IMG/VR virus record: IMGVR_UViG_3300018411_000030 | Span: 1-50,871 of that record | Reading direction: 5' to 3' (one strand) | Length of the DNA stretch: 50,871 bases | Source: a virus | Shown: in pieces, positions 1 to 50,871 of the stretch | Layout: each line of letters opens with the position of its first letter | How positions within the stretch are numbered: the first letter of the stretch is position 1 | The notes under the pieces: model-generated | Database searches by the model: none | What the model saw: only the letters and a program-made list of their open reading frames with translations | Told to the model about the DNA's origin: nothing | Made by a program: the position numbers and the translations under genes

Positions 1-126
1 TATATCTTCCAGCCGGTACAGGTTGGATTGCGCCCACTCGATGCGTTGTTCAAACAGGAGCTTGTCCAAGCCGAATGCGTTGGCACAGTCAATCCCCAGA
101 TACTGAAATCCGGTATCGGTATTCAT
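1..126 (-). CDS. RNA polymerase II, C-terminal subunit (partial; N4 gp16-like)
   Basis: This is the first 42 codons of a gene that runs off the left edge; the ATG is at 126-124. The stretch YLGIDCANAFGLDK followed by an FxxRIEW segment resembles T7 RNA polymerase just after its DxxGR motif region (WLKIHGANCAGVDK, then FPERIKF). The gene at 829-1740 stops at the matching point, so the two together restore one T7-like polymerase. N4 RNAP II is known to be a two-polypeptide enzyme that transcribes middle genes. The catalytic motifs A, B and C should lie beyond the window. Three small genes lie between the two subunit genes. Identification rests on a short stretch, but the complementarity with the upstream subunit is convincing. 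Confidence 0.8.
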   Translation of the reverse strand, partial: MNTDTGFQYLGIDCANAFGLDKLLFEQRIEWAQSNLYRLEDI

Positions 127-138
127 GGGGGTTATTCC

Positions 139-363
139 TTAAGAGGTAGGGATTAGCAGGGCCATAGCCCGATATTCAGGTGGTACACCTTCATCCTTGA
201 TTACAAGCCAGTTTTCTATGCGAGGGGAGAACACATAGAAACAAGAATGATTGCTAGGAGAGGCAACGATGTAGGCGTAACTTTTGGCAGTTGCATCTGA
301 ATTCCCAGGTAGGTATGGCACCACAGACATAGGCTTATCGGGTTCAAACAGGTAGATGGGCAT
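139..363 (-). CDS. Small early protein, paralogue A of a five-member family
   Basis: A 74-residue protein of unknown function. Its second half reads VFSPRIENWLVIKD, then VPPEYRAMALLIP. The same layout (an aromatic strand with a Trp, then V-P-x-x-x-R-A-x-x-L-L) recurs in the genes at 373-582, 575-832, 1751-2014 and 2077-2301, so this is a local gene family. AAAGGTG precedes the ATG. The gene sits between the two halves of the RNA polymerase II gene and should be co-transcribed with them. No signal peptide or membrane segment is seen. A role in modifying RNAP II or the host is only a guess from position. Confidence 0.75.
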   Translation of the reverse strand: MPIYLFEPDKPMSVVPYLPGNSDATAKSYAYIVASPSNHSCFYVFSPRIENWLVIKDEGVPPEYRAMALLIPTS

Positions 364-372
364 TGGGCACCT

Positions 373-582
373 TTAGGGGTTGATGCCCTTGATCAAGCAC
401 CACACACGGGCTGACTTAGGCACATCAGATAGGTTGATGGGTATGTACCGGTCACCAAAGATGACCGTGTACCAGCAACCATTCCACAGCAGGGCTGTGC
501 CATGAGGCAGTGGTACAAAGGGTCTTTGCTTACGCTCACGGATAGAACCGTCAGGTAGGAACATGCGCACGAGATTACTCAT
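373..582 (-). CDS. Small early protein, paralogue B
   Basis: A 69-residue protein of unknown function. The frame is open upstream to 642, but the ATG at 582 is chosen because it overlaps the stop of the preceding gene by 8 bases (ATGAGTAA), the usual coupling in this block. The C-terminus has SDVPKSARVWCLIKG, a divergent copy of the V-P-x-x-x-R-A signature of its neighbours, preceded by a Trp-rich strand (GCWYTVIFG). It is the most diverged complete member of the family. It lies in the leftward early transcript between the RNAP II subunit genes. Confidence 0.7.
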   Translation of the reverse strand: MSNLVRMFLPDGSIRERKQRPFVPLPHGTALLWNGCWYTVIFGDRYIPINLSDVPKSARVWCLIKGINP

Positions 583-832
583 GGTCACCTCGGTAGATGA
601 GTAGGTGCAGGGCACGGATGTCAGGAGGTACATCAGAAGCATGGATAGGACTTTCTGTGGAATACTTGTTGTCTAAGTAGCACCAAGGCGAATCGAACTG
701 ATAGCCCGTCCCGTAGCAGTAGTGCACTTCAGCACCGCTGTTAATACACGTATCGTGGGTTTGAGAGTAGTTACCTACATAGTGTTTGAGAGCATCGCCC
801 TCGTACCAATACAGGTACTCGAGATCGCTCAT
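575..832 (-). CDS. Small early protein, paralogue C
   Basis: An 85-residue, Tyr-rich, acidic protein of unknown function. It ends with SDVPPDIRALHLLIYRG, the family signature shared with 139-363, 373-582 and 1751-2014. Its ATG (832-830) overlaps the TGA of the RNAP II N-terminal subunit gene in an ATGA arrangement, so the two are translationally coupled. Two cysteines and many tyrosines in the N-terminal half are not shared with the other members. No known domain is recognised. Confidence 0.75.
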   Translation of the reverse strand: MSDLEYLYWYEGDALKHYVGNYSQTHDTCINSGAEVHYCYGTGYQFDSPWCYLDNKYSTESPIHASDVPPDIRALHLLIYRGDHE

Positions 833-1740
833 ACACCCTCCACCAGCTCTTCATCTGCCAGTTCAATAGCTGCCTTCTGAAAGGCTGTGCCTTGCGTATT
901 GATGTGATAGCCAACTGAGTACAGTCGACCGCGGCAATCCACCTTGTGGGTGAGGTGCATACGGTTGCCCTGGTTGATCATAAGAATCATCAGGTCATTG
1001 GCTTGGGTCTTGAACTGGTGCCACTGTTCCAGTTGCTCACCGGTGGTAAGTACCTCTTTAGGCTCCATCTCACAGGCCAGTAAGAAGTCCAGTGACAGGC
1101 TCAGAGGGATCTGGTTTTGTAGGTTGATCACGTCCAAACAGACATCACCATCGTGGTGATTACCTTTGCCCAAGATCAACGAATCGTTGTGGGTAAGGTA
1201 GCCACTCTGGTGGTTGTTGGTGACCAGTTCAGGCACACACACCATGGGTGGCAAGAACGTCGCATTATATATAAAGCCCCTCACCTCCTCACTGAAGTGG
1301 AGGTTCGACACCAACATCAGCGACGCCTCACGGCTAGCTTTGTTGATGTCAAAGGCATCTGTCTGACATAGCACAGCAAGCATTCCAGCAATGGTAGTCA
1401 GGGCTTCTGGCTTATCACTGAAGCGCAGGCGTCCCGCCAGCTGAGCACATACAGAAGTCATGAGCTCTTCTTTCTGGCAGTAACCACACTGTAGGAATAT
1501 CTGAAGGATTAACTCCTCCATATCCAACAGCTCAAGCTGTGCCAGTTGTGCAGCCTTACGGGGGTAGTACTCTTGGCTACGCCATTCATTGATGAGCTCA
1601 ACACCCATGGCCAGCTTGGCTGCATTGCCTGGATGCTCCAGTAGCTCACGCTTAAGGTAGCCGTCAATGTGCTTACGGTTGTATCGATACTCGTTAGCCA
1701 ACTGAATATCAGTAGGCAGCATGCGTACGGGAGCATTCAT
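829..1740 (-). CDS. RNA polymerase II, N-terminal subunit (N4 gp15-like)
   Basis: A 303-residue protein corresponding to the N-terminal half of a T7-like single-subunit RNA polymerase. Near its C-terminus HKVDCRGRLYSVG then NTQGTAFQKAA matches T7 RNAP (YNMDWRGRVYAVS, then NPQGNDMTKG), the DxxGR element that contacts the RNA-DNA hybrid. The chain stops about 20 residues later, before motif A, and the complementary part starts at the gene ending at 126. N4 RNAP II has this two-subunit form. The gene lies in the early minus-strand block, about 10 bases after the paralogue at 1751-2014. A candidate middle promoter (1254-1280) lies inside its coding sequence. Confidence 0.85.
   Translation of the reverse strand: MNAPVRMLPTDIQLANEYRYNRKHIDGYLKRELLEHPGNAAKLAMGVELINEWRSQEYYPRKAAQLAQLELLDMEELILQIFLQCGYCQKEELMTSVCAQLAGRLRFSDKPEALTTIAGMLAVLCQTDAFDINKASREASLMLVSNLHFSEEVRGFIYNATFLPPMVCVPELVTNNHQSGYLTHNDSLILGKGNHHDGDVCLDVINLQNQIPLSLSLDFLLACEMEPKEVLTTGEQLEQWHQFKTQANDLMILMINQGNRMHLTHKVDCRGRLYSVGYHINTQGTAFQKAAIELADEELVEGV
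1254..1280 (-). promoter_or_regulatory. Candidate internal middle promoter, copy 1
   Basis: On the minus strand this reads GGGGCTTTATATATAATG followed by CGACGTTCT. The same sequence, minus one TA step, occurs at 39654-39680 in front of the middle-gene operon. It contains a TATAAT hexamer but no good -35 box at the right distance. It would point toward the rest of the RNAP II N-terminal gene, the small paralogues and the C-terminal subunit. Being inside a gene, the match could in principle be coding coincidence, but a near-exact 21-base match in a 51-kb window argues otherwise. Confidence 0.5.
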
Positions 1741-1750
1741 GGGTATTCTC

Positions 1751-2014
1751 CTAGTTATAAAGTAGGGCTATGGCTCTGAGTTCTGAGGGTACAACTGACT
1801 CACTACACATCTGCCAGTGGTCAGTTGGTTTCTTTGAGGTAGTAGTCACGACGGTGTACCACGTGCGGTTTTCTGGTGTGTAGATATACACACTTGCATT
1901 GGTTGTATTCTTACGAAGCAATGCCGCGTAGGTGGTGGCTGTGTACCCTTCATAAGAGTCAATGGGGTAAAGCTGCCTACTGACGTTGTGAACTGCCAGC
2001 ACTAGATAAATCAT
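1751..2014 (-). CDS. Small early protein, paralogue D
   Basis: An 87-residue protein of unknown function. The ATG at 2014 is preferred over the upstream one at 2050 because AAGGAAG sits five bases before it. The sequence has VYIYTPENRTWYTVV and ends with VVPSELRAIALLYN, the family signature found in four other nearby genes. It directly precedes the RNAP II N-terminal subunit gene. A long Thr/Lys-rich insert between the Trp strand and the signature distinguishes it from its relatives. Confidence 0.75.
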   Translation of the reverse strand: MIYLVLAVHNVSRQLYPIDSYEGYTATTYAALLRKNTTNASVYIYTPENRTWYTVVTTTSKKPTDHWQMCSESVVPSELRAIALLYN

Positions 2015-2076
2015 GTTGGCTTCCTTACTAAATGTTGGGCATAGGCCCACGTCATCCCAAAGCGGGACGCTTCTGA

Positions 2077-2301
2077 TTAACTGTTGATTAGGTGATAGGC
2101 ACGAATGTGTGGATGAATGGTTTCTTCATTCACCCAGATCCAGTCCCGCTTTTCACGGTCCCATACAATTCAAATCTTAACGGCGACGCGATAGATCGAA
2201 TACGGTATTTGCTCGTATAGGCTCATCAGGTCGAATAAATGTTTAGTGGTGTGTTCGCAGATGACTCGATCACCTTCCACACGGTAGAGGTATAACTTCA
2301 T
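2077..2301 (-). pseudogene. Paralogue E of the small early family, interrupted by an in-frame TGA
   Basis: From ATG 2301 the frame gives 43 codons and a TGA at 2172-2170, then continues in the same frame for 30 codons to a TAA at 2079-2077. The part after the stop reads IVWDREKRDWIWV, then IHPHIRAYHLINS, clearly the Trp strand plus P-x-I-R-A-x-x-L signature of the neighbouring paralogues. The combined length (about 74 residues) fits the family. It is therefore a family member broken by one nonsense codon. Alternatives are stop-codon readthrough, a functional 43-residue product, or a sequencing error. Confidence 0.7.
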
Positions 2302-2324
2302 ATGGCTGTCTCACTGAAATGAAT

Positions 2325-2344
2325 GAGCCCCTTAATCGGGGCTC
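2325..2344 (-). terminator. Hairpin, possible terminator
   Basis: GAGCCCC and GGGGCTC form a perfect 7-bp stem around a six-base loop. It lies between the gene ending at 2348 and the one starting at 2301. On the minus strand it is followed only by ATTCATTT, so the U tract is weak. It may attenuate rather than end early transcription before the RNAP II block. Confidence 0.45.
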
Positions 2345-2347
2345 TGG

Positions 2348-2704
2348 TTAACCGTGTTCTGCATACCCTGTCACACCGCCTACAGAGGCGATGTAAGCGT
2401 CCAGTACCTCAAGAGGTACATAGGCATAGACTGTTTCAGTAGGGTTATCGCAATCATCGCAATAGGGCATCAGCGCCTCTATTTCTTCAGAAGGAAACCC
2501 TACTTCAAACTCAGTGTACTGAGAGTAAGGAACCGTTTCTCTTGGGGTGCAATAGTGGTATTCACTGGCTTGAATACTCAAGCTCACGCCATTGGCCAGT
2601 ATCAACCGAGCGGTTTGCTGGATACTACCTTTGTACTCAAGGCGGGAACCTTCTTGCATCCACTGGGTGAAGTGTTTGGTCAGTACAGCAACTTGCCGGT
2701 TCAT
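2348..2704 (-). CDS. Conserved early protein (N4 gp14-like, tentative)
   Basis: A 118-residue acidic protein. The ATG at 2704 is chosen over the longer frame because TTAAGGAAG precedes it at good spacing. Features include an N-terminal helix (VAVLTKHFTQWMQEGS), a YKGSIQQTARLILANG segment, a CDDC pair near residues 90-93 and a Tyr/Gly-rich C-terminus. The place just upstream of RNAP II genes matches a conserved hypothetical gene in N4-like phages as I recall them; the function is unknown. It shares its leader pattern (AAGGAAGAAACC-ATG) with the gene at 2715-2951. Confidence 0.7.
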   Translation of the reverse strand: MNRQVAVLTKHFTQWMQEGSRLEYKGSIQQTARLILANGVSLSIQASEYHYCTPRETVPYSQYTEFEVGFPSEEIEALMPYCDDCDNPTETVYAYVPLEVLDAYIASVGGVTGYAEHG

Positions 2705-2714
2705 GGTTTCTTCC

Positions 2715-2951
2715 TTAATTGAATGGGAATGGATCAGGTGCAGACGTTGGTGGGTGTGCATCCATGAACGCATTCACCTCAGCATCCAAGCGGCCCCAGT
2801 AAGCGTTCAGTTGAGGCTCTACAACACAGAGTGCATAACCTGCTGCACTAGCTTCACGCAGTGTCTGTTCAGGTTGAAAGCCCATGCTCCAGCCATCCAA
2901 GAGGATGCTATTCAGCTTGGTATGGCGTTTGTATACGTTAGGAGATCCCAT
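2715..2951 (-). CDS. Small early protein, unknown function
   Basis: A 78-residue protein. The start is set at ATG 2951, which follows AAGGAAGAAACC, the same ribosome-binding context as the next gene; the longer frame to 3002 lacks this. The central part (WSMGFQPEQTLREASAAGY) looks helical and the C-terminus is Pro-rich. Nothing in it points to a known family. It is in one leftward unit with 3008-3274 and 2348-2704, downstream of the hairpin promoter at 3320-3341. Confidence 0.65.
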   Translation of the reverse strand: MGSPNVYKRHTKLNSILLDGWSMGFQPEQTLREASAAGYALCVVEPQLNAYWGRLDAEVNAFMDAHPPTSAPDPFPFN

Positions 2952-3007
2952 GGTTTCTTCCTTATAAATAAATAACCCCACACCCGAATGGGTGCAGGGC
3001 ATGAGGC

Positions 3008-3274
3008 TTAGAAGCCTACGGAGCTGACCTCTTTGTCAGCCATTTGGAAGTCCACGATCAGGGCATCTTTCAATGCCTCCAGACCGCCTTCTTCTTGCAG
3101 TCGCTTGATCAGCGCAGCCTCAAAAGGCTTGCTGTCTTTCAGCGCAATGGAACCGATCTTGCGCTTGCCGCCTTCAGGCGTAGGCACATACAGGTTCACG
3201 AATGCTTGGGCCTTCCAGCTGTCGTTCTGCTGGTTGGTGGTTTCGTTGCGCTTAACGCCAGTGTTAAAAGCCAT
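3008..3274 (-). CDS. Small early protein, first gene of an early unit
   Basis: An 88-residue protein. ATG 3274 is preceded by TGGAGATACAACC, a good Shine-Dalgarno; the in-frame extension to 3385 runs through the promoter hairpin and the terminator and is rejected. The sequence has a strand-rich N-terminal half (KAQAFVNLYVPTPEGGKRKIGSIALK) broken here only for reading, then a helix with EEGGLEALKDAL. The N-terminal half could be an OB-like or ssDNA-binding fold, but that is speculation. About 46 bases separate it from the predicted start of transcription. Confidence 0.7.
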   Translation of the reverse strand: MAFNTGVKRNETTNQQNDSWKAQAFVNLYVPTPEGGKRKIGSIALKDSKPFEAALIKRLQEEGGLEALKDALIVDFQMADKEVSSVGF

Positions 3275-3319
3275 GGTTGTATCTCCAGTAAGTTGGCCAG
3301 ATGAGTCATTCACCTGTAG

Positions 3320-3341
3320 CCGTTCACGCTGGGACAGCGTG
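3320..3341 (-). promoter_or_regulatory. vRNAP early promoter Pa (hairpin, GGA loop)
   Basis: The plus strand has CACGCTG-GGA-CAGCGTG, a perfect 7-bp stem with a three-base loop (3325-3341). Known N4 vRNAP promoters are 5-7 bp stems with a three-base loop centred on a purine, read on the template strand. Here the plus strand would be the template, so transcription runs leftward into 3274-3008. A CC pair (3320-3321) lies 10 bases from the loop, in the same place as in Pb and Pc, and would give transcripts starting with GG. Confidence 0.75.
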
Positions 3342-3374
3342 CTGTTGACTTTGATTTGGCTTCTGTCTGTCTGC

Positions 3375-3406
3375 TTAAAAAACAAAACCCTTCCGAAGAA
3401 GGGTTT
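3375..3406 (-). terminator. UUCG-loop intrinsic terminator
   Basis: On the minus strand AAACCCTTC-TTCG-GAAGGGTTT forms a 9-bp stem with a UUCG tetraloop, followed by TGTTTTTTAAG. It lies between promoter Pb (3544-3564) and promoter Pa (3320-3341), so it would end the transcript from Pb. Confidence 0.8.
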
Positions 3407-3545
3407 GTTACCAGGATTCCACTGGCATGGCTGGTTAGGCAGTAGGGTCGCAGTGGATTACCAATCCACCGGTGCTTGATCAAAGCCGTATTACGACGCA
3501 GGGATCAATCTGCGAAGGGGCAAAAGAGACTTGTGCTCTTAGGCC
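3375..3545 (-). ncRNA. Candidate early non-coding RNA (about 170 nt)
   Basis: This interval is bounded by the hairpin promoter Pb and the UUCG terminator, and on the minus strand it holds no open frame longer than about six codons. The predicted RNA contains a strong hairpin at 3457-3473 (GTGGATT-GGT-AATCCAC) and a CGCAG/CTGCG hairpin at about 3504-3521. Read as 5-bp stem plus 7-base loop, the first has the layout of a tRNA anticodon arm (loop TTGGTAA), but no D or T arm is found. Existence of the RNA is inferred from the flanking signals only. Confidence 0.45.
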
Positions 3546-3564
3546 TCTAACGCTGGGACAGCGT
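3544..3564 (-). promoter_or_regulatory. vRNAP early promoter Pb (hairpin, GGA loop)
   Basis: ACGCTG-GGA-CAGCGT on the plus strand (3550-3564) repeats the core of Pa, including 15 identical bases and a related TTGA/TCTTG flank. The CC pair 10 bases from the loop is at 3544-3545. Orientation is leftward. No gene follows before the terminator at 3375-3406. Confidence 0.7.
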
Positions 3565-3589
3565 GTTCTTGATCTTGCTGTGTGCTTTT

Positions 3590-3625
3590 AAAAGAACAGG
3601 CCCACATCCAATTAAGGATATGGGC
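3590..3625 (-). terminator. Intrinsic terminator after the 3632-3835 gene
   Basis: On the minus strand GCCCATATCC and GGATGTGGGC form a 10-bp stem (one G-T pair) around TTAATT, followed by CTGTTCTTTTAAAAG. It closes the unit 4144-3632 just before promoter Pb. Confidence 0.7.
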
Positions 3626-3631
3626 ACTGGT

Positions 3632-3835
3632 TTATGCAGCAAGGACAGCACGGCCAGTGGCCATGGCTTGAGCCTTAGCAGCTGCCATTACCTGACGGCG
3701 TGTTGGTAGATCATCCCAAGGCAGAATGGCCTTAGGCGAGCTCTGCGGACGCTTAGCAGCGACCTGTGCTTCCAACTCAACGATACGGTTCATTGCTTCG
3801 TTCAGTGCAGCTTGCAGCTGGGCTTTAGTGGCCAT
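3632..3835 (-). CDS. Small Ala-rich coiled-coil early protein
   Basis: A 67-residue protein of unknown function. Residues 3-28 (ATKAQLQAALNEAMNRIVEL and on) form a clear amphipathic helix likely to make a short coiled coil; a Pro/Trp linker (ILPWDDLP) leads to a second Ala-rich helix. AAGGACATCACC precedes the ATG. It is the last gene of the unit started by promoter Pd and is followed by a strong terminator. Confidence 0.7.
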   Translation of the reverse strand: MATKAQLQAALNEAMNRIVELEAQVAAKRPQSSPKAILPWDDLPTRRQVMAAAKAQAMATGRAVLAA

Positions 3836-3845
3836 GGTGATGTCC

Positions 3846-3971
3846 TTATTTGGTTAGGTAAATGAAGCGCCATTGGCCTTCAGATTTGAGAGTCGAAGCG
3901 GGGATACCAAGGCCACGTTCAATGGCCTGGTTCACACATACTTGGAAAGAGCTGCCACGGATAACAGTCAT
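3846..3971 (-). CDS. Very small early protein (41 residues)
   Basis: ATG 3971-3969 overlaps the TGA of the gene before it in an ATGA arrangement, and the frame runs to TAA at 3848-3846. The product starts MTVIRGSSFQVCVNQAIERG and ends WRFIYLTK. It is supported by the coupling and by the tight fit (10 bases) to the next gene rather than by homology. The middle (QAIERGLGIPASTLKSEGQW) could be a mini helix-turn-helix, but this is too short to judge. Confidence 0.6.
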   Translation of the reverse strand: MTVIRGSSFQVCVNQAIERGLGIPASTLKSEGQWRFIYLTK

Positions 3972-4144
3972 ACGGATTGCTCCTTGCATACACCAAAGCC
4001 TAAAGAGGCATACCAGTTCTCTGCTGCAGTCACTGTAGTAGTGTCTTCGTAGACTTCTACGAAGAGGATCTCGTCTTCATTGAAGACAGTGAGCATTAGT
4101 GCTGCTTCATCCATTGGGACGAAGATGCGGTCTTTAACATTCAT
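3968..4144 (-). CDS. Small acidic early protein (58 residues)
   Basis: ATG 4144-4142 follows GAGGAACTACCC, a good ribosome-binding site, about 47 bases from the predicted start of promoter Pd. The product is acidic (FNEDEILFVEVYEDTTTV) with a probable beta hairpin and no known domain. It is the first gene of a three-gene early unit. Early N4-like genes at this position are typically tiny host-interaction proteins, but no function can be read from this sequence. Confidence 0.65.
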   Translation of the reverse strand: MNVKDRIFVPMDEAALMLTVFNEDEILFVEVYEDTTTVTAAENWYASLGFGVCKEQSV

Positions 4145-4189
4145 GGGTAGTTCCTCATTCTTGAGTTATTGACAGAGAGCCCTGTCATT

Positions 4190-4212
4190 CCTCAGTACGT
4201 GTGGAACACGTA
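4190..4212 (-). promoter_or_regulatory. vRNAP early promoter Pd (hairpin, GGA loop)
   Basis: TACGTGT-GGA-ACACGTA on the plus strand (4196-4212) is a perfect 7-bp stem with the same GGA loop as Pa, Pb and Pc but a different stem sequence, which argues that structure is selected. A CC pair lies 11 bases from the loop (4190-4191). Orientation is leftward into 4144-3632. Confidence 0.7.
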
Positions 4213-4435
4213 AAGGTAGTGCGATTAGAGGAAGTGTATCGGGTGTGTATCGGTACGGAATATGGGAAGGAATAGTGATAGTGAGAGAAGTGATAACAGA
4301 GTAGATACAGTTGATAAGACTTGATAACAATGTACTGACACTTAACTGTGTCCCTCCCGTGTATATACACACTGTCTCTATAACACTGTCTTAGGTGTGT
4401 GCTGTGCTGTGTGCTGGTAGATGTGTGCTTAAAAG
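4213..4435. other. Non-coding leader region with TTGATAA-type repeats
   Basis: No convincing gene. The DNA is purine-rich and then GT-rich. Three related words occur at about 4289-4330 (GTGATAACAG, TTGATAAGAC, TTGATAACAA). Two overlapping minus-strand frames exist here, but they have biased composition and no ribosome-binding site. This stretch could hold the terminal repeat or a regulator-binding array. Confidence 0.4.
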
Positions 4436-4457
4436 GGAAGCACCCCGAAGGGTGCTG
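4431..4457 (-). terminator. UUCG-loop intrinsic terminator
   Basis: On the minus strand AGCACCC-TTCG-GGGTGCT is followed by TCCCTTTTAAG. It directly follows the stop of the 58-residue gene at 4464-4640. Confidence 0.75.
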
Positions 4458-4463
4458 GTGTAG

Positions 4464-4640
4464 TTACTCGTCCTTGAGGCCGAGTTCTACGAGTTGGGAC
4501 TTGAGCTTAACAAGGTCGGTGCCCTTGAGTTCCTCTGCGAGGAACTTTTGGGACTTGACGTTGCCGAGGATGGAGATGTTGCAGGCTGAGTCGAGGTTGA
4601 TGGCGAACAAGCGGAAGAAGTTGTTGATGGCTGTGAACAT
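4464..4640 (-). CDS. First early gene (58 residues)
   Basis: ATG 4640-4638 with GGAG eight bases upstream opens a 58-codon frame ending in TAA at 4466-4464. The product begins MFTAINNFFRLFAINLDSAC and ends LVKLKSQLVELGLKDE. It forms a complete one-gene unit: hairpin promoter Pc about 32 bases upstream and a UUCG terminator right after the stop. The N-terminal 20 residues are hydrophobic/aromatic and could be a membrane or protein-binding helix. It is the earliest gene expected after DNA entry in this layout; function unknown. Confidence 0.7.
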   Translation of the reverse strand: MFTAINNFFRLFAINLDSACNISILGNVKSQKFLAEELKGTDLVKLKSQLVELGLKDE

Positions 4641-4671
4641 GTGGAGTACTCCGATAGTGGTGGCCTAGGTG

Positions 4672-4691
4672 CCGTACACCTGGGGACCAGG
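4672..4691 (-). promoter_or_regulatory. vRNAP early promoter Pc (hairpin, GGA loop)
   Basis: CCTGG-GGA-CCAGG on the plus strand (4679-4691) forms a 5-bp stem with the GGA triloop. CC at 4672-4673 is exactly 10 bases from the loop, as in Pa and Pb. It points leftward to the 58-residue gene. Confidence 0.65.
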
Positions 4692-4880
4692 GGTAGTGGG
4701 GTGGTGAATTAGGAATACAAGAAGACCAGGGGGGGTAGGTCGAGGATTTTGATCTGAGGGAGTAAGTACTGGACTCGTACCCATTTTATAAAATTTCAAA
4801 AAACCTGAATTCCAAAATAATAAAATTTCAGAGTTCCACACTCTTCATACTATATTCACCCGATACACTAAGTATTGAGT
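4692..4880. other. Early/late intergenic region with AT-rich direct repeat
   Basis: No gene is seen. The left part has G runs (GGGGTAGTGGGG; CAGGGGGGG). The right part is AT-rich, with the decamer TAAAATTTCA at 4789-4798 and again at 4821-4830, 32 bases apart. On the minus strand the first copy continues as TTTTATAAAATGGGTACG, loosely like the candidate middle promoters at 1254 and 39654. On the plus strand CATACTATATT (4846-4856) could be a -10 region for the late genes. Genome ends may lie in this neighbourhood. Confidence 0.4.
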
Positions 4881-5570
4881 ATGAATATGACTGCACTCAC
4901 TGTTGAAGAGTTAAAGGCTGCACTACCTGACCGGGTAAAGAAGAGTCTGAACCAGGAGTTGATTGATCAGATCAATCTGACCTTGGCTGAACCTGAACTG
5001 TACGAGGCGTACCGGGATAACTTGTTGAGTTATACCAAGGTGATGGCTGATGGTAAGTTCAAGATCCCTAACTACATTGATGCGGTTAAGTACGTCAGTC
5101 ATAAGCTGATGGGCTGTACCAATATCGATGCGTATAGCAAAACCTTTCCTGGGAAGATTGCCCGGTTCACGGCTCAAGGGGTGTCTGGTAAAGACATCGC
5201 GTCGTATGTAACTGCATATAACAAGAGCAAGTTGGTGAACTTGATCTTTGAGCAGACGCTGATTCCGCACTATGTGTTGAACCAGGACCTGTACCAGAAG
5301 GCGTTGAATGTGCAGGCCGAACTGATGGTGTCGGCTAATAGTGAGAAGGTGCGCAGTGATGCGGCCAATAGTTTGCTCACGCATTTGAAGATGCCTGAGA
5401 CCCAGAAGGTTGAACTGAATATCGGTGTGAAAGAGGACAGCTCTATTGATGCGCTGCGTCAGGCCACTATGGCATTGGCCCGTGAGCAGCGATTGATGGT
5501 GGAGTCAGGTGCAATGAATGCGCAACAGGTCGCCCATACCAAGATCATTGAAGGGGAGCGCATTGCATGA
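4881..5570 (+). CDS. Putative terminase small subunit (N4 gp69-like)
   Basis: A 229-residue, largely helical protein directly upstream of the large terminase gene, the usual place of the DNA-recognition subunit. The ATG at 4881 is used; an in-frame TTG at 4875 is also possible, and neither has a strong Shine-Dalgarno. The middle has a GVSGKDIASYVTAYNKSK segment that could be a DNA-binding helical unit, and the C-terminal third is a long charged helix. Assignment rests on position and size compared with N4, not on a diagnostic motif. Confidence 0.65.
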   Translation: MNMTALTVEELKAALPDRVKKSLNQELIDQINLTLAEPELYEAYRDNLLSYTKVMADGKFKIPNYIDAVKYVSHKLMGCTNIDAYSKTFPGKIARFTAQGVSGKDIASYVTAYNKSKLVNLIFEQTLIPHYVLNQDLYQKALNVQAELMVSANSEKVRSDAANSLLTHLKMPETQKVELNIGVKEDSSIDALRQATMALAREQRLMVESGAMNAQQVAHTKIIEGERIA

Positions 5571-5704
5571 AGGCTGAGTACCTGTTGATAGCTTTACTGG
5601 CTTGGGTGATGCACCCGGCCTTGCCGGAAGTAAGAGTAATGACCCGTTCTCCGTACCAGGTGCTGGTGCGTTCTCCTAAGGGGGATCGATGGTCGATCAT
5701 GTAG
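5567..5704 (+). CDS. Small membrane-anchored protein between terminase genes (45 residues)
   Basis: The ATG overlaps the TGA of the previous gene (ATGA at 5567-5570), and the stop at 5702-5704 lies inside the start of the large terminase gene. Both overlaps suggest a real coupled gene. The product begins MKAEYLLIALLAWVMHP, a single N-terminal hydrophobic helix, followed by a basic tail. Such a protein could sit in the inner membrane; no family is recognised. Confidence 0.6.
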   Translation: MKAEYLLIALLAWVMHPALPEVRVMTRSPYQVLVRSPKGDRWSIM

Positions 5705-7299
5705 CCGACGCACTGGCTCCATGGAAGGTCGAAGATTATCTCAACAACACCAGTTACTCAGTTGATCCCAGCTATGTGCCGAGTGACTTTGCCTTTGAAT
5801 TTGTGACGTTCATTAAGCTGGTGAACGGATCTGAGGGGGAGGAACACAAGACCCCCCTTGTGCACTACAAGATGCTGGACACGATCACCGAAGGTGGGCG
5901 GCGGGTAATCAACCTGTGCCACCGGGGTATCGCCAAGACTACGGTGATGGGTGAATACCTGTTTCTGTACATCGCCACCTATGGGGAGATCCCTGGGTTC
6001 GGCAAGGTCAACATTGCCTTGTACGTGTCGGACTCCATCGAGAACGGTGTGAAGAACATGCGTAAGAACTTGGAGTTCCGTTGGGACAACTCTGAGTTCC
6101 TGAAGGAGTACGTGCCGCGGATTCACTTCACAGACATTCGTTGGGAGTTTGAAAACGCTGACGGCAAGCTGTTCATCGTCAAAGGCTATGGCGCGAAGAC
6201 CGGGGTGCGGGGTGCCAAAGAGATGGGGCAGCGGCCTCAGTTGGCAGTGCTCGATGACTTGTTCAGTGATGACGATGCACGCTCACCTACTGTAATCGCG
6301 GCGGTAGAAGCCACTGTGTACAAGGCAGTGACCTATGCCTTGCACCCTACAACCAACATGATCATCTGGTCGGGTACGCCGTTCAACGCCAAAGACCCGT
6401 TGTACAAAGCGGTGGAGTCCGGGGCCTGGGCGGTTAACGTGTTCCCGGTGTGTGAGCAGTACCCCTGCAGTAAAGAAGATTTCCGCGGTAGCTGGCCCGA
6501 TCGATTCACCTATGAGTACGTGAAGGAGCAGTACGACACCGCACTCAAGCTGGGCATGGTCGAGACCTTCAACCAGGAACTCATGCTGCGAATCATGAGT
6601 GAAGACGATCGCGTGATCATGGATCACGACATTGGCTGGTACAAGATTGATGCGGTGTTGCGTAACAAGGGCCTGTTCAACTTCTACATCACCACTGACT
6701 TTGCTACTAGCGAGAAGCAGAGCGCCGACTTCAGCGTGATCAGTGTATGGGCGTACAACAACGCCGGTGATTGGCTGTGGGTGGATGGGGTGTGTAAGCG
6801 TCAGTTGATGAACAAGAACATTGATGATCTGTTCAGGCTGGCTCAGATGTACCGGCCCCAGCAGGTGGGGATCGAGGTGACCGGGCAGCAGGGGGGCTTT
6901 ATCAGCTGGATTATGGATCAGATGTTGGAGCGTAACATCTACTTCCCGCTGGCCAGTGAGGGCAATGACACCAAGCCAGGTATCCGGCCTAACACCAACA
7001 AGATGGTGCGGTTCCAGACCATGGTGCCGATGTTCAAGGCCCGTAAGATATTCTTCCCGGTAGAGAAGAAGCTCAGTCCCGAGTTGGCAGAAGCAGTGAA
7101 TGAGTTGAGCCTGGTGGCCCTGAGTGGGTTTCGCAGCAAGCATGACGACTTCATTGATACCATCTCCATGTTGTCCTCGCTCCACCCGTGGAAGCCTACG
7201 GAAGTGGGTACGTTCAAAGCGTCCTCTGGTAATGATGGAATGTGGGACTTGGACGTTGATGATGAACCCGGAGACCGGATGGCTTCCTATATTGTTTGA
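5689..7299 (+). CDS. terL: Terminase large subunit (N4 gp68-like)
   Basis: A 536-residue packaging motor and nuclease that pumps DNA into the prohead and cuts concatemers. A Walker A-like HRGIAKTT is at residues 78-85, and Walker B LAVLDD with acidic residues is at about 185-190. The C-terminal nuclease has acidic residues in TTDFATS (D337), IEVTGQQGG (E396) and HDDFIDT (D486, D487, D490). The length is normal for the family. It overlaps the 45-residue gene before it and is followed by the head-tail adaptor after 10 bases. Confidence 0.92.
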   Translation: MVDHVADALAPWKVEDYLNNTSYSVDPSYVPSDFAFEFVTFIKLVNGSEGEEHKTPLVHYKMLDTITEGGRRVINLCHRGIAKTTVMGEYLFLYIATYGEIPGFGKVNIALYVSDSIENGVKNMRKNLEFRWDNSEFLKEYVPRIHFTDIRWEFENADGKLFIVKGYGAKTGVRGAKEMGQRPQLAVLDDLFSDDDARSPTVIAAVEATVYKAVTYALHPTTNMIIWSGTPFNAKDPLYKAVESGAWAVNVFPVCEQYPCSKEDFRGSWPDRFTYEYVKEQYDTALKLGMVETFNQELMLRIMSEDDRVIMDHDIGWYKIDAVLRNKGLFNFYITTDFATSEKQSADFSVISVWAYNNAGDWLWVDGVCKRQLMNKNIDDLFRLAQMYRPQQVGIEVTGQQGGFISWIMDQMLERNIYFPLASEGNDTKPGIRPNTNKMVRFQTMVPMFKARKIFFPVEKKLSPELAEAVNELSLVALSGFRSKHDDFIDTISMLSSLHPWKPTEVGTFKASSGNDGMWDLDVDDEPGDRMASYIV

Positions 7300-7309
7300 G
7301 GGCAAGTGA

Positions 7310-8047
7310 ATGACGCTACAAGAAATCTTCGACCAGCTTAGTTATGGCGAACTGTCCCAACTGAGTATGGGCGGATCAGGCGATACCGGTATCACAGAAG
7401 CCAACTGGGAGCGGGTCCTAGCTTCAGTGAACCTGGGCCTGACCGAGCTGCACAAACGCTTCCCCTTGAAAGAGGGGCGCATCGACATCCTGCTGCAGCC
7501 TGGGCAAACCACCTATGTGCTGGATAAGAAGTATGCAGTGGCCAATCGTGAATCAGTCGGGGTAACCAAGTACCTACAGGACACCTTTGCTGCACCCTTC
7601 GATAACGTGGTGATGAAGATTGAGCGGGTGTACGACGAGCTGGGTAATGAGCTTGGATTGAACCAGGGGGGTGACTCATACGACCTACTGCAGACCAGCT
7701 GCCGTACGCCGAACTACAACACCTTGGTGTTGCCAGCTGAGCTCAAGGGTGAGCGGGTCACCGTGGTGTACCGTGAGAACCACCCCATTCTGTTGAAGGA
7801 ACAGGGTTACTTTGCACTGGATGAAGTGGAAGTGAGCTTGCCGTATAGCCACTTGGAAGCGTTGCTGCTGTATGTGGCCAGTCGGATCATGAACCCCATT
7901 GGGGTATCTGGTTCGCAGGGGCAGTTCCATGAAGGCAACAACTACGCAGCGAAGTTTGAAGCGGCGTGTGCCCGACTGGAGCAGACCAACTTGCGGGTAG
8001 ACCAGGGCGAGCGCAACAGTCGAATGGAGCGGAACGGCTGGGTATAA
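7310..8047 (+). CDS. Head-tail connector/adaptor protein (N4 gp67-like)
   Basis: A 245-residue protein. The sequence has the pattern of P22 gp4/T7 gp11-type adaptors: an N-terminal helix leading into NLGLTELHKRFPLKEGRIDI, then strands (QPGQTTYVLD; LVLPAELKGERVTVVYREN), a helix pair (HLEALLLYVASRIMNP) and a long C-terminal helix. Adaptors form the ring below the portal where the tail attaches. GAGGGCAAGTG precedes the ATG. In N4 the equivalent gene also follows the terminase gene. No other tail-tube gene occurs in this block. Confidence 0.75.
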   Translation: MTLQEIFDQLSYGELSQLSMGGSGDTGITEANWERVLASVNLGLTELHKRFPLKEGRIDILLQPGQTTYVLDKKYAVANRESVGVTKYLQDTFAAPFDNVVMKIERVYDELGNELGLNQGGDSYDLLQTSCRTPNYNTLVLPAELKGERVTVVYRENHPILLKEQGYFALDEVEVSLPYSHLEALLLYVASRIMNPIGVSGSQGQFHEGNNYAAKFEAACARLEQTNLRVDQGERNSRMERNGWV

Positions 8048-8053
8048 ATCAGG

Positions 8054-8098
8054 GGAGGGCTGGCCTGGTGTCAGTCCCTCCGCTATCCTCCTGTTTTT
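8054..8098 (+). terminator. Possible terminator after adaptor gene
   Basis: GGAGGGCTG pairs with CAG-T-CCCTCC (one bulged base) around a nine-base loop (8054-8081), and TTTTT follows 13 bases after the stem. The distance to the U run makes it weak. Confidence 0.4.
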
Positions 8099-8114
8099 AA
8101 GTAGGGATAACGCT

Positions 8115-8528
8115 ATGAAACAGGTATGGGTATGTGTGTTAGCAGGGGTTGTATTGAGTGGGTGTGCAAGTACCCCCGCACCGTACATGACAGAAGAGGG
8201 GTATAACGCTTTTGCTGTCCAGTGGAATACGGCTGAGCAATGCATAGCCCAGGGGGATATAGACCCTGTTATTGCAGCCTATGGCAAAAAGCGAATGCTG
8301 CAAGCAATTGCAGGACTGCGGCATGACCCCACAAAACTGAATAATTTGATTAGTTACGGCAACACCAATTACCCCGTAAGCCCAATCAAAAACTGCAGGA
8401 AACTTGAATCCATGTTCGCTGGCTTACGTGATGAATACGATAGAAACTCCAGGGATACATCAGGTAATAAGAACCAGTACACCTCCTGTTTCTCAGGGGC
8501 ATTGGGTACTAACTGTGTTTCCTACTGA
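8115..8528 (+). CDS. Phage-encoded lipoprotein, unknown role
   Basis: A 137-residue protein with a textbook lipoprotein signal: MKQVWVCVLAGVVLSGC, with the lipobox L-S-G-C and Cys17 as the lipidation site. The mature part has four more cysteines that could form disulfides in the periplasm and no recognised domain. It sits alone between a weak and a strong terminator, between adaptor and portal genes, where N4 has other late genes. This looks like an accessory gene. Phage lipoproteins often block superinfection or act in lysis; either is a guess here. Confidence 0.8.
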   Translation: MKQVWVCVLAGVVLSGCASTPAPYMTEEGYNAFAVQWNTAEQCIAQGDIDPVIAAYGKKRMLQAIAGLRHDPTKLNNLISYGNTNYPVSPIKNCRKLESMFAGLRDEYDRNSRDTSGNKNQYTSCFSGALGTNCVSY

Positions 8529-8533
8529 ATAAG

Positions 8534-8559
8534 AAAAGCCCCAATTAAGGGGCTTTTTT
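8534..8559 (+). terminator. Intrinsic terminator after lipoprotein gene
   Basis: AAAAGCCCC and GGGGCTTTT form a 9-bp stem around AATTAA, ending in six T residues. It starts a few bases after the lipoprotein stop codon. Confidence 0.88.
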
Positions 8560-8594
8560 GTTGCGGTACAGTGGCGTCATCTCGACGTATTAGT

Positions 8595-8680
8595 ACATAT
8601 CAGGTTGCCGTAGCCTGACCCGGAGACAGGGATCACCTCACATTCGTGGAGCGAACTCCACTATCGCACCCTGGTTTAAA
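8595..8680 (+). other. Structured non-coding leader upstream of the portal gene
   Basis: No open frame of note. It contains a 5-bp hairpin (8600-8618), a CAGGG/CCCTG pairing (8627-8631 with 8669-8673) and, enclosed by it, a perfect GTGGAG-CGAA-CTCCAC hairpin (8646-8661). There is no U tract, so it is not a terminator. It may be a structured 5' leader or small RNA of the portal transcript. Confidence 0.4.
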
Positions 8681-8742
8681 ATACCCAACTTTATTGAGAT
8701 GTGTAATCCTAACTTGGATTGTTTACTATTGGGCCATTCACC

Positions 8743-10896
8743 ATGACCCGAGTTAAATTAATGTCCGAGACTCCTAAAGAGCTGAATCAGGAAGTAAAGA
8801 AGCTCACCAGTTGGAAGAAGGAGCCTACAGTATTAGAACTGAAGCAGGATCTAACCGATGCTTCGGTTGATCACCAGGAACAAAAGACCGCAGTAGAAGG
8901 TTGGCTGGATAACTTAAATGTTACAGGTCAGGCCAAGGTCAACACACCTAAAGGGAACTCCAAGATAGTTCCCAAGCTGATCCGCAAACAAGCGGAGTGG
9001 CGCTATGCTGCACTCAGTGAGCCCTTCCTGAGTACGGAAGACTTGTTCAATGTGTCACCTACTACGTGGGAAGACAAAGAAGCCGCTATACAAAACCAGC
9101 TAGTGCTTAATCACCAGTTCAACAACAAAATGGACAAGGTGGCATTCATTGATGAGTACGTGCGTACTGCAGTGGATGAAGGCACGGTGATTGTACGGGT
9201 GGGCTGGGAAGTTGAAGAAGAGACTGTGGAAGTTGAAGTCCCTGATGTGGAGTTCACCGTTAATCCTGAACTAGGTCCACTGCATCAACAACTGGCTCAA
9301 ATGAAACAGGAGAACCCTGAGCAGTACAGCCAGGAAGTATCCACTGAACTACAGCAAGCCCATGACTTGACCGTGCAACATGGTCAACCGGTAGAAGCCA
9401 CTATCATTGGCTACAAGAAAGAGAAGCAGGTTAAGACGTTAAAGAACCAGCCGACCTTTGAAGTATGTGACTACCGTAATGTTGTCATCGATCCGACCTG
9501 CAAAGGGGACATCGATAAAGCCGGGTTTGTTATTTACAGTTTCGAGTCGTCAATCTCCGCCTTGGAGAAAGATGGTAAATACAAAAACCTGGAGGCAATC
9601 AATGTCGACACCAACTCAATCCTCAGCGAACCAGACCATGCCGCCTCAACCGGATCGAAGACTTTCAACTTCAATGATCGAGCACGCAAAAAGTTTGTGG
9701 TTTACGAGTATTGGGGATATTGGGATATTAACGGTACTGGTGTGCTTCAGCCTATTGTCGCTGCCTGGGTAGGCAGTACGCTTATTCGCATGGAAGAGAA
9801 CCCCTTCCCAGATAAGAAGTTGCCCTTCGTTACAGTACCCTACTTGCCAGTCCGTCGATCGATCTACGGTGAACCTGACGGTGCCTTGTTAGAAGACAAC
9901 CAGAAAGTCCTGGGCGCAGTGACTCGCGGCATGATCGACATTATGGGTAAGTCGGCCAACGGGCAGACCGGTGTGCGTAAAGACGCACTGGACCTGACTA
10001 ACAAGCGTAAGTTTGAAAAGGGCCAGGACTACGAGTTCAACGCCAACGTCGATCCGCGCCAGGCGGTGTTCATGCACACCTTCCCTGAAATTCCAAACTC
10101 TGCCCAGTTCATGATGCAAATGCAGAACATGGAAGCAGAGTCGCTTACTGGTGTGAAAGCGTTTAGCCAGGGTGTATCAGGTGCCTCTTTGGGCAATGTG
10201 GCAGCAGGTGTTCGTGGTGCTTTGGACGCAGCGTCTAAGCGTGAGCTGGGCATCCTCCGTCGCCTGAGCGCAGGCATGATCAAGATTGCTCGCAAGGTCA
10301 TCAGCATGAACGCTGAGTTCCTCTCTGAAGAAGAGATTATTCGCATCACTGAAGACCAGTTTGTAAAGGTGCGCCGTGATGACCTGGCCGGTGAGTTTGA
10401 CCTGAAGCTGTCGATCAGTACTGCAGAAGAAGACGACAACAAGGCACAGGAGCTGGCCTACATGCTGCAGACCATGGGCAACAACATGGACCCAAGAATG
10501 AGCCAGATTATCCTGGCTGACATTGCCCGCCTGCGAAAGATGCCGGACTTGGCTAAGCAGATTAAAGAGTACCAGCCGCAACCTGATCCATTGGCTCAGC
10601 GCAAAGCTGAACTTGAGCTGATGATGTTGGAAGCTGAGATTGCTAAGTTGCAATCAGACACTGCTAAGCAGGACGCTGAAACTCAGTTTATGGGGTACAA
10701 GGCAGGTACTGAAGAAGCTAAAGCCAATAACTTACGCAGCGACACTGACTTGAAGAACCTCAACTTTGTGGAACAAGAGTCAGGCGTTAAACAAGAGCGT
10801 GATCTTCAGAAGTCTGGTGAGCAAGCCCGCAGTCAAGCACAGTTGAAACTCTTGGATATTGCAGCCAAAGAGCGACAGGTTGATAAGACTCAATAA
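8743..10896 (+). CDS. Portal protein (N4 gp59-like)
   Basis: A protein of about 717 residues that should form the dodecameric ring through which DNA enters and leaves the head. The start is uncertain: ATG 8743 or ATG 8761, neither with a strong ribosome-binding site. Portal-like features are a central block with FVTVPYLPVRRSIYGEPDG followed by a helix-rich region (LEDNQKVLGAVTRGMIDIMGKS), typical of P22/T7-class portals, and a long charged C-terminal coiled coil (LELMMLEAEIAKLQSD and on). Length and position agree with the N4 portal (about 760 residues). Confidence 0.85.
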   Translation: MTRVKLMSETPKELNQEVKKLTSWKKEPTVLELKQDLTDASVDHQEQKTAVEGWLDNLNVTGQAKVNTPKGNSKIVPKLIRKQAEWRYAALSEPFLSTEDLFNVSPTTWEDKEAAIQNQLVLNHQFNNKMDKVAFIDEYVRTAVDEGTVIVRVGWEVEEETVEVEVPDVEFTVNPELGPLHQQLAQMKQENPEQYSQEVSTELQQAHDLTVQHGQPVEATIIGYKKEKQVKTLKNQPTFEVCDYRNVVIDPTCKGDIDKAGFVIYSFESSISALEKDGKYKNLEAINVDTNSILSEPDHAASTGSKTFNFNDRARKKFVVYEYWGYWDINGTGVLQPIVAAWVGSTLIRMEENPFPDKKLPFVTVPYLPVRRSIYGEPDGALLEDNQKVLGAVTRGMIDIMGKSANGQTGVRKDALDLTNKRKFEKGQDYEFNANVDPRQAVFMHTFPEIPNSAQFMMQMQNMEAESLTGVKAFSQGVSGASLGNVAAGVRGALDAASKRELGILRRLSAGMIKIARKVISMNAEFLSEEEIIRITEDQFVKVRRDDLAGEFDLKLSISTAEEDDNKAQELAYMLQTMGNNMDPRMSQIILADIARLRKMPDLAKQIKEYQPQPDPLAQRKAELELMMLEAEIAKLQSDTAKQDAETQFMGYKAGTEEAKANNLRSDTDLKNLNFVEQESGVKQERDLQKSGEQARSQAQLKLLDIAAKERQVDKTQ

Positions 10897-10917
10897 CTAA
10901 CAGCAACTAAAAGTCGT

Positions 10918-10950
10918 GCAGGGCAGTAAGTTTTATATTACTGTCCCTGC
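10918..10950 (+). other. Intergenic hairpin between portal and next gene
   Basis: GCAGGG-CAGTAA pairs with TTACTG-T-CCCTGC, 12 bp with one bulged T, around GTTTTATA. No U tract follows. It could stabilise the 3' end of the portal message or act as a processing site. Confidence 0.55.
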
Positions 10951-10980
10951 CGAACCACACCCTATTACCTGTTAACAGCA

Positions 10981-11334
10981 ATGGTAGAAGTTATGAACCC
11001 AACCGCCGTAGAAGAAATTGAACTGAACATTAAGCAAGCGCAGAAGATTGTCGACGTTGGTACGTCGCTTGAACGACTGCTGCTCAACCGTGACTTCAAG
11101 AAAGTTATTGTTGAAGGTTACTTGGAACAAGAAGCTGTGCGCCTGGTGCACCTCAAAGCGGATGAGAGTATGCAAACTCCGGCCAAGCAAGAGTCTGTTG
11201 TTAAACAGATCGATGCCATTGGTGCGTTGAGTTCGTACCTCAACACTGTGCGGTGGAAAGCAGCACAAGCAGTTAAGGCTATTGATGCCGACGAACAAAC
11301 CCGCGAAGAGTTGATTCAGGAGGACGTTGAATAA
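10981..11334 (+). CDS. Conserved virion-assembly region protein (N4 gp58-like)
   Basis: A 117-residue helical protein with no catalytic motif. It starts at ATG 10981 (a second ATG at 10993 is possible) and its last codon overlaps the ATG of the next gene (TAATG), implying coupling. The place between portal and scaffold candidate matches N4 gene 58 in order. Charged heptad-like helices (EELIQEDVE at the end) suggest a small structural or assembly factor. No function is known to me. Confidence 0.65.
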   Translation: MVEVMNPTAVEEIELNIKQAQKIVDVGTSLERLLLNRDFKKVIVEGYLEQEAVRLVHLKADESMQTPAKQESVVKQIDAIGALSSYLNTVRWKAAQAVKAIDADEQTREELIQEDVE

Positions 11335-12482
11335 TGTCCGAAGAATTGAACCAGGATAACGAACAGGACGTTGTATCCCTACTGGATTTGCCTGACGATG
11401 AATTGGTGAAGTTCGACCTGGAAGCCCATCTCCAGAACAACACCTCCACGGAAGAAGCCACTACCGAAGCAGTAGAAGAGCCTGACGTTGAGGAAGTAGA
11501 CGAACCCGCAGTCGAGGCTGAAGGCGGTACGCCGGAAGCCGAAGACGAAGGTGAGTCTGCTGACGAAGAAGAAGAACCTGAAGTCGCTGCCGCTGCTGAA
11601 GTAGAAGACGAAGAGCCTGAAGAAGCAAAGCCAGAAAAGGCGGATGCTGAGGCGTTCGACTACGAAGCGGAATACAAAAAGATCACTGCACCGTTCAAGG
11701 CGAACGGTAAAGATATGCACGTTAAGTCGGCGGACGACATTGTTGCGCTTATGCAAATGGGCGCGAACTACAACAAGAAGATGGCCGCGCTTAAACCCAA
11801 TTTGAAGTTGATGAAACTTCTAGAGAATAATGGGTTACTCAGCGAAGAAAAGTTGAGCTTCCTGATTGATTTGGATAAAAAGAATCCTGATGCAATCAGT
11901 AAGCTGGTTAAAGACAGTGGGATTGACCCATTGGATATGGACGTTAACAAGGAGAGCGGATACAAGCCGAAAACTTACACTGTTGACGATCGGGAATTGG
12001 AGCTGGACTCGGTACTTGAAAGTATTCAAGACACACCGACCTACGCACAAACAATTAACGTAGTGAGCACTAAGTGGGATGGCCCAAGTAAACAAGCAGT
12101 CGCGGAATCGCCTCAGCTGTTGAAAGTTATTAACGACCACATCTCAAGTGGCGTGTACGACTTGATCAGTAATGAAGTGGAACGTGAGCGCATGTTTGGA
12201 CGCTTGAGAAGTGTGTCGGATATTGAAGCTTATCGCCAGGTAGGTGACTCGCTGGATGCAAAGGGTGCGTTTAACCATCTGTTTAATCAGGGGCAACAGC
12301 AGCCAGCACCAAAGCAAGTAATCACCCCACCGGCTAAAGCAGAAGATCCAACTCGCCAGGCCAAGAAGCGGGCAGCCAGTACAACTAAAGCTGTGCCTAC
12401 CAACAAAGTAGCAGCGGACTTCAATCCTCTGTCTTTGTCGGATGAGGAATTCAGCAAAAGTTTTAATTCCCGACTCCTGTAA
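11334..12482 (+). CDS. Putative scaffolding protein (N4 gp57-like)
   Basis: A 382-residue protein. Residues 1-105 are extremely acidic and repetitive in Glu/Asp/Ala, the middle is helical (EYKKITAPFKANGKDMHVKS onward), and the C-terminus is basic (ARQAKKRAAS) with a final SLSDEEFSKSFNSRLL. An acidic, low-complexity, helical protein immediately before the major capsid gene, with a basic C-terminal end, is typical of scaffolds that bind the coat protein during prohead assembly. This assignment is by composition and position. Confidence 0.7.
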   Translation: MSEELNQDNEQDVVSLLDLPDDELVKFDLEAHLQNNTSTEEATTEAVEEPDVEEVDEPAVEAEGGTPEAEDEGESADEEEEPEVAAAAEVEDEEPEEAKPEKADAEAFDYEAEYKKITAPFKANGKDMHVKSADDIVALMQMGANYNKKMAALKPNLKLMKLLENNGLLSEEKLSFLIDLDKKNPDAISKLVKDSGIDPLDMDVNKESGYKPKTYTVDDRELELDSVLESIQDTPTYAQTINVVSTKWDGPSKQAVAESPQLLKVINDHISSGVYDLISNEVERERMFGRLRSVSDIEAYRQVGDSLDAKGAFNHLFNQGQQQPAPKQVITPPAKAEDPTRQAKKRAASTTKAVPTNKVAADFNPLSLSDEEFSKSFNSRLL

Positions 12483-12497
12483 GTAAGAGGCTATACC

Positions 12498-13664
12498 ATG
12501 ACCATTAAGTATAACGATCCGGGCACTACCCCATCCTCGATGGGCAACCAGCTCCAAACCCACTACTACCAGAAGCAGGCTCTGATCGAAGCCCGCAAAG
12601 AACAGTATTTCAGTCAGTTGGCTGACGTGACCTCCATGCCTAAGAACATGGGTAAGACCATCAAGCGTTACCACTACCTGCCACTGCTCGACGATGCCAA
12701 CATCAACGACCAGGGCATCGATGCTGCCGGTGTTGTGAGCGTCAACGGTAACCTGTACGGCTCCAGCAAAGACATCGGTTCTATCCCGGCCAAGATGCCA
12801 GTCCTGTCGGAAAGCGGCGGTCGTGTTAACCGTGTTGGCTTCAAGCGTAAAGAGCTGGAAGGCACCATCGAGAAGTTCGGCTTCTTCGATGAGTACACCC
12901 AGGAATCGATGGACTTCGATACCGACGCGGATCTGTGGCAGCACATCAACCGCGAGATGATCTCCGGTGCCAACGAGATCACTGAAGACGCCTTGCAGAT
13001 CGACCTGATCAACGCCGCTGGTGTGATCAAGTACGCCGGTAACGCGACGCTGAACAGCGAAGTTGGTGCTGACGACATGGTTTCCTACGGTGACCTGCTG
13101 CGCCTGTCGATCGACCTCGACAACAACCGCACCCCGAAGCACACCAAAGTGATCACCGGCACCCGCATGGTGGACACTAATACCATCAACGCTGCCCGTG
13201 TCATGTACATCGGCTCCGAGCTGCTGCCTCACCTGAAAGGCCTCAAAGACCTCCACAACAACCCAGCCTTTATCTCGGTTGAGAAGTACGCCGCAGGCGG
13301 TACTACCCTCACCGGTGAAGTCGGTTCGATCGATCAGTTCCGCATCGTCGTGGTGCCGGAAATGATGAAGTGGGCGGGTGCAGGTGCTGATGCCATTGGT
13401 TCGTCTACTCACTACGAAACTGGTGAGAAGTTCGACGTGTTCCCAATGCTCGTGGTAGGCGACTCGTCCTTCACCACTATCGGTTTCCAAACCGATGGTA
13501 AGACCGTGAAGTTCAAGATCACCCACAAGAAGCCAGGCGAAGAGACCGCTGACCGTAACGATCCGTACGGTGAGACCGGCTTCATGAGCATCAAGTGGTA
13601 CTACGGTTTCATGGTTCTGCGTCCTGAGCGCATCGCCCTGATCAAGACCGCAGCCACTCTCTAA
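12498..13664 (+). CDS. Major capsid protein (N4 gp56 family)
   Basis: A 388-residue coat protein of the N4-gp56 family (HK97 fold). It begins [20 protein letters not shown] and contains the long N-terminal helix region [20 protein letters not shown], the [20 protein letters not shown] strand region typical of the family, and a Gly-rich C-terminal domain. AGAGGCTATACC precedes the ATG. Codon use is the most GC-ending of the neighbourhood, as expected of the most highly expressed late gene. It ends with its own strong terminator. Confidence 0.92.
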
Positions 13665-13675
13665 GCGGTAACCCA

Positions 13676-13704
13676 GGAACCCGGCTTAGGTCGGGTTCCT
13701 TTTT
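13676..13704 (+). terminator. Intrinsic terminator after major capsid gene
   Basis: GGAACCCG and CGGGTTCC form an 8-bp stem around GCTTAGGT, followed by five T residues. Confidence 0.88.
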
Positions 13705-13731
13705 CCTACTTCGATAAAGGTGTGATCCACG

Positions 13732-14307
13732 ATGCAAGAGTTTGAACAAGAAGAAGTACTCGAGATTCCAGACGAACTGACCACACTCAAGGCACGCGCC
13801 GAGCAGTTGGGCATTTCCTTCCATCCCTCCATCAAGCTGGAAAAGCTGCGTGACAAAATCAACGCCAAGCTTGAAGGCGACAGCGAAGAAGAAGCAGAAG
13901 AAGTGGTAGTAGCTGCTGGTGCACCGAAGGGCGAAACCCAGAGCGAACTGCGTCTGCGCAAGCGTAAAGAAGCCAGTGAACTGGTACGAATTCGTGTGAC
14001 CTGCATGAACCCTGCTAAAAAAGAGTGGGACGGTGAAATCATCACCACAGGTAACAGTGCAGTGGGTACCTTCAAAAAGTACGTGCCCTACAACAACGAA
14101 GATGGCTGGCATGTACCACGCATCATCTACAACCAGCTGCTTGAGCGTAAATGCCAAATCTTCGTCACTGACAAAGATGGCCGCGGTAACAAAGTGCGTA
14201 AGGGCAAGATGATCCGTGAGTTTGCCATTGAAGTACTGCCTCAGCTGACCCCAGCTGAACTGCGTGATCTGGCTCAACGCCAGGCCATTGCCAAAGCAAT
14301 CGACTGA
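13732..14307 (+). CDS. Virion-region protein (N4 gp55-like)
   Basis: A 191-residue protein. The N-terminal 40 residues look like a SAP/Rho-N-type helical unit (LKARAEQLGISFHPSIKLEK, then LRDKINAKL), followed by an acidic linker and a C-terminal domain with VRIRVTCMNPAKKEWDGEII and a basic segment near KDGRGNKVRKGKMIR. The place right after the capsid gene matches N4 gene 55. The small helical unit might bind nucleic acid or the capsid; the role is not established. Confidence 0.65.
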   Translation: MQEFEQEEVLEIPDELTTLKARAEQLGISFHPSIKLEKLRDKINAKLEGDSEEEAEEVVVAAGAPKGETQSELRLRKRKEASELVRIRVTCMNPAKKEWDGEIITTGNSAVGTFKKYVPYNNEDGWHVPRIIYNQLLERKCQIFVTDKDGRGNKVRKGKMIREFAIEVLPQLTPAELRDLAQRQAIAKAID

Positions 14308-14321
14308 TCAGGTGACCGGTA

Positions 14322-15095
14322 ATGAGTACTCCGTTGTCCTTGAATGACCTAACCGAAGCCACTGTAGATGGGGCAGGTGCATTCGACCTCCTCATGCGGG
14401 CTGCTAAGTCGCACCTGGAAGATGAGTTTGTAAAGAACCGCATCAAGGGCTCGGACTACTCGTCGGTGTACCTGGGATCGATGACCCAGGTGCTACAGGC
14501 CGCTGTGCAGTTCCTACTGCAGAAAGATAAGGCTGCTAATGAAGCCGCCTTGATCGACGCACAGGTACGCAACACCGAAGCGCAGATTCTCCTGGTTGCA
14601 GCTCAAACCGAGTTGGCTATTCAGCAGAAGAAGAACGCTGAGAACGAGTGGCTGTTGTTGGCTGAGCAGAAAGCCAAGATGGCTGCCGAGACCAAGCTGA
14701 TGGGTCAAACCTACCTCAACGCGGTTACCGAGAACGCCACCATGCTCAAGCAGCAGTGCAAGCTGGCTGCTGAATACGATGTCCTCATGGAACAGAAGCT
14801 GAAGACGGTTCAGGAAACCTCCTTGCTGGCACAGAAGAAGGTAACTGAGATGGCTCAAACCAACGGTGCCAGTACTGACAATGACAGCGTGATCGGCAAG
14901 CAGAAGAACCTGTACCAGGCCCAGGCAGATGGCTTTAAGCGTGACGCCGAGCAGAAGGCAGCGAAGCTGATGGTCGACTCCTGGAACGTGCGACGGACTA
15001 CAGACGAAGGCACTCAAGCCAACGCCACCAACATGCTGCATGACGTAACAGTTGGGCGTGCGGTGACCAAGCTCCTTGAGGGTGCGGGTGCTTGA
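14322..15095 (+). CDS. Coiled-coil internal virion/neck protein (N4 gp54-like)
   Basis: A 257-residue protein, almost entirely helical from residue 65 on, with many Gln/Ala/Lys/Glu heptads ([20 protein letters not shown] and on). N-terminal residues include [20 protein letters not shown]. Its order relative to capsid and vRNAP matches N4 gene 54, a virion component. The long coiled coil could line the head-tail channel or be ejected with vRNAP; that is inference. A strong terminator follows. Confidence 0.65.
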
Positions 15096-15113
15096 CCAAC
15101 GTGCGGTAACAAC

Positions 15114-15137
15114 AAAGGGCCTTATGGCCCTTTTTTT
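15114..15137 (+). terminator. Intrinsic terminator
   Basis: AAAGGGCC and GGCCCTTT form an 8-bp stem around TTAT and continue into a T tract of seven or more. Confidence 0.88.
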
Positions 15138-15160
15138 AACTTTTGTGTGGGAAGGGTGTT

Positions 15161-17455
15161 ATGGGACTTTTTAGTTCAAAAAAGAAAGTCACGGTTACTA
15201 CAGACGTGGTGCGTGTTATTGAAGATAACTTTCTACCGTACACCCACAAAAGTTCAGTGCTGGATTCAATTGTTAATGGGGGTGAACTAACAGAAACCCT
15301 GTTAGATGGCCTTACGAAGAGTGTCGCCATTCGTGCTGACAACATGTACCAGTACGCCAAGACGCAGTATCACTATGGGTTGCCTAACCACACCTTCTTA
15401 GAAAAGGGTAGTGGCAAAGCTATTATCCAGGCGGCGATTCAACAAGAGTTAGGTACCTCGGTTAATCTGCTCTATTACAACTTCGCACCCATTAATAGTG
15501 TGCACCAGGGGTGGAAGACACTTATTGAGCAGTATGGGTATAACCATTTAACCAATGAAATAACTACCCTCTCCCGGCAAGTAGGGCACCCGGTTTACCT
15601 GGACGATATTAAAGCCATCTTCACCAAAGAAACGGTGGATGAGGCAGACCCTGAAGTCTTTGAAAACTGGGGCAGTTCGGCACTCTCCGGGTATGCCCAC
15701 CACCGGCGTGGGCAAGGCCTGTTTCAAATCACCGGTTATATCCTGCACAGCCCGTGGAGTATGGACACCACACTGGAAGAGGATGTGGTTGAACTTCACT
15801 ACTCATGGTCTGCCTGGGAGCCTAAACAAGTAGGCCCGTATGAAACAGTGGAAGAAGTCTTTTACTCGGACAAGATCATTGTGCCTATGGGTGGGTATGA
15901 AACCGACACTGAATACTTCCAAGCCATGTATGAATACAGTTCGGGTGGCAGTACTAAGTTAGGGTGTTGGACCTACTTGGATAACTCCGGCGTACATCCT
16001 GAGGTAGATGCTATTTATGAAGTGAATGACACCGAGTTGGGGAGTTACTTCCCGTTCGTGTTCTTTCAAGTGGATGGTGTTAACCAGGGTGGTGCGGACT
16101 TTGAATTTAAGTCCCCATACGAAACATCCAAGAAGTTGGTTAGCTACTTGGGACTTGATTACAAACAAATGGCGGCGGATATAAGTAATGCAGGGGGCTC
16201 GGAGTTGGTGCAGGCCGTTATGGTTATGGCGGTACCTGCTAATGGAAATAGCCCCGTGGAGTGCCGGTACTTGTTTGAGTACTTTGACCGTATGTTTGAA
16301 AACGGCACCCTTGACCCTGCCTGGCCAGTACCGCCTAAGTCCGACAGTAACGGCATACTCAGAAAGACTGGTTTAGCCATTGCTATTAAAGATGCGGACT
16401 TCCGGGTGACCTTGCGTTACTCCGGTATCGGTAAACGCACCGTGGCAGGCTCAATAGGGGCAGTCGGTACATGCTCACGCACGGAAGGCACCGAAGTGAG
16501 TTACACCAAGTACACAAATGCAGGGTCTGGGGCTGTTAGTTCAATGTCCGTCAGTACCAGCTACATTGGCTACACCAAACAGGTAACCGCTACGTTTTAC
16601 GAAGAAGTGCGTGTATACGACCTGAACATGCTTTACCCCATTAAAGGTAAGTACGGCACTTCTGCAGGTGGAAGTAGCAACAAGCTTTTGGTCCCCTTGG
16701 ATAAATCCATTACGGACACCATGCCAACAACCATGAAGGAAGAGTTGTACTGCCGGTCTTTGCACTACGTGTTCAACACCTATGTAGAAACTGAAATCAA
16801 GTGGTACACCCAGACGTGGTTCCGTGTGGTGCTGATCATTGTCGCCGTGGTGATTACCATACTTACTTGGGGCCAAGCTGGTCCTGCAGTATGGACTACG
16901 TTGGCTGCAATGAATGCGGCAACGGTGGCATTGATATGGGTGTGGGTTAAGTCCCTTCTTATTTCTCTGGCAATCAAATACGCCATCACTGAAGTGGCTA
17001 AGATGTTAGGTCCTGAGTGGGCGATTGTCATTGCCATCGTTGGCATGGCAGTAGGCGTATACGGCTACATGGGAGATGCGACCTGGGCCACTAACCTGCT
17101 GGACATGTCGACCTCGTTGGTGAGTGCTGCAGGTGACATCTACCAGCAGGGTATCCAAGACATCATGAACTCCTTTGGTGAGTTGGAGTTGTTGGCGGAT
17201 GCTGCCAGTGAAGAGTTAAAAGCCGCTGAAGCACTCTTTGGTATTCAGGACTTATTGAACCCGTTTGCCTTTATTGGACAAGTTCCAGAGATTCGTTTTG
17301 GGGAGTCTCCTGATGACTTCTTCACCCGTACTATTCATGCCGGGAACATTGGCGCAGCCAGTTTGGAGGTCGCCTCTAATTATGTGAACATAAGCTTAAA
17401 ACTCCCTACCCTTGAACAGTCCTTAGAGGAATTCCAAGATGACACAACTTTATGA
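15161..17455 (+). CDS. Large virion protein with membrane segments (N4 gp53-like)
   Basis: A 764-residue protein; ATG 15161 follows GGGAAGGGTGTT, so the GTG at 15143 is rejected. The first 540 residues are soluble and Tyr/Gly-rich. Residues of about 545-635 contain three or four hydrophobic stretches (RVVLIIVAVVITILTW; ATVALIWVWV; WAIVIAIVGMAVGVYGYM) consistent with membrane insertion. Together with its place among proteins ejected in N4-like phages, this suggests a role in building the inner-membrane channel for genome and vRNAP entry. It overlaps the next gene by 17 bases. Confidence 0.65.
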   Translation: MGLFSSKKKVTVTTDVVRVIEDNFLPYTHKSSVLDSIVNGGELTETLLDGLTKSVAIRADNMYQYAKTQYHYGLPNHTFLEKGSGKAIIQAAIQQELGTSVNLLYYNFAPINSVHQGWKTLIEQYGYNHLTNEITTLSRQVGHPVYLDDIKAIFTKETVDEADPEVFENWGSSALSGYAHHRRGQGLFQITGYILHSPWSMDTTLEEDVVELHYSWSAWEPKQVGPYETVEEVFYSDKIIVPMGGYETDTEYFQAMYEYSSGGSTKLGCWTYLDNSGVHPEVDAIYEVNDTELGSYFPFVFFQVDGVNQGGADFEFKSPYETSKKLVSYLGLDYKQMAADISNAGGSELVQAVMVMAVPANGNSPVECRYLFEYFDRMFENGTLDPAWPVPPKSDSNGILRKTGLAIAIKDADFRVTLRYSGIGKRTVAGSIGAVGTCSRTEGTEVSYTKYTNAGSGAVSSMSVSTSYIGYTKQVTATFYEEVRVYDLNMLYPIKGKYGTSAGGSSNKLLVPLDKSITDTMPTTMKEELYCRSLHYVFNTYVETEIKWYTQTWFRVVLIIVAVVITILTWGQAGPAVWTTLAAMNAATVALIWVWVKSLLISLAIKYAITEVAKMLGPEWAIVIAIVGMAVGVYGYMGDATWATNLLDMSTSLVSAAGDIYQQGIQDIMNSFGELELLADAASEELKAAEALFGIQDLLNPFAFIGQVPEIRFGESPDDFFTRTIHAGNIGAASLEVASNYVNISLKLPTLEQSLEEFQDDTTL

Positions 17456-17891
17456 AGACGCACTGAGTTCTTTTGGTTCCAGTTACAACAACGGACTCAA
17501 TGTGTCTGGATTGAAATACGGCTCTAATAATTTGATCCCAAGTAACACCGGATCAGTTGCTAATACTGGTGGGGGTATTAACCCCAACCAAAGTTGGTTT
17601 TCTAGAAACGCCATTTTTGGTGGTAAAGACGGCGACGGTAACCAAACCAATGGCTGGGCTGGTACGGCCTTGGGTGTTGCACAGGGTTTGGGCGGTGCCT
17701 ACATGGGCATGAAGCAGTACGGCATGGCAGAGGACGCGTTGAAAGAGAATAAGCGCCAGTTCCAACTCAACTATGACGCGCAGAAGAAGACCCTGAATAC
17801 CCAGTTGGAAGATCGTCAACGTGCACGGGTGGCGTCTAACGCTGGTGCTTATGAGTCGGTGGACTCGTACATGAAAAAGAACGGGATCTAA
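17439..17891 (+). CDS. Virion protein (N4 gp52-like)
   Basis: A 150-residue protein. The first half is Gly/Asn/Ser-rich and probably disordered; a hydrophobic Gly/Ala stretch follows (WAGTALGVAQGLGGAYMGM), then a charged helix rich in Lys/Gln/Arg. The pattern resembles T7 gp14-type internal core proteins that cross the outer membrane. It overlaps the gene before it and lies just ahead of two other internal proteins. N4 gp52 is a small virion protein at this position. Confidence 0.6.
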   Translation: MTQLYEDALSSFGSSYNNGLNVSGLKYGSNNLIPSNTGSVANTGGGINPNQSWFSRNAIFGGKDGDGNQTNGWAGTALGVAQGLGGAYMGMKQYGMAEDALKENKRQFQLNYDAQKKTLNTQLEDRQRARVASNAGAYESVDSYMKKNGI

Positions 17892-17894
17892 ACC

Positions 17895-19277
17895 ATGGCT
17901 AATCCGATTACCTGGCGCAGCCTACAGGGGGCTTCCTCTACAGGTGCAGCTTCCATTATGGACAGCGCACGAGGTGCCTTTAACGATGGTTTTGGTGCCT
18001 TACAAGGTGTCCTTGATAAAGAGCAGGCCACCGCTGAAGCTAACTGGGACAACACAAAGCAGAACAACACCAACCAGCTGATGGATAAGTACGCCAGCTA
18101 CAAATCGCCTGAGGAGCTAGCGGCTGCCCAAGCATCCGGTGAGTTGGATGCACTCAAGGCACAGTTTGGTAACCAGTACGATGCAGCTGCAGTACGGGAG
18201 ATGGAAGGGGGGCTACAACAGAAGCTAATCGAACGTATCAGTGCTCAGAACCAGTACGCAGATGATTCCCTGGATCGCACCCAGCGCGGTGATGTGGATG
18301 CCATCAAAGGCATGATCGCCAAACGTGACTTCACCGGTGCTGACGCTGCACTAGAGCGTCTAGAACTGCGCAACGAAGCACCTCTTTTTGAAGCCTTGCA
18401 ACAAGGTCAACGTACCCAGGTGGAAGAGGGGTATCAGGACCGCCGTTTCACCATGGATGAGAAAAAGTTTGGGGCTGAAATGTCGGGTATTGGCCTGCGC
18501 AACTCAGCTGCACAACTCCAATTAACATCCCAGCAAGAACAGCAGGGTATGAGTGCCATGGTGGCCCAGGTACTGCAAAACTACCCAACCGAACAAGCAG
18601 GCCGAGAGGCTCTGCTACAAATGGCGCGTGATCAAGGGGTAAGCGGTAAGGCAGTGCTGGCAGGCGTAACTGAGCTTTCTGGTTTGTATGGTGCAGCCAC
18701 CGGCCTGACGAAAGAAGACCAGGATGAGTTGGCCAAGCGACAAACATCCAGCCAGTCAAGCCTTGAACGCTTCACTCAGGATGAAAAGACAGCGTTGGAC
18801 AAGGTGATTAAGAACGCTCCGGTAGAACCGGTCTACTCGTTCAGCGACAAGGATCGCATGACGGAAGGTCAGGTATACGAGCAGATCGCTAAAGTGATCC
18901 CTAAAAACCGTGAGGAGACTATTAAAACCATTCAGGAGAAAGTTGGTGACCTGTCTGGAAAGTACAAAGTGCCTGCAGGTATGGAACTAGGCCCTGTTAT
19001 TCAAGAGGCGTTTAAACGCACTGGTACTACAGGTGAAGACGGTGCGTGGTTTTCTGTCGACGCTGATGTTGATAGTTCTGTGTTTGAAAAGAACTTCAAT
19101 GATGTGCTGGGCGCTGCTATTAAATCTTTCAACAATCAAACAATTGTTGATAAGGCTCAGGCAGAATACACACGCAAAGTTCGGGAGAAAGAAGATGAAG
19201 AGATCCGCAACTTAAGTCAGTACAAGAACTCCCGCACTGACACTTATAAGTTCCGTCAAGACATCCAGAAAAGGTAG
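17895..19277 (+). CDS. Internal virion protein (N4 gp51-like)
   Basis: A 460-residue, highly charged, helical protein with no recognised catalytic motif. The N-terminal region is Ala/Ser-rich; coiled-coil-prone segments follow (about residues 60-240), and a very charged C-terminus ends SRTDTYKFRQDIQKR. It sits between gp52-like and vRNAP genes with three- and eight-base gaps, so all three are probably made in proportion and packaged together. Confidence 0.6.
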   Translation: MANPITWRSLQGASSTGAASIMDSARGAFNDGFGALQGVLDKEQATAEANWDNTKQNNTNQLMDKYASYKSPEELAAAQASGELDALKAQFGNQYDAAAVREMEGGLQQKLIERISAQNQYADDSLDRTQRGDVDAIKGMIAKRDFTGADAALERLELRNEAPLFEALQQGQRTQVEEGYQDRRFTMDEKKFGAEMSGIGLRNSAAQLQLTSQQEQQGMSAMVAQVLQNYPTEQAGREALLQMARDQGVSGKAVLAGVTELSGLYGAATGLTKEDQDELAKRQTSSQSSLERFTQDEKTALDKVIKNAPVEPVYSFSDKDRMTEGQVYEQIAKVIPKNREETIKTIQEKVGDLSGKYKVPAGMELGPVIQEAFKRTGTTGEDGAWFSVDADVDSSVFEKNFNDVLGAAIKSFNNQTIVDKAQAEYTRKVREKEDEEIRNLSQYKNSRTDTYKFRQDIQKR

Positions 19278-19285
19278 TCCATTTA

Positions 19286-22200
19286 ATGCAGCAAACTCCC
19301 TCTCCGCTGTTCGGTCGTGAATTACTGTTGGCTAAAACAGCAGAGTCCAAGGTTAATACTCTGGCTCAGACAGCAGAGTTAAAAAAGGATCTCTTGGGCC
19401 GAAGCAACTTGGTTGCCCGTCAACCCAGTGATGCTCTGGCTGCACATCCTACTTTGGAAGCATACGAAGCAGTGGAGGGGGAGGCCTCTAACCAAGTTCG
19501 TGGTTACTACATTGATAAAGAGCGTACTGACCTGGAGCGTCGGTACACGGTTATGCGTGATGACCAACGTGCGCGTGAAGACAAGGCCTTGGTTTCCGAT
19601 GCTGAACTCGACACCACAACAGGCCAGGCCAAGCAATTGGGTGCTGCTGCAGCAGTGGGTAGCGCCCGTGTGGCGGGTGAGTTGGGTGCTCTGCCTATGA
19701 CGGCTATGGCAGACAACGAGCTGGCCAAAGTATCTGATGAAAACCTCGAGCTGTTTAACGAAGACATTGCCTACAAGAACCATGTATCTGAGCTGAAGAA
19801 GGCTCGGGTAGCCATCGATGCACAGGCGCTCAGTGGCAAGTTGGGTGCTGACCAGGCTCAAGCTATGCGTGATGAGCTGAGTGCGCGTGAGGCGTCCCTG
19901 GTGGCCCCTGATCCGGCACGCTTGGCGGCATTGGATGTACGTCCTAAACGTAAACGAGGCTATGCCGATGCAGAGCGTTATGCCTTGGGACTGCCTGATG
20001 ATGACTTGGAGTTTGGAAATCTGACTCCACGTGAGCGGATTAACCAAGCCAAGCAAGCACTTGATGGTGCCATGCGAGTGAACAAGGCCATCACCGGTGC
20101 TAAGGCCCTGAATGGCTTGATGAACCCATTGAACCGGGAAGCCTTCGATAAAGACCTGAGTAAGTCGTGGGACAAAGAAAGAGATACCTTCACCCAAGCA
20201 GGTAAAGACTGGGAATCAGGTGACACCGGTGGTGCGATGGCCAAGGTTGCCAATGGTGTGGCCTCACTGGCTTACGAAGGCCTGGGCGATGTGTTGAACA
20301 ACCCAGCTGCTACCTTTGAGTACATTGCAGAGAACGCCCCTCAGCTGGCCTTAGGAGCAGCAGGTAAAGCAGGCAAGACCCTGTTGACCACTTCTAACCT
20401 AGGCTACGGTGCGCGGATCTACCGTGAATCGCTTGAGGACTACCAAGCCAAAAACAATGGTGCACTACCTAGCCAAGCTGGTATGGCTCAGATGTTGGCG
20501 ATCAGTTTGACGGCATCGGTTGCCGAACATGTTATGGACACATCCATCCTGAAGGCTTTACGTGGCTCGAAAGCTGCTGATGGTGCTGTGGACATCGCTA
20601 CTCGGGAAGCCTCTAAAGGCATCTTGAAGCGTTCTTTAGGCGGTGCAGCTCGGGTAACCGGTGCCACAACTACAGGCGCTGTGGGTGAAGCGATTACTGA
20701 GGGTTACCAGACAGCAGTAGAAGAGTCCTTCTCTCGTCTGAGCACTGATGTGAATGGTGAGAACATCTTCAAAGGCGCTGTGATTGGTGCGGCTGCTGGT
20801 GGGGGTTTGAAAGGTGGCCTGGCTGTTCCAGGTGAAGTTGTTGCAGGGGTGGCTGCAGTGGGCACAGCCCTGAAAGATGCAGCCAAGAACAGCAGCACTG
20901 AACTACTCAGTACTGCTAGCCAGAAGGGCTACAAAGAAGCCGTCAAGACCGGCAAGGTCGATGCACTAACCGATCCAGATTCTGTTGAGTACGCTCCGAA
21001 TGAAGCGGTGCGTGCATTGCAGGAGCGTGGGCAGAAAGAAGGCCTATCAAACAAAGAAATCGCCAAGGGTCAGACAGCGGCCAAGCAAGTGGTCGACTCT
21101 GCCAAAGAACGCCTTAGCAGCATCCGTACCCTGGCTGCGAATGACGGTCCTGTTGAACAGGCGCGTATCCAAGAGCTTATTGCCAGTACTCAGGCAGAGC
21201 TGGAAGTGGCCACTACGCCAGAAGAAACCCTTGCAGCCACAACCAAACTTGATCAGTTAAACGGTCTGGTGCGTACCCCTACGCAAGTCAAAGAGAACGC
21301 TGCCAAGGTAGCCAAGCTGACCGAGACTGTTGCCGCAGCAGAACTGCAGTACGACGAATGGGTTAACAGCAACAACAAGACCGGCACATTGAAGGCCACT
21401 GTTGATCTGGTGGATAGCACCCCGGATGCAGCGGTACCGGAATCTGTTGCCCAGGCACAAGCAGCCACAGCCGAACTGATTGAGCTGGCTACAACCAGCC
21501 CAGAGCTGATCTCTGAAGAAGTGGCCACTCGCCTGGCCAGTAACCAGCAGAACAGCTTGAGCAATGAGCAGCGTAGTTTGTTTACTAACCTGGCTCGCGT
21601 TGCCCGTGTGAAGAAAGAGTACCGGGACAGTGGTGAAGTCGCGTTCGACATCCTGCAAGACGACCAGACCACCGGCAACATTGGTATGGAAGCTCACCAG
21701 CGCAACATCAACAGTGCCATCGCCGCGGCAGATAAGCCCGCAGCCGAAGGGGCTATTGCTGCCCTGACCAAGTTTGCTCAGGCACAGAACGCTAAGCGTA
21801 AAGCCATCAAGACTGCGCTGAAGACAGGCACTGAAGCGGTACCGGTGTACCTGATTCCTGAAGGTAATGGGGTGTGGACACAAACCACCGAGAAGCCAAG
21901 CCAACAGGTGTTCGATGAAACCAACGTACTGACGATTACCGAGAAGAGCTTCAAGTTGGCCAAGCAAGTGGCTAAAGAAGCTGAGTTGTTGAACGCAGCT
22001 GTACAGGCCAGTAAAGCGGCCATGGCAGTGGGCTTCAGTACTGCACCGGAGGTTACTCCTACTCCTGTAACCGAGGAGGTGAGCGCTGCGAAAGACGAGG
22101 TGAAGGCGAAGCCGCAACCGAAGTCTGAGAGCAAGCGCGAGACTCCGGCTGTAGTAGAGAAGAAAGCCCCAGCACCTGTTGTGAAAGCCAAAGCCAGTAA

Positions 22201-25200
22201 GATGCAAGTGGCCAAGTTCCAGGAACTGTCCAAGCGATTGGCTAAAGCCAAAACCGAAGGCAAGCCACTGACTGCACTTCGCTCAGCGTTAAACCAGCAG
22301 CTGGAAACCCTGGAGTTTGGGTTCTCATCTCCGGTGGCTGAGCTATACACCCAGCTGCTCCAGGCAGACGGCCTGGTGAGTACTGATGTGATGCAGGCGT
22401 GGGTTAAGGCTAACGGCAATGCAGGCATGAGTAGCTTGCTGGATAAGCTGCTTGAGCACCCAGTCATGGCCCAGTTCAAGGGCTTCTCTACACAGACAGA
22501 AACCAGCACCAACACCAAAGGTGAGGCATACAAGCCGCTGGGTATGTACTTTGAAGACAGCAAGACCATTGGTTTGGATCTGTCGACCTTGTTGCCCTTC
22601 AACGCTAACAGCCAGAAGTTCCTGGCTGAGATTATTGTGCACGAGGTGGTACACGCGGTTACCGAAGGTGCGCTTCAAAATGATCCTCAATTAGCAGCTG
22701 AGATTGAAGCCCTGCAAGCCGAGATCAAAGCATGGCTGGCCATCAACCCAGATGCGCTGAGTAAGGTGCAGCGAACCAACTTGGACTACGCCCTGCGTAA
22801 CAGATCCGAGATGTTGACCATGGGCCTGACTAACCCAGCAGCCATTCAGGCACTGAACCTGATCAAGTTGGGCAGTGGGCAGACTGCACTAGGTGAGTTT
22901 ACCCAACGCTTGTTGGAGTTCTTCCGTCGATCCATGCGCCTGACTAAGACTCAAGACACGGCCCTGGTTGAAGTACTGCGCATTGCTGAGCAGTTCCTGG
23001 GGGGTACTGCGATCGACCTTGGTAACTTCGATGCAGATGTAGCCCTGGCTGAACAAGCCACCCTGGACACCACTGAGCAACTGAACAGCGAAAACACTGC
23101 ATTTGATCAACTGATCCAGAGCCGTAGTGAAGTTGTCCTGCAGCGTGAGCAAGACCACACCGGCAAGACTGAGGGTGTGTTGTCGCTCTTCGCCAATGCT
23201 GCAGACATTGCGGTGACCGGCGAGACTTACCAGAAGGTCAACCTGGTTGCAGCGTACTTCAAGCAGTCGGCTGAACGTGCGGGTGCTATCACTCCACGTC
23301 CTCTGGTCGCTATCAAAGACTTCATGAGTGCGTTGATTAACGGCCAAGTGTTTGCCCAGGACTTCCTGGAAGACGGCCTGACCGAAGCACAACAAGGTTT
23401 GGTCAGTCACTTGAAAGCAGTCTATCCACAATGGAAAGACACCCTACAGGGCCTGCTGCGTAAAGACGGTGGTAACCGCTCCCAGTACTACTACGAGAAC
23501 CCTACCCAATTCCTGATGGAGCTGAATGAGGCCACCGGTGCTGTAACCATGGAAGAGAACGCCATGAGTGCAGCCATTGTGTCTGCATGGACCTGGCTCA
23601 TTGATAACGCCGGTAACCCGGAGTTCCGTACCTCCGAGCAGATCAACCGTAGCCTGCCTAACCGCAGCAAGGATCAAGCAGTTACCCCTGAATTGGCCAA
23701 GCTGCTGGGTCCTTTACTGGATCGCCGTGCTCTGTTGGCTGATCGATTGGGTCAGCGCTTTGTACAAGCCTTGGGCCTGCAGGCAAAGAACGGAGATACC
23801 CCAGTCAATGAGCTGTCCCGTTTGGAAGCCTCTGCTGGCCTGATGATCGTAGGCATGCTGCAGAAGATGGGTGTGGTGGAAGAAGTCTCCGTGTCCAAGC
23901 TGGCGGTGCAACAAGCATCCGGCAAGACTCAGGAAGAAATCGAAGCCATGAACCCGGCTGACATCACCGGTGCAGACACCTACCTGAAGCTCGTTGCTAC
24001 GGGTACCCACGATACCCGTGTGCTGAACCCGGTGGCTCAAGACTTCATCACGAATGCTGCCAACACAGGTGGGGTACTCAACACCCTGTTTGATGTCGAG
24101 AGTGCGGTCAGTGCTCCGACCCTGAAACCACAAAAGGTGATCCAGAAGGACACCAACAAAGGTCGCCAGGGCATCCCTAAGAACGTGCTCAAGTATCTAG
24201 GCAATGTAGCCAAAATGGCTTACACCTTCCGTGACGATATGGTACGCCTGACCCGTATCAACTCAGATGCGGATATGGCCTATGTAGAAGGTCTGGTGGG
24301 CATTGAGTCGGTGGATGAATCTCAGGTCCACGTCATCAACCAGCTTAGTAAGAAAGCCAAGTTCGATGGTTTGCGTCGTGAGCTGACTAACGCCCTGGAC
24401 TTCCTCAAGTACTTGGCAATGGCCAGTGAAGACGGCGAGAACGCTGAGTTTTTCATTCGCCCAGAGCTGTGGAAGAACCACCGCTTTGGTTACGAAGGTA
24501 CTGTGCTGAACATGCAGTCGAGCAAGATCCACCGATTCCTGGCCAAACAAGGCATGTGGTTGTCGGTTGTGAGCTTGAACTCTGATGCCGCTGGTGAAGC
24601 GTCCTTGGATAACTTCAAGCTGCGGGTACTGGAAGGCTTGGGCGTTAAGACGGATGAGTCGCCAGATGCTAACCACCTGGCAGCGTTTGATTCGGTACTG
24701 ACCAACGATGTCTACACCGGTGCAATCGAAGCCTTACGTGAAGCACTGTACGGCAAGAAAGGTGCACTGACCGCTAAACAGCAGAACTCGATTCTGGCTG
24801 GGGTGAAGGCGGGTGGGGCTAACCTGCACAGCTTGGATTCACTGGTTGCCATGGCTCATTACCAGCAGGCGGTTAACACTCCAGGTGTGGACTCGTTCAC
24901 CACTGAACTGACCGCAGAGATCGATGGCAAGACCAACGGCCCAATGCTGAGCATGTGGCTACTGGGTGGTATGACGCCTGAGATTGCCATGATGGGGGGC
25001 TTCTATCCTCAAGGCAGTGGCTTCAGCCACTACAGTGAATACAAGCCAGGCAAACACGACTTGTACCAGTACGTATCCAAGCGGATCAGTGGTGTACTTG
25101 GTCAGTTGATAGATGGTAACCCTACCGAACTGGCACCGGTGTTTGCGTCCCTTTACAACATCACAGGTGCACTGGTTAATAGCCTTGGTGAAGTGACCAA

Positions 25201-28200
25201 AGACGGGCGTAATCTGGTGAAGGAACCACTGACCGGACTGGTTTACGGTTCGGGTATGCAGGCCACTGTGCGTGGTATGGCAGATGGCTTTATCGATTCG
25301 ATCTACAGCCACATCGAGAAGATCAACCAAGGCAAGCCGTATGGGGTGAACAAACTGGTAGGTGAAGATGCCTTTGCCCAGTTCTCTAATGACCTGAACC
25401 TCCTGATGGGAGCGGCAGGCATGAAGATGGAAGAGGGTGTTTTGGACATCAAGCCCTTCAATAAGCGTTCACCCACCCAAGCCTGGAACGTGGCCGATGT
25501 TAAGCAGGCCATGCAGACTCGCTTGTCGAAGCAGCAGGAAAAAGCACTGCGTGACGTTTTCTCCAAGACCATAGGCCTGTCTACCCAGTCGGTGGTGGAG
25601 ACTGATTTCGCGGATTACCTAAGCGCACGCAAGACTGTAACTGCGACCTCCAACCTGACGTATGCCCTGTATGAAGCAGCCAAAGCTGAGCTGCGTGAGC
25701 GTGCCGTCAAGCTGTTGATGGAATCGGGTCAGATTGCCCACGCCACCAACCCGAAGACAGGGGTTAAAACACCCCGTCACGACTTGTCGGCTAAGCAGGA
25801 AAAGCAGGTACTGGACGTGATCAAGGCCCTGGAGCCACGGATCAACACCGCCCTGTCTAAAGCATCGAAAGAACTGGAAGCCGGTATCTATGCCGGTAAG
25901 CAGCGCCGTACTGTGCGTAAAGACAGCGCCGCCTATGAAGTGAAGTTCAAGTTTGCCGAGAGCTCTGGCTTGGGATCTAAGTCAGGCCACGGCTATGGGG
26001 TAATGGCTGAAGCACCTGGTGTATCCGTGCTGGCCAACTCCGTACAAAGCACGGACGGTGGGATCATGCTCAGCATTGTTGAGCAGATGAACTCACTGGG
26101 TATTCACGACGCCATCATGGTGGCGATCAAAGATGCTGCGGCTGCTGGCCGTAAGATCAACGCCAAGACCTTTGACATGCTGGTTAGCTACTCACTGCCT
26201 CGAGAGTCGCTCGAGAGCCTGCAGCGTACCCTGGTCGGTCTGGTAGCCCAGATCAAGGCAGAGCCTGGTAACACAGCGCTGACCGAGAAACTGAAAGAGC
26301 AGATCAAACCACTCACTGAAAAGATGGGTGAAGCTGAGCTCAACCTGGCGCAAGAAGCAGGCTTGGTGTCCTACATCCTGAACAACGCGGATCAATTGGC
26401 ACTGCAGGCTGATACCCGTCGTCTAACTGATCTGGCTAACCTGGCTTATGTGGACCAGTACACCATCCAAGACGGTGCGGCTGAGATCACCGATAAGATG
26501 CGGGCCAGTGCTAAAACTGAGTTGGCACGGGTACTGGCACTGAAGCCAGACCAAGCTTCCATTGAAGCAGCCACTTACCTGGATGGGTTGTTGGGTGAAT
26601 CGGTTGCTGGTGCTGTTCAGGCCTCCCCAGAGATGGACCTGGAAGAAGACTTCTCGCTGACCGAAGACCTGGAGCCGCAGGAAGATACCTTGGCTGAGAC
26701 CCAGGAAAGCGGGTTGGCGTCCCCAGCGCCGAGCACTACCACCTATAGCGTTAAAGAGGTGTATGCAGCACTTGGCCAAGGGGCTAACCGTGTCACTGAC
26801 GCTGCGTTGAGCCAACGCCTTGAGGGTTTGTTGGATAGCGTAGTGGAGCGCCTACAAGGCCCTTATCAGACCCTGTTTACCGCGGCACAGAATGCCTTAA
26901 TCAACACCCCTGAAGATGTGTACCGTAATGCGGATGCAGCAGGGGCACTCCCCTTCAATGTGGACATCCGTACCTCTGGCTTCCACATGGGCGATCAGCA
27001 GGCGTTTGCTGCTGAAATGGTGCAGATGGTTATTGGCGAAAGCCTGTCCATGTCGGTGAACCAGGTTGATAAAGAACTGGTGAAGCTGTTTGAAGAAGCC
27101 CGTAACAAGGTGGCTAAGACAGACCTGGACGCAGATCCTGTTCGCAGTGAGCAGATGTGGAACTTCGTCTTTGGGATCAAAGCAGGTGACACCTCCACTC
27201 AGTACCTCAGCCGCTTTGCAGCCTTAGGCCTGACAGACAGCAAGATGGGTGCACTCCTGGGCTTTGAAACCTCGCGTGCAGAAGACGCTACACCAGAGTC
27301 CCTATTCGGCAAACTGATGCAGTGGTTTAACCAACTGTTGCAGGTACTCAACGAAGGCTTAGGTAAAGCCTACGGTGGCCAGCAAGCAGACCAGAAGCTG
27401 CAAGTGATTGTCGATCGTATGGTCGACCTGCAGGTAAGTCGTGTGGCTCAGTCGCAGACCGGCAAACTGGATGCCTACAAAGAACAGTTTGAAGACGCTA
27501 TGGATGATGTCACTGACTCGGTTAAAGAGAAGATCGTGGCACTCACGGACTCTGACTTCTTCAAGAAGAGTAAGAATCCGTTGCTACGCCTCACCGGTGA
27601 CCTGGCCACTAAAGCAGTGGAGCAGCGCCTGGATGAAGTCATGGTCGGTATTGAAGAGTTCCACAACCGTACGACTAAAGGCCGCTTGGGTGAGATAGCT
27701 GAGCTGTTTAATGAAGTACGTGGTACCACCATGCACAACAAGTGGGGCCGGGTGAAGCTACTGCTGGCCAAATACCAGGAGAAGACCCGTAAAGAACTGG
27801 CACGCAACACTGCAGCAGTGGCCATGAGTAGCTTTAAGGACGGCGGTAAGCATGTGACCCAGGTAATGCGTGAAGCAGTTACCCGTGTTCTGCTGCGTGC
27901 TGATGTGGCCAGTCTGGTAGGTCCATTCAACTTGGCACAGATCCAGGAGCTGGTGGCTAATCCAACAAAACTGGCTGCAGCCATTGCCACTCAGGAAGCC
28001 AAGATCACTGGCCGCTTTGCTGAGTACTATCGTAACCAGGCTAAGTTGACTGGGTATTACCTAGCGACTGAGCGTGCAGTGGGTGACAACCTGCGCATGA
28101 ATGCCTTGAGCATCACCATGCTCGATGGAACACGCTTCGCCGGTAAGGTCACAGAAGCAGCAGGCATGGCAGCAGCGGTAGATGTGAGCGTGCTGATCTC

Positions 28201-30133
28201 GCTGCATGCCCTGGCGTACACCCGCTTGGCAGACCGTAAAGCGGTGACTGACCTGATGGCAGCTGAAGCAGCTCGTGGTGATGGTGGCAACGGGGTGGAG
28301 TTTGCCTTGAAGCTGCACCGCAAGCTGACCCAGGAATCGAAAGACCGCCTGTTCCAAGGTAGTGAGCGCCTGATGGTCAAAGGCTACCTGCCTGAAATCA
28401 CCAGCCCTTACCGCGAAACTACCACGGTGCCTGCGTCTGAAGTAGCGGCCATGTTGGCAGCTGGCTGGAAGGATCTGGGTGTACTGGCTCAAGACGTTCA
28501 CGGTGCCCAGCGCAGTCCTATGCACCTGCTGACTCTGGACCGGGGCATGGTACAGCGCTTGTCGGGTACTTTGAGCACCACCAGCCTGAAGTCGATGGGT
28601 AGCTCAGCACGGGAAGCAGGCCTGCGAAACAATGGCTTGATCGAAAAGAACAAGCGCACGGCTGTGGATGCACTGTTTAAAGCTCAGCCTAATCTTGATC
28701 CAACAGCGGATAAGAACACCTACTTGGTGCCAACCAGTGATCCAAGCGGCAAGACCGTGGACTACCGCTACCTGATGAACCAGGAAAACCGTGACACGTT
28801 GATGGAGCGTAACAACAACTTTGACCTACTGTTGGGTACCTTGGCGGCTAACACCTACGACAAGGAGTCATCGGCACAACGCAACAACGAGATCGTTGAG
28901 ATGATGCACGCGCAGTGGACCCAGCAGCGGGCAGAGAACGCCCATGCCTACATCATGGTCAGTGCAAACAGCGCTGATCCTGTGGTACGGGAAGCCTACG
29001 CACTGATGCCTTACAGCACCCGTAAACACATTGATTCAGTGTGGGGTAGTCAGGGCATGATGGTGCGTCGGGACATGTTCAACCTGCACTTTGGCTACCG
29101 CAAATACAGCCTGGCTGAGATGTTCAACAAGACTCCGGCTGACCGTAAGGCCTTGGAACACATCTTGGCCTACACGGTAGAAACGATATTCGGTCAGGGG
29201 CCTAAAGCAGGACTGCGTGTACGCCAGGCGGAAGATGTATGGCAAGCCGCGGTACGTGAAGTCAAAGACTTCCTCGTGGTGAAGTCAGGGGTGACCTTGT
29301 TCTGGAACATTGTGAGTAACTTCTCGCTGCTGTACCTGTATGGGGTATCGCCGGCGGAGATGGCACGTAATCACCGTATTGCTTTTAAGGGGGTTATGGA
29401 GTGGCACAAAGATGGGGCTGAGCTGGCTCAGCTTGAGGCGATGAAGCAGGTGGGCTACACAGGTAACGTGAAGGACCTGGATCATAAGATAGCGAAGCTG
29501 AAGATTGCCATGCAGCGTAACCCAGTTCGTAATTTGATCGAAGCTGGCTTGATGCCATCTATCGTGGAGGATGTGAACGTAGAGGATGAACTGTTCAGCT
29601 ATAAAACTGCCTCGGGTAACAAGGTAGATAAGTTGACAGAATGGGTACCGGATGCAGTGAAGACTGTAGCCAAGTGGGTGTACGTGGCACATGACACACC
29701 GCTGTACCAGGTGTTGAACCAAGGTACTCAGATGAGTGACTTTGTGGCCCGTTACACCCTGTACCAGAAGATGACGACTCAGCGTAAAGCACCGTTGAGT
29801 CATGAAGATGCCGTGCAGTTTGTGTCTGAGGCATTCGTGAACTACGACATACCGTCTGGTAAAGGCCTGCAGTACGCGAACGATATGGGTGCGGTGATGT
29901 TCACCAAGTACTACCTGCGGATTCAGCGAGTGATCCTGCATGTGTACCATAACCACCCGACGCGGGCGATCCTGTTGATGTTGTTTGATAACTACTTTGC
30001 GGGGATGCAGACCATTGCTGATTCCTCGTTCTGGTCGAACTTTGGTATCCGTGTTGCAGATGGTGCACTGGGCCTACCGGAAGCCTTCGCTGAAGGTATC
30101 CCGGCAGACATGATTGGTAAGTTGTTCAAGTAA
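19286..30133 (+). CDS. Virion RNA polymerase (N4 gp50-like vRNAP) with zincin-like motif
   Basis: A 3,615-residue protein packaged in the virion and ejected to transcribe early genes from hairpin promoters. The central polymerase is marked by RFGYEGTVLNMQSSK (1733-1747, the TxxGR-equivalent region), motif A TAEIDGKTNG (D1880), motif B R1975-xxx-K1979-x7-Y1987-G1988 and motif C IHDA (H2274-D2275). Spacing matches single-subunit RNAPs. About 1,100 residues precede and about 1,300 follow the core, as in N4. Ahead of the polymerase, IIVHEVVHAV (HExxH at 1119-1123), followed 45 residues later by RSEMLT, looks like a zinc metallopeptidase site. A Lys/Glu/Pro linker lies at about 915-970. Confidence 0.95.
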   Translation: MQQTPSPLFGRELLLAKTAESKVNTLAQTAELKKDLLGRSNLVARQPSDALAAHPTLEAYEAVEGEASNQVRGYYIDKERTDLERRYTVMRDDQRAREDKALVSDAELDTTTGQAKQLGAAAAVGSARVAGELGALPMTAMADNELAKVSDENLELFNEDIAYKNHVSELKKARVAIDAQALSGKLGADQAQAMRDELSAREASLVAPDPARLAALDVRPKRKRGYADAERYALGLPDDDLEFGNLTPRERINQAKQALDGAMRVNKAITGAKALNGLMNPLNREAFDKDLSKSWDKERDTFTQAGKDWESGDTGGAMAKVANGVASLAYEGLGDVLNNPAATFEYIAENAPQLALGAAGKAGKTLLTTSNLGYGARIYRESLEDYQAKNNGALPSQAGMAQMLAISLTASVAEHVMDTSILKALRGSKAADGAVDIATREASKGILKRSLGGAARVTGATTTGAVGEAITEGYQTAVEESFSRLSTDVNGENIFKGAVIGAAAGGGLKGGLAVPGEVVAGVAAVGTALKDAAKNSSTELLSTASQKGYKEAVKTGKVDALTDPDSVEYAPNEAVRALQERGQKEGLSNKEIAKGQTAAKQVVDSAKERLSSIRTLAANDGPVEQARIQELIASTQAELEVATTPEETLAATTKLDQLNGLVRTPTQVKENAAKVAKLTETVAAAELQYDEWVNSNNKTGTLKATVDLVDSTPDAAVPESVAQAQAATAELIELATTSPELISEEVATRLASNQQNSLSNEQRSLFTNLARVARVKKEYRDSGEVAFDILQDDQTTGNIGMEAHQRNINSAIAAADKPAAEGAIAALTKFAQAQNAKRKAIKTALKTGTEAVPVYLIPEGNGVWTQTTEKPSQQVFDETNVLTITEKSFKLAKQVAKEAELLNAAVQASKAAMAVGFSTAPEVTPTPVTEEVSAAKDEVKAKPQPKSESKRETPAVVEKKAPAPVVKAKASKMQVAKFQELSKRLAKAKTEGKPLTALRSALNQQLETLEFGFSSPVAELYTQLLQADGLVSTDVMQAWVKANGNAGMSSLLDKLLEHPVMAQFKGFSTQTETSTNTKGEAYKPLGMYFEDSKTIGLDLSTLLPFNANSQKFLAEIIVHEVVHAVTEGALQNDPQLAAEIEALQAEIKAWLAINPDALSKVQRTNLDYALRNRSEMLTMGLTNPAAIQALNLIKLGSGQTALGEFTQRLLEFFRRSMRLTKTQDTALVEVLRIAEQFLGGTAIDLGNFDADVALAEQATLDTTEQLNSENTAFDQLIQSRSEVVLQREQDHTGKTEGVLSLFANAADIAVTGETYQKVNLVAAYFKQSAERAGAITPRPLVAIKDFMSALINGQVFAQDFLEDGLTEAQQGLVSHLKAVYPQWKDTLQGLLRKDGGNRSQYYYENPTQFLMELNEATGAVTMEENAMSAAIVSAWTWLIDNAGNPEFRTSEQINRSLPNRSKDQAVTPELAKLLGPLLDRRALLADRLGQRFVQALGLQAKNGDTPVNELSRLEASAGLMIVGMLQKMGVVEEVSVSKLAVQQASGKTQEEIEAMNPADITGADTYLKLVATGTHDTRVLNPVAQDFITNAANTGGVLNTLFDVESAVSAPTLKPQKVIQKDTNKGRQGIPKNVLKYLGNVAKMAYTFRDDMVRLTRINSDADMAYVEGLVGIESVDESQVHVINQLSKKAKFDGLRRELTNALDFLKYLAMASEDGENAEFFIRPELWKNHRFGYEGTVLNMQSSKIHRFLAKQGMWLSVVSLNSDAAGEASLDNFKLRVLEGLGVKTDESPDANHLAAFDSVLTNDVYTGAIEALREALYGKKGALTAKQQNSILAGVKAGGANLHSLDSLVAMAHYQQAVNTPGVDSFTTELTAEIDGKTNGPMLSMWLLGGMTPEIAMMGGFYPQGSGFSHYSEYKPGKHDLYQYVSKRISGVLGQLIDGNPTELAPVFASLYNITGALVNSLGEVTKDGRNLVKEPLTGLVYGSGMQATVRGMADGFIDSIYSHIEKINQGKPYGVNKLVGEDAFAQFSNDLNLLMGAAGMKMEEGVLDIKPFNKRSPTQAWNVADVKQAMQTRLSKQQEKALRDVFSKTIGLSTQSVVETDFADYLSARKTVTATSNLTYALYEAAKAELRERAVKLLMESGQIAHATNPKTGVKTPRHDLSAKQEKQVLDVIKALEPRINTALSKASKELEAGIYAGKQRRTVRKDSAAYEVKFKFAESSGLGSKSGHGYGVMAEAPGVSVLANSVQSTDGGIMLSIVEQMNSLGIHDAIMVAIKDAAAAGRKINAKTFDMLVSYSLPRESLESLQRTLVGLVAQIKAEPGNTALTEKLKEQIKPLTEKMGEAELNLAQEAGLVSYILNNADQLALQADTRRLTDLANLAYVDQYTIQDGAAEITDKMRASAKTELARVLALKPDQASIEAATYLDGLLGESVAGAVQASPEMDLEEDFSLTEDLEPQEDTLAETQESGLASPAPSTTTYSVKEVYAALGQGANRVTDAALSQRLEGLLDSVVERLQGPYQTLFTAAQNALINTPEDVYRNADAAGALPFNVDIRTSGFHMGDQQAFAAEMVQMVIGESLSMSVNQVDKELVKLFEEARNKVAKTDLDADPVRSEQMWNFVFGIKAGDTSTQYLSRFAALGLTDSKMGALLGFETSRAEDATPESLFGKLMQWFNQLLQVLNEGLGKAYGGQQADQKLQVIVDRMVDLQVSRVAQSQTGKLDAYKEQFEDAMDDVTDSVKEKIVALTDSDFFKKSKNPLLRLTGDLATKAVEQRLDEVMVGIEEFHNRTTKGRLGEIAELFNEVRGTTMHNKWGRVKLLLAKYQEKTRKELARNTAAVAMSSFKDGGKHVTQVMREAVTRVLLRADVASLVGPFNLAQIQELVANPTKLAAAIATQEAKITGRFAEYYRNQAKLTGYYLATERAVGDNLRMNALSITMLDGTRFAGKVTEAAGMAAAVDVSVLISLHALAYTRLADRKAVTDLMAAEAARGDGGNGVEFALKLHRKLTQESKDRLFQGSERLMVKGYLPEITSPYRETTTVPASEVAAMLAAGWKDLGVLAQDVHGAQRSPMHLLTLDRGMVQRLSGTLSTTSLKSMGSSAREAGLRNNGLIEKNKRTAVDALFKAQPNLDPTADKNTYLVPTSDPSGKTVDYRYLMNQENRDTLMERNNNFDLLLGTLAANTYDKESSAQRNNEIVEMMHAQWTQQRAENAHAYIMVSANSADPVVREAYALMPYSTRKHIDSVWGSQGMMVRRDMFNLHFGYRKYSLAEMFNKTPADRKALEHILAYTVETIFGQGPKAGLRVRQAEDVWQAAVREVKDFLVVKSGVTLFWNIVSNFSLLYLYGVSPAEMARNHRIAFKGVMEWHKDGAELAQLEAMKQVGYTGNVKDLDHKIAKLKIAMQRNPVRNLIEAGLMPSIVEDVNVEDELFSYKTASGNKVDKLTEWVPDAVKTVAKWVYVAHDTPLYQVLNQGTQMSDFVARYTLYQKMTTQRKAPLSHEDAVQFVSEAFVNYDIPSGKGLQYANDMGAVMFTKYYLRIQRVILHVYHNHPTRAILLMLFDNYFAGMQTIADSSFWSNFGIRVADGALGLPEAFAEGIPADMIGKLFK

Positions 30134-30159
30134 CGGTGTCGGCCCAAGGATGGGCTTGC

Positions 30160-30292
30160 ATTGGGGATTGATCTGTTGTGGGTGCGACCCACTCAGAGTA
30201 CCGGGATGAAGGGAGAGGTGTAGTGTGCAGCGCTACAGTGACTCCAGTGCTTCCCAATGACCGGCTTCATACCTGCCAGATCAATCCCCAAT
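30160..30292. ncRNA. Structured element between convergent operons
   Basis: A perfect 16-bp inverted repeat (30160-30175 with 30277-30292, ATTGGGGATTGATCTG and its complement) encloses about 100 bases. Inside are GTGGGT-GCG-ACCCAC (30178-30192), a longer-range ATGAAG/CTTCAT pairing (30206-30211 with 30265-30270) and GTAGTG-TGCAG-CGCTAC (30220-30236). No gene and no U tracts are seen. It may be a structured RNA, or a transcription-stopping or processing element between vRNAP and the middle genes. Strand cannot be decided. Confidence 0.45.
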
Positions 30293-30323
30293 ACAACCTG
30301 GTTACCCAGGCGATTGGATGTCC

Positions 30324-30527
30324 TCACTTCTTACTGGAAAAGATGTGATTCCATAGGGTGTGCAGCAAGTACGTGATGAACACCAGCACTGCCAACACGA
30401 CTGCGAGGACCATGCCCCCGAATGCAGTTAAGGCCACTAGCCATCCTAGTACCATGCTGCCTGTGTAACACGCGCCTAGCACTATGACGGCCATCAGTCC
30501 TAACAGGACATTGCGGAGGACTTTCAT
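30324..30527 (-). CDS. Small membrane protein
   Basis: A 67-residue protein with two hydrophobic segments (VLLGLMAVIVLGACYTGSMV, then a Gly/Ala/Val stretch MVLAVVLAVLVFITYLL) and a charged C-terminal end HIFSSKK. AAGGGGTCGCT precedes the ATG. It is the last gene of the leftward middle block. The size and two-helix layout would fit a holin or other membrane accessory, but lysis genes of N4 lie elsewhere and there is no direct evidence. Confidence 0.65.
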   Translation of the reverse strand: MKVLRNVLLGLMAVIVLGACYTGSMVLGWLVALTAFGGMVLAVVLAVLVFITYLLHTLWNHIFSSKK

Positions 30528-30536
30528 AGCGACCCC

Positions 30537-30887
30537 TTAGCCGAACAGGCTGGTGGTCTTCGCTTCGGTGGTTTCTTCTTCTACTGGCTCAGCGTCTGCT
30601 TCAGCGCAGACTTCTTCCTGAACCTGTGCTGGAGCTTCAGTCTGCCCTTCGACAGTTTCATACACAGCTTGCGCGACTGCTTCAGGTGCACACATAGCAG
30701 CTAAGTGCTCAGAGAAGTCTTTGCTTGGGGCAGTGTCCACAATGTCGACATCTGCAGTGAGGCCGGAATCACGACGCCCTGCAGTAAAGGCGATCGACAC
30801 GGACTTACCTTTGAGGGTAATGCCTTGTGCAGCAATGTACATCTGGATAGCGGTTTCGATTTCTTTCTGGCGGATCTGGATGAGCAT
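30537..30887 (-). CDS. Conserved middle protein with SSB-like C-terminal tail
   Basis: A 116-residue protein. Residues 1-55 form a compact domain (an IRQKEIETAIQMYIAAQGI helix, then KSVSIAFTAGRRDSG and ADVDIVD strands). Residues 70-110 are acidic and disordered. The chain ends TTSLFG, identical to the last six residues of the SSB at 33254-33982, also after a disordered linker. SSB tails recruit partners, so this protein may dock to the same target or compete for it. The place next to the RuvC gene suggests a recombination or late-switch role. Confidence 0.7.
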   Translation of the reverse strand: MLIQIRQKEIETAIQMYIAAQGITLKGKSVSIAFTAGRRDSGLTADVDIVDTAPSKDFSEHLAAMCAPEAVAQAVYETVEGQTEAPAQVQEEVCAEADAEPVEEETTEAKTTSLFG

Positions 30888-30905
30888 AAAAATTACCTCA
30901 GTGTT

Positions 30906-31475
30906 CTAGGCCGCTTTGATGAGCGGCAACATGGATTGGAATGCGTGGCACTTGAGTCCTGCATAGATCGAGGCAATGGCATCGGCCATGTGCTCAGCTT
31001 TGGCTTCGCTGATAACGACCTTGCCATTGGACTTGTAGGTGGGCCACGGTGCTTCAGGGTGGGCATTCATAGCCCAGTTGATCATCTCGATCTTGGAAGC
31101 GGTCTTCTTGCCTGGACCCGCCATCTTCACTTCAGTAGGGGTGACCTCAAAGAAGGGATTGCCGGATGCACGTAGACCGCCTAGGACGCCCACACAGATC
31201 CCGTAGCCGCACATGGCCCTGGCAGACTGGCTACCGACAGGGACTTCAACGAAGACAGCTTGAGCGCCCTCCAGGTAGACCTTGGCTCCGCGGTACAACT
31301 GGAAAGCCGACTCCAAATCCAAGCTGTTCTGGCGTACTTGTTTGCCGGTGGGCAGTACGGCAGAGACCACATCCATGTGGAGAATGGTCAGCTTATTGGT
31401 GTCGGTGTCGTACTTGCCGCACGCCAGGCCCCAGTTGCGCAGTGAGGGGTCCATTCCCGTCACGTTGAGCAGCAT
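30906..31475 (-). CDS. RuvC-like Holliday junction resolvase
   Basis: A 189-residue RNase H-fold nuclease likely to cut branched replication or packaging intermediates. The four acidic positions of RuvC appear in order: D8 in GMDPSLRNWG, the Glu of VFVEVPVGS (about 76), a Glu in the middle/late region (VTPTEVK) and the Asp of EHMADAIAS near residue 166. The length is close to host RuvC. The ATG coincides with the stop region of the gene at 31475-31840, so it is translationally coupled. Confidence 0.8.
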   Translation of the reverse strand: MLLNVTGMDPSLRNWGLACGKYDTDTNKLTILHMDVVSAVLPTGKQVRQNSLDLESAFQLYRGAKVYLEGAQAVFVEVPVGSQSARAMCGYGICVGVLGGLRASGNPFFEVTPTEVKMAGPGKKTASKIEMINWAMNAHPEAPWPTYKSNGKVVISEAKAEHMADAIASIYAGLKCHAFQSMLPLIKAA

Positions 31476-31840
31476 TAGATGCCTTGCTCATGCAAGCGCT
31501 GACGCAGCACGTAACCTTCCAGCTGCCAGATTTTCTGTACGGCGTTCTGACGGGCGATCTTCTGACCAATTTCACGGTCGAAGTTTTCCGGGTGAGCACA
31601 GGCTGATTCACCGGTGACGGTAAAACCGTTTTGCAGTTGCAAGACGCAGAAGGTCAGGAAGAACAGGTTACCTGGATCGGTTTCCAGCTCTTTGTCCATG
31701 GCAATGGAATTGCCCAGACAACCCTCAGCCGCGGTGAAGTAATGCTCAGACTTGATCGTGGCTTCGATCATCTCTGGGGTTACCCGAGGGGCGGTTAAGC
31801 CTTTGTCCTGGATCTCTTGCTCAATGGCTTGATCAGTCAT
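31475..31840 (-). CDS. Phage Gp49-like family protein
   Basis: A 121-residue protein ending in the family hallmark: ENFDREIGQKIARQNAVQ then KIWQLEGYVLRQRL. The upstream part has ITPEM-type residues (RVTPEMIEATIKSEHYF) and a central hydrophobic region (FFLTFCVLQLQNGFTVTGES). This family is widespread in phages and has no established activity. Its ATG overlaps the stop of the MazG-like gene (ATGA), and the next gene starts at its own stop, so it sits in a tight operon. Confidence 0.75.
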   Translation of the reverse strand: MTDQAIEQEIQDKGLTAPRVTPEMIEATIKSEHYFTAAEGCLGNSIAMDKELETDPGNLFFLTFCVLQLQNGFTVTGESACAHPENFDREIGQKIARQNAVQKIWQLEGYVLRQRLHEQGI

Positions 31841-32532
31841 ACGGTCACCTTGTCTGCACGGGTTTGGGCTTGTTGGTCGGAGTAGTTACCACTGGCGTAG
31901 CGCTTACCCAACAGCTTGAGCTTATTGACTACCAGGGTCTCTTCACGGCTGATACCTGCTGCTTGACGGACACCCTCCATGTAGAACTCCAGGTCACCCA
32001 GTTCTTCAACCAGGTTTTCACGGTCCACCGGCTTGCAGTAGATGATGTGTTTTTTCACAGCATCCAACAGCTCACCGGCTTCACCGGAGATACCCACTGC
32101 CATGTGCAGCAGGTGAGCTCCGTTAGGTGTGAGTGTCGCCACGATGTCTTCACCGGGTTTAGCCAGTTTGGTGACCATCTCAATGAAGGGTGTGTTTTGA
32201 ATGGCGATCAGTTGTTCAGGTGTAAGGGACATTGAGTCTCCAAGGTCTGGTTCACAGGTACCGGCCTCAAGCTGAAATTGCTCGAGGGTTTTCCAGTCCC
32301 CGTTGGGTTGGTAGTTGCACCAGATAGAGCCCTTGCGGTGTGGGTAGTAATACCCCTGTCCATGGCCACTGCATGAGCACGTCATGGCTTTGGTGTTGCG
32401 GGTGTTCATCCAACGATCAGAGCGCAGCGGTCCTTTGCAGGCACGGCACGTAGGAGGTTGGATGTACTGGGTAATAGGTCGCCGTATGGCACGGCGCTTA
32501 CCACATTGGCGACAGCGACAGTGATGACTCAC
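31837..32532 (-). CDS. Zinc-ribbon protein fused to MazG-like pyrophosphohydrolase
   Basis: A 231-residue fusion. Residues 1-75 are Cys-rich (C5, C7, C10; C29, C32; C52, C54, C72 with PHRKGS), a zinc-ribbon module found as a separate protein in other phages. Residues 101-231 are a MazG-type nucleotide pyrophosphohydrolase: GISGEAGELLDAVKKHI and ENLVEELGDLEFYMEGVR, with the EExxE and ExxD metal ligands. MazG enzymes hydrolyse NTPs or (p)ppGpp-like nucleotides. A strong ribosome site (GGAGACTCA) precedes an internal ATG at 32232, exactly at the start of the MazG part, so a shorter product is likely too. Confidence 0.8.
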   Translation of the reverse strand: MSHHCRCRQCGKRRAIRRPITQYIQPPTCRACKGPLRSDRWMNTRNTKAMTCSCSGHGQGYYYPHRKGSIWCNYQPNGDWKTLEQFQLEAGTCEPDLGDSMSLTPEQLIAIQNTPFIEMVTKLAKPGEDIVATLTPNGAHLLHMAVGISGEAGELLDAVKKHIIYCKPVDRENLVEELGDLEFYMEGVRQAAGISREETLVVNKLKLLGKRYASGNYSDQQAQTRADKVTV

Positions 32533-32765
32533 TGCACTACACGCAGCTCATGCCGGGGAATCCACTGATCCTTTACCTGAACCATGCAGCCAACAAACAT
32601 GGCGTACCGGGTGGTACGGTCTGTTTGCCAGCCGTAGTAAGAACAGGTTGCACGTACCAAAATGGCATTGAGTGCTGCAACCAGCAGGATCACGGACAAA
32701 GCCAGGATGATCAGTGCGCGTTTGCTTGGAATGCGGAAACTGCGCATGTTAGGCGTCGATGCCAA
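32529..32765 (-). CDS. Single-span membrane protein
   Basis: A 78-residue protein with a basic N-terminus (RSFRIPSKR), one strong transmembrane helix (ALIILALSVILLVAALNAIL) and a C-terminal soluble part with two cysteines. Positive-inside logic puts the N-terminus in the cytoplasm and the rest in the periplasm. It overlaps both neighbours by a few bases. Function unknown; a small inner-membrane accessory of the middle operon. Confidence 0.65.
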   Translation of the reverse strand: MASTPNMRSFRIPSKRALIILALSVILLVAALNAILVRATCSYYGWQTDRTTRYAMFVGCMVQVKDQWIPRHELRVVQ

Positions 32766-33186
32766 AGTCTTTAAGGCGTAGGCCCAGCTCGTTGCCGATT
32801 TCAGCCAGCACCTTCATTTCCTCGGGGCTGATGTTGCCGTCGCCTTCGGCTACGGTGAGCATGTTTACAAACACTTCCTCGGCGTCTGCTGGGTTGTTCT
32901 TGATGTCGCGAATCTCGCGCATGATATTCATGCGACCCAGACGGAAACCGGCCTGTAGCTGCTCGGTGAACAGGTTAACGGTCGCGGTGATTTCGCTGCC
33001 GAAATGTTCCAGGTTTTTGTTAGCGCGAATCTGCAGATCAATCTGCGCCGCCTCATTTTTGCTGATTTCGCCATCCGCCGCAGCGACCAGCAGACAGCCG
33101 CCAACAATGGCCTGCATCAGATCGCGGTTTTCGATTTTCTTAACGGACTTCTTGGCTGCAAACAGTTTTTTACCGATACCGAACAT
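32749..33186 (-). CDS. TerB-like protein
   Basis: A 145-residue helical protein of the TerB (tellurite-resistance) fold: LMQAIVGGCLLVAAADGEISKNE, then EEVFVNMLTVAEGDGNISPEE. The paired A-x-A-D-G-x-I-S and A-E-G-D-G-x-I-S acidic loops bind metal in this family. In phages TerB proteins have been linked to host-stress or anti-phage interplay, not to tellurite itself. The gene follows the SSB terminator and overlaps the membrane-protein gene downstream. Confidence 0.8.
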   Translation of the reverse strand: MFGIGKKLFAAKKSVKKIENRDLMQAIVGGCLLVAAADGEISKNEAAQIDLQIRANKNLEHFGSEITATVNLFTEQLQAGFRLGRMNIMREIRDIKNNPADAEEVFVNMLTVAEGDGNISPEEMKVLAEIGNELGLRLKDFGIDA

Positions 33187-33212
33187 GAGTGTTTCCTATT
33201 TTTTGACGAGAT

Positions 33213-33236
33213 AAAAAAAGGCCTCCGAAGAGGCCC
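33213..33236 (-). terminator. UUCG-loop terminator after SSB gene
   Basis: On the minus strand GGCCTC-TTCG-GAGGCC is followed by seven T residues. It lies directly after the SSB stop codon. Confidence 0.88.
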
Positions 33237-33253
33237 TATGTACGACGGGTGAC

Positions 33254-33982
33254 TTAGCCGAAAAGGCTGGTAGTCGGCTTGTTGCCTGCAGCCAAACCAC
33301 CGGCTGCTTTTGGAGCACCGGCAGTACCTGCAGACTTGCTGGCCTTGTTCTTGGTCTGGCCGGTCCACTTGGTGGCCCAGGTGTCCGCGAACACAGCAGT
33401 TTCTGCTTGGGCACGGATCTCGGCAGTGGTCTTGCGATCAGAGGCACGGAACAGCTTGTCGATTTCGTTCTCGTCACGGGTTTCACCGCTTGGCACGTAG
33501 TTACCGGCACCATCTTTGACGTTCTTGTCCACGGTCTGCTTGATCAGGCCTACCAGGATTTCTTTGCCCAGTAGGTCCATGACCATGGCCACTTTGGTTG
33601 GCACTTCAGCTTTGGCATCGAAGTTGTAGACATTGACCACTTTGTCTTCAGTGTCGAGCTGGCTGATTTCTTTGCCAGTGGTCAGCAGTGCCAAGGCATT
33701 GGCCTGGATAAAGCCAGGAAGGTAGTTCTTCTCACCATCCTTCTCGTAGTAGTTCTTGTTGCCTTTGGCATCGCCTGAGGTCATCCAGATTTGCTGACGG
33801 ACTTCACCGGAGCTGTCTTTCAGGGTCAGGTTCAGTGCCAGTGCACCACCCTTGGATTTCTCCAGGTAAGCCAGTGCCACGGTGAACGGGTGCAGGCCGG
33901 ATTCACGTACACGGCTACCACCCAGGTAATCGCGTTCGTCTTCAATGGCGTTGTCAGTAGTCAGGTTTGCGAGCATGTTCAT
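33254..33982 (-). CDS. Single-stranded DNA-binding protein (N4 gp45-like)
   Basis: A 242-residue protein. The order relative to the ATPase, primase and vRNAP genes and the size match N4 SSB, which binds ssDNA in replication and also activates late transcription by host RNA polymerase through its C-terminal end. The sequence has strand-rich segments (TVALAYLEKSKGGALALNLT; EVRQQIWMTSG) consistent with an OB fold, a disordered Gly/Ala/Lys linker from about 215, and the end peptide TTSLFG. That peptide recurs on the 30537-30887 protein. It has its own terminator. Confidence 0.8.
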   Translation of the reverse strand: MNMLANLTTDNAIEDERDYLGGSRVRESGLHPFTVALAYLEKSKGGALALNLTLKDSSGEVRQQIWMTSGDAKGNKNYYEKDGEKNYLPGFIQANALALLTTGKEISQLDTEDKVVNVYNFDAKAEVPTKVAMVMDLLGKEILVGLIKQTVDKNVKDGAGNYVPSGETRDENEIDKLFRASDRKTTAEIRAQAETAVFADTWATKWTGQTKNKASKSAGTAGAPKAAGGLAAGNKPTTSLFG

Positions 33983-34035
33983 GGTGTATACCTTTGTTCA
34001 AGTAAGAGGGGGGTTGTAGCAAGTTGGTTTGAGTA

Positions 34036-34764
34036 CTACTGGTAGTACTCGTGCAGTCTGTTAAGGACCAGTTGCATATTGTTGTCCATGAAAGTTTCCT
34101 TAGTATCAAACAATCCCAGTGGACCACGCAGCCGTTCATTGACTGTTTCTTTGGTCAGCTTAGTCTGGAATACATACTTGAAACCTAGGGCTTCTTCTTC
34201 CGGGGTGATATTAAGCAATGAAGAGCCATAGTCCTTCAAGTACTTCAGCGGTACCTTCTTTGATGCAATAACAAGACTGAAGTAAGACTCCACGCCGTTG
34301 TTCTTGATTGCACCTTTGATCGGCACTTTGGTTTCCATGACCATATCGCCTTCATTCAGCGTGTCGTGGGTATGCGCAATAAAGATGACGTTCTTGGAAG
34401 ACTTGGCCACGTACATCTGCATCAGTGCTTTGAAGTACTGAGCAAAGGCGGACCACTGTTGCATGGTGTTAGTGGAGCCAATCACGTACACCGACTCATA
34501 CATATCCATTAGATAAGTAAGTGAGTCCACCACAATGGTGTGCACATCCGGCATGTTCTCTGCGGCCTCAAAGGCCTCATTGATCTGCAGCGGATCGGTA
34601 ATGGTGTACTGCTTGAACTTGGCGCGGAACGGCAAGCGTTTGCCCGCTTCACAGTTGAGGTACATGACCCCTTCTGGTTTCTCAAGCTGCATCAAAGATG
34701 CAGACTTGCCTGTGGCGGATTTACCGCACAACAGGACCAGGTGGTCGTTGATTAGATCGCTCAT
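34036..34764 (-). CDS. RecA/AAA-type P-loop ATPase (N4 gp44-like)
   Basis: A 242-residue ATPase. Walker A GKSATGKS is at residues 14-21 and the Walker B strand is TIVVDSLTYLMD at about 88-99. A later VIFIAHTHDT (sensor-like) and KVPIKGAIKNNG resemble phage Sak4/RecA-like ATPases that work with SSB in recombination or replication. It lies next to SSB and upstream in the same transcript, as in N4. The start at MSDLINDHL fits the short N-terminus of this family. Confidence 0.8.
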   Translation of the reverse strand: MSDLINDHLVLLCGKSATGKSASLMQLEKPEGVMYLNCEAGKRLPFRAKFKQYTITDPLQINEAFEAAENMPDVHTIVVDSLTYLMDMYESVYVIGSTNTMQQWSAFAQYFKALMQMYVAKSSKNVIFIAHTHDTLNEGDMVMETKVPIKGAIKNNGVESYFSLVIASKKVPLKYLKDYGSSLLNITPEEEALGFKYVFQTKLTKETVNERLRGPLGLFDTKETFMDNNMQLVLNRLHEYYQ

Positions 34765-34866
34765 GCTTTCTCCGCGTAAACGGTTTGTGGAATTTCATCA
34801 AGTGCCCGGACGGGCACCTAAAAGGAGGTAAGTCAGGGCGTCCACATGATCGTCATGGGTACCCTT
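34765..34866. other. Short gap with a hairpin
   Basis: No gene is seen. GTGCCCG-GA-CGGGCAC (34801-34816) forms a tight palindrome between the ATPase gene and the broken gene to its right. It lacks a U tract on either strand. Confidence 0.4.
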
Positions 34867-35387
34867 TCAGTTGTCGAACCAGAAGACCAGGCGATGGTCT
34901 TCACCCAACACATCAGGTGAGATGGCCAACATTGAATCGATGGTTTGTTTTAAGCGCCCAATCATGTGCTGCACATGCTCAGGCCGTTCATCTGGTCGGG
35001 GATTAATAAGCATCTCTACTTGAACCAGGTGGAGCTCTGCGAGCTTGTCTTCCAGTTCTTTACGGGTTAGCCAGTTTTGGCTGTGTGCGCCCTCACCCCA
35101 GCAGTCGTGAACAGCCTGCACTTCAGAGCTGAGGTCTGTAGGCATTTACCTGGGAAGGCAAAAGTCCAGTCGGTGCGTACGCCGTTGTACAGGAGACCAA
35201 AGAACCAATAGTCTCTATAGCTGCCAGCAAACTCGTCCATTTCAGGGCGTAGGTCATCCCCACCCGGCTTCAGTGAGTAATCCACATGACGGAATGAACT
35301 TGCCTGATCGCAGATCCACTCAAAGTCAGTTCTCTCATGAGTGTGGTAGTGCTTGGTTTCGCTGTACCAATGTATGTCGCAGCCCAT
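34867..35387 (-). pseudogene. MGCDIH-type phage protein split by a -1 frameshift
   Basis: From ATG 35387 the frame starts MGCDIHWYSETK and runs to VRTDWTFAFPGK, then loses homology. The -1 frame resumes at ATG 35145 with PTDLSSEVQAVHDCWGEGAH and ends EDHRLVFWFDN at 34867. MGCDIH at the start, a GVRxDWxFAFPG region, an SxEVxxxxxxWGxxxHSxxWL region and an end like VFWFDN all belong to one phage protein of about 170 residues. No classic slippery heptamer is present. The likely cause is loss of one base near 35146, or a sequencing error. Confidence 0.75.
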
Positions 35388-35404
35388 GCTGGAACTCCTA
35401 AATA

Positions 35405-35427
35405 AGAAAAGGCCCCGAAGGGCCTTT
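35405..35427 (-). terminator. UUCG-loop terminator after primase gene
   Basis: On the minus strand AAAGGCCC-TTCG-GGGCCTTTTC forms a stem with a UUCG loop and a short U run, a few bases after the primase stop at 35431. Confidence 0.8.
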
Positions 35428-35430
35428 GGT

Positions 35431-37578
35431 TTATGCGGCGCGTTTGGCCAGTGAGCGGCCTACGGTGACCATGATGGTGCCCATCAGTTCTGACTCATCG
35501 AGCTTGTCGACCATCTTGTTATTGAGGTCGAATACGCGGTTGCGTACCCCGTCAAAGTCAAAGCCAGCGTCCACCAGGACCATGGCGTACTTGAGCATCT
35601 GGTTATTGCGGTTGCCGTCACCACTGTTGTTGATCACCCAGCGTTCCAGGTTATCCAGCGACTGCTGGCTATCGAAGCGAGCCTGACGGGCCTCGTTCTT
35701 ACTGGTCTTCGGGATGAAGGGCAGGGCATCGAGCACTTCGCCTTCGTTGTACTCGTAGTGGCCGTCATGGCTTAACCACTTGCGAGCACGTTGGTTGGTG
35801 CCGTCATCCACCTGGAATGGCAACCACTGGTAGATGTTGGCCATGAACTCTTTAAAGTCCTTGGCGTCTAGCTTCAGTTCATAGTTGATGGGCAAGATGA
35901 TGCGGAAGCGATGCTCCATATCCGTGTGCCGCTTGGTGGTGTACAACAGGAACTTGTAGTCCTTGAGCAGCAGCTTGGCTGTGCTCATGTTCACCCCACC
36001 GTCGACATCGATCACCACCAGGTTGAAGCCTGGGATGGCGTTGTCTTCGTTGCGGTACCCGTCTTTCAGGTGGTGGCTGACCCAGTGCATACCTTGTACT
36101 TGGGTGAGGCGGTGCAGTTGATCGAACGGTGCCGTTTCGTTTCGGAAGTTGGCCACAATGTCGCTGCTGTAGCTGATGACCATTTTGCTCAGGTCAGTCT
36201 CTTTGAGGCTTTCGCCACGCAGAAACTCAATGCCATCGTTGAAGGCTTTTTTGATGATGACGTTGTTTTTGTATCCCCACGCCGTAGCGTGCATGAGCAT
36301 TTCATTCTTCTGGGCGATACCGCCCTTGTAGAACGGTAGGTCTTCAACCAGATCCGCCTGAGTGACTTCCTTGTTAACTGCTGCCAGGTACTTGGCCAGC
36401 TTCACGTACGGTCGATCGCGGGTCAGCATGCGGGCAAAGGCGTCACCGCTGGACTCCGCCAGTTTGATGGCGTTGTACAGGTGGGCCGGGGTCAACTCAG
36501 GGCTGTCGTCAATGAAGGCGTATGCACCGGCCAGCTTGAGGGCTTTGAAGTAACGGTGGCTGATTTCAGCTTTACGCATTTCTTCGTGCTCAGGCAGGCT
36601 TTCAGCCAGGCGCTCACACATTAGCTTGTACTCAATGAGTAATAGGCTGGTGTCTTTCTGCATGATCAGCCGCTTGTTGACGTTGATCATGTCAGCCAGG
36701 TTGGCTAGCTTGTCCGACAACTCTTCCAGGTACCCACTGTTCTGTGGATTGGTGTGCATATCGAAGACTTGTTCAGCGGTGAGGCTGAGGTTTTTGGAAG
36801 CACCCTTGAGGTAGCCAAAGAAGCAGCGGCGTGCGTAACCGGTGTCCAGCATGGCGTACAACTGCTGTTCAGTGGCAGCCCCGTCAAACAGCTTGGATGG
36901 AGTACCAAAGAGCATCATGTTGGTTGGGGTCATACCACGAATCTCTTCGTTGCGGCTGTTGTCACTGGTGGACTTGATCAGCTTGGTCTTAACCCGGCCC
37001 TTGTCGTACAGCTCAAGGAAGGTGGTCAACACTTCGGTGTTGCCCATCAGGTTCAGACCGATTTCATCGATCTCCAAGTTCACTGCACCGGCGTCCGCCA
37101 TCAGCAACTTGTGTCGCATCTGCTTCACCGCTGGACCGGTACCCGAGTCAAAGCTGAACAGCAGACTGCCCAACATGTCGAACTCTTTGGTTACACGCTC
37201 CAGCTCTTGATCTGGATCAGAGGATTTGCGGATAGCCCGTTTGTGAGCCAGCTTGGGCAAGTTGTGTTCAGCCAGTAATGGGAAGGTCTCTTCAAGGAAG
37301 CGTTCCCGGAACTGGTTGATCACTTCATCTTCGATGATGCCAGTGGAGTGACCTTTACCGGTACCCGATGGGGACAGGTTCAGGGCGTAGACGTTGACTG
37401 GGATGTCACCGCGGTCCGGGGTAGCAATCTGGCAACGCATTTGCGAAGCCACTACACCGAAGTAGTAACCCACCAGCACACGGAAGAACAACGGCTCAGT
37501 GTTCTGCGTCTTGTTGCACAAAATGCTGACCAGCTTCTCTGCTGTTGGGTGGTAGTCCATTTCGTCAAACGAAAGCAT
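35431..37578 (-). CDS. DNA primase/helicase-like replication protein (N4 gp42-like)
   Basis: A 715-residue protein. Residues 69-78 carry a P-loop (SPSGTGKGHS) in a DUF3987-like ATPase, with a Walker B-like NLEIDEIGLNL at about 175. The C-terminal third has an archaeo-eukaryotic primase-like signature: VVIDVDGG (about 520), TTKRHTDMEHRFRIILP and QRARKWLSHDGH. It should make primers or unwind DNA at the phage fork. N4 needs its own replication proteins, and this gene is the gp42 counterpart by size and order. It has its own terminator and lies 13 bases after the nuclease gene. Confidence 0.8.
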   Translation of the reverse strand: MLSFDEMDYHPTAEKLVSILCNKTQNTEPLFFRVLVGYYFGVVASQMRCQIATPDRGDIPVNVYALNLSPSGTGKGHSTGIIEDEVINQFRERFLEETFPLLAEHNLPKLAHKRAIRKSSDPDQELERVTKEFDMLGSLLFSFDSGTGPAVKQMRHKLLMADAGAVNLEIDEIGLNLMGNTEVLTTFLELYDKGRVKTKLIKSTSDNSRNEEIRGMTPTNMMLFGTPSKLFDGAATEQQLYAMLDTGYARRCFFGYLKGASKNLSLTAEQVFDMHTNPQNSGYLEELSDKLANLADMINVNKRLIMQKDTSLLLIEYKLMCERLAESLPEHEEMRKAEISHRYFKALKLAGAYAFIDDSPELTPAHLYNAIKLAESSGDAFARMLTRDRPYVKLAKYLAAVNKEVTQADLVEDLPFYKGGIAQKNEMLMHATAWGYKNNVIIKKAFNDGIEFLRGESLKETDLSKMVISYSSDIVANFRNETAPFDQLHRLTQVQGMHWVSHHLKDGYRNEDNAIPGFNLVVIDVDGGVNMSTAKLLLKDYKFLLYTTKRHTDMEHRFRIILPINYELKLDAKDFKEFMANIYQWLPFQVDDGTNQRARKWLSHDGHYEYNEGEVLDALPFIPKTSKNEARQARFDSQQSLDNLERWVINNSGDGNRNNQMLKYAMVLVDAGFDFDGVRNRVFDLNNKMVDKLDESELMGTIMVTVGRSLAKRAA

Positions 37579-37591
37579 GGAAGTCTCCTGG

Positions 37592-38599
37592 TTAAAGGAT
37601 GAGGTCGCCGGAGGCTATAAGGCCTTTGGCTTGCTCACAGATAGGGAAGGCTGGGCAGTACTTGCACGCGACCACTTGGCCAGGTACTTCTTTAACCAAG
37701 CCTACGTTTTTGTTCTCTGCCATGAAGATGTAAGCGTCCTGCTTGTTGTCGAAGTTCTTAGTGGAACGCGACATCTTTTCTGGATTTTTGTAGTACTTGA
37801 ACTGCGCTTCTTTACGCCACAGGTCTTTGTCCGTGCAGGGAGGCAGCTCGTTTTCAGGCAGGTGCCAGTTGGCATCGATCAGTTTGATCTTCTGCTCTAC
37901 AAAGGCCTCTGCTTCACGCAGTGACTTGAGCTTGTAGACCTTCTGCATTACCCGCTTGGGTGGGTACTTGGCATCGCTGCGAGCCTGTGCCCCGGACCAG
38001 TCGGTGAAGATGAACTGAATGGCCATGGTGTCTTGGGTCACGATGTCCGGGTTCAGCCAGCGGTACAGACTACCCTGCCAGATGTAGTCCTCGTCTTTGG
38101 TGTTGTTGATCCAGGTGTAGACCGAGGTGGTCTTAAAGTCCTCGACTCGACCATCACCCACAAAGTCGAACTTACCGCTGACCTTACGGCCACCGATCAT
38201 CTTGTGGGAGCGGCGTTCTAGGTACACCGGAATACACCCGTCATACAGCTGGTGGGGTTCTGGATTAACCAGGACTTTCTCGACCATGCCTTTGGGGTAG
38301 CCCAAAGCGATCATGGCTTTACTGGAGTTATCCAACCAGGCACGTTCAATGCCGTCGTGAATAGCCGAGCCCAGGCGAGATGGAACTAAGCCATCAATAT
38401 CAGCCAGGCCCATCTCTTGGGGAACACGGGCACTCAAGACAAGTTGCTTGAGGGGTTTAAGAAGTGAAGTAACCGAAATGGTTTCTTCGTCGTAATCATA
38501 ATTATCCGTGGCGAGAAAGACTGCCAGTGACAGTGGAACTGAGCTGTTATTAAGAAACCGGCGCATGGCGTTACCTGTGTGTAGGGGGTCTGGATTCAT
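37592..38599 (-). CDS. Cas4/RecB-like PD-(D/E)XK nuclease (N4 gp43-like)
   Basis: A 335-residue nuclease. GKFDFVGDGRVEDFKTTS (about 142-159) is the D...E-x-K core, and WQGSLYRWLN gives the QxxxY motif. Near the C-terminus ACKYCPAFPICEQ carries the three clustered cysteines typical of the Fe-S site of Cas4/AddB-like nucleases; a fourth ligand may lie upstream. It probably processes DNA ends in recombination-linked replication or degrades host DNA. It is co-transcribed with primase and SSB genes. N4 has a gene of the same size here. Confidence 0.78.
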   Translation of the reverse strand: MNPDPLHTGNAMRRFLNNSSVPLSLAVFLATDNYDYDEETISVTSLLKPLKQLVLSARVPQEMGLADIDGLVPSRLGSAIHDGIERAWLDNSSKAMIALGYPKGMVEKVLVNPEPHQLYDGCIPVYLERRSHKMIGGRKVSGKFDFVGDGRVEDFKTTSVYTWINNTKDEDYIWQGSLYRWLNPDIVTQDTMAIQFIFTDWSGAQARSDAKYPPKRVMQKVYKLKSLREAEAFVEQKIKLIDANWHLPENELPPCTDKDLWRKEAQFKYYKNPEKMSRSTKNFDNKQDAYIFMAENKNVGLVKEVPGQVVACKYCPAFPICEQAKGLIASGDLIL

Positions 38600-38786
38600 A
38601 CCCAGTCATAAAGAACCGCATGTTTAACCATGCCAGGTACTTCAGTTTAACTACGCGTGTAGAAGCTGGAATGTGTTGTAGGTCTTCAGCGTGGATACGA
38701 ACCAGAACTCTAATGTCAGGCGATTCTGGGTCATCCGTGTAACCGTAATAGCGTGTAACGAAACGTGGGATGACCCATAGCAACAT
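38571..38786 (-). CDS. Small protein, unknown function
   Basis: A 71-residue protein beginning MLLWVIPRFVTRYYGYTDDP, with IRVLVRIHAEDLQHIP in the middle. It overlaps the nuclease gene by 29 bases at its 3' end and is separated from the zinc-finger gene by two bases. The tight packing supports it as a gene. It may form a small alpha/beta unit; nothing identifies it. Confidence 0.55.
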   Translation of the reverse strand: MLLWVIPRFVTRYYGYTDDPESPDIRVLVRIHAEDLQHIPASTRVVKLKYLAWLNMRFFMTGYESRPPTHR

Positions 38787-38788
38787 GG

Positions 38789-39154
38789 TTAGTCCTCAAT
38801 GGGTTTGTTGATTTGAAGCCAGCGATTCAATGTATCGCGGGCTTCTTTAATATCCTGGTACTGAGTCTTACCACCGGTGCGAACACCAGACAGTAGGATC
38901 TTCTTACTTGCATGGTGAAGGGCACCACTGAAGTCCCTGAGTTCAAAGCGGTGATGCACAAGGTATACATCAGCCTCGTCATCACCAGAGAAGTCCTTGA
39001 AGTACTTGGGGTAGAGTTCCGACAGTGAAGGTTCTTTGTCGGTGCGGGAATCCCCTACATGGATAAAGCTTACGTCTTCGCAGTCCTTGCAATAGTCCTT
39101 ATCGGTATTCGAGGTAATAACTACCCCGCACCCAATAGACTTGCATTGGTGCAT
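38789..39154 (-). CDS. Zinc-binding N-terminus plus DUF3310-like domain
   Basis: A 121-residue protein. The N-terminus CKSIGCGVVI with YCKDCED makes a four-cysteine zinc knuckle (C4, C9; C22, C25). The C-terminal half (RFELRDFSGALHHASKKILL, GGKTQYQDIKEARDTL, NRWLQ) follows the pattern of DUF3310/SaV-like phage domains that couple to nucleotide metabolism genes. Function unknown. It is the second gene after the candidate middle promoter at 39654. Confidence 0.6.
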   Translation of the reverse strand: MHQCKSIGCGVVITSNTDKDYCKDCEDVSFIHVGDSRTDKEPSLSELYPKYFKDFSGDDEADVYLVHHRFELRDFSGALHHASKKILLSGVRTGGKTQYQDIKEARDTLNRWLQINKPIED

Positions 39155-39192
39155 GGTGTGTCCCGGGAGGTTAGTTAGTGTGGGTGGTAATG

Positions 39193-39618
39193 TTATACCG
39201 CTGTTGAGACTGAAGTAAGGGCCAAGTGCCGGTTGATATGAAACATGATCAACTTAACGGCTTTGATGTACTTCTGTGCCTGTCGCACTTCAATGTTCAT
39301 CATGGCCATAACTTCACGGGTGTTAATCACAGGCATGCACTGCATGATGTTGTACAGTCGATTAACACTCAGTGGTTTAGAGCCTCCGGTTGTCTGGTGG
39401 TGATCCAGACGGGCTACCCCTTGAATGATGTCGTCAATGGGGCAGTTTTCGGCGTGGGGCTGACGGTGCTGCATGAACGCCAACAGGGTGTTGTCGATGT
39501 TCTGTGCACGGGGCTGGCGCTGGGTGTTCATCACCCGGCTGTAGCGGATACGGTCGACCCTGGATTTACCCAGGTGTGCAGCAAAGAGGGGCATCTCATC
39601 AATGTTGTCGAATGGCAC
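39193..39618 (-). CDS. Helix-turn-helix-like protein, first gene of middle operon
   Basis: A 141-residue protein starting at GTG 39618 (GGAG nine bases upstream); ATG at 39597 is an alternative. The C-terminal part reads SVNRLYNIMQCMPVINTREV, then MAMMNIEVRQAQKYIKAVKL, the layout of a helix-turn-helix found in small phage DNA-binding proteins. The N-terminal part is basic and Gln/His-rich. As the first gene after the promoter-like repeat, it may regulate the block or bind the origin; that is inference. Confidence 0.65.
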   Translation of the reverse strand: MPFDNIDEMPLFAAHLGKSRVDRIRYSRVMNTQRQPRAQNIDNTLLAFMQHRQPHAENCPIDDIIQGVARLDHHQTTGGSKPLSVNRLYNIMQCMPVINTREVMAMMNIEVRQAQKYIKAVKLIMFHINRHLALTSVSTAV

Positions 39619-39653
39619 TCTGGCAAACTCCAGTCCAGAAATGACGCTCTCGT

Positions 39654-39680
39654 AGAACGTCGCATTATATAAAGGCCCCC
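39654..39680 (-). promoter_or_regulatory. Candidate middle promoter, copy 2
   Basis: On the minus strand it reads GGGGGCCTTTATATAATG followed by CGACGTTCT, about 35 bases before the first gene of the middle operon. It matches 1254-1280 over more than 20 bases apart from one TA step. A TATAAT hexamer is present without a clear -35 box, and a polypurine stretch lies upstream. It is probably read by phage RNAP II; a weak host promoter is the alternative. Confidence 0.6.
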
Positions 39681-40040
39681 TCCCTCCCTCTGAAATCGAG
39701 GTCGAACGGGGTCCCTCACTGCATCCATACGTGAGTGAAACAGGCTGTAGGAATCACACAGCGCGGGGAACGCGCCTACAGAAGAATCAGGTGAGCGGCG
39801 CAGTGCCCGAGGAGGAGCGCAGCGACGATCGAAGGAGCACGGGAGCCAGCGAACCGGCTGTCAATAAAACAGCAGTCAGTCATTTGGCGGTTCAGATGCT
39901 AGCAATAAGACACTACGGCAACCAAGCTGTTAGCTATAAAATACGTAACAAATGGTTATAAGCCGTCCTACACCGCTGCCGCACTCCCGGCGTCATCGCT
40001 GCGCGATTCCTTGGGGTGCTTCGCGGTTCGGACTGGGCAT
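39681..40040. other. Non-coding region of different composition with REP-like hairpin
   Basis: No gene is supported. 39745-39781 folds as CTGTAG, a bulge, GCGCG-GGGAA-CGCGC, then CTACAG. GCGCAGCGA (about 39817-39825) has an inverted copy near 40001-40009. The GC-rich halves flank an AT-rich middle (GCTATAAAATACGTAACAAA). The texture differs from the dense coding DNA around it. It might be a replication origin, a transferred host repeat or a leader; nothing decides between them. Confidence 0.45.
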
Positions 40041-40063
40041 AAGAAAAGGGGCACTAGGCCCCC
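40041..40063 (-). terminator. Intrinsic terminator after nrdA
   Basis: On the minus strand GGGGC-CTAGT-GCCCC is followed by TTTTCTT, just after the nrdA stop. Confidence 0.78.
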
Positions 40064-40086
40064 TTATTCATTCCTTTGATATCTGG

Positions 40087-41817
40087 CTATGCACTACAGG
40101 CCACACACTCGTCTTTCACCACAATGCCACTACGTGAGTAGATGTAGTACTGGCTCAGAATGTTCTCGTCCAACAGCACTGCAGTCAGCAGCTCTGCAAT
40201 GAGGTCTTCGGAGCCATCCTCTGGCACGTAGAAGTTCAGGCTCTGACCCTGACAGGTCCACTTCTGACGTAGGCTGGCGTGACGTAGCAGGACCATCTGC
40301 TGCATTTCAAAGGCATTCTTGAAGACTGCCTTCTCCTGCTCGCTCATCCAGTCCAGGTGCTGGCCTGAGCCGAGCTTGTCGATGACGCTCTGGATGGTTT
40401 CCTCGTTGTACACCCCACGGCTCTTCATGAGCTCGTAGAACACGGGGGTGATACGACGCAGTTCACCAACACTGGAACCGGCGTCGTAGATCAAGCCTGG
40501 ATCAGGGAACCAGGATTCACTGACGCCACCCATGAGCAGGGCAGTGGTCTTGGTAGGGGCATAGGCAATGCGGTGGGTGTTACGCACCCCGTAGCCTTTA
40601 CACCACTCCGGTTCGCCATACTCTTTGGCCAACCACTGACTAGCACGCAAGGATTCGTCATGCAGGTGCTTGGCGATCTTGGTGCTGAGGAACTGCGCAT
40701 CCAGACTCTCGTAGGGAATGCTGTTCATCTGCAGGTAGGTGTGGAAGCCCATTACGCCCAAACCAATGGCACGGCCCTTGAGGGTGAATTCTCGGACCTT
40801 CTCGAGACCAATGATGTCCGCGGATTTCTCAATGAACTCCGAGCACAGGCAGTCCAAGAATACTGTGGCAATGAAGGCTGATTCACTGTTCTGGATACGG
40901 TCCCAGTGCACCAGGTTCAGGGAAGCCAAGATGCAGGAGTAGGTCAGCATCTCCGAGCTGTGCAACATGATCTCGGTGCACAGGTTGGTGGCTTCAATAA
41001 ACAAGCCCCAGTCCTTGTACATCTGCGGACGGTGGCGGTTAGCCGTGTCCACTTTGAAGATGTAGCCCTTGCCGGTAATCAGCTTGGTGTACACCGCCTT
41101 GATCCAGCGACGGTTAGCTTCTGGCTCATTGGCTTTAAGGCGATCGATGAATGAATCACGGATGATCCAGCCATAGTTCTTACCGTTGTGGTCGTGTGCC
41201 AGGCTGTCGCAGGCCTCATCCCAGTCACCGTGCTCGATGTCCAGGTACGCGCCAATAGAGCCGCGACGTGCACCGCCTTGACTGATCTTGGACACCGCAG
41301 TGAAGAAGTCATTGATGACTTCAACAGCACCGTTGGCTTTGCCGCCTTTGCTGATCTTGCTACCACGCGGACGGATTTTGCTGAAGTTGGCTGAAGTGCC
41401 AAAGCCTTGCTGAGACAGTAAGGCTGTTTCCTTAAGCCCCTCGTAGAAGCTGGGAACGCTGTCCTGAATGTCCTGACCGGAACAGGCCACCATCATGCCG
41501 CGCTCGGTACCGGTGTTAGCCAGGGCAGGTGAGGAGGGCGACAAGACACCATCCCAGAGCTCATTAAAGAACTTCTGTTCCCACTCCAGCTCACGGCCTT
41601 TCATGTGCTTGGCGAGCGTGTGGGAGATCTTTAGGTGACGGCCATAGACGGCGGCTTCACCAGGGACTTGGTACTTCTGCTTGAACATCTGCCAGCCTTG
41701 GGTGGTGTACCAAAGAGGCAGACGACCAAGTTCCTGTAGCTGCTTGCGTTCAAGACTGAGCTTTTCAAACTCTTGTAGGGTGGATTCGTCCACGTTGCCG
41801 GTGATTTCAAACGCCAT
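40087..41817 (-). CDS. nrdA: Ribonucleotide reductase class I large subunit
   Basis: A 576-residue enzyme that reduces ribonucleotides to deoxyribonucleotides. The redox pair is C112 (MMVACSGQD) and C295 (LTYSCILASL); the catalytic N278-x-C280-x-E282 is in NLCTEIML. The P-loop-like APTKTTALLMGG and the end CVAC (572-575), which takes electrons from thioredoxin or glutaredoxin, are present. The chain is shorter than host NrdA (about 760), and the N-terminal ATP-cone is missing, so overall dATP feedback inhibition is probably absent. It overlaps nrdB by 11 bases. Confidence 0.93.
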   Translation of the reverse strand: MAFEITGNVDESTLQEFEKLSLERKQLQELGRLPLWYTTQGWQMFKQKYQVPGEAAVYGRHLKISHTLAKHMKGRELEWEQKFFNELWDGVLSPSSPALANTGTERGMMVACSGQDIQDSVPSFYEGLKETALLSQQGFGTSANFSKIRPRGSKISKGGKANGAVEVINDFFTAVSKISQGGARRGSIGAYLDIEHGDWDEACDSLAHDHNGKNYGWIIRDSFIDRLKANEPEANRRWIKAVYTKLITGKGYIFKVDTANRHRPQMYKDWGLFIEATNLCTEIMLHSSEMLTYSCILASLNLVHWDRIQNSESAFIATVFLDCLCSEFIEKSADIIGLEKVREFTLKGRAIGLGVMGFHTYLQMNSIPYESLDAQFLSTKIAKHLHDESLRASQWLAKEYGEPEWCKGYGVRNTHRIAYAPTKTTALLMGGVSESWFPDPGLIYDAGSSVGELRRITPVFYELMKSRGVYNEETIQSVIDKLGSGQHLDWMSEQEKAVFKNAFEMQQMVLLRHASLRQKWTCQGQSLNFYVPEDGSEDLIAELLTAVLLDENILSQYYIYSRSGIVVKDECVACSA

Positions 41818-42823
41818 GGACCATCTCCAACTTAAAGCGAAGTTTGTATTGAGCCCAGTTACGGGTGTATTGCAGCTGGGTGTTGGCGAAGAAGTCAGGG
41901 ACTTTCACCGTGGACAACTGCTGGTAGAACCAGGTGCTGATGACGCCGTTCTTGTTGCCAAACAGTGGCTCCATTTCCAGGCGCTTGAGCACCACGTCGA
42001 TACGGTCTTCGTGGAAGGCCAGTAGCTCGTCTTCAGTGACCACACGGTTACCCGGCACCTCAAACAACTTTCGGGTGATCAGGATTTCGTGCTGTGATAC
42101 GTCACGGGCCATCTGCAGGATCTTGCGCTTGAGGGCAGCGTCCTGTTCTGGGCTGTGGTTACCGGCTGCAATGCGCTCAGCACGGCACTGAAGGAACAGT
42201 TGCGCGGAAGCGATCGAGTGGAAGTTTTCATCCTTGGTACTGCCGTCGATACCACTGACGAAGTGACCAATGAAGTTGAAGCCACGACTGTTGAAGCCTT
42301 TGAAGAAACCCAGTGCAGTGAACAGCACAGCGCCTTCTAAGAAGGCCAAGGCTGCAGTCACCTCTAGGGCGTCCTCACTGGCTGCACACTCACTGATAAA
42401 GCGAATGCGTTCCGCCAGTACCGGGTCTTTCTTCCACTGGCTGTAGAACTCGTCATTGGCCTTGCCCAGTACTTCGTTAGCCAGGTTGTAGAACGGGGCA
42501 TGGGAACCCAGCTCGACGTTGGCAAAGCAGGCACACATGCGCTGGATCTCAGGCCGCGGGAACATGCGAGCAATCTTGCCGCCCCACATCTCATCGCCAC
42601 CAATCATCAGCTCGTACTGCGTGATGATTGATTGTGCAGTGAGGATGCCGTGCAACTCGCCTGGGGTCAGGTTGGTACGGAAGTCTTGGGCATCTTGTTC
42701 CACACCCAGCTCTTCGGCTGGCCAGAATAGTGATTGCTGGGTAATGGCCATCTCAGTGGCCCACGGGTAGCGAGCCACATAGGAGTCGGTTGGGGTTTCA
42801 ATCTGGCTCAGGTATTCGCTCAT
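41807..42823 (-). CDS. nrdB: Ribonucleotide reductase class I small subunit
   Basis: A 338-residue di-iron radical subunit, partner of NrdA. Metal/radical residues appear as NVELGSHAPFY (E104, H108, Y112), FLEGAVLF (E163) and DENFHSIAS (E199, H202). The first site is ExxxH rather than the ExxH of E. coli, as I recall for some phage enzymes. It starts within the thyX stop (ATGA at 42820-42823), so thyX, nrdB and nrdA form one coupled operon that supplies dNTPs. Confidence 0.92.
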   Translation of the reverse strand: MSEYLSQIETPTDSYVARYPWATEMAITQQSLFWPAEELGVEQDAQDFRTNLTPGELHGILTAQSIITQYELMIGGDEMWGGKIARMFPRPEIQRMCACFANVELGSHAPFYNLANEVLGKANDEFYSQWKKDPVLAERIRFISECAASEDALEVTAALAFLEGAVLFTALGFFKGFNSRGFNFIGHFVSGIDGSTKDENFHSIASAQLFLQCRAERIAAGNHSPEQDAALKRKILQMARDVSQHEILITRKLFEVPGNRVVTEDELLAFHEDRIDVVLKRLEMEPLFGNKNGVISTWFYQQLSTVKVPDFFANTQLQYTRNWAQYKLRFKLEMVHGV

Positions 42824-43557
42824 TTGGTCTCCCCAACGAGTGCAGCCCAGCTGACTGGGAAGAGCGGGCGGATGATCTGGTCGACCTCAGCAAACAGGTC
42901 TTGGATCTCTTTCTGGGCATGGGCATCGCTGCGAGCGACATAGGCTTGGGAGAAGGCATACAGCGAGCCAGTCCATACCCAGTTCACTTCAATGCCTTGG
43001 ATCAGGAAGAAGCGGGCCTGCTCTGGGCATACACCATCTTCAATAGCACCCAGGTACAAGCGAATCGACTCATTGGCAAAGTCGGTGTACTCAGCTTTCC
43101 AATACTCCGAGTGTTTATGCTTACCAGCACTGCCTTGTTTGACATCCTCCGCTGCAGCACGGAAGTGCTCAGGGATAAAGAACTCTGGCTTGGACTTGAT
43201 ATAGCGGCGGGACTCTTCCGATTCCACCAAACCAATCTTGTGTTTAAACGACTGACGCGCAATGGGCACCGGTGCCGACATACGCAAGGTAATGTGCGGG
43301 TGCGCGAATGGGACCCAATGTTCTGGAATACTACGCAGGTAGTTAGCCAGGTCTTTGGCTTTGTTGTAGTCAGTGACATCCACCATCTTCTTGATGAGGC
43401 TGTCCCAGTCACCTGACTTCATGCCGCGAGCCAGGAAACGAATCAGGTTATTGTTTTGTTCTTCCGTGAAGTTCTTCGCCAGGTCGGCAAAAGAATGGCG
43501 AGCATAGTTCGCCACCGCACTATCGGTTAGATAGTGGTCTTCGTATTTAGCGTGCAT
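42820..43557 (-). CDS. thyX: FAD-dependent thymidylate synthase
   Basis: A 245-residue enzyme that makes dTMP from dUMP with FAD, NADPH and methylene-folate. ATG 43557 follows GCAGGAACCCTA; the frame upstream to 43878 is antisense to the tail gene and is rejected. The ThyX signature is at 101-119: RQSFKHKIGLVESEESRRY, a phage-type variant of RHRxxxxNExSxRY in which the first RHR is KHK and the usual Asn is Ser. The C-terminal WVWTGSLYAFSQAYVARSD is also family-like. First gene of the nucleotide operon. Confidence 0.9.
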   Translation of the reverse strand: MHAKYEDHYLTDSAVANYARHSFADLAKNFTEEQNNNLIRFLARGMKSGDWDSLIKKMVDVTDYNKAKDLANYLRSIPEHWVPFAHPHITLRMSAPVPIARQSFKHKIGLVESEESRRYIKSKPEFFIPEHFRAAAEDVKQGSAGKHKHSEYWKAEYTDFANESIRLYLGAIEDGVCPEQARFFLIQGIEVNWVWTGSLYAFSQAYVARSDAHAQKEIQDLFAEVDQIIRPLFPVSWAALVGETK

Positions 43558-43639
43558 TAGGGTTCCTGCAATGAGGGTGAGTGGAAGAGTGGCACAAGGG
43601 TTAAAGGGCGAGTAGTTTAAGAACTCGATCGTTAACTGT

Positions 43640-43662
43640 CTTGTACAATGCGTGACTTTATT
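43640..43662 (+). promoter_or_regulatory. Possible promoter for tail-tip operon
   Basis: TACAATGCG (about 43647-43655) resembles the TATAATGCG core of the two repeated promoter candidates, here facing right and about 25 bases before the first tail gene. No consensus -35 box is seen, and the gap to thyX is only 120 bases. Confidence 0.3.
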
Positions 43663-43677
43663 TAACTGGGGAAGTGT

Positions 43678-44844
43678 ATGAGTGCTGATTTTTGCGGTAC
43701 GGGTCAGTGGAGCGGCCCTAAACCAGGTGATCCCGACAACAATAGTATCTTGTACGCAAGCCCTGGGTTTGGCGGTATTGATGTTGCGTGGACGTACCCT
43801 GGAGTAAACCCCCATGCGGTGGCCCATGTAATTCTGTTTAGGAGTTCTTCCGCTGATCCTACGACTATGGTGCAACATGCCATTGTCGATGGCTCTTTTT
43901 TCTTTGATCGCATCGACTCAGCCACCCCCATTCAGTATTACTACTGGATCAGGATTGTTTCCATTAATGGCACCGTAGGGGATGTTATTGGGCCTGCCAG
44001 TAGTACGGCGAGAAGCAGCATTGAAGACACTATAAGATCACTCAGCGGTAAGATTGATGAGGGCGTGCTATCACAAACGCTTAAAGCTGAGATTGACCGT
44101 ATTAAGGTTAATGCCTTTGATCTCTCTCAAGAGATACTGGACCGGGCATTAAATGATGATGCCTTGGGGGCTTCGTTTAACACGATCCAGGCCTTCTCAG
44201 AAGAAACCCGTGCACTGGTGCAAACAGAAGCCATCGCTCGGACGGAGGCCGACTCAGCCTTTGTAGGGGTAGCAAACACCCTGTACGCAAGTGTTGAGCA
44301 AAACACAGCCTCTATTCAGGACTTGTCCAAAGTTATTGTGGAGGTGGACGCCGCTAGTGCACTAAGGGTGTCTCAGGCAGAGGCTCAACTGGGGAGCAAT
44401 TTAAGCCAGGTAGAGCAGGCCATGAGCAGTGATATTGAGCGTGTAGATGGGCGCATTGTTACGCTCAGTGCTCAGTGGACAGCCAAGGTTCAGGTCAATG
44501 GTTTGATTGGTGGCTTTGGTATCTACGCCTCTGATGACGGCACAGTAAGGGAAGTGCAAGCAGGCTTTGACGTAGATACATTCTTTGTAGGACGTACCAA
44601 CACAGCAGGCATTAAGCCTTTCATTGTGTCCGGTAATGAGGTGTTTATTAACGGGGCGGTGATCAACTCCCTGACGTTTAATAAACTCCGTGCGGATGAC
44701 GGCAGCCTGGCTTTTGCCAACGGCAAACTGCAGGCCAAATACATTGAAGTAGAAAATCTTTCGATTACCAATGCCAACTTCAAAGGTGATTTGAAGTCTG
44801 ACAACTATGTACCAGGCGTCAGTGGCTGGATCATAAAAAAGTAG
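43678..44844 (+). CDS. Tail-tip protein with lambda J/DUF1983-like region; -1 frameshift site at its end
   Basis: A 388-residue zero-frame product. The N-terminus has a fibronectin-like part (ILYASPGFGGIDVAWTYPG; YYYWIRIVSINGTVGDV), the middle is a coiled coil, and residues 260-350 match the DUF1983-type end of lambda gpJ (GGFGIYASDDGTV; VDTFFVGRTN; KPFIVSGNEVFINGAVI). The reading frame stops at TAG 44842, right after A-AAA-AAG. A -1 slip continues to 45437 and gives about 586 residues (the slip site and stem are listed separately). J-like proteins bind the host receptor; finding one in a podophage tail is unusual. Confidence 0.8.
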   Translation: MSADFCGTGQWSGPKPGDPDNNSILYASPGFGGIDVAWTYPGVNPHAVAHVILFRSSSADPTTMVQHAIVDGSFFFDRIDSATPIQYYYWIRIVSINGTVGDVIGPASSTARSSIEDTIRSLSGKIDEGVLSQTLKAEIDRIKVNAFDLSQEILDRALNDDALGASFNTIQAFSEETRALVQTEAIARTEADSAFVGVANTLYASVEQNTASIQDLSKVIVEVDAASALRVSQAEAQLGSNLSQVEQAMSSDIERVDGRIVTLSAQWTAKVQVNGLIGGFGIYASDDGTVREVQAGFDVDTFFVGRTNTAGIKPFIVSGNEVFINGAVINSLTFNKLRADDGSLAFANGKLQAKYIEVENLSITNANFKGDLKSDNYVPGVSGWIIKK

Positions 44845-44880
44845 ATGCCATCTCCCTGGCTTACCCACAGGCAGATGGCA
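44835..44880 (+). promoter_or_regulatory. Programmed -1 ribosomal frameshift signal
   Basis: The heptamer A-AAA-AAG (44835-44841) is in the correct zero-frame phase (ATA AAA AAG TAG). After a four-base gap, TGCCATCT (44846-44853) pairs with AGATGGCA (44873-44880). Above a C-C mismatch, CCTG (44855-44858) pairs with CAGG (44868-44871), giving 12 bp with one mismatch. The -1 frame is open to 45437. This is the dnaX-type arrangement. Confidence 0.75.
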
Positions 44881-44900
44881 GTACAACAACTGGGTTGTTC

Positions 44901-45437
44901 ATGGCGGAATTTAATGACGCCACGTTTGCAGGGGATGTATCTGGACTAGATGGAACTTTCTCAGGTACGTTGACGGCACGAGCAATTAATGCGGCTAACA
45001 ACATCAACATTGCAGGTAACTCTGTAGCCAGAACCACCGTCAGTACGCGTGATATATCCAACTCATTTGACGACGACTCTGTGTGGCGTTCGGTACACCA
45101 ACACACCGTCTTAGTACCCTCTGAAGATACTCAAGGGGGTTGGTTAAACACAGCCATCCAATACAGTGTTTATGACCGAAAGGGGAGGGAGAACCATCAC
45201 TTTCCTGCCCAATTGCGGTTCAGAATAAACGGCCTGGTTATATACACCACACCCAACTGGATTCTTTTAGGGGACTTTTACAAGGCGTACGGCGATATGT
45301 ACTCTGAAATTGTATACCGTGCCCCTGCTCCCGGTGCTTACACCATATCCATGGATCTGCGGGTAGGGGATAGAAATACCAATATGTATATCGAGTTTGT
45401 AAACATAGTATTCAGAACAGATTACTTCAGGAAATAG
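44901..45437 (+). CDS. Tail-tip module 1 (frameshift extension of the J-like protein)
   Basis: The -1 frame continues from 44841 (VDAISLAYPQADGSTTTG) into AEFNDATFAGDVSG, GTFSGTLTARAINAANNINI and a C-terminal beta-rich domain, to 45437. The lambda J pattern is GWxI followed by AEFN, so the extension reads as one protein with the gene before it. An independent start at ATG 44901 is possible but has no good ribosome site. The N-terminal 45 residues are paralogous to the next two genes, whose C-terminal domains differ. Confidence 0.7.
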   Translation: MAEFNDATFAGDVSGLDGTFSGTLTARAINAANNINIAGNSVARTTVSTRDISNSFDDDSVWRSVHQHTVLVPSEDTQGGWLNTAIQYSVYDRKGRENHHFPAQLRFRINGLVIYTTPNWILLGDFYKAYGDMYSEIVYRAPAPGAYTISMDLRVGDRNTNMYIEFVNIVFRTDYFRK

Positions 45438-45438
45438 T

Positions 45439-45885
45439 ATGTCCTTTGTCGAACTCTCTAACACGATGTTTCGAGGTCACCTAAAAGCTGCATCAGGGTC
45501 AGCTAAATTCAAACTTACTGCGCAGGCCATTAATGCTGTAGATACCCTTAACATTAACTACAATCAAGTCACGTATGACCGCCTTATTACATACAACCGG
45601 GCTTACCAGCAGGCCGGTTCTGTATTAGCGGCTATGTTATTAGATATTCCCGACACCACGGCCTGGGTGGAAATTGTAGCGTACGGTACTTATGCAGGGG
45701 GGGTGACTGTGGATGGAGGCTGGCGTATTAATAGAAACCGTAGATCCCCTAACCAACCTTTATTGCCGTTTGTAGAACTTGTTCTATTAAACAAAGGGCA
45801 GCACACGGTGCAACTGCACTCAGCAGGATCGGGTGCAAGTTCTGGTTTGATTCTGTGTAGGTATATCAGGGCAACAGGAGGGTAG
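45439..45885 (+). CDS. Tail-tip module 2 (paralogue)
   Basis: A 148-residue protein with AGGAA before its ATG. Its start (VELSNTMFRGHLKAASGSAK, then LTAQAINAVDTLNINYNQV) is paralogous to the extension before it and the gene after it. The remaining 90 residues are a separate beta-rich domain (TAWVEIVAYGTYAGG; FVELVLLNKGQHTVQLH). It is likely a small carbohydrate- or receptor-binding tip domain mounted on a common adaptor. Confidence 0.65.
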   Translation: MSFVELSNTMFRGHLKAASGSAKFKLTAQAINAVDTLNINYNQVTYDRLITYNRAYQQAGSVLAAMLLDIPDTTAWVEIVAYGTYAGGVTVDGGWRINRNRRSPNQPLLPFVELVLLNKGQHTVQLHSAGSGASSGLILCRYIRATGG

Positions 45886-45886
45886 T

Positions 45887-46432
45887 GTGGACACAGGGTA
45901 TGCAGAATTTAATGACTCCACTAGCAAGTTGCGTGGGATTATGGTGGCAGGTACTGGCACCTTTTCAGGTACTTTTTCTGCCCAGAACATTGATGCTATT
46001 TCTCACGTTAATGTGCGTGATGGGGCAGTATCTGCACATATAGGATTCAATTTTCCTCAGGGTAGTACCTCAGCTGCCTTTGCAGTACCAGGACAACTCC
46101 ACGCATCAGTGGCAGACATTACCATCCCCATATCAGTGTTGAGTGATGGCCCCTCTGAAGCAAACCCTGGTTTTATTGAGCTACACAAAAATGGGCAGTT
46201 ACTACAGCGCGCAAGTATTGGGGTGAGGGCTACTGTAGGTTTTTTTCAAGTGGCTCGTTTTATTGATAGTGACGTTAGTGGTACGTCTTATTACCAAGTG
46301 GTATTACAAGGCTCCTCCTATTTGTATTACGAAACTAAGGGCGTAGGTAAAGATAGAGAAGTCTTTACGAGGTGGGGGAGCTTGAGCTTAGGTCTAATTG
46401 GTGCGGTAACAGTTGGTTTTAGAAAGAGGTGA
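45887..46432 (+). CDS. Tail-tip module 3 (paralogue)
   Basis: A 181-residue protein starting at GTG 45887, after a very strong AGGAGG. The N-terminus YAEFNDSTSKLRGIMVAGTG, then GTFSGTFSAQNIDAISHVNV, repeats the module 1 pattern almost residue for residue. The C-terminal domain (about 120 residues) is different and ends in basic FRKR. Three such genes in a row suggest duplication followed by change in the binding part. Confidence 0.65.
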   Translation: MDTGYAEFNDSTSKLRGIMVAGTGTFSGTFSAQNIDAISHVNVRDGAVSAHIGFNFPQGSTSAAFAVPGQLHASVADITIPISVLSDGPSEANPGFIELHKNGQLLQRASIGVRATVGFFQVARFIDSDVSGTSYYQVVLQGSSYLYYETKGVGKDREVFTRWGSLSLGLIGAVTVGFRKR

Positions 46433-46435
46433 CAA

Positions 46436-46834
46436 ATGATTACTGCAACAGTATATGAAAAAGAACAGGGCATGGTCTTAATGACAGTTGAAGCCCCTGA
46501 TGAAGAAACCGTACTGCTACAAATCCAAGATCCCAAGAAAGAAGAGATTCTGTGGGGTGAAAAGATTGATGGCTTAAAGTTCTATTTTGTTGCGGGTGCT
46601 GCAGTACCACGGCCTGTGTTTACGTTAGAGATCAAAAACGGCCTGACAGTGGCTGCTGGGCAAGTACTGCGTATTGGCAAAGTACCCATTGGCTGCACGG
46701 TGCGGTATCCAGGCGGTACTGCAGTGGTGAATGACGGGTACATCGAATGGGCGTCTGTGACTCCAGGTACATTTGATTTCACCTTCTCCCTATTCCCCTA
46801 CCAGGAGATGACCCTTAATGCCATCGTTAGGTAG
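46436..46834 (+). CDS. Small tail-associated protein, beta-rich
   Basis: A 132-residue protein with AGAGGTGACAA before the ATG. It is built of short strands (MITATVYEKEQGMVLMTVEA; FTLEIKNGLTVAAGQVLRIG) and has a Gly/Pro-rich centre. It resembles the first half of tail-fibre assembly or cap proteins that pair with a DUF4376-like partner, which here is the next gene, overlapping by 17 bases. Chaperone or structural part cannot be told apart. Confidence 0.6.
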   Translation: MITATVYEKEQGMVLMTVEAPDEETVLLQIQDPKKEEILWGEKIDGLKFYFVAGAAVPRPVFTLEIKNGLTVAAGQVLRIGKVPIGCTVRYPGGTAVVNDGYIEWASVTPGTFDFTFSLFPYQEMTLNAIVR

Positions 46835-47192
46835 TTATGACGCACTGCGCCAACAAGAGGCATCAACAGACGACATCAATGCGGCTCGAGACAGGGCAGA
46901 GAAGTTGGTAAAGACTTCTAAAGGTGTCCTGCAATTTGATGCGCAGAGTGAACAGCGTATGCGGGTTGTCCTGGCTTCCCTTAATGAGCCTGGTGCCAAG
47001 GTACATTGGAAGATGGCGGACAACAGTACAGTCGAACTGTCTGAGGCCTCTATGAGTGCCCTGATTGAAGAGGCCACAGTTAATATGGCTGCAAGGATTC
47101 AAACGGTGTTTGCTAGGGCGTCGTTGTTAAAAACCAAGAAGAACTTAGGGCAGGTGGTAACCTTAAGGGACATTAGTGAGGAACAGTGGTAA
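46818..47192 (+). CDS. DUF4376-like tail-fibre assembly-associated protein
   Basis: A 124-residue helical protein. The C-terminal part (HWKMADNSTVELSEASMSAL, then MAARIQTVFARASLLK) follows the DUF4376 pattern, usually fused to or beside tail-fibre assembly proteins. It overlaps the gene before it. It probably helps fold or attach fibre subunits; the family's mechanism is not known. Confidence 0.65.
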   Translation: MPSLGSYDALRQQEASTDDINAARDRAEKLVKTSKGVLQFDAQSEQRMRVVLASLNEPGAKVHWKMADNSTVELSEASMSALIEEATVNMAARIQTVFARASLLKTKKNLGQVVTLRDISEEQW

Positions 47193-47312
47193 CAAATTTG
47201 ATTGTGTAAGAGCAGCGCTATAGAGTCACCTCGTGTTAGTTGCGGCGTTTAACAAGGATATGGAATAGCCAAGACTGCTTGTTTTGTCCTACTTAATATC
47301 CTTGGAGGCTTT
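47193..47312. other. Leader with inverted repeat next to the ribosome-binding site
   Basis: CAAGGATAT (47253-47261) is complementary to ATATCCTTG (47296-47304). The right arm touches the GGAGG of the next gene (47304-47308). The pairing could limit or time translation of the gene at 47313. No coding sequence is seen. Confidence 0.4.
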
Positions 47313-47717
47313 ATGTCTGCTTTTTCCGATCACCTGGAAAACACGCTGATCAACGCAACTCTGCGTGGCGGCTCTTACACCGGCGGTGCTGTGTTCGCTG
47401 CACTTTTTACGTCTGATCCTACTGACGCTGGCACAGGTGCTGAACTTGTAGACAGTGGTTATGTGCGCCAACGCGCTCACGCATCTGTTGCTTCGGATGG
47501 TTTTACCGTACCATCTAACGGCTCAACTTCCAATGCACGCAACTTGATCTTTCCGGCCATTGTTGATTCCCAGAAAGTCATTACTCACTGGGGCCTGTTT
47601 GATGCCCAGAATTCCGGCAACTTGCTGTACCACTCCTCGATGTTGAACCCCAAGACCCTGGACCCGACTGATGTGCTGTCGTTCCCAATTGGTTCTTTGA
47701 TCATCACCTTGGTGTAA
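47313..47717 (+). CDS. Minor tail protein, Gp80-like
   Basis: A 134-residue protein with the common minor-tail layout: MSAFSDHLENTLINATLRGG, VFAALFTSDPTDAGTGAEL, YVRQRAHASV, VITHWGLFDAQNSGNLL and a hydrophobic last strand FPIGSLIITLV. Such proteins occur in many tailed phages next to tail-tip or fibre genes and are probably adaptors or small caps. GGAGG precedes the ATG. Confidence 0.7.
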   Translation: MSAFSDHLENTLINATLRGGSYTGGAVFAALFTSDPTDAGTGAELVDSGYVRQRAHASVASDGFTVPSNGSTSNARNLIFPAIVDSQKVITHWGLFDAQNSGNLLYHSSMLNPKTLDPTDVLSFPIGSLIITLV

Positions 47718-47721
47718 CGCT

Positions 47722-49101
47722 ATGCGGTTTGGTCTGTCTTTATTTGGTGGTGCGGTAACAGGGCTTGTCATTGCGGCAGGTGCTTCAAGCTGTGCTGCCT
47801 CTGCGTCAGCCCAAACTTTAGTCACTCGCTTGGGTGCAGTAACGCTGTCTGCCCAAGCGGTGGCTGCTCCTGCAGATGTTCGCCGGGTAGCCGGTGTCTT
47901 TCCTTCAGTGCTCACTGCCTTAGCAACAGCGGCAGGTGCATCACAGGTTGAATTCCACCCTTTGCCGACTACGGCAACAGGGCAAGCAGTGGCCCAAACT
48001 GGTCAAGCTGTTGCTGAATACAGCGGCTACGGGTTTGCTAACGGGTACTCGTATTCTCAGGCACGCGCTGTTCGCATGGTTCGCCTTTTCCCAAAACAGG
48101 CTCAAGCGTTTGCGTGGGCTGAGGGTAATGCGCAAACCTGGCAGTTTGGGCACGCCAACCCTGCACGGGCAAAGGCCATTGGTTTTGGTACGACTTACCA
48201 TGTGGGTAATGTGCGTGCTGTTGCGTCTGCCCATGCTTATGCCACTCCAGCAATGGAGATTGGTGGCAAGGGTATTGGTTACGCCTACTCGTATGCAGAA
48301 GGCACCTGCCTGTATCAAGGCGGTGTAGCTGGCTACGGTCAGGCGACTTCTTATGTGTTGGCAGATCCTGTCGTCACCAAGAATGGTGTTGTGTACCAAG
48401 AAGCTAACGGCTTTGGGGTGTCTTCTGCACTGGGTGAAATACTCACCACTACGGTGTATCAGTCACAGACTGCCAGGGCTTATGCCATTTTGGTGGCCTA
48501 CCCGAAAACCCAAGTTGGGGGTAAAGGTAGAGCCTCTGCTCGTGCGCTGGGGTATGGCGATGGGTTGTCGATGGCAACCGGCGCTACGTTGGTGGTGGGT
48601 AACTCTGCTGCAACTGTAGTAGCTAAAGCCTCTAAACAAGCCAGAGGTAAGAGCACTGCAGTGGCCAGGGCACTGGCTACAGGTGACGGCCTAAAACGAC
48701 AAACCCGTGTCAGCGGTACCGGTGTTTCCCGCGCTACTGCACAGGCTACTTGCTTGCGCACATGTACTGTCAAGAGTACTGCCACAGCCCGTGCACTAAT
48801 AACGGCAAGCAACATACGCACAACCACCCCTAAATTACCTGTACTTCGTGCCGTGGCAACAGGCAGTAATACCCACAGCTTCTTAGAAGTGCAAGGCTCC
48901 CCTGTTAATGCCACCGCCCACGTATCTGCACAGGCTTTTAAAGACTTGGTGGGAAGCGGTACAGCCGTGTTTATTGCAGTGGGTGAAGGTTTTAACCAAG
49001 TGAATGACCTGGTTAGAGCACCGCTTAATAGAACCAGTACTGTACTCGCAGGGTCGCGGACCTCAAGCCTGGTATCCCAATCCCGTACTTCTACAGTCTG
49101 A
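47722..49101 (+). CDS. Ala-rich repeat tail protein
   Basis: A 459-residue low-complexity protein. After a hydrophobic start (MRFGLSLFGGAVTGLVIAAG) it is made of alternating Ala/Ser/Thr/Gly strands. The middle has Tyr/Phe-Gly pairs (YSGYGFANGYSYSQARAV; GIGYAYSYAEG), and residues 260-420 contain degenerate repeats around ARALGYGDGL, ARALATGDGL, ARALITASNI and AVATGSNTHS, about 30-35 residues apart. This is typical of a beta-solenoid or fibrous tail part. No enzymatic motif is seen. A secretion signal is unlikely in this setting, though the N-terminus could anchor to other tail proteins. Confidence 0.65.
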   Translation: MRFGLSLFGGAVTGLVIAAGASSCAASASAQTLVTRLGAVTLSAQAVAAPADVRRVAGVFPSVLTALATAAGASQVEFHPLPTTATGQAVAQTGQAVAEYSGYGFANGYSYSQARAVRMVRLFPKQAQAFAWAEGNAQTWQFGHANPARAKAIGFGTTYHVGNVRAVASAHAYATPAMEIGGKGIGYAYSYAEGTCLYQGGVAGYGQATSYVLADPVVTKNGVVYQEANGFGVSSALGEILTTTVYQSQTARAYAILVAYPKTQVGGKGRASARALGYGDGLSMATGATLVVGNSAATVVAKASKQARGKSTAVARALATGDGLKRQTRVSGTGVSRATAQATCLRTCTVKSTATARALITASNIRTTTPKLPVLRAVATGSNTHSFLEVQGSPVNATAHVSAQAFKDLVGSGTAVFIAVGEGFNQVNDLVRAPLNRTSTVLAGSRTSSLVSQSRTSTV

Positions 49102-49107
49102 GGCTCT

Positions 49108-49425
49108 ATGGACACGTATCTAAAGCAACCTAAAGACATCCTGGATTACGACATCGATGCCTCAAACTGGTTTTCAAGCATCCCTGGCGATGACATTGAG
49201 TCGGTAACCATTACTGTTACTTCTGTTTCAGAAGAAGTGCCCTCCCTTGTGTTAGGGCCTGGAGTCCACCCGGAATATGTACTGCTCGGTAATAACCCCG
49301 TGCGTTTCAAAATCTGGGTAGGTGGTGGAACTGACTACGCAGAATATAAAATTTCCTGCTTGATTAAGACTGAACAGGACCGGGAAATAGAGCACGACAT
49401 TAAAATTAAGGTGCGTGACCGATGA
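49108..49425 (+). CDS. Phage fibre-tail adaptor-like protein
   Basis: A 105-residue protein with the adaptor pattern: KDILDYDIDASNWFSSIPGD, then IESVTITVTS, and FKIWVGGGTDYAEYKISCLI followed by KTEQDREIEHDIKIKV. Proteins of this kind join fibres to the tail in many phages. GAGG precedes the ATG. It overlaps the following fibre gene (ATGA), which supports joint function. Confidence 0.7.
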   Translation: MDTYLKQPKDILDYDIDASNWFSSIPGDDIESVTITVTSVSEEVPSLVLGPGVHPEYVLLGNNPVRFKIWVGGGTDYAEYKISCLIKTEQDREIEHDIKIKVRDR

Positions 49426-50871
49426 GTAGTTTCGATAACTTTGTACAGTGTCAGGTAATTGCTCCTGTCGCTATTGGCGCAACTGAGTTGGATTTAATGC
49501 CTGCAGTGGCCCCGTACAAACTTCCTCCAGTTGGAGGTGGTTTGCTGGTGTTAGTGGACAGTCCGGGCAACCCTTCTTTTATTGAGGTGATTCGCTATAC
49601 CGCCCGCAGCGGACAGCAATTGACCGGTTTGACTCGCGGTCAAGAAGGAACAGTAGCGCGTGCTTGGTCCGGTACTGTCTTCGCTTTCCAGTCGCTGATG
49701 GCAGGGGACTTTCAATCCCTATTGGACAGTAAGCTGAATGCTGCCACGTACACCGCTGCGGACGTACTGACCAAGATTAAGACCGTAGACGGTGCAGGCT
49801 CTGGCTTGGATGCGGATTTACTGGATGGTCAGGAGGGGTCGTATTACCTAAGCGCAACTAACCTGAACGCGGGCACCCTGCCCGACGCCCGCCTATCAGG
49901 TACTTACACAGGGGTGAACATCACAGGTAACGCTGCGACGGCAACCACTTTGACAGGGATGACTCCTACTGTTGCTGAGTTGAATTACATGGATGGGGTT
50001 ACCAGTCCAGTACAAACTCAATTGAACGCCAAGGCTGCACTAGCTTCTCCTGCTCTGACCGGTACGCCTACTGCTCCTACGGCTGCTGATGGCACCAGCA
50101 CTACTCAATTGGCCACCACTGCATTTGTACAAGGGGCTGTTGGGGGTTACCTGAGCAAGGCTGTTACTGGTGGCACTGTGGTGCTGACTTCGACTGAAGC
50201 CAGTAACCCTGTGATCGGATTGTCTGGGGCACTGACCTCGAACCTGATTCTAGAAATCCCTGTTGCATCCAAGCGGATCTACTCGATCACCAACGGTACT
50301 ACTGGGGCTTTCACTGTGACCGTCAAAGTCACTGGTTTGACCCCAACCGTGTTGGTGGCTCAGGGTAAACGCAACCTGGTTTACACCAATGGTGTGGGTG
50401 CCTATAACGCCATCAACGACTTTGATGCCATCGCATTGACCGGTGTGTCAACTGCTGTAACAGCGGCGGTTGGGACGAATACTACGCAGGTCGCCACAAC
50501 AGCATTCGTGAATGCTGAGATTGCCGCTGACGCACCAACTAAAACAGGTGGTGGCGCTTCTGGTACTTGGCCTGTGGCTATTACAGGGAATGCTGCTACA
50601 GCGACCGCGTTACAGACAGCTAGCACGATCAACGGGGTGAGCTTTAACGGTACAGCCAACATCACCGTAGCCGATGCCACCAAGCAAGCCGCACACGCCA
50701 ATCTGAGTGCGCTGTCAGGGCTTACCGGTGCGGCAGATCGTCTACCGTACTTCACAGGTGCCGGCGCGCTGAGTGTAGCCACGCTGACTGGACTGGCTAG
50801 GAATCTGCTGGATGATACTACCCAGTCAGGGATGCAAAGCACGCTAGGCTTGGTTAAGCAGACTAGCGCAA
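49422..50871 (+). CDS. Tail fibre protein (partial at right edge)
   Basis: ATG 49422 overlaps the stop of the adaptor gene; 483 codons are visible and the frame runs off the window. The N-terminus (MSSFDNFVQCQVIAPVAIGA; YTARSGQQLTGLTRGQEGTV) is a virion-attachment domain seen in fibres of many phages. It is followed by typical fibre repeats: DADLLDGQ, TGNAATATTL, TTQLATTAFVQ, TTQVATTAFVN and TGNAATATAL. The receptor-binding tip and any chaperone should lie to the right. Confidence 0.85.
   Translation, partial: MSSFDNFVQCQVIAPVAIGATELDLMPAVAPYKLPPVGGGLLVLVDSPGNPSFIEVIRYTARSGQQLTGLTRGQEGTVARAWSGTVFAFQSLMAGDFQSLLDSKLNAATYTAADVLTKIKTVDGAGSGLDADLLDGQEGSYYLSATNLNAGTLPDARLSGTYTGVNITGNAATATTLTGMTPTVAELNYMDGVTSPVQTQLNAKAALASPALTGTPTAPTAADGTSTTQLATTAFVQGAVGGYLSKAVTGGTVVLTSTEASNPVIGLSGALTSNLILEIPVASKRIYSITNGTTGAFTVTVKVTGLTPTVLVAQGKRNLVYTNGVGAYNAINDFDAIALTGVSTAVTAAVGTNTTQVATTAFVNAEIAADAPTKTGGGASGTWPVAITGNAATATALQTASTINGVSFNGTANITVADATKQAAHANLSALSGLTGAADRLPYFTGAGALSVATLTGLARNLLDDTTQSGMQSTLGLVKQTSA

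Follow-up and report, generated by a model that had tools for sequence, protein, structure and literature searches.

Programmed -1 ribosomal frameshifting in phages is best known for tail chaperones and capsid proteins. In the tail assembly chaperone system (lambda G/GT; reviewed in PMC5009743), a -1 frameshift near the 3' end of a tail gene gives a longer minor product. In the phiEco32-like podophages, the major capsid protein is extended by a -1 frameshift on a GGGAAAG heptamer, which adds an Ig-like extension (PMC4281155, PMC9965538). The A_AAA_AAG heptamer with a downstream hairpin at short spacing is known from the -1 frameshift signals of dnaX and IS3-family elements (PMC4066793). As for receptor-binding fibres, gp56 of phage DEV (Litunavirus) is a gpJ-like short fibre that forms a trimeric trunk and carries gp55 and the receptor-binding gp54 at its C-terminal beta-helix. 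The gp56-gp55-gp54 fibre was modelled as an asymmetric 3:1:1 complex, and the authors suggested that the module spreads horizontally (PMC12892993).

Here we analysed a 50,871-nt virus contig, IMG/VR record IMGVR_UViG_3300018411_000030 (the window). A preliminary description had proposed that a programmed -1 frameshift joins a J-like tail-tip protein of a podophage to an extension. The sequence features were confirmed. The 0-frame gene ends ATC ATA AAA AAG TAG, so that A_AAA_AAG lies in phase directly before the stop codon, and the stem pairs 44846-44853 and 44855-44858 with 44868-44871 and 44873-44880. The -1 frame reads KKVDAISLAYPQADGSTTTGLFMAEFN... and is open for 198 codons (44841-45434) up to a stop at 45435-45437, giving a fusion product of 586 aa. 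The features of the locus are as follows.

43678..44844 (+), 0-frame gene for a gpJ-like short tail fibre trunk (388 aa), homologue of DEV gp56, ending GWIIKK-stop
44835..44841 (+), slippery heptamer A_AAA_AAG, in phase
44842..44844 (+), 0-frame stop TAG directly after the heptamer
44846..44880 (+), putative stimulatory stem-loop, 12 bp with one C-C mismatch and a 9-nt loop
44841..45437 (+), -1-frame extension of 198 residues (trans-frame peptide, then AEFN beta-helix-type module, then C-terminal beta-sandwich; folds from a predicted model)
44901..44903 (+), the only ATG ahead of AEFN, a possible alternative internal start with a weak Shine-Dalgarno, absent in nickieviruses
45439..45885 (+), ORF2, stand-alone protein starting with the same AEFN-type module
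45887..46432 (+), ORF3, stand-alone protein starting with the same AEFN module, with a strong Shine-Dalgarno
46436..46834 (+), ORF4 of the shared tip cassette
46818..47192 (+), ORF5 of the shared tip cassette

Two points of the preliminary description had to be corrected. The 4-nt spacer depends on an outer U-A pair that is not conserved, and the conserved stem starts about 6 nt after the heptamer. In addition, GWIIKK and AEFN, which had been described as restoring the lambda-J order, are not directly joined; 21 residues (VDAISLAYPQADGSTTTGLFM) lie between them, far more than in in-frame relatives such as GWILRANGSLEFN.

To clarify the genome context, the window proteins were compared with PHROG and Pfam profiles. 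The window carries a giant virion RNA polymerase, an N4-type RNA polymerase and a portal (phrog_2206, phrog_2166, phrog_1216), as well as a primase, so it is a Schitoviridae podophage fragment; the preliminary description had also held it to be a podophage. The 0-frame protein matched the tail fiber phrog_496 (E 1.9e-72), the central tail fiber J phrog_31 and Pfam Phage_Tail_Tip. It was 45-49% identical over 97-98% to Schitoviridae tail fiber proteins of Littlefixvirus, Shizishanvirus and Litunavirus, with 45% identity over 98% for the Litunavirus homologue. In the in-frame relatives read, including those of Litunavirus, however, the trunk continues in-frame about 42 residues beyond the GW motif (for example GWILRANGSLEFNG...) without a slippery site at that point, and of the other J relatives read, those in which the GW site could be located also continue in-frame past it. 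The gp55 and gp54 positions are occupied here by a cassette of the extension, ORF2, ORF3, ORF4 and ORF5. The locus is not a tail assembly chaperone frameshift, since the gene is tail-fibre/gpJ homologous, the extension resembles the gpJ tip rather than a chaperone T domain, and the gene sits in the fibre cluster, far from the gene named tape measure at 11334-12482. Just before this cluster, two ribonucleotide-reductase-like genes, named from sequence by eye, lie at 40087-42823 (-).

Since a slippery heptamer may occur by chance, we first asked whether the site was unusual within the window. AAAAAAG occurs 9 times in the window against 6.7 expected, and the 119-nt fold was not unusual by dinucleotide shuffling (z -1.05). 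The window-only statistics are thus weak. Nevertheless, among 26 window genes examined, no other 3'-end heptamer with a -1 extension of 50 codons or more was found.

To test whether the junction is conserved, relatives were searched in several ways. A DNA-level search of cultured phages found nothing, but the extension has protein homologues in five cultured Nickievirus phages. A relative of nickie, psageB1, is a siphovirus by microscopy (PMC8537276), and Nican01 is listed as a siphovirus (PMC11256456). In all five, the 1304-1311-aa J protein ends GW CLKK stop as CTA AAA AAG TAG, and the extension lies in the -1 frame. A heptamer-anchored scan of IMG/VR gave ten contigs, of which nine were true homologues and one was a chance hit. 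A separate scan by -1-frame peptides, which required no stop or stem, gave nine loci with the trans-frame peptide, and all nine had A_AAA_AAG followed by TAG or TAA. Together, the two searches recovered nine other IMG/VR contigs with the same junction, including phage nickie itself. A partial relative, L072, matched only part of the extension, in a region covered by a long in-frame ORF, and a scan of genome contigs gave 20 hits, none of them homologues. The contig L063 (the same contig as L007) and the contigs L064/L065 share neighbouring genes with the window and belong to the N4-like lineage; the other contigs are nickie-like, with long J genes where the length could be read. The reductase-like genes are also present in L063, but have no match in L064/L065, which instead hold a ~711-aa minus-strand ORF in that interval, suggesting a possible swap of reductase type.

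All twelve distinct loci compared keep A_AAA_AAG, an immediate TAG or TAA (TAA in the lineage of the loci L034/L035), a stem beginning about 6 nt later and a homologous trans-frame peptide. The site is also present in long-tailed nickieviruses and is therefore not podophage-specific. A sequencing or assembly error, or a frameshift mutation in a formerly in-frame gene, might have been considered because the window is a metagenomic contig and homopolymers are error-prone; however, the same A6G-stop occurs in independent contigs and in cultured-phage GenBank records, which makes this explanation extremely unlikely. Transcriptional slippage on the A6 run, adding one A, would also give mRNAs in the -1 frame. 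However, the run is always exactly A6G, in phase as a heptamer, with an adjacent stop and a stem at fixed spacing, no relative with A7 or more was found, and slippage sites usually seem to have longer runs. We consider this explanation very unlikely.

To further evaluate the stem, synonymous codons were randomised under the -1-frame protein. Every site folded better than expected (z -2.2 to -3.6 across the 12 loci, -2.4 to -2.7 for the window), while control windows along the same genes averaged z near zero, although a few of them folded as unexpectedly well as the site. Pairing was 92.7% in register against 31-50% when slid. In the loci L036 and L042, the 3' arm lies further downstream, yet the stem is kept. 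Compensatory substitutions alone were not significant: only one stem pair shows such a change (U-A in the window, A-U in the other loci that keep the pair), which is not beyond shuffles, and 7 of 12 pairs never vary. A possible pseudoknot between the loop (ACCCA) and UGGGU downstream in the window and L007 was not significant (shuffle p 0.15-0.22), and none was seen in nickie-like loci. The first A of the heptamer is supplied by rare codons, ATA in the window (6% of Ile) and CTA in nickie (1% of Leu). No Shine-Dalgarno-like element precedes the window heptamer. By contrast, most nickie-like loci (L066, L070 and L071, and the Nickievirus records L011 and L015) have GGGGUGG 5-11 nt before the heptamer (anti-SD duplex -9.5 kcal/mol); it encodes the conserved GW but could act as a second stimulator.

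The extension could alternatively be a separate protein, started at its own ATG or GTG by termination-reinitiation after the TAG, with the heptamer and stem being incidental. The window has an ATG at 44901 before AEFN, the paralogous ORF2 and ORF3 are separately started, and the GenBank records annotate the nickie extension as a separate gene. However, phage hairong and the locus L037 have no ATG, GTG or TTG in the extension frame before AEFN, so independent initiation from a usual start codon cannot make the extension there. The peptide between the stop and AEFN is homologous across lineages (conserved peptide KKVxxIxLxY...DG across the junction), and its -1-frame substitutions fall 23/12/49 on codon positions 1/2/3 over ten pairs, which are not fully independent. 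The Shine-Dalgarno score at ATG 44901 is at background level (-3.6 against a mean of -3.0), whereas ORF3-5 have -8 to -11. Separate initiation is therefore a very unlikely explanation, although a small amount of separate extension protein cannot be excluded in the window. The annotated nickie starts lie upstream inside the J gene, where the frame is merely open. In the Nickievirus records (L011-L015), the extension gene at locus 6923/6926 is given as a separate hypothetical protein, and the two should probably be joined as a ribosomal-slippage CDS.

Accordingly, in the absence of expression data, the junction is very probably a functional programmed -1 ribosomal frameshift, as the preliminary description had proposed. 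We infer that ribosomes finishing the gpJ-like fibre gene pause at the hairpin while tRNA-Lys sits on A_AAA_AAG, and that a fraction slip back one base, bypass the adjacent stop and add 198 residues, whereas the rest terminate at GWIIKK. The mechanism is known, and it is the gene context that is new: a review and two frameshift surveys checked do not mention a tail-fibre or tail-tip case, and further literature searches, restricted to open-licence papers, found none. A conserved site in the protein that carries the host-recognition tip would mean that two isoforms of the adhesion fibre are made on purpose.

To further elucidate what the products may be, the extension and the downstream genes were compared. 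In the window and all relatives examined, the extension is followed by colinear genes ORF2 to ORF5. The extension, ORF2 and ORF3 each begin with a similar module of about 40 residues (AEFN..xFRG...GTFSG.L.A..I.A...NI...AV) followed by different C-terminal domains. The identity to the extension was 37.5% over 40 aa for ORF2 and 41% over 44 aa for ORF3, and the modules were similar in all five loci aligned. The AlphaFold model of the extension had a mean pLDDT of 67.7, with about 70-90 for the C-terminal domain and low confidence for residues 1-63, which include the N-terminal module; its best matches among solved structures were to the lambda gpJ central fibre (E 3e-6). The ORF2 model gave no informative solved match.

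Since three different proteins each begin with a paralogous module, we speculated that, on a trunk inferred to be a homotrimer as in DEV, about one chain in three is the frameshift product, and that the extension, ORF2 and ORF3 form a heterotrimeric tip with three different receptor-binding faces. Frameshifting would then supply one covalent tether per fibre and offer a simple way to build an asymmetric tip on a symmetric trunk. In the same reading, the whole cassette, with its recoding signal, has moved between podophages and siphophages. We lean towards this mixed trimer only tentatively, because it rests on paralogy and on the DEV model rather than on a structure here. The preliminary description had instead suggested that the frameshift sets a ratio between tips with and without the extension. 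This simpler reading needs only two J isoforms and remains possible, with no less weight than the mixed trimer, but it does not explain why ORF2 and ORF3 carry the same module and are colinear in all relatives examined. Furthermore, independent mixing of isoforms would be expected to give mostly mixed trimers at intermediate efficiencies.

At 45420-45440, the extension ends FRK-stop, and the AGGAAA encoding RK may double as the ribosome-binding site of ORF2, whose ATG starts 1 nt after the stop; an RK or KK ending is kept in the relatives. Downstream of the cassette, a 459-aa Ala-rich repetitive protein (47722-49101, +) had no PHROG or Pfam match and was only 31-36% identical in close relatives whose neighbouring genes are better conserved.
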